Assembly (NCBI GenBank): GCA_902803685.1
Contig: CADCQR010000035.1
Coordinates: 1-10,122, forward strand
DNA from: an uncultured Erysipelotrichaceae bacterium
GTDB taxonomy: Bacteria; Bacillota_I; Bacilli_A; RF39; UBA660
Direction of reading: 5' to 3'
Length of the DNA stretch: 10,122 nt
The position numbers were made by a program, and so were the translations under genes. Positions 1 through 10,122 of the stretch are shown here, one piece after another; positions within the stretch are counted from its first letter, which is position 1, and each line of letters opens with the position of its first letter. The notes beneath the pieces are model-generated. The model saw only the letters and a program-made list of their open reading frames with translations, did not search any database and was not told the origin of the DNA.

Positions 1-2528
1 ACCCTAAACTTAGAATTTGACCAAATTTGATCGCTAACCACACCACTTGGTTTTTGGGTTGCTAAAATCAAATGCACACCTAACGATCTTCCAACACGAG
101 CTGTAGAAATAAGCTCATCCATGAATTCTGGCTCTTGATTCTTTAATTCGGCAAACTCATCACTAATGATAAATAAATGTGATAGAGGTTCTTTAATTTT
201 TCCTTCACGACAATATCTTTGATATTTATAAATATCAAGATTACTTTCACCGACTATTTCTTTAGCATCAGCAATTAACTTTTCTCTTCTTTTTAATTCC
301 GAATGAATAGATGTTATTACCCTATTTACTGCTGATTTATCAATATTAGTTACTATTCCAGCAATATGAGGAAGTTTTTCGAAGGATTTGGCCATTCCGC
401 CACCTTTATAGTCAATAAGGATAAAAGAGACTTCTTCAGGGCTATAATTAACAGCTAAGGATAATATATAAGTCATGATAAATTCTGATTTACCAGAACC
501 GGTTGTACCAGCAATTAACCCATGTGGCCCATGAAACTTTTGATGTAAATCTAAATAAAATGTATTTCCATATTTATCTACACCTATAGGAGCCTTTAAA
601 CTCTTAGTAATATCATTTTCTTTATATCGATTTAAAATATTTAGCTTTTCTATCTTACCAACTTTATACATATCTAAAAAACTTACAGTTGTTGGCAATT
701 CATAATTATCATCTTTTTTAATTAATTTAATATTAGATAACCTTTTAGCAATATAAGTTGGATCATTTGATAATTTATGATCAAATTTAAAATCTATTAC
801 ATCATAACTTGATTCATTTTTAGTTAAAACTCTTGATTTATTACCATTTAAATCAATAATTGTACTACATTCTTTAGGTAATTCTTCTATAGAACTATAA
901 AAATTAATTATACTAAAATTTAAATTAGTATTAGCATTTAATATATTATTAATGAAATCTGCTCTTATAGATAATTCTTTATCTAAATTAAAGATTATAT
1001 AATATGGTAATACCTCTTCTTTTTTATCTTTATTTTCAATACGATAATTAATATCTTCAGCTAAATAATAAGATAACTCTTTTACTTCATCGTTATTTGT
1101 GGCTATAAATCTAAAATCACTATCATTACTTATTGTATGAGGTAACCATTTAGTAAAATCAAAGCTTTTGTCATTATATATTACTATAAATTTAACTTCA
1201 TCATAACTGTATAAAGCAGCAGTTTCTATAATTAATTTTTTAGCAAATTCTTTTACTTCTTTAGTATCACCAATAACACCACTAATATAGTTATCATAGA
1301 ATGAAATATTTATCGGAACATTTTCAAGAATTTCTTTTTCTTTTCCTAGTACATCTAATCTTTCTTTTAAATCATCTTCAACTAAAGTAAACTTTTTCTC
1401 AGAATATTTTTTTTCAATATCCAAAGGAGTATTACCAGTACCTATTCTTAAATTTAAGAAATCATCTTGAAATACTTCCCTTTCCCATAAGCTTCGAGCT
1501 TTTTTTAGAATTCTTTCTTCTAATTCATTAATATTAACATAGTTTTCTTCTAGAATACTTCTTTGTTTTTTCTTTTCATTTTCAATTGATTTTTCAATAT
1601 CACTTAAATATTCATTATATCTTTTCTGTCTTGTGCTCTCATACTTTTTATTTGTATTTTTATCATAAGCGCGCATTATTAATGGCCATACTATCGTACA
1701 AGCCAATGAAATAGCAGACATTATTGGATTAAATACTGCAAATATAACGGTTGCTATTCCTGTTGTAACTGATGGACCAATAGTTAGTAACAAAGGCGTC
1801 TTGGCATTTTCTTTTTTATCAGGTGGAGAATCAATGTTAAGTATAAATGTCTCAATGTTCCTTTTAAGTCTAGGAGACCTATGAAAGGTATTATCTTCTC
1901 TATTATAATTTATTACTTTAGAGTTAATTTCATCAGTAAATTTAGATGCATCTATAGTAACAGAATCATTAGGATTATTAATCATTATAAAATTATTAAA
2001 TACAATTATTTTAAGTCCTAAGATATATATAACATCTCCATATGAAAGAGTTGTTTCTGCTATTAATTTATTATTAACAAAAGTTCCATTAACACTATCA
2101 GTATCTTTAATTGTCCATTTATTACCATGATGTTTTAATATAGCGTGTTTACTACTAATAAAACCATTTTGGTAATGAATGATATTAGAAGATGCTCTAC
2201 CTATAGTTATTTCAGCATCTTTATCTAAATAATACTTTTCATACTTCTTACGAGAATCATTATCTTCTTCAACATATATTAACCCAATTTCTTTTTCTAT
2301 TTCTATTATATTTATTGTATTCGGTTTTAAAACTAATTCACTTATTTCATTATCATCATCATCTAACAACCGATAGTTTTTACTTTTATCTATTAACCAT
2401 CTATCATCATCTGATTCAATAGCAATTAGATCTTTATTTCCAGGTATACCTAGAGAAAATGACCCTTCTACCTTTCTTGGAAGTATTAATTCTGTTAAAT
2501 CATTTTTATATATCAATGTTACTATCAT
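1..2528 (-). CDS. essC: EssC-type type VII secretion FtsK/SpoIIIE ATPase (N-terminal part, cut by window edge)
   Basis: This is the motor ATPase of a Bacillota type VII secretion system (T7SSb), which sits in the membrane and drives export of WXG100/LXG-type substrates. The 842 residues visible run in one frame. Residues 1-95 look like a degenerate first FHA domain. Residues 105-180 are a second, canonical-looking FHA domain with GR at 110-111, SSKH at 125-128 and NGT at 147-149. Two hydrophobic helices lie at about 243-283, followed by a charged coiled linker. The first ATPase module has Walker A GTTGSGKS at 674-681, LIDYKGGGM after it, and a Walker B ending ISDEF with D790-E791. The reading continues into ATQKPSGVV and leaves the window; family members are usually near 1,450-1,500 residues, so about 40 percent is missing. 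The ATG at 2528 has a strong ribosome binding site and starts 2 bases after the phosphatase stop. The domain order fits EssC/YukB better than a DNA translocase. The identification is secure; the FHA ligand is inferred. Confidence 0.95.
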   Translation of the reverse strand, partial: MIVTLIYKNDLTELILPRKVEGSFSLGIPGNKDLIAIESDDDRWLIDKSKNYRLLDDDDNEISELVLKPNTINIIEIEKEIGLIYVEEDNDSRKKYEKYYLDKDAEITIGRASSNIIHYQNGFISSKHAILKHHGNKWTIKDTDSVNGTFVNNKLIAETTLSYGDVIYILGLKIIVFNNFIMINNPNDSVTIDASKFTDEINSKVINYNREDNTFHRSPRLKRNIETFILNIDSPPDKKENAKTPLLLTIGPSVTTGIATVIFAVFNPIMSAISLACTIVWPLIMRAYDKNTNKKYESTRQKRYNEYLSDIEKSIENEKKKQRSILEENYVNINELEERILKKARSLWEREVFQDDFLNLRIGTGNTPLDIEKKYSEKKFTLVEDDLKERLDVLGKEKEILENVPINISFYDNYISGVIGDTKEVKEFAKKLIIETAALYSYDEVKFIVIYNDKSFDFTKWLPHTISNDSDFRFIATNNDEVKELSYYLAEDINYRIENKDKKEEVLPYYIIFNLDKELSIRADFINNILNANTNLNFSIINFYSSIEELPKECSTIIDLNGNKSRVLTKNESSYDVIDFKFDHKLSNDPTYIAKRLSNIKLIKKDDNYELPTTVSFLDMYKVGKIEKLNILNRYKENDITKSLKAPIGVDKYGNTFYLDLHQKFHGPHGLIAGTTGSGKSEFIMTYILSLAVNYSPEEVSFILIDYKGGGMAKSFEKLPHIAGIVTNIDKSAVNRVITSIHSELKRREKLIADAKEIVGESNLDIYKYQRYCREGKIKEPLSHLFIISDEFAELKNQEPEFMDELISTARVGRSLGVHLILATQKPSGVVSDQIWSNSKFR

Positions 2529-2530
2529 TT

Positions 2531-3334
2531 TTACCTCCTAAATATATCAAATATACTTCTTTTTTCTTCTTCTACATATATTTCCTTAGCAACAGGAATT
2601 TCTTCCTCATTTAATTCAACTAATATAATAGTAGTATTATCCTTAGCTCCCTCTTCGAGAACTCTATCTATTAGTTTAGAAGCACATGTTTCTATGTCAT
2701 ATGAATTAATTGTTTCTTCTATTTCCTTTTTAGATAAAACATCTGTTAACCCATCAGAACACAACAATATCTTATTAAATTCACCTATTTTAAATTCTTT
2801 TATATGAGGAGACAATACAACTTCATCATCTTTTAAGCCTAAGTGTTGTGTAAGGGCACCTTTTTTGTTTATGCCCAATTTTTTATTCATTACTTCTTCG
2901 TTATCATCTACAGATATTTGGATAAGTTTATTATTTTTTAAACCAAATATTTTACTATCTCCAACATTACATATTTCTATACTATTTTTATCTATGGAAA
3001 AACCTGCTATTGTGGTTCCTACAATCTCATGATTGCTAGATTTTTTTAAAACTTCCTCATTGGCAAGTTCGATGTAATTCTCCCAATTTATTCTTCTGCG
3101 TCTATCTAAGTATTCTTTAAGAACAATGGAAGCAGTAATTGATGCCACATCACCTTTAGATTCTCCTCCCATTCCATCAAAGATACAAACTACATCATCT
3201 TCTTTTAAATTACATTTTAAATTTAACTCGTCTTCTTCTTTTCTATAGTCATTATCAAAGTAAAAATTATCTTCATTCTTTTTTCTTACTTTTCCCACTA
3301 TTGAATAACATACTGCTTTTATCTGATTGTCCAT
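2531..3334 (-). CDS. PP2C-family (PPM) protein serine/threonine phosphatase
   Basis: This 267-residue soluble enzyme should remove phosphate from Ser/Thr residues placed by the adjacent kinases. The PPM motifs occur in order: RKKNEDN at 17-23, FDGMGG at 52-57 with G61, GTT at 106-108, GDS at 125-127, SDGLTD at 193-198, and KDN at 231-233. The expected metal-binding aspartates (D22, D53, D194, D232) are all present, so an active Mn/Mg-dependent phosphatase is expected. Bacterial Stp/PrpC proteins are usually about 240-250 residues. The extra length here is an acidic and then basic tail from about 242 ending IFDIFRR. No signal peptide or membrane helix is visible. The start at 3334 follows the stop of the upstream kinase by 1 base, and essC begins 2 bases after this stop. 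Its place between kinases and motor implies it reverses phosphorylation of the secretion apparatus, of the kinases, or of both. The family call is firm; the substrates are inferred. Confidence 0.93.
   Translation of the reverse strand: MDNQIKAVCYSIVGKVRKKNEDNFYFDNDYRKEEDELNLKCNLKEDDVVCIFDGMGGESKGDVASITASIVLKEYLDRRRRINWENYIELANEEVLKKSSNHEIVGTTIAGFSIDKNSIEICNVGDSKIFGLKNNKLIQISVDDNEEVMNKKLGINKKGALTQHLGLKDDEVVLSPHIKEFKIGEFNKILLCSDGLTDVLSKKEIEETINSYDIETCASKLIDRVLEEGAKDNTTIILVELNEEEIPVAKEIYVEEEKRSIFDIFRR
2533..2540 (-). promoter_or_regulatory. Ribosome binding site of essC
   Basis: On the minus strand this reads TAGGAGGT, a near-perfect Shine-Dalgarno, 4 bases before the ATG at 2528. It lies inside the last codons and stop of the phosphatase gene, which fixes the essC start and suggests coupled translation. 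Confidence 0.85.
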
Positions 3335-3335
3335 A

Positions 3336-4832
3336 TTATTTCCATATTCCTTCTATTATTAAAGTAACAATTAAACCTACGATTAAAAATAGTACTATTA
3401 CTAAAAATATAGATGGCTCTTTCTTTTTTTCTAATTTACATTTTATATAATCATAATAGAAAATATACGAAGAAATCAATGAGCTTATACTAACTTCTAT
3501 TATGTCTTTTAAAAGACGGCTATGATCTTTACCACTTGATATTTCACTTACAATTCTATTGATATCAAAGTTCTTATCCCAAAATATAATACCCAGTATT
3601 ATAACATCAATTATTAAGGCCAATACCAACGGTTCATATGAAAGTCTAGGTTTTTCTTCTATTGTTTTTTCTATAGATACTTTAGTATCTCTATTTGGTA
3701 TTGTTGATTCTTCTTGCTCAGCATCTGAGTTATCTTCTTCAATAACTGTCTTAGGGATATTACTTTCCTCTTCGTTATTTTCTTCATCAACAGGAACTTC
3801 TTCTTTTGGATGTTGTTTCTTTCTTCTCTTACCATATAGACTGAGAGTATCACCCTCACCATTTTCTTCTTCCTGTGGCACTGACTCAGTAAATATCCTT
3901 TTAGCCCTTTTTATATTATTATAGGCTGTTTCTAAAGCTTCTTTTAATTCACTAGCATTTTGATATCTATCTTCTTTTTTATATGCACACATTTTTAATA
4001 TGATGCCAGCAATTTCATCATTAGCATTAACTGGTTTAGGAAGACTTTCTCCAGCATATCTTTTGAATCTTGCCTCTTCTCTAATTTCTACAGTTAAAGG
4101 CTTGTCATCGTCTGGATAAAAAGGGAATTTTTTATTATTAAAGAAACGATATAATACTATACCTAATGAGTAGATATCTACTGTTTTATCTATCTTTTTA
4201 GCATTTAATAATTCAGGCGCCATATAGTGTTCTGTTCCTTTAATCGAAACATTAGATATAGTACTATTTAGCTGTCTAGCCTCACCAAAATCTCCTAGTT
4301 TATAAATCCCATTTTTACTTACAAATATATTTTCTGGTTTTATATCACGATGAATAAATCTTTCACTTTCAAGTTCTATTAAAGCATTGGAAATATCTAT
4401 TCCAATTTTTAATACTTCCTTATCAGTTAAATCATCTTTTGAAAATAATGAAGCAATACTTTCTAAAAGTTCCATTCTAATATGTACTTTATAAGTTTTA
4501 GAGCAATAATCATTAGAAGACTCTATCTCTTCGACTTTATAATCTTCAATATTAACGATATTAATAGAATCTTTAAACTTATATAAAGCCTTTATTTCTT
4601 TTTTTAAGGCATTTACACTTGATTCAAGGTGTTCATCAATATTTTTCTGAGTAAAGCCCTCTGTTTTTAAAGAAGAAATATCGTCTATGTTATTAGGAAT
4701 ACTTATTTCCTTTATAGCACTATATATTTCTATATCTGAATCAACTTTTTTTGCTTTATAAACTGTACCAAATGAACCACGTCCAAGTATTTCTACACTT
4801 TTCCAAGTATTACCAAAAAAAGTTTTTGCCAT
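3336..4832 (-). CDS. Membrane-anchored Hanks-type Ser/Thr protein kinase, copy 1 (nearest the phosphatase)
   Basis: A 498-residue kinase with a cytoplasmic catalytic domain at about 10-310. It has glycine loop GRGSFGTV 17-24, ATP-binding K41, helix-C E79, catalytic HRD 161-163 with K165 and N168, DFG 181-183, and APE 205-207. All catalytic residues are intact, so it should be active. Residues 316-400 form an acidic, low-complexity linker that contains the motif DTLSLYGKRRKK at 328-339, shared with the other two kinases. The C-terminus has hydrophobic segments at about 401-418, 443-462 and 475-494, so the protein is membrane bound with no sizeable external sensor; PASTA repeats, typical of PrkC, are absent. 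The ATG at 4832 overlaps the upstream kinase stop by one base (TAATG) behind a good ribosome binding site. Part of the N-lobe is nearly identical in DNA to copy 3. Substrates are not visible; EssC and the kinases themselves are the obvious candidates. Confidence 0.93.
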   Translation of the reverse strand: MAKTFFGNTWKSVEILGRGSFGTVYKAKKVDSDIEIYSAIKEISIPNNIDDISSLKTEGFTQKNIDEHLESSVNALKKEIKALYKFKDSINIVNIEDYKVEEIESSNDYCSKTYKVHIRMELLESIASLFSKDDLTDKEVLKIGIDISNALIELESERFIHRDIKPENIFVSKNGIYKLGDFGEARQLNSTISNVSIKGTEHYMAPELLNAKKIDKTVDIYSLGIVLYRFFNNKKFPFYPDDDKPLTVEIREEARFKRYAGESLPKPVNANDEIAGIILKMCAYKKEDRYQNASELKEALETAYNNIKRAKRIFTESVPQEEENGEGDTLSLYGKRRKKQHPKEEVPVDEENNEEESNIPKTVIEEDNSDAEQEESTIPNRDTKVSIEKTIEEKPRLSYEPLVLALIIDVIILGIIFWDKNFDINRIVSEISSGKDHSRLLKDIIEVSISSLISSYIFYYDYIKCKLEKKKEPSIFLVIVLFLIVGLIVTLIIEGIWK

Positions 4833-6742
4833 TATTTCACCTCTTCAACAGTACAAGTAGTCTTAAATATTTCACCGCAAGCTTGAGTTGAAATAGTAAA
4901 TATTTCAAAGCAACCATCAGGATCTCTATTTTCATAATCATCTTTAATAACTTCTAATAGAGTTTTACCCTTTTCTATAACAAAACCATCTTTGGTATAA
5001 CCATATGTACCTAAGAATCCTTCGGGAACAATCTCATAACTAGAATAAATCTTAAATCCCTCTGTTTTAATATCGCAAGTATTTGGGACTACAAGAGCCT
5101 CTTCAGCGCAGAAGTTTTCTTTTATAATATTTGATACATGATTAACCAAATTTGGATCTTCAACGCCACCTAATGGCGGATATTCCCCATTAAATTCTAT
5201 TTTTTCTATAGTATTGTTAGTTTTATCAAAATAAAATTTATATTTAAAATTCTGTGGATGAGTAGTTTCCTGTTCTTCCTCAATACAAGTTAATATTTTA
5301 GCCGTCTGTTTTTCTTCTTTTGAAACTTTCTTAGTTGTCTTATTATCTTTAGGAATATTCATAAATATAATAGAAGCAACTATTCCAATAGCTAAAAGTG
5401 AAAATACAACTATCTTATCCTTAGTAAACTTTATCACTAAACCTTTTCTATTGGGTGTATAAACCTTTTTAATAGGCTTTGTCTTTATACCTTTATCTAT
5501 AATCTCTCCTCCACCAACTACAGTAGGTATAACACTTGGTATTAGAGATAACATAACTAATAAGGCCACTTTTTCCTTTTTACCATCTTTTACAGTTTCA
5601 GCCTCTAATACTATTTCATCTTCATCTTCTGAATTAGCAGGTATTACTACCTCATATTCTTTATCATCAATAGTTATTGTTTTAGTAGTACCTTTTTCAA
5701 GCTCTTCTTTAGATACTTCAACTACCTCAACCATTGTCTTTTTATGACTGCCATATAAAGAAATTGTTTTATTGCCCTCATCTTCTATAATTTCAGTAAA
5801 AATATTCTTTTTTTTCTTTAACTTCTCATAAACACTTTCTAAGTCACTTAAAAGCTCATCAAAGTCTCTATAACGTTTTTCTTTCTTATAAGCACACATT
5901 TTAAGTATAATATCAGCAATCTCATTACTAGCATTAACTGGTTTTGGTAAATCTTCACCACTAATTCTTTTATATATAGCTTCCTCTCTTATACTAGATG
6001 GAATTCTTCTATTTGTTTGAGGTAAAAAAGGAAGCTTTTTATTATTGAAGAATCTATATAAAACAATACCTAATGAATAAATATCTGAAGTATAATCAGC
6101 TTTTTCTCCTTTATATATTTCAGGAGACATATAATTCTCTGTTCCCTTTTTAGATAGATTAGATATAGTCTTATTTAAATTCTTAGCCTCACCAAAATCC
6201 CCTAGTTTATAAATACCCTTTTTATTAACAAATATATTTTCTGGTTTTACATCACGATGAATTATTTTATGTCCATGACATTCTCTTAAAGCCTTAGTGA
6301 TATCTATAGCCATTTTTAAAACATCTTTATCTGTTACATCTTCTTGTAGGAAGAAACCATCAATACTACTTAATAACTCCATTCTAATATTAACAGTATA
6401 TTTTTTAGAATAATTTGGATCATCAATATCTTCTTCTAATTCTTCAAAATCTTCAATTCTTACAATATTTTCAGAATTCTTTAAATCATACATTACTTTT
6501 ATTTCATTAATGAATTTAGTCTTTATATCTAATAATTCTTCATCAATATCTTTTGTACTTAATCCCTCTGTAGTAAGTGTCTTTACTATTTCTATATCAC
6601 TTGGTATAGTTATTTCTTTTATGGCAGAATAGTTTTCTATTTCATCATTTGCTTTTTTAGCTTTATAAACAGTTCCAAAAGAACCTTTACCTAATATTTC
6701 TACACTCTCCCAAGTGTCTTTAAAAAACGTCTTCTTACTCAT
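4832..6742 (-). CDS. Membrane-anchored Hanks-type Ser/Thr protein kinase, copy 2, with cysteine-containing C-terminal domain
   Basis: A 636-residue kinase. The catalytic domain has GKGSFGTV 18-25, K42, E80, HRD 162-164, DFG 182-184 and SPE 206-208, all intact. The linker carries KTISLYGSHKK at 325-335. Residues 341-386 resemble one half-repeat of a DnaJ C-terminal domain (KGTTKTITI, then a VVIPA strand). Hydrophobic stretches lie at about 391-409 and 444-462. The tail 463-636 has six cysteines (486, 545, 556, 611, 622, 630) and looks like a folded domain, possibly outside the cell with disulfides. The basic loop between the two hydrophobic stretches suggests that only the second spans the membrane, which would put the tail outside. 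An in-frame ATG at 6754 would add four residues (MVDN) and overlap the upstream gene. I chose 6742 because it aligns residue for residue with copy 3; neither start has a strong ribosome binding site. Kinase identity is firm; the tail function is unknown. Confidence 0.92.
   Translation of the reverse strand: MSKKTFFKDTWESVEILGKGSFGTVYKAKKANDEIENYSAIKEITIPSDIEIVKTLTTEGLSTKDIDEELLDIKTKFINEIKVMYDLKNSENIVRIEDFEELEEDIDDPNYSKKYTVNIRMELLSSIDGFFLQEDVTDKDVLKMAIDITKALRECHGHKIIHRDVKPENIFVNKKGIYKLGDFGEAKNLNKTISNLSKKGTENYMSPEIYKGEKADYTSDIYSLGIVLYRFFNNKKLPFLPQTNRRIPSSIREEAIYKRISGEDLPKPVNASNEIADIILKMCAYKKEKRYRDFDELLSDLESVYEKLKKKKNIFTEIIEDEGNKTISLYGSHKKTMVEVVEVSKEELEKGTTKTITIDDKEYEVVIPANSEDEDEIVLEAETVKDGKKEKVALLVMLSLIPSVIPTVVGGGEIIDKGIKTKPIKKVYTPNRKGLVIKFTKDKIVVFSLLAIGIVASIIFMNIPKDNKTTKKVSKEEKQTAKILTCIEEEQETTHPQNFKYKFYFDKTNNTIEKIEFNGEYPPLGGVEDPNLVNHVSNIIKENFCAEEALVVPNTCDIKTEGFKIYSSYEIVPEGFLGTYGYTKDGFVIEKGKTLLEVIKDDYENRDPDGCFEIFTISTQACGEIFKTTCTVEEVK
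4837..4845 (-). promoter_or_regulatory. Ribosome binding site of kinase copy 1
   Basis: The minus strand reads AAGAGGTGA, 4 bases before the ATG at 4832. It lies inside the end of the upstream kinase gene and supports this start and coupled translation across the one-base overlap. Confidence 0.7.
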
Positions 6743-6747
6743 ATTAT

Positions 6748-8655
6748 CTACCATTCACTTTCTTTAGTAATTTTATCAAATATTAACCAATCTAAGATCG
6801 TTGTCGCTATAAAACCTAGAAGGAAAGAAACAAATATTTCGCCAACCATTAGGAAACTAATACCTGTACAAATAATTAAACTTATAACAACTAAATTCTG
6901 TGATTTCTTATAACGGGCATCTTGTTGCTCTACTAAAAGTTTAAATATAAAATCACCTTTCTCCAACAAAAATACTTTTTTTCTTTCTTCAAAAGGAGGA
7001 ACCTTTACTACAATCTGCTTTCCATTATGTGTAACAATACGTACACAACCATTTTTAGCTTCATCAACCGATATAATTAGTTTTTCTTGTGATAAATTAC
7101 TATTTAATCTATTAGTAAAAGTCGAAGGTTTATCTAATACTACCAATAATACCTCTTTTATAACATCATCCTGTTTAACTTTAAATATATCACGATCTTT
7201 TAAACCATCTTTAACAGGTATCAATAACTCTTTATTAGGCCTAATTTTTACTTGCTTTCGAATATTTTTATTAGCTTCTTCTTTACTCAAAAACAAAACA
7301 TAATCATAATTAGAGGCCAATTCTACAGAATTCGAATCCTTTGGAAAGCCCAAAGTTTCGGCAAATTTTTGAGCTACATCTACTACTTCTTCATAATCCT
7401 CTATTTGTGCTGTTTCAGAATCTTCAACTTCTTCAGGCTCTTCTTCAATTTCTGAATCAGAGTCCTCTTCTATATCTTCTTTAGTAGCAGTTACTCTTTT
7501 TCTATTTCCATATAAACTAAGTGTTTTATTAAATTTATCTTCTTCAATTTCTTCAGATTCATCGCTAGCTTCAACAGCTGTTTCAACAACTTTCTCTTCT
7601 ACAGACTTATTCTCGTTTTTCTTTCTAGCATATAAAGACATTGTCTTATTTTCAGGCTCTTCTTCATTAGAAGGTTCAGTTTTTTCACTAGTTGTTTCAA
7701 CTTTAATATTAAAAATATTTTTAGCCCTTTTTATATTATTATAAGCCTCAGTCAAATCAGCTTTTAACTCCGAAGCATTCTTATAACGATTCTCAACATC
7801 ATAGTCACACATTTTAAGTATAATTCTTGCTACTTCATCATTAGCATTAACCGGTTTAGGTAAAGTCTCCCCACTATATCTTCTATACCTTGCCTCTTCA
7901 CGAGTCTTAGCACTAATAGGTTTACCATCAGTTGGATAAAAAGGAAATTTCTTATCATTAAAGAAACGATATAATACAATTCCTAAAGAATATATATCAA
8001 CTGTCTTATCAACCTTTTTAGCCCCTAAAAGCTCAGGCGCCATATAATGCTCAGTACCACGAATAGAAACATTAGAAAGAGTCCTATTAAGCTGTTTAGC
8101 TTCACCAAAATCTCCTAATTTATATACACCATTTTTATTAACAAATATATTTTCAGGTTTTATATCACGATGAATAAATTTATTTTCTTCCAACTCTTCT
8201 AGGGCTGTTGCGATATCAATTGCCATCTTTAATACTTCTTTATCTTTTAAATCATCTTTAAAAAACAAAGAAGTAATACTTTCTAAAAGTTCCATTCTAA
8301 TATATACTTTATAAGTTTTAGAACAATAATCATTAGAAGACTCTATCTCTTCAACTCTATAATCTTCAATATTAACAATATTAATAGAATCTTTAAACTT
8401 ATATAAAGCCTTTATCTCTTTCTTTAAATCACTTAATTCCTTTTCAAACTCATCATCTATATTCTCTAAAGTCATACCCTCAGTTCTAAAAGTAGAAATA
8501 GCCTCCGAATCATGTGGAATACATATTTCCTTTATAGCACTTAATACTTCAAGTTCAGTATTAGTCTTTCTAACCTTATAAACAGATCCATAAGAGCCTT
8601 TACCAATTAATTCAACACTTTCCCATTCTCCATCCCAAAACATCTTCTTACCCAT
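6748..8655 (-). CDS. Membrane-anchored Hanks-type Ser/Thr protein kinase, copy 3 (first gene of the operon), with DnaJ-CTD-like region
   Basis: A 635-residue kinase. The catalytic domain has GKGSYGSV 18-25, K42, E80, HRD 162-164, DFG 182-184 and APE 206-208, all intact. A long acidic linker (about 318-425) carries the shared motif twice, KTMSLYARKK at 337-346 and KTLSLYGNRKR at 377-387. Residues about 466-577 read like the C-terminal substrate-binding region of DnaJ/Hsp40: a KELLIPVKDGL strand, a VVLDKPSTF stretch, ISVDEAKNG, HNGKQIVVKVPP, then VFLLEKGDF. There is no J-domain HPD motif and no zinc-finger cysteines. Two hydrophobic helices at about 587-606 and 607-626 end the protein, probably as a hairpin that leaves the rest cytoplasmic. 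The ATG at 8655 follows AAGGAG by 8 bases and has its own promoter upstream. As first gene it sets expression of the kinase-phosphatase-essC operon. The kinase call is firm; the DnaJ-like call is by eye only. Confidence 0.92.
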   Translation of the reverse strand: MGKKMFWDGEWESVELIGKGSYGSVYKVRKTNTELEVLSAIKEICIPHDSEAISTFRTEGMTLENIDDEFEKELSDLKKEIKALYKFKDSINIVNIEDYRVEEIESSNDYCSKTYKVYIRMELLESITSLFFKDDLKDKEVLKMAIDIATALEELEENKFIHRDIKPENIFVNKNGVYKLGDFGEAKQLNRTLSNVSIRGTEHYMAPELLGAKKVDKTVDIYSLGIVLYRFFNDKKFPFYPTDGKPISAKTREEARYRRYSGETLPKPVNANDEVARIILKMCDYDVENRYKNASELKADLTEAYNNIKRAKNIFNIKVETTSEKTEPSNEEEPENKTMSLYARKKNENKSVEEKVVETAVEASDESEEIEEDKFNKTLSLYGNRKRVTATKEDIEEDSDSEIEEEPEEVEDSETAQIEDYEEVVDVAQKFAETLGFPKDSNSVELASNYDYVLFLSKEEANKNIRKQVKIRPNKELLIPVKDGLKDRDIFKVKQDDVIKEVLLVVLDKPSTFTNRLNSNLSQEKLIISVDEAKNGCVRIVTHNGKQIVVKVPPFEERKKVFLLEKGDFIFKLLVEQQDARYKKSQNLVVISLIICTGISFLMVGEIFVSFLLGFIATTILDWLIFDKITKESEW

Positions 8656-8663
8656 GAAAAAAA

Positions 8664-8669
8664 CTCCTT
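8664..8669 (-). promoter_or_regulatory. Ribosome binding site of kinase copy 3
   Basis: The minus strand reads AAGGAG, 8 bases before the ATG at 8655. It is the normal strong form and fixes the start of the first operon gene. Confidence 0.8.
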
Positions 8670-8677
8670 ACATTTAC

Positions 8678-8706
8678 AGTATAACACAATTAGTAACTTA
8701 ATTTAA
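8678..8706 (-). promoter_or_regulatory. Probable extended -10 promoter of the kinase-phosphatase-essC operon
   Basis: In the 63-bp gap the minus strand reads TGTTATACT, an extended -10 element (TG-N-TATACT, hexamer at 8683-8678, one base from consensus). The hexamer 17 bases upstream is only TTAAAT (8706-8701), a weak -35, as expected for an extended -10 promoter. Transcription would start near 8671, giving a very short leader before the ribosome binding site. No operator-like dyad is evident around it. Confidence 0.55.
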
Positions 8707-8739
8707 TTATAAAAAAGATTATTTATTCCTTTTATAATT
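8705..8739. repeat. AT-only inverted repeat at the end of the GT51-like gene
   Basis: Arms 8705-8714 (AATTATAAAA) and 8730-8739 (TTTTATAATT) are perfectly complementary, with a 15-base loop that includes the stop codon of the upstream gene. The stem has no G-C pairs and no clean T-run follows on the minus strand, so it is at best a weak terminator or processing site. In such AT-rich DNA it could be chance. Confidence 0.25.
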
Positions 8740-9957
8740 AAACCACTCAATAGTTCTAAATAACTCATCATCACTAATATTAAATCTTATGAATAAAGAA
8801 GAATATTTATTTTTAATTTTATTAAAATCAATCCTATTATTTTTCAATATATCAGTCTTATCCAATTTTCCTGATAAAGATAAAACATAAAATAAAAAAT
8901 CACAGTCACTTATCTTCCTCCTTTTAAATAACTCATAGTATGATTGATATCTATTCTTCCCTAAAAATACTAAAGCATTGTTTAAGTAACACTCAATTAT
9001 AAAGTATCTAAATCTTTCTGTACTTACAACAGTATAATTCGTCTTATAGTATTTTTTTAATCCTTTAAAAAATATTTGACTATATACAAGTTCAGCAAAT
9101 TTTCTAGGAATTACTTTCTCAAATCCATTTTTTATCGCAATAGTTCTAAATAATTGCATTTCAATAGTAGAATGTCCTCTCCAAAGACTTAAAACATATT
9201 TATAAATCTTAATAACATAATACTTAATACTTTTATTTTTAGTAGTATCCTTTTCTAACATCTGTTTAGATATAAAAATATTAATTAACTGTTTAATTTT
9301 AAAAATAATAAACCTAAAACTAATCATATTATAGCTATTATCTCTGTAAAAGAAAGACTTATCTTCAATATATGTAAGTATTTCTCTTTTATTAAAAGAC
9401 AATACTTTAAAGCTACCAAAACTAGATTGTTTGTTTAACTCTTCCATTATTTCATCAAATGTTTTAAATTCAAGATCATTTTTACTAATAAATAGTATTA
9501 TATAAACAAAAGTTACAATAGCAGATAAACTATTAAAAAGTAAAACATTATTATTTACAATAAAATTAATAATATTATAGGGATGTTTAATAAATGAATA
9601 TATAATACCCATATCTATTTTATTAATAAAATAAATTAATAGTAAAAAACATAAAAAAGAATATTTAAATATTAATAAATATATAGTATCAACAATCTTA
9701 TCATATATACTAGGAATTAACTTATGTTTATAATAATCGTCTATTAATATTTCATATTGAAAGAAAAAAACAAATAAAAATATACCTACCATTATATATA
9801 AATTTAAAGTATTAAACAAACCCAATATTATAATGATTGTATAAATAACTATTATCTTAGAATTATCTAATTTATGTCGTTCATTATTAAATAAATAATA
9901 TAATAATATACCAAATAGAACATATACATTATCTTTAAAAAAACTTTCTATTTCCAT
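8719..9957 (-). CDS. Polytopic membrane protein with GT51-like peptidoglycan glycosyltransferase (transglycosylase) domain
   Basis: A 412-residue protein. The first 160 residues hold about five hydrophobic segments (near 11-23, 34-48, 50-67, 91-111, 138-158). The C-terminal half shows the ordered motifs of family GT51, which polymerises lipid II into glycan strands outside the membrane. EDKSFF at 198-203 matches the catalytic-Glu motif (EDxxF). GHSTIEMQL at 261-269 matches GxSTIxQQ. RKFAE at 285-289 matches RKxxE, and IIECYLN at 320-326 matches IxExYLN. The histidine after EDxxF is replaced by R205 and the usual QQ is MQ, so the enzyme is divergent or perhaps altered in activity. No transpeptidase domain follows. 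GT51 enzymes normally have one N-terminal helix, so the polytopic front is unusual. The gene looks even more AT-rich than its neighbours. It has its own promoter and lies 63 bases before the kinase operon in the same direction. The motif match is good by eye; the role with the secretion system is inferred. Confidence 0.72.
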   Translation of the reverse strand: MEIESFFKDNVYVLFGILLYYLFNNERHKLDNSKIIVIYTIIIILGLFNTLNLYIMVGIFLFVFFFQYEILIDDYYKHKLIPSIYDKIVDTIYLLIFKYSFLCFLLLIYFINKIDMGIIYSFIKHPYNIINFIVNNNVLLFNSLSAIVTFVYIILFISKNDLEFKTFDEIMEELNKQSSFGSFKVLSFNKREILTYIEDKSFFYRDNSYNMISFRFIIFKIKQLINIFISKQMLEKDTTKNKSIKYYVIKIYKYVLSLWRGHSTIEMQLFRTIAIKNGFEKVIPRKFAELVYSQIFFKGLKKYYKTNYTVVSTERFRYFIIECYLNNALVFLGKNRYQSYYELFKRRKISDCDFLFYVLSLSGKLDKTDILKNNRIDFNKIKNKYSSLFIRFNISDDELFRTIEWFNYKRNK

Positions 9958-9964
9958 AATAAAG

Positions 9965-9971
9965 TCCCTTT
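9965..9971 (-). promoter_or_regulatory. Ribosome binding site of the GT51-like gene
   Basis: The minus strand reads AAAGGGA, 7 bases before the ATG at 9957, which supports that start. Confidence 0.65.
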
Positions 9972-9981
9972 CTCAGGTCAT

Positions 9982-10010
9982 ATTATATAATTTCTATTTA
10001 TATAAATCAA
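9982..10010 (-). promoter_or_regulatory. Sigma-A-type promoter of the GT51-like gene
   Basis: The minus strand has TTGATT (10010-10005) and TATAAT (9987-9982) separated by exactly 17 bases. The -10 is perfect and the -35 matches four of six positions. Transcription would begin near 9975, a few bases before the ribosome binding site. The -10 sits within the palindrome ATTATATAAT, so a plus-strand -10 also appears there but has no matching -35. Confidence 0.65.
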
Positions 10011-10081
10011 AGAAATTGCATAATTTATTTAGTACATAAAAAAAGAATTTCAGTAACCTAAACATTGGTTGTATAATTTTT

Positions 10082-10120
10082 AGTGTGTGTGACTTATATG
10101 TCATTCACACTTTTATTTTT
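10082..10120 (+). terminator. Hairpin with T-run, terminator-like on the plus strand
   Basis: On the plus strand GTGTG (10083-10087) pairs with CACAC and, after one T-T mismatch and a G-T pair, TGAC pairs with GTCA around the loop TTATAT. TTTTATTTTT follows directly, the form of an intrinsic terminator. No plus-strand gene is visible before it in this window. A plus-strand TATAAT at 10072-10077 stands just upstream, so the dyad could instead be an operator overlapping the start of a divergent gene beyond the right edge. On the minus strand no T-run follows the stem. Confidence 0.45.
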
Positions 10121-10122
10121 AC

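Follow-up and report, generated by a model that had tools for sequence, protein, structure and literature searches.

Among the closest described systems, autophosphorylated N-terminal threonines of the kinase PknG anchor the FHA domain of GarA, and the GarA peptide SDEVTVETTSVFRADFL carries the ETTSVF phosphosite of GarA/OdhI, according to the available text of PMC8546545; the ETTS of GarA also appears in the available portions of PMC5448819 and PMC12321487. T7SS clusters can contain kinase, phosphatase and FHA genes, and TsdC, TseC and TsjC are described as conserving phospho-Thr recognition in the available text of PMC11217815, which also places TssL-Fha in a T6SS threonine phosphorylation pathway and whose authors raise phospho-regulation of T7SSd, T7SSe and T7SSj as a possibility only. 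For T7SSb, the topology puts the N-terminus of EssC in the cytosol, and early pull-down and two-hybrid searches for a partner of its FHA domain failed (PMC4925161, available text); the EssB pseudokinase has since been named as that partner (PMC11217815, available text). The available text of PMC11217815 says nothing of docking sites in linkers, the terms linker and autophosphorylation have 0 occurrences there, and our literature search found no report of the linker motif described below in the available text of open-licence papers.

Here, we analyzed a window, meaning the whole stretch of DNA under study (10,122 nucleotides), in which three tandem kinases with short threonine-containing linker sites adjoin an EssC-type ATPase. 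The reading that we prefer, with a probability of roughly 0.6, is that these sites are autophosphorylated and dock the EssC FHA domain in a T7SSe/T7SSj-like system; the phosphorylation, the binding, its resetting and any effect on secretion are steps that we infer.

Gene row and linker sites

The window holds a single minus-strand gene row made up of a 412-aa membrane protein, the kinases K3, K2 and K1, a PP2C phosphatase and the start of EssC (Table 1). The T7SSe/T7SSj gene set of an FHA-bearing EssC-type ATPase, a membrane kinase and a PPM phosphatase is therefore found together here, and among the 9 ORFs of at least 60 aa in the ORF list of the window, in which EssC is cut by the window edge, none stood out as a WXG100-like small gene. 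K1 to K3 have C-terminal hydrophobic segments by eye, with a helix at residues 606 to 631 in the AlphaFold model of K3, and K1 and K3 are close paralogues with 54 percent identity. The 412-aa membrane protein has a GHSTIEMQLFR stretch with a weak match to the peptidoglycan transglycosylase family (PF00912, E 0.023, below the cut-off), and from its sequence it is possibly a diverged glycosyltransferase tied to the secretion locus.

Table 1. Features of the window, listed by position.
Feature	Position	Strand	Details
EssC-like ATPase of the FtsK/SpoIIIE type; FHA at the N-terminus; initial 842 aa, continuing past window edge	3..2528	(-)	Pfam FHA 1e-15, FtsK_SpoIIIE 3.5e-33
EssC FHA domain, residues 107-169 (about 95-185)	2022..2210	(-)	G-R, S-x-x-H, N-G signature complete
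PP2C/PPM-type phosphatase, 267 aa	2531..3334	(-)	Pfam PF00481 1.3e-11
Kinase K1, 498 aa	3336..4832	(-)	kinase domain about 11-293, Pfam PF00069 1.9e-39
K1 motif site DTLSLYGKRRKK, Thr329	3816..3851	(-)	predicted protein
Kinase K2, 640 aa	4832..6754	(-)	kinase domain about 16-296, Pfam PF00069 3.3e-41
K2 motif site KTISLYGSHKK, Thr330	5738..5770	(-)	predicted protein
K2 activation loop DFGEAKNLNKTISNLSKKGTENYMSPE	6119..6199	(-)	N-K-T-I-S in common with linker motif
Kinase K3, 635 aa	6748..8655	(-)	kinase domain about 12-292, Pfam PF00069 3.3e-41; long linker; C-terminal hydrophobic segment
K3 motif site 2 KTLSLYGNRKR, Thr378	7495..7527	(-)	predicted protein; AlphaFold low-confidence stretch
K3 motif site 1 KTMSLYARKK, Thr338	7618..7647	(-)	predicted protein; AlphaFold low-confidence stretch
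K3 activation loop DFGEAKQLNRTLSNVSIRGTEHYMAPE	8032..8112	(-)	N-[KR]-T-L-S in common with linker motif
412-aa membrane protein	8719..9957	(-)	

The initial annotation had described four T-x-S-L-Y-G-basic sites in the linkers of the three kinases, and we found all four in the predicted proteins as T-[LIM]-S-L-Y-[GA], at the ranges that it gave for K2 and K3; its K1 range (3819-3851) was 3 bases short. Leu is at +3 from the motif Thr, as it had noted. Of 200,000 shuffles of the K1 to K3 tails, 25 produced a single T[ILMV]SLY[GA] and none produced two or more. The claim that a short motif is kept amid diverged linker sequence held in the five closest kinases (K1 to K3, P0001 and P0002), where the motif's T, S, L and Y never vary and few columns elsewhere in the tail are invariant. 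The motif codons differ among the copies (ACT CTC AGT CTA TAT in K1 versus ACA ATT TCT TTA TAT in K2), so the motif is not a mere DNA remnant of duplication. The basic tail that had been made part of the motif is present in the window and in both P0001 and P0002 but is not general, since elsewhere the aromatic is followed mainly by G, D, S, N or A; it is lineage-specific, and we dropped it as a defining part of the motif because it is not common to the sites found in other kinases. Past its motif, K2 has a short stretch (residues about 342 to 376, around TKTITIDDKEYEVVIPAN) that is also in P0002 and P0018, and a relative, P0020, is annotated with PF01556 (DnaJ C-terminal domain).

The AlphaFold model of K3 has pLDDT below 50 from residue 318 onward (predicted disorder or no confident model), with values of about 28 to 33 in the motif region. 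The PknG/GarA-type feature of a disordered kinase extension bearing Thr sites is thus found here, in the four sites and in the pLDDT below 50 of the linker of K3, the kinase that was modeled.

Recurrence of the motif and its link to EssC

Among the 120 homologous kinases listed of 5007 matches, the exact T-x-S-L-[YF]-[GA] form was present in 2 (P0001 and P0002), and several others had looser forms past the kinase domain, such as DKTVGIFS, HTVSIFS and DKTESIYS. The core common to the linker sites is T-x-[SG]-x-[FYW], which is wider than T-x-S-L-Y-G-basic; it was picked after part of the data had been viewed, and the offset profile and the genome test given below are the less biased checks. A scan of genome contigs with K3 alone found no relative. 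With alignment A1, the genome-contig scan gave the best 79 loci with related kinases, and the viral-contig scan found no relative. A1 has 13 rows, and the patterns with which it seeded the 79-locus search lie inside the kinase domain; because some of its rows were picked for having a motif, the invariance of T338 in A1 is not counted as evidence. The best 79 loci, the EssC neighborhoods and PrkC and other kinase genes together gave a linker set of 172 kinases, from which duplicates, kinase domains short of their C-terminal end and linkers of fewer than 15 residues had been dropped.

In this set, T-x-[SG]-x-[FYW] was present in 23 of the 46 EssC-linked kinases, with 46 sites compared to a shuffled mean of 3.3 and a maximum of 9 over 200 shuffles, and in 3/21 kinases linked to another FHA protein, 14/69 with no FHA seen in the locus, 1/32 PrkC and 0/4 others. 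The expectation that the motif would recur in kinases near essC elsewhere is borne out in this general form by 20 of the 43 EssC-linked kinases outside the window. When Ser took the place of Thr, the EssC-linked group had 2 sites, not above the shuffled 3.0; the reversed pattern also gave 2 sites, and with Asp/Glu or Lys/Arg/Asn/Gln in place of Thr the enrichment was gone. Recognition of Thr only is a hallmark of FHA domains. Aromatic residues around Thr peak at +4 only (50, compared to 12 to 27 at other offsets from -8 to +8, with one of the five L078 kinases kept), the peak remains when the window sequences are removed (46 compared to 11 to 24), and Ser has 10 aromatics at +4 and no peak. 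At least two sites were present in 13 of the 23 motif-bearing EssC-linked kinases; such common multi-site linkers would fit avidity, which they do not prove. The +3 residue agreed among sites at 0.49 within a genome versus 0.09 between genomes (reached in 0/500 label shuffles), as if each FHA pocket had its own preference, although tandem duplication of sites or kinases can also cause such agreement. The strict motif form was absent from 23/46 EssC-linked kinases, including those of L006, L007, L010, L026 and L072, which have looser variants (NTVTMF, DRTVRLM) or none.

Two predicted membrane proteins that are not kinases also have the motif. One, of 245 aa (L027:7184-7921), lies beside three EssC-linked kinases and has an acidic tail with EKTVGAF, EQTVGVF and EKTVGAF, which makes it a candidate phospho-Thr adaptor; the other, of 209 aa (L036:8703-9332), has DKTVSVFGG near its N-terminus and lies between a PP2C gene and kinases. 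Because the motif is found in both of them, it is portable. Scattered matches in other reading frames of the same scan were taken for chance. A different form, T-[VIM]-[SA]-[VI]-[RKHQN], was present in 6/21 kinases linked to another FHA protein, 0/46 EssC-linked kinases and 2/69 with no FHA seen. The six variant-bearing kinases adjoin 2xFHA-ABC-ABC2 exporters, and in L002, L003, L017 and L049 the form is T-[VIM]-[SA]-V-[RQ]-[RKH]. At L002, L003, L017, L019, L049 and L075, the exporters beside the kinases have two FHA domains plus ABC and ABC2 domains, an Rv1747-like layout.

The genome test used the 73 genomes with a usable linker from the best 79 loci, which had been gathered by kinase similarity alone. 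The motif was not equally frequent where EssC is missing, as the initial annotation had required: it was present in 15/39 EssC genomes versus 2/34 EssC-less genomes (Fisher p 0.0017) and, counted by kinase, in 24/74 with an EssC match versus 3/43 without (p 0.0014). Shuffled linkers gave 4.35 EssC genomes (maximum 11) and 1.75 EssC-less genomes (maximum 6), and the Ser control was also commoner with EssC (9/39 versus 3/34). Four of the 15 EssC genomes (G021, G038, G045 and G557) have weak-looking sites only, and without them the counts are 11/39 versus 2/34 (p 0.015). Mapped on the kinase tree, the motif undergoes 18 or more changes; of 12 independent pairs differing in EssC, on average 4.3 had a motif difference that followed EssC, 0.5 had one that ran counter to it and 7.2 had no motif difference (median p 0.22). 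After this correction for kinase phylogeny, the link between EssC and the motif is weak, in that its direction holds but is not significant, with low power.

EssC is the sole PF00498 match in G006, G007, G010 and G293, whose kinases have the motif and whose assembly completeness is not given. Both EssC-less genomes with the motif have another FHA protein, namely a 566-aa frame in G005 and a 2xFHA-ABC exporter in G012, and the motif association is not exclusive to EssC. The sole FHA of G280 is that of EssC, with one signature residue changed, and the linked kinase is without the motif; in G033, the motif is present without any FHA match, and the EssC match begins at the contig end. At L006 (G016:C7), an EssC frame is followed by an EssC stretch with stop codons; this copy looks broken, and the open frame alone was used.

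The EssC FHA of the window is intact, as had been claimed, with its G-R, S-x-x-H and N-G signature complete. In the AlphaFold model, the N-terminal part of this EssC matches the phosphopeptide-binding FHA domains of EmbR, EssC-N, FhaA and OdhI. Among 36 genomes, a non-PrkC kinase was present in 10/10 with all six signature residues in the EssC FHA versus 11/26 others (p 0.0018). Kinases were taken as non-PrkC at E above 1e-50, which scores the second kinase of G404 as PrkC though its tail looks unlike PrkC; when it is recounted as non-PrkC, the comparison becomes 12/26 (p 0.0027). The 36 genomes were drawn from 46, leaving out G221, G523, G444 and G456, where EssC is without FHA or cut, and G168, G124, G115, G216, G195 and G106, where the EssC locus was not taken at length; the second EssC copies of G094 and G130, both degenerate, were also left out. 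In total, 69 kinase matches were entered, and the rest were extra kinases of genomes already scored or belonged to genomes not used. With the strict EssC signature, a kinase lay within about 20 kb of 13/22 intact and 8/32 degenerate EssC (p 0.022), and three of the degenerate FHAs that adjoin kinases differ by Gly for Ser only. In Bacilli genomes with little but PrkC, the EssC FHA is mostly degenerate. The Bacilli EssC orthologues of L110-L127 and L129 retain the FHA region and have lost the phospho-Thr residues (L110 nearly intact, L123 not alignable), and PrkC-like kinases are often the only ones in these genomes.

Competing explanations

The motif might dock a different FHA protein outside the window, for instance one that resembles TsxJ or an FHA-ABC exporter, in which case EssC would be a bystander. 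The EssC-less genomes G005 and G012, with their FHA frame and exporter, are what this explanation would lead one to see, separate FHA proteins are components of T7SSe and T7SSj (PMC11217815, available text), and the FHA survey of the window's own organism covers the window alone. We nevertheless consider it unlikely, since EssC is the only window protein with an FHA match and holds the only FHA match in the four motif-bearing genomes named above, and since six kinases beside FHA-ABC exporters have the distinct T-[VIM]-[SA]-V-[RQ] variant (L002, L003, L017 and L049), which none of the 46 EssC-linked kinases has. It is likewise improbable that the motif is an autophosphorylation or substrate consensus that mimics the activation loop, tunes kinase activity and is read by no FHA. 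Many of these kinases do have a [DEN]-[KR]-T-x-[SG] core in both the activation loop and the linker, with NKTIS in both places in K2; because T-x-[SG]-x-hydrophobic resembles activation loops, kinase specificity may account for part of the motif. However, in the group with no FHA in the locus, 33 kinases have the loop T-x-[SG] but no linker motif and 12 have both, and a kinase consensus predicts neither the link to EssC nor the link between FHA integrity and kinases.

Far less probable is a linear motif that works without phosphorylation, by docking on the kinase domain or the phosphatase or by binding membrane or nucleic acid through the basic tail. Hydrophobic-plus-basic stretches are common docking motifs, and the window sites do have the basic tail. 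On the other hand, the basic run after the motif is not common to the sites compared, the enrichment in the EssC-linked group is lost with Ser, Asp/Glu or Lys/Arg/Asn/Gln for Thr, and the K3 model places the motif region without confidence, which is a weak test. The confidence profile of this model showed no sign that the motif docks on the kinase domain, but the linker is too uncertain in it for this to count. The chance that tandem duplicates kept a short stretch by accident, either as a residue of paralogy or at random, is slight indeed: the close paralogy of K1 and K3 speaks for it, but the shuffled tails, the differing codons and the recurrence of the motif in distant kinases and in two non-kinase proteins speak against it.

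Proposed mechanism and comparison with known systems

The proposal of the initial annotation that the linker sites are autophosphorylated docking sites for EssC is partly supported by these results. In this model, Thr in the disordered linker of each membrane kinase would be phosphorylated by that kinase or, in trans, by a sister kinase, which the core common to activation loops and linkers makes plausible; the linker should be cytosolic because it lies between the kinase domain and the C-terminal hydrophobic segments. The canonical FHA at the cytosolic N-terminus of EssC would read the phospho-Thr with Leu at +3 and Tyr at +4, and this reading would tether the kinases to the T7SS ATPase. The adjoining PP2C phosphatase may act as the eraser that resets the mark, and the two sites of K3 together with the three kinases could engage several EssC subunits together. 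A broader and more tentative proposal, which we regard as possible but doubtful, is an address code in Bacillota and Synergistota of the gut and the environment, in which T-x-[SG]-x-aromatic would direct kinases to EssC-type T7SS ATPases and T-V-S-V-[RK] to FHA-ABC exporters; kinase linkers and small motif-only membrane adaptors would carry the sites, and phosphorylation would recruit kinases to the matching export machine and gate it, with the FHA of EssC itself as reader. What we propose as new is that phosphorylated linkers of kinases dock an FHA domain belonging to a secretion ATPase; the layout of kinase, phosphatase and FHA is known. The motif is a concrete candidate ligand for the EssC FHA in kinase-bearing T7SS variants and, if it is the ligand, peptides and point mutants could test the switching of these secretion systems by Thr phosphorylation, as in T6SS.

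As far as the available text on each system goes, the window shares features with several of them. Like K1 to K3, the actinobacterial PknG-GarA and PknG-OdhI pairs combine a disordered kinase extension with Thr sites and an FHA partner, but the PknG sites are N-terminal in poorly conserved sequence and the partner is a metabolic regulator rather than a secretion ATPase; the ETTSVF of GarA fits T-x-[SG]-x-[FYW] but sits on the FHA protein and not on the kinase. The twin N-terminal FHA folds of T7SSb EssC are like those of the window EssC (PMC4925161, PMC11217815), but the T7SSb FHA is without phospho-Thr residues and has the EssB pseudokinase as its partner, whereas in the window EssC these residues are intact, and kinases with conserved catalytic motifs adjoin it. 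T7SSd, T7SSe and T7SSj are like the window in having an EssC-type ATPase with a phospho-Thr FHA and a membrane Ser/Thr kinase, with a PPM phosphatase in T7SSe and T7SSj; the window differs from them in its three tandem kinases, and further T7SSe/T7SSj components are not apparent in the stretch that it covers. In the PpkA-PppA-Fha system of T6SS, a membrane kinase, a phosphatase and an FHA protein switch a secretion machine (PMC6082577), as may be the case here, but in T6SS the FHA is a protein of its own, whereas in the window it is built into the ATPase, with the kinase carrying the candidate phospho-Thr.
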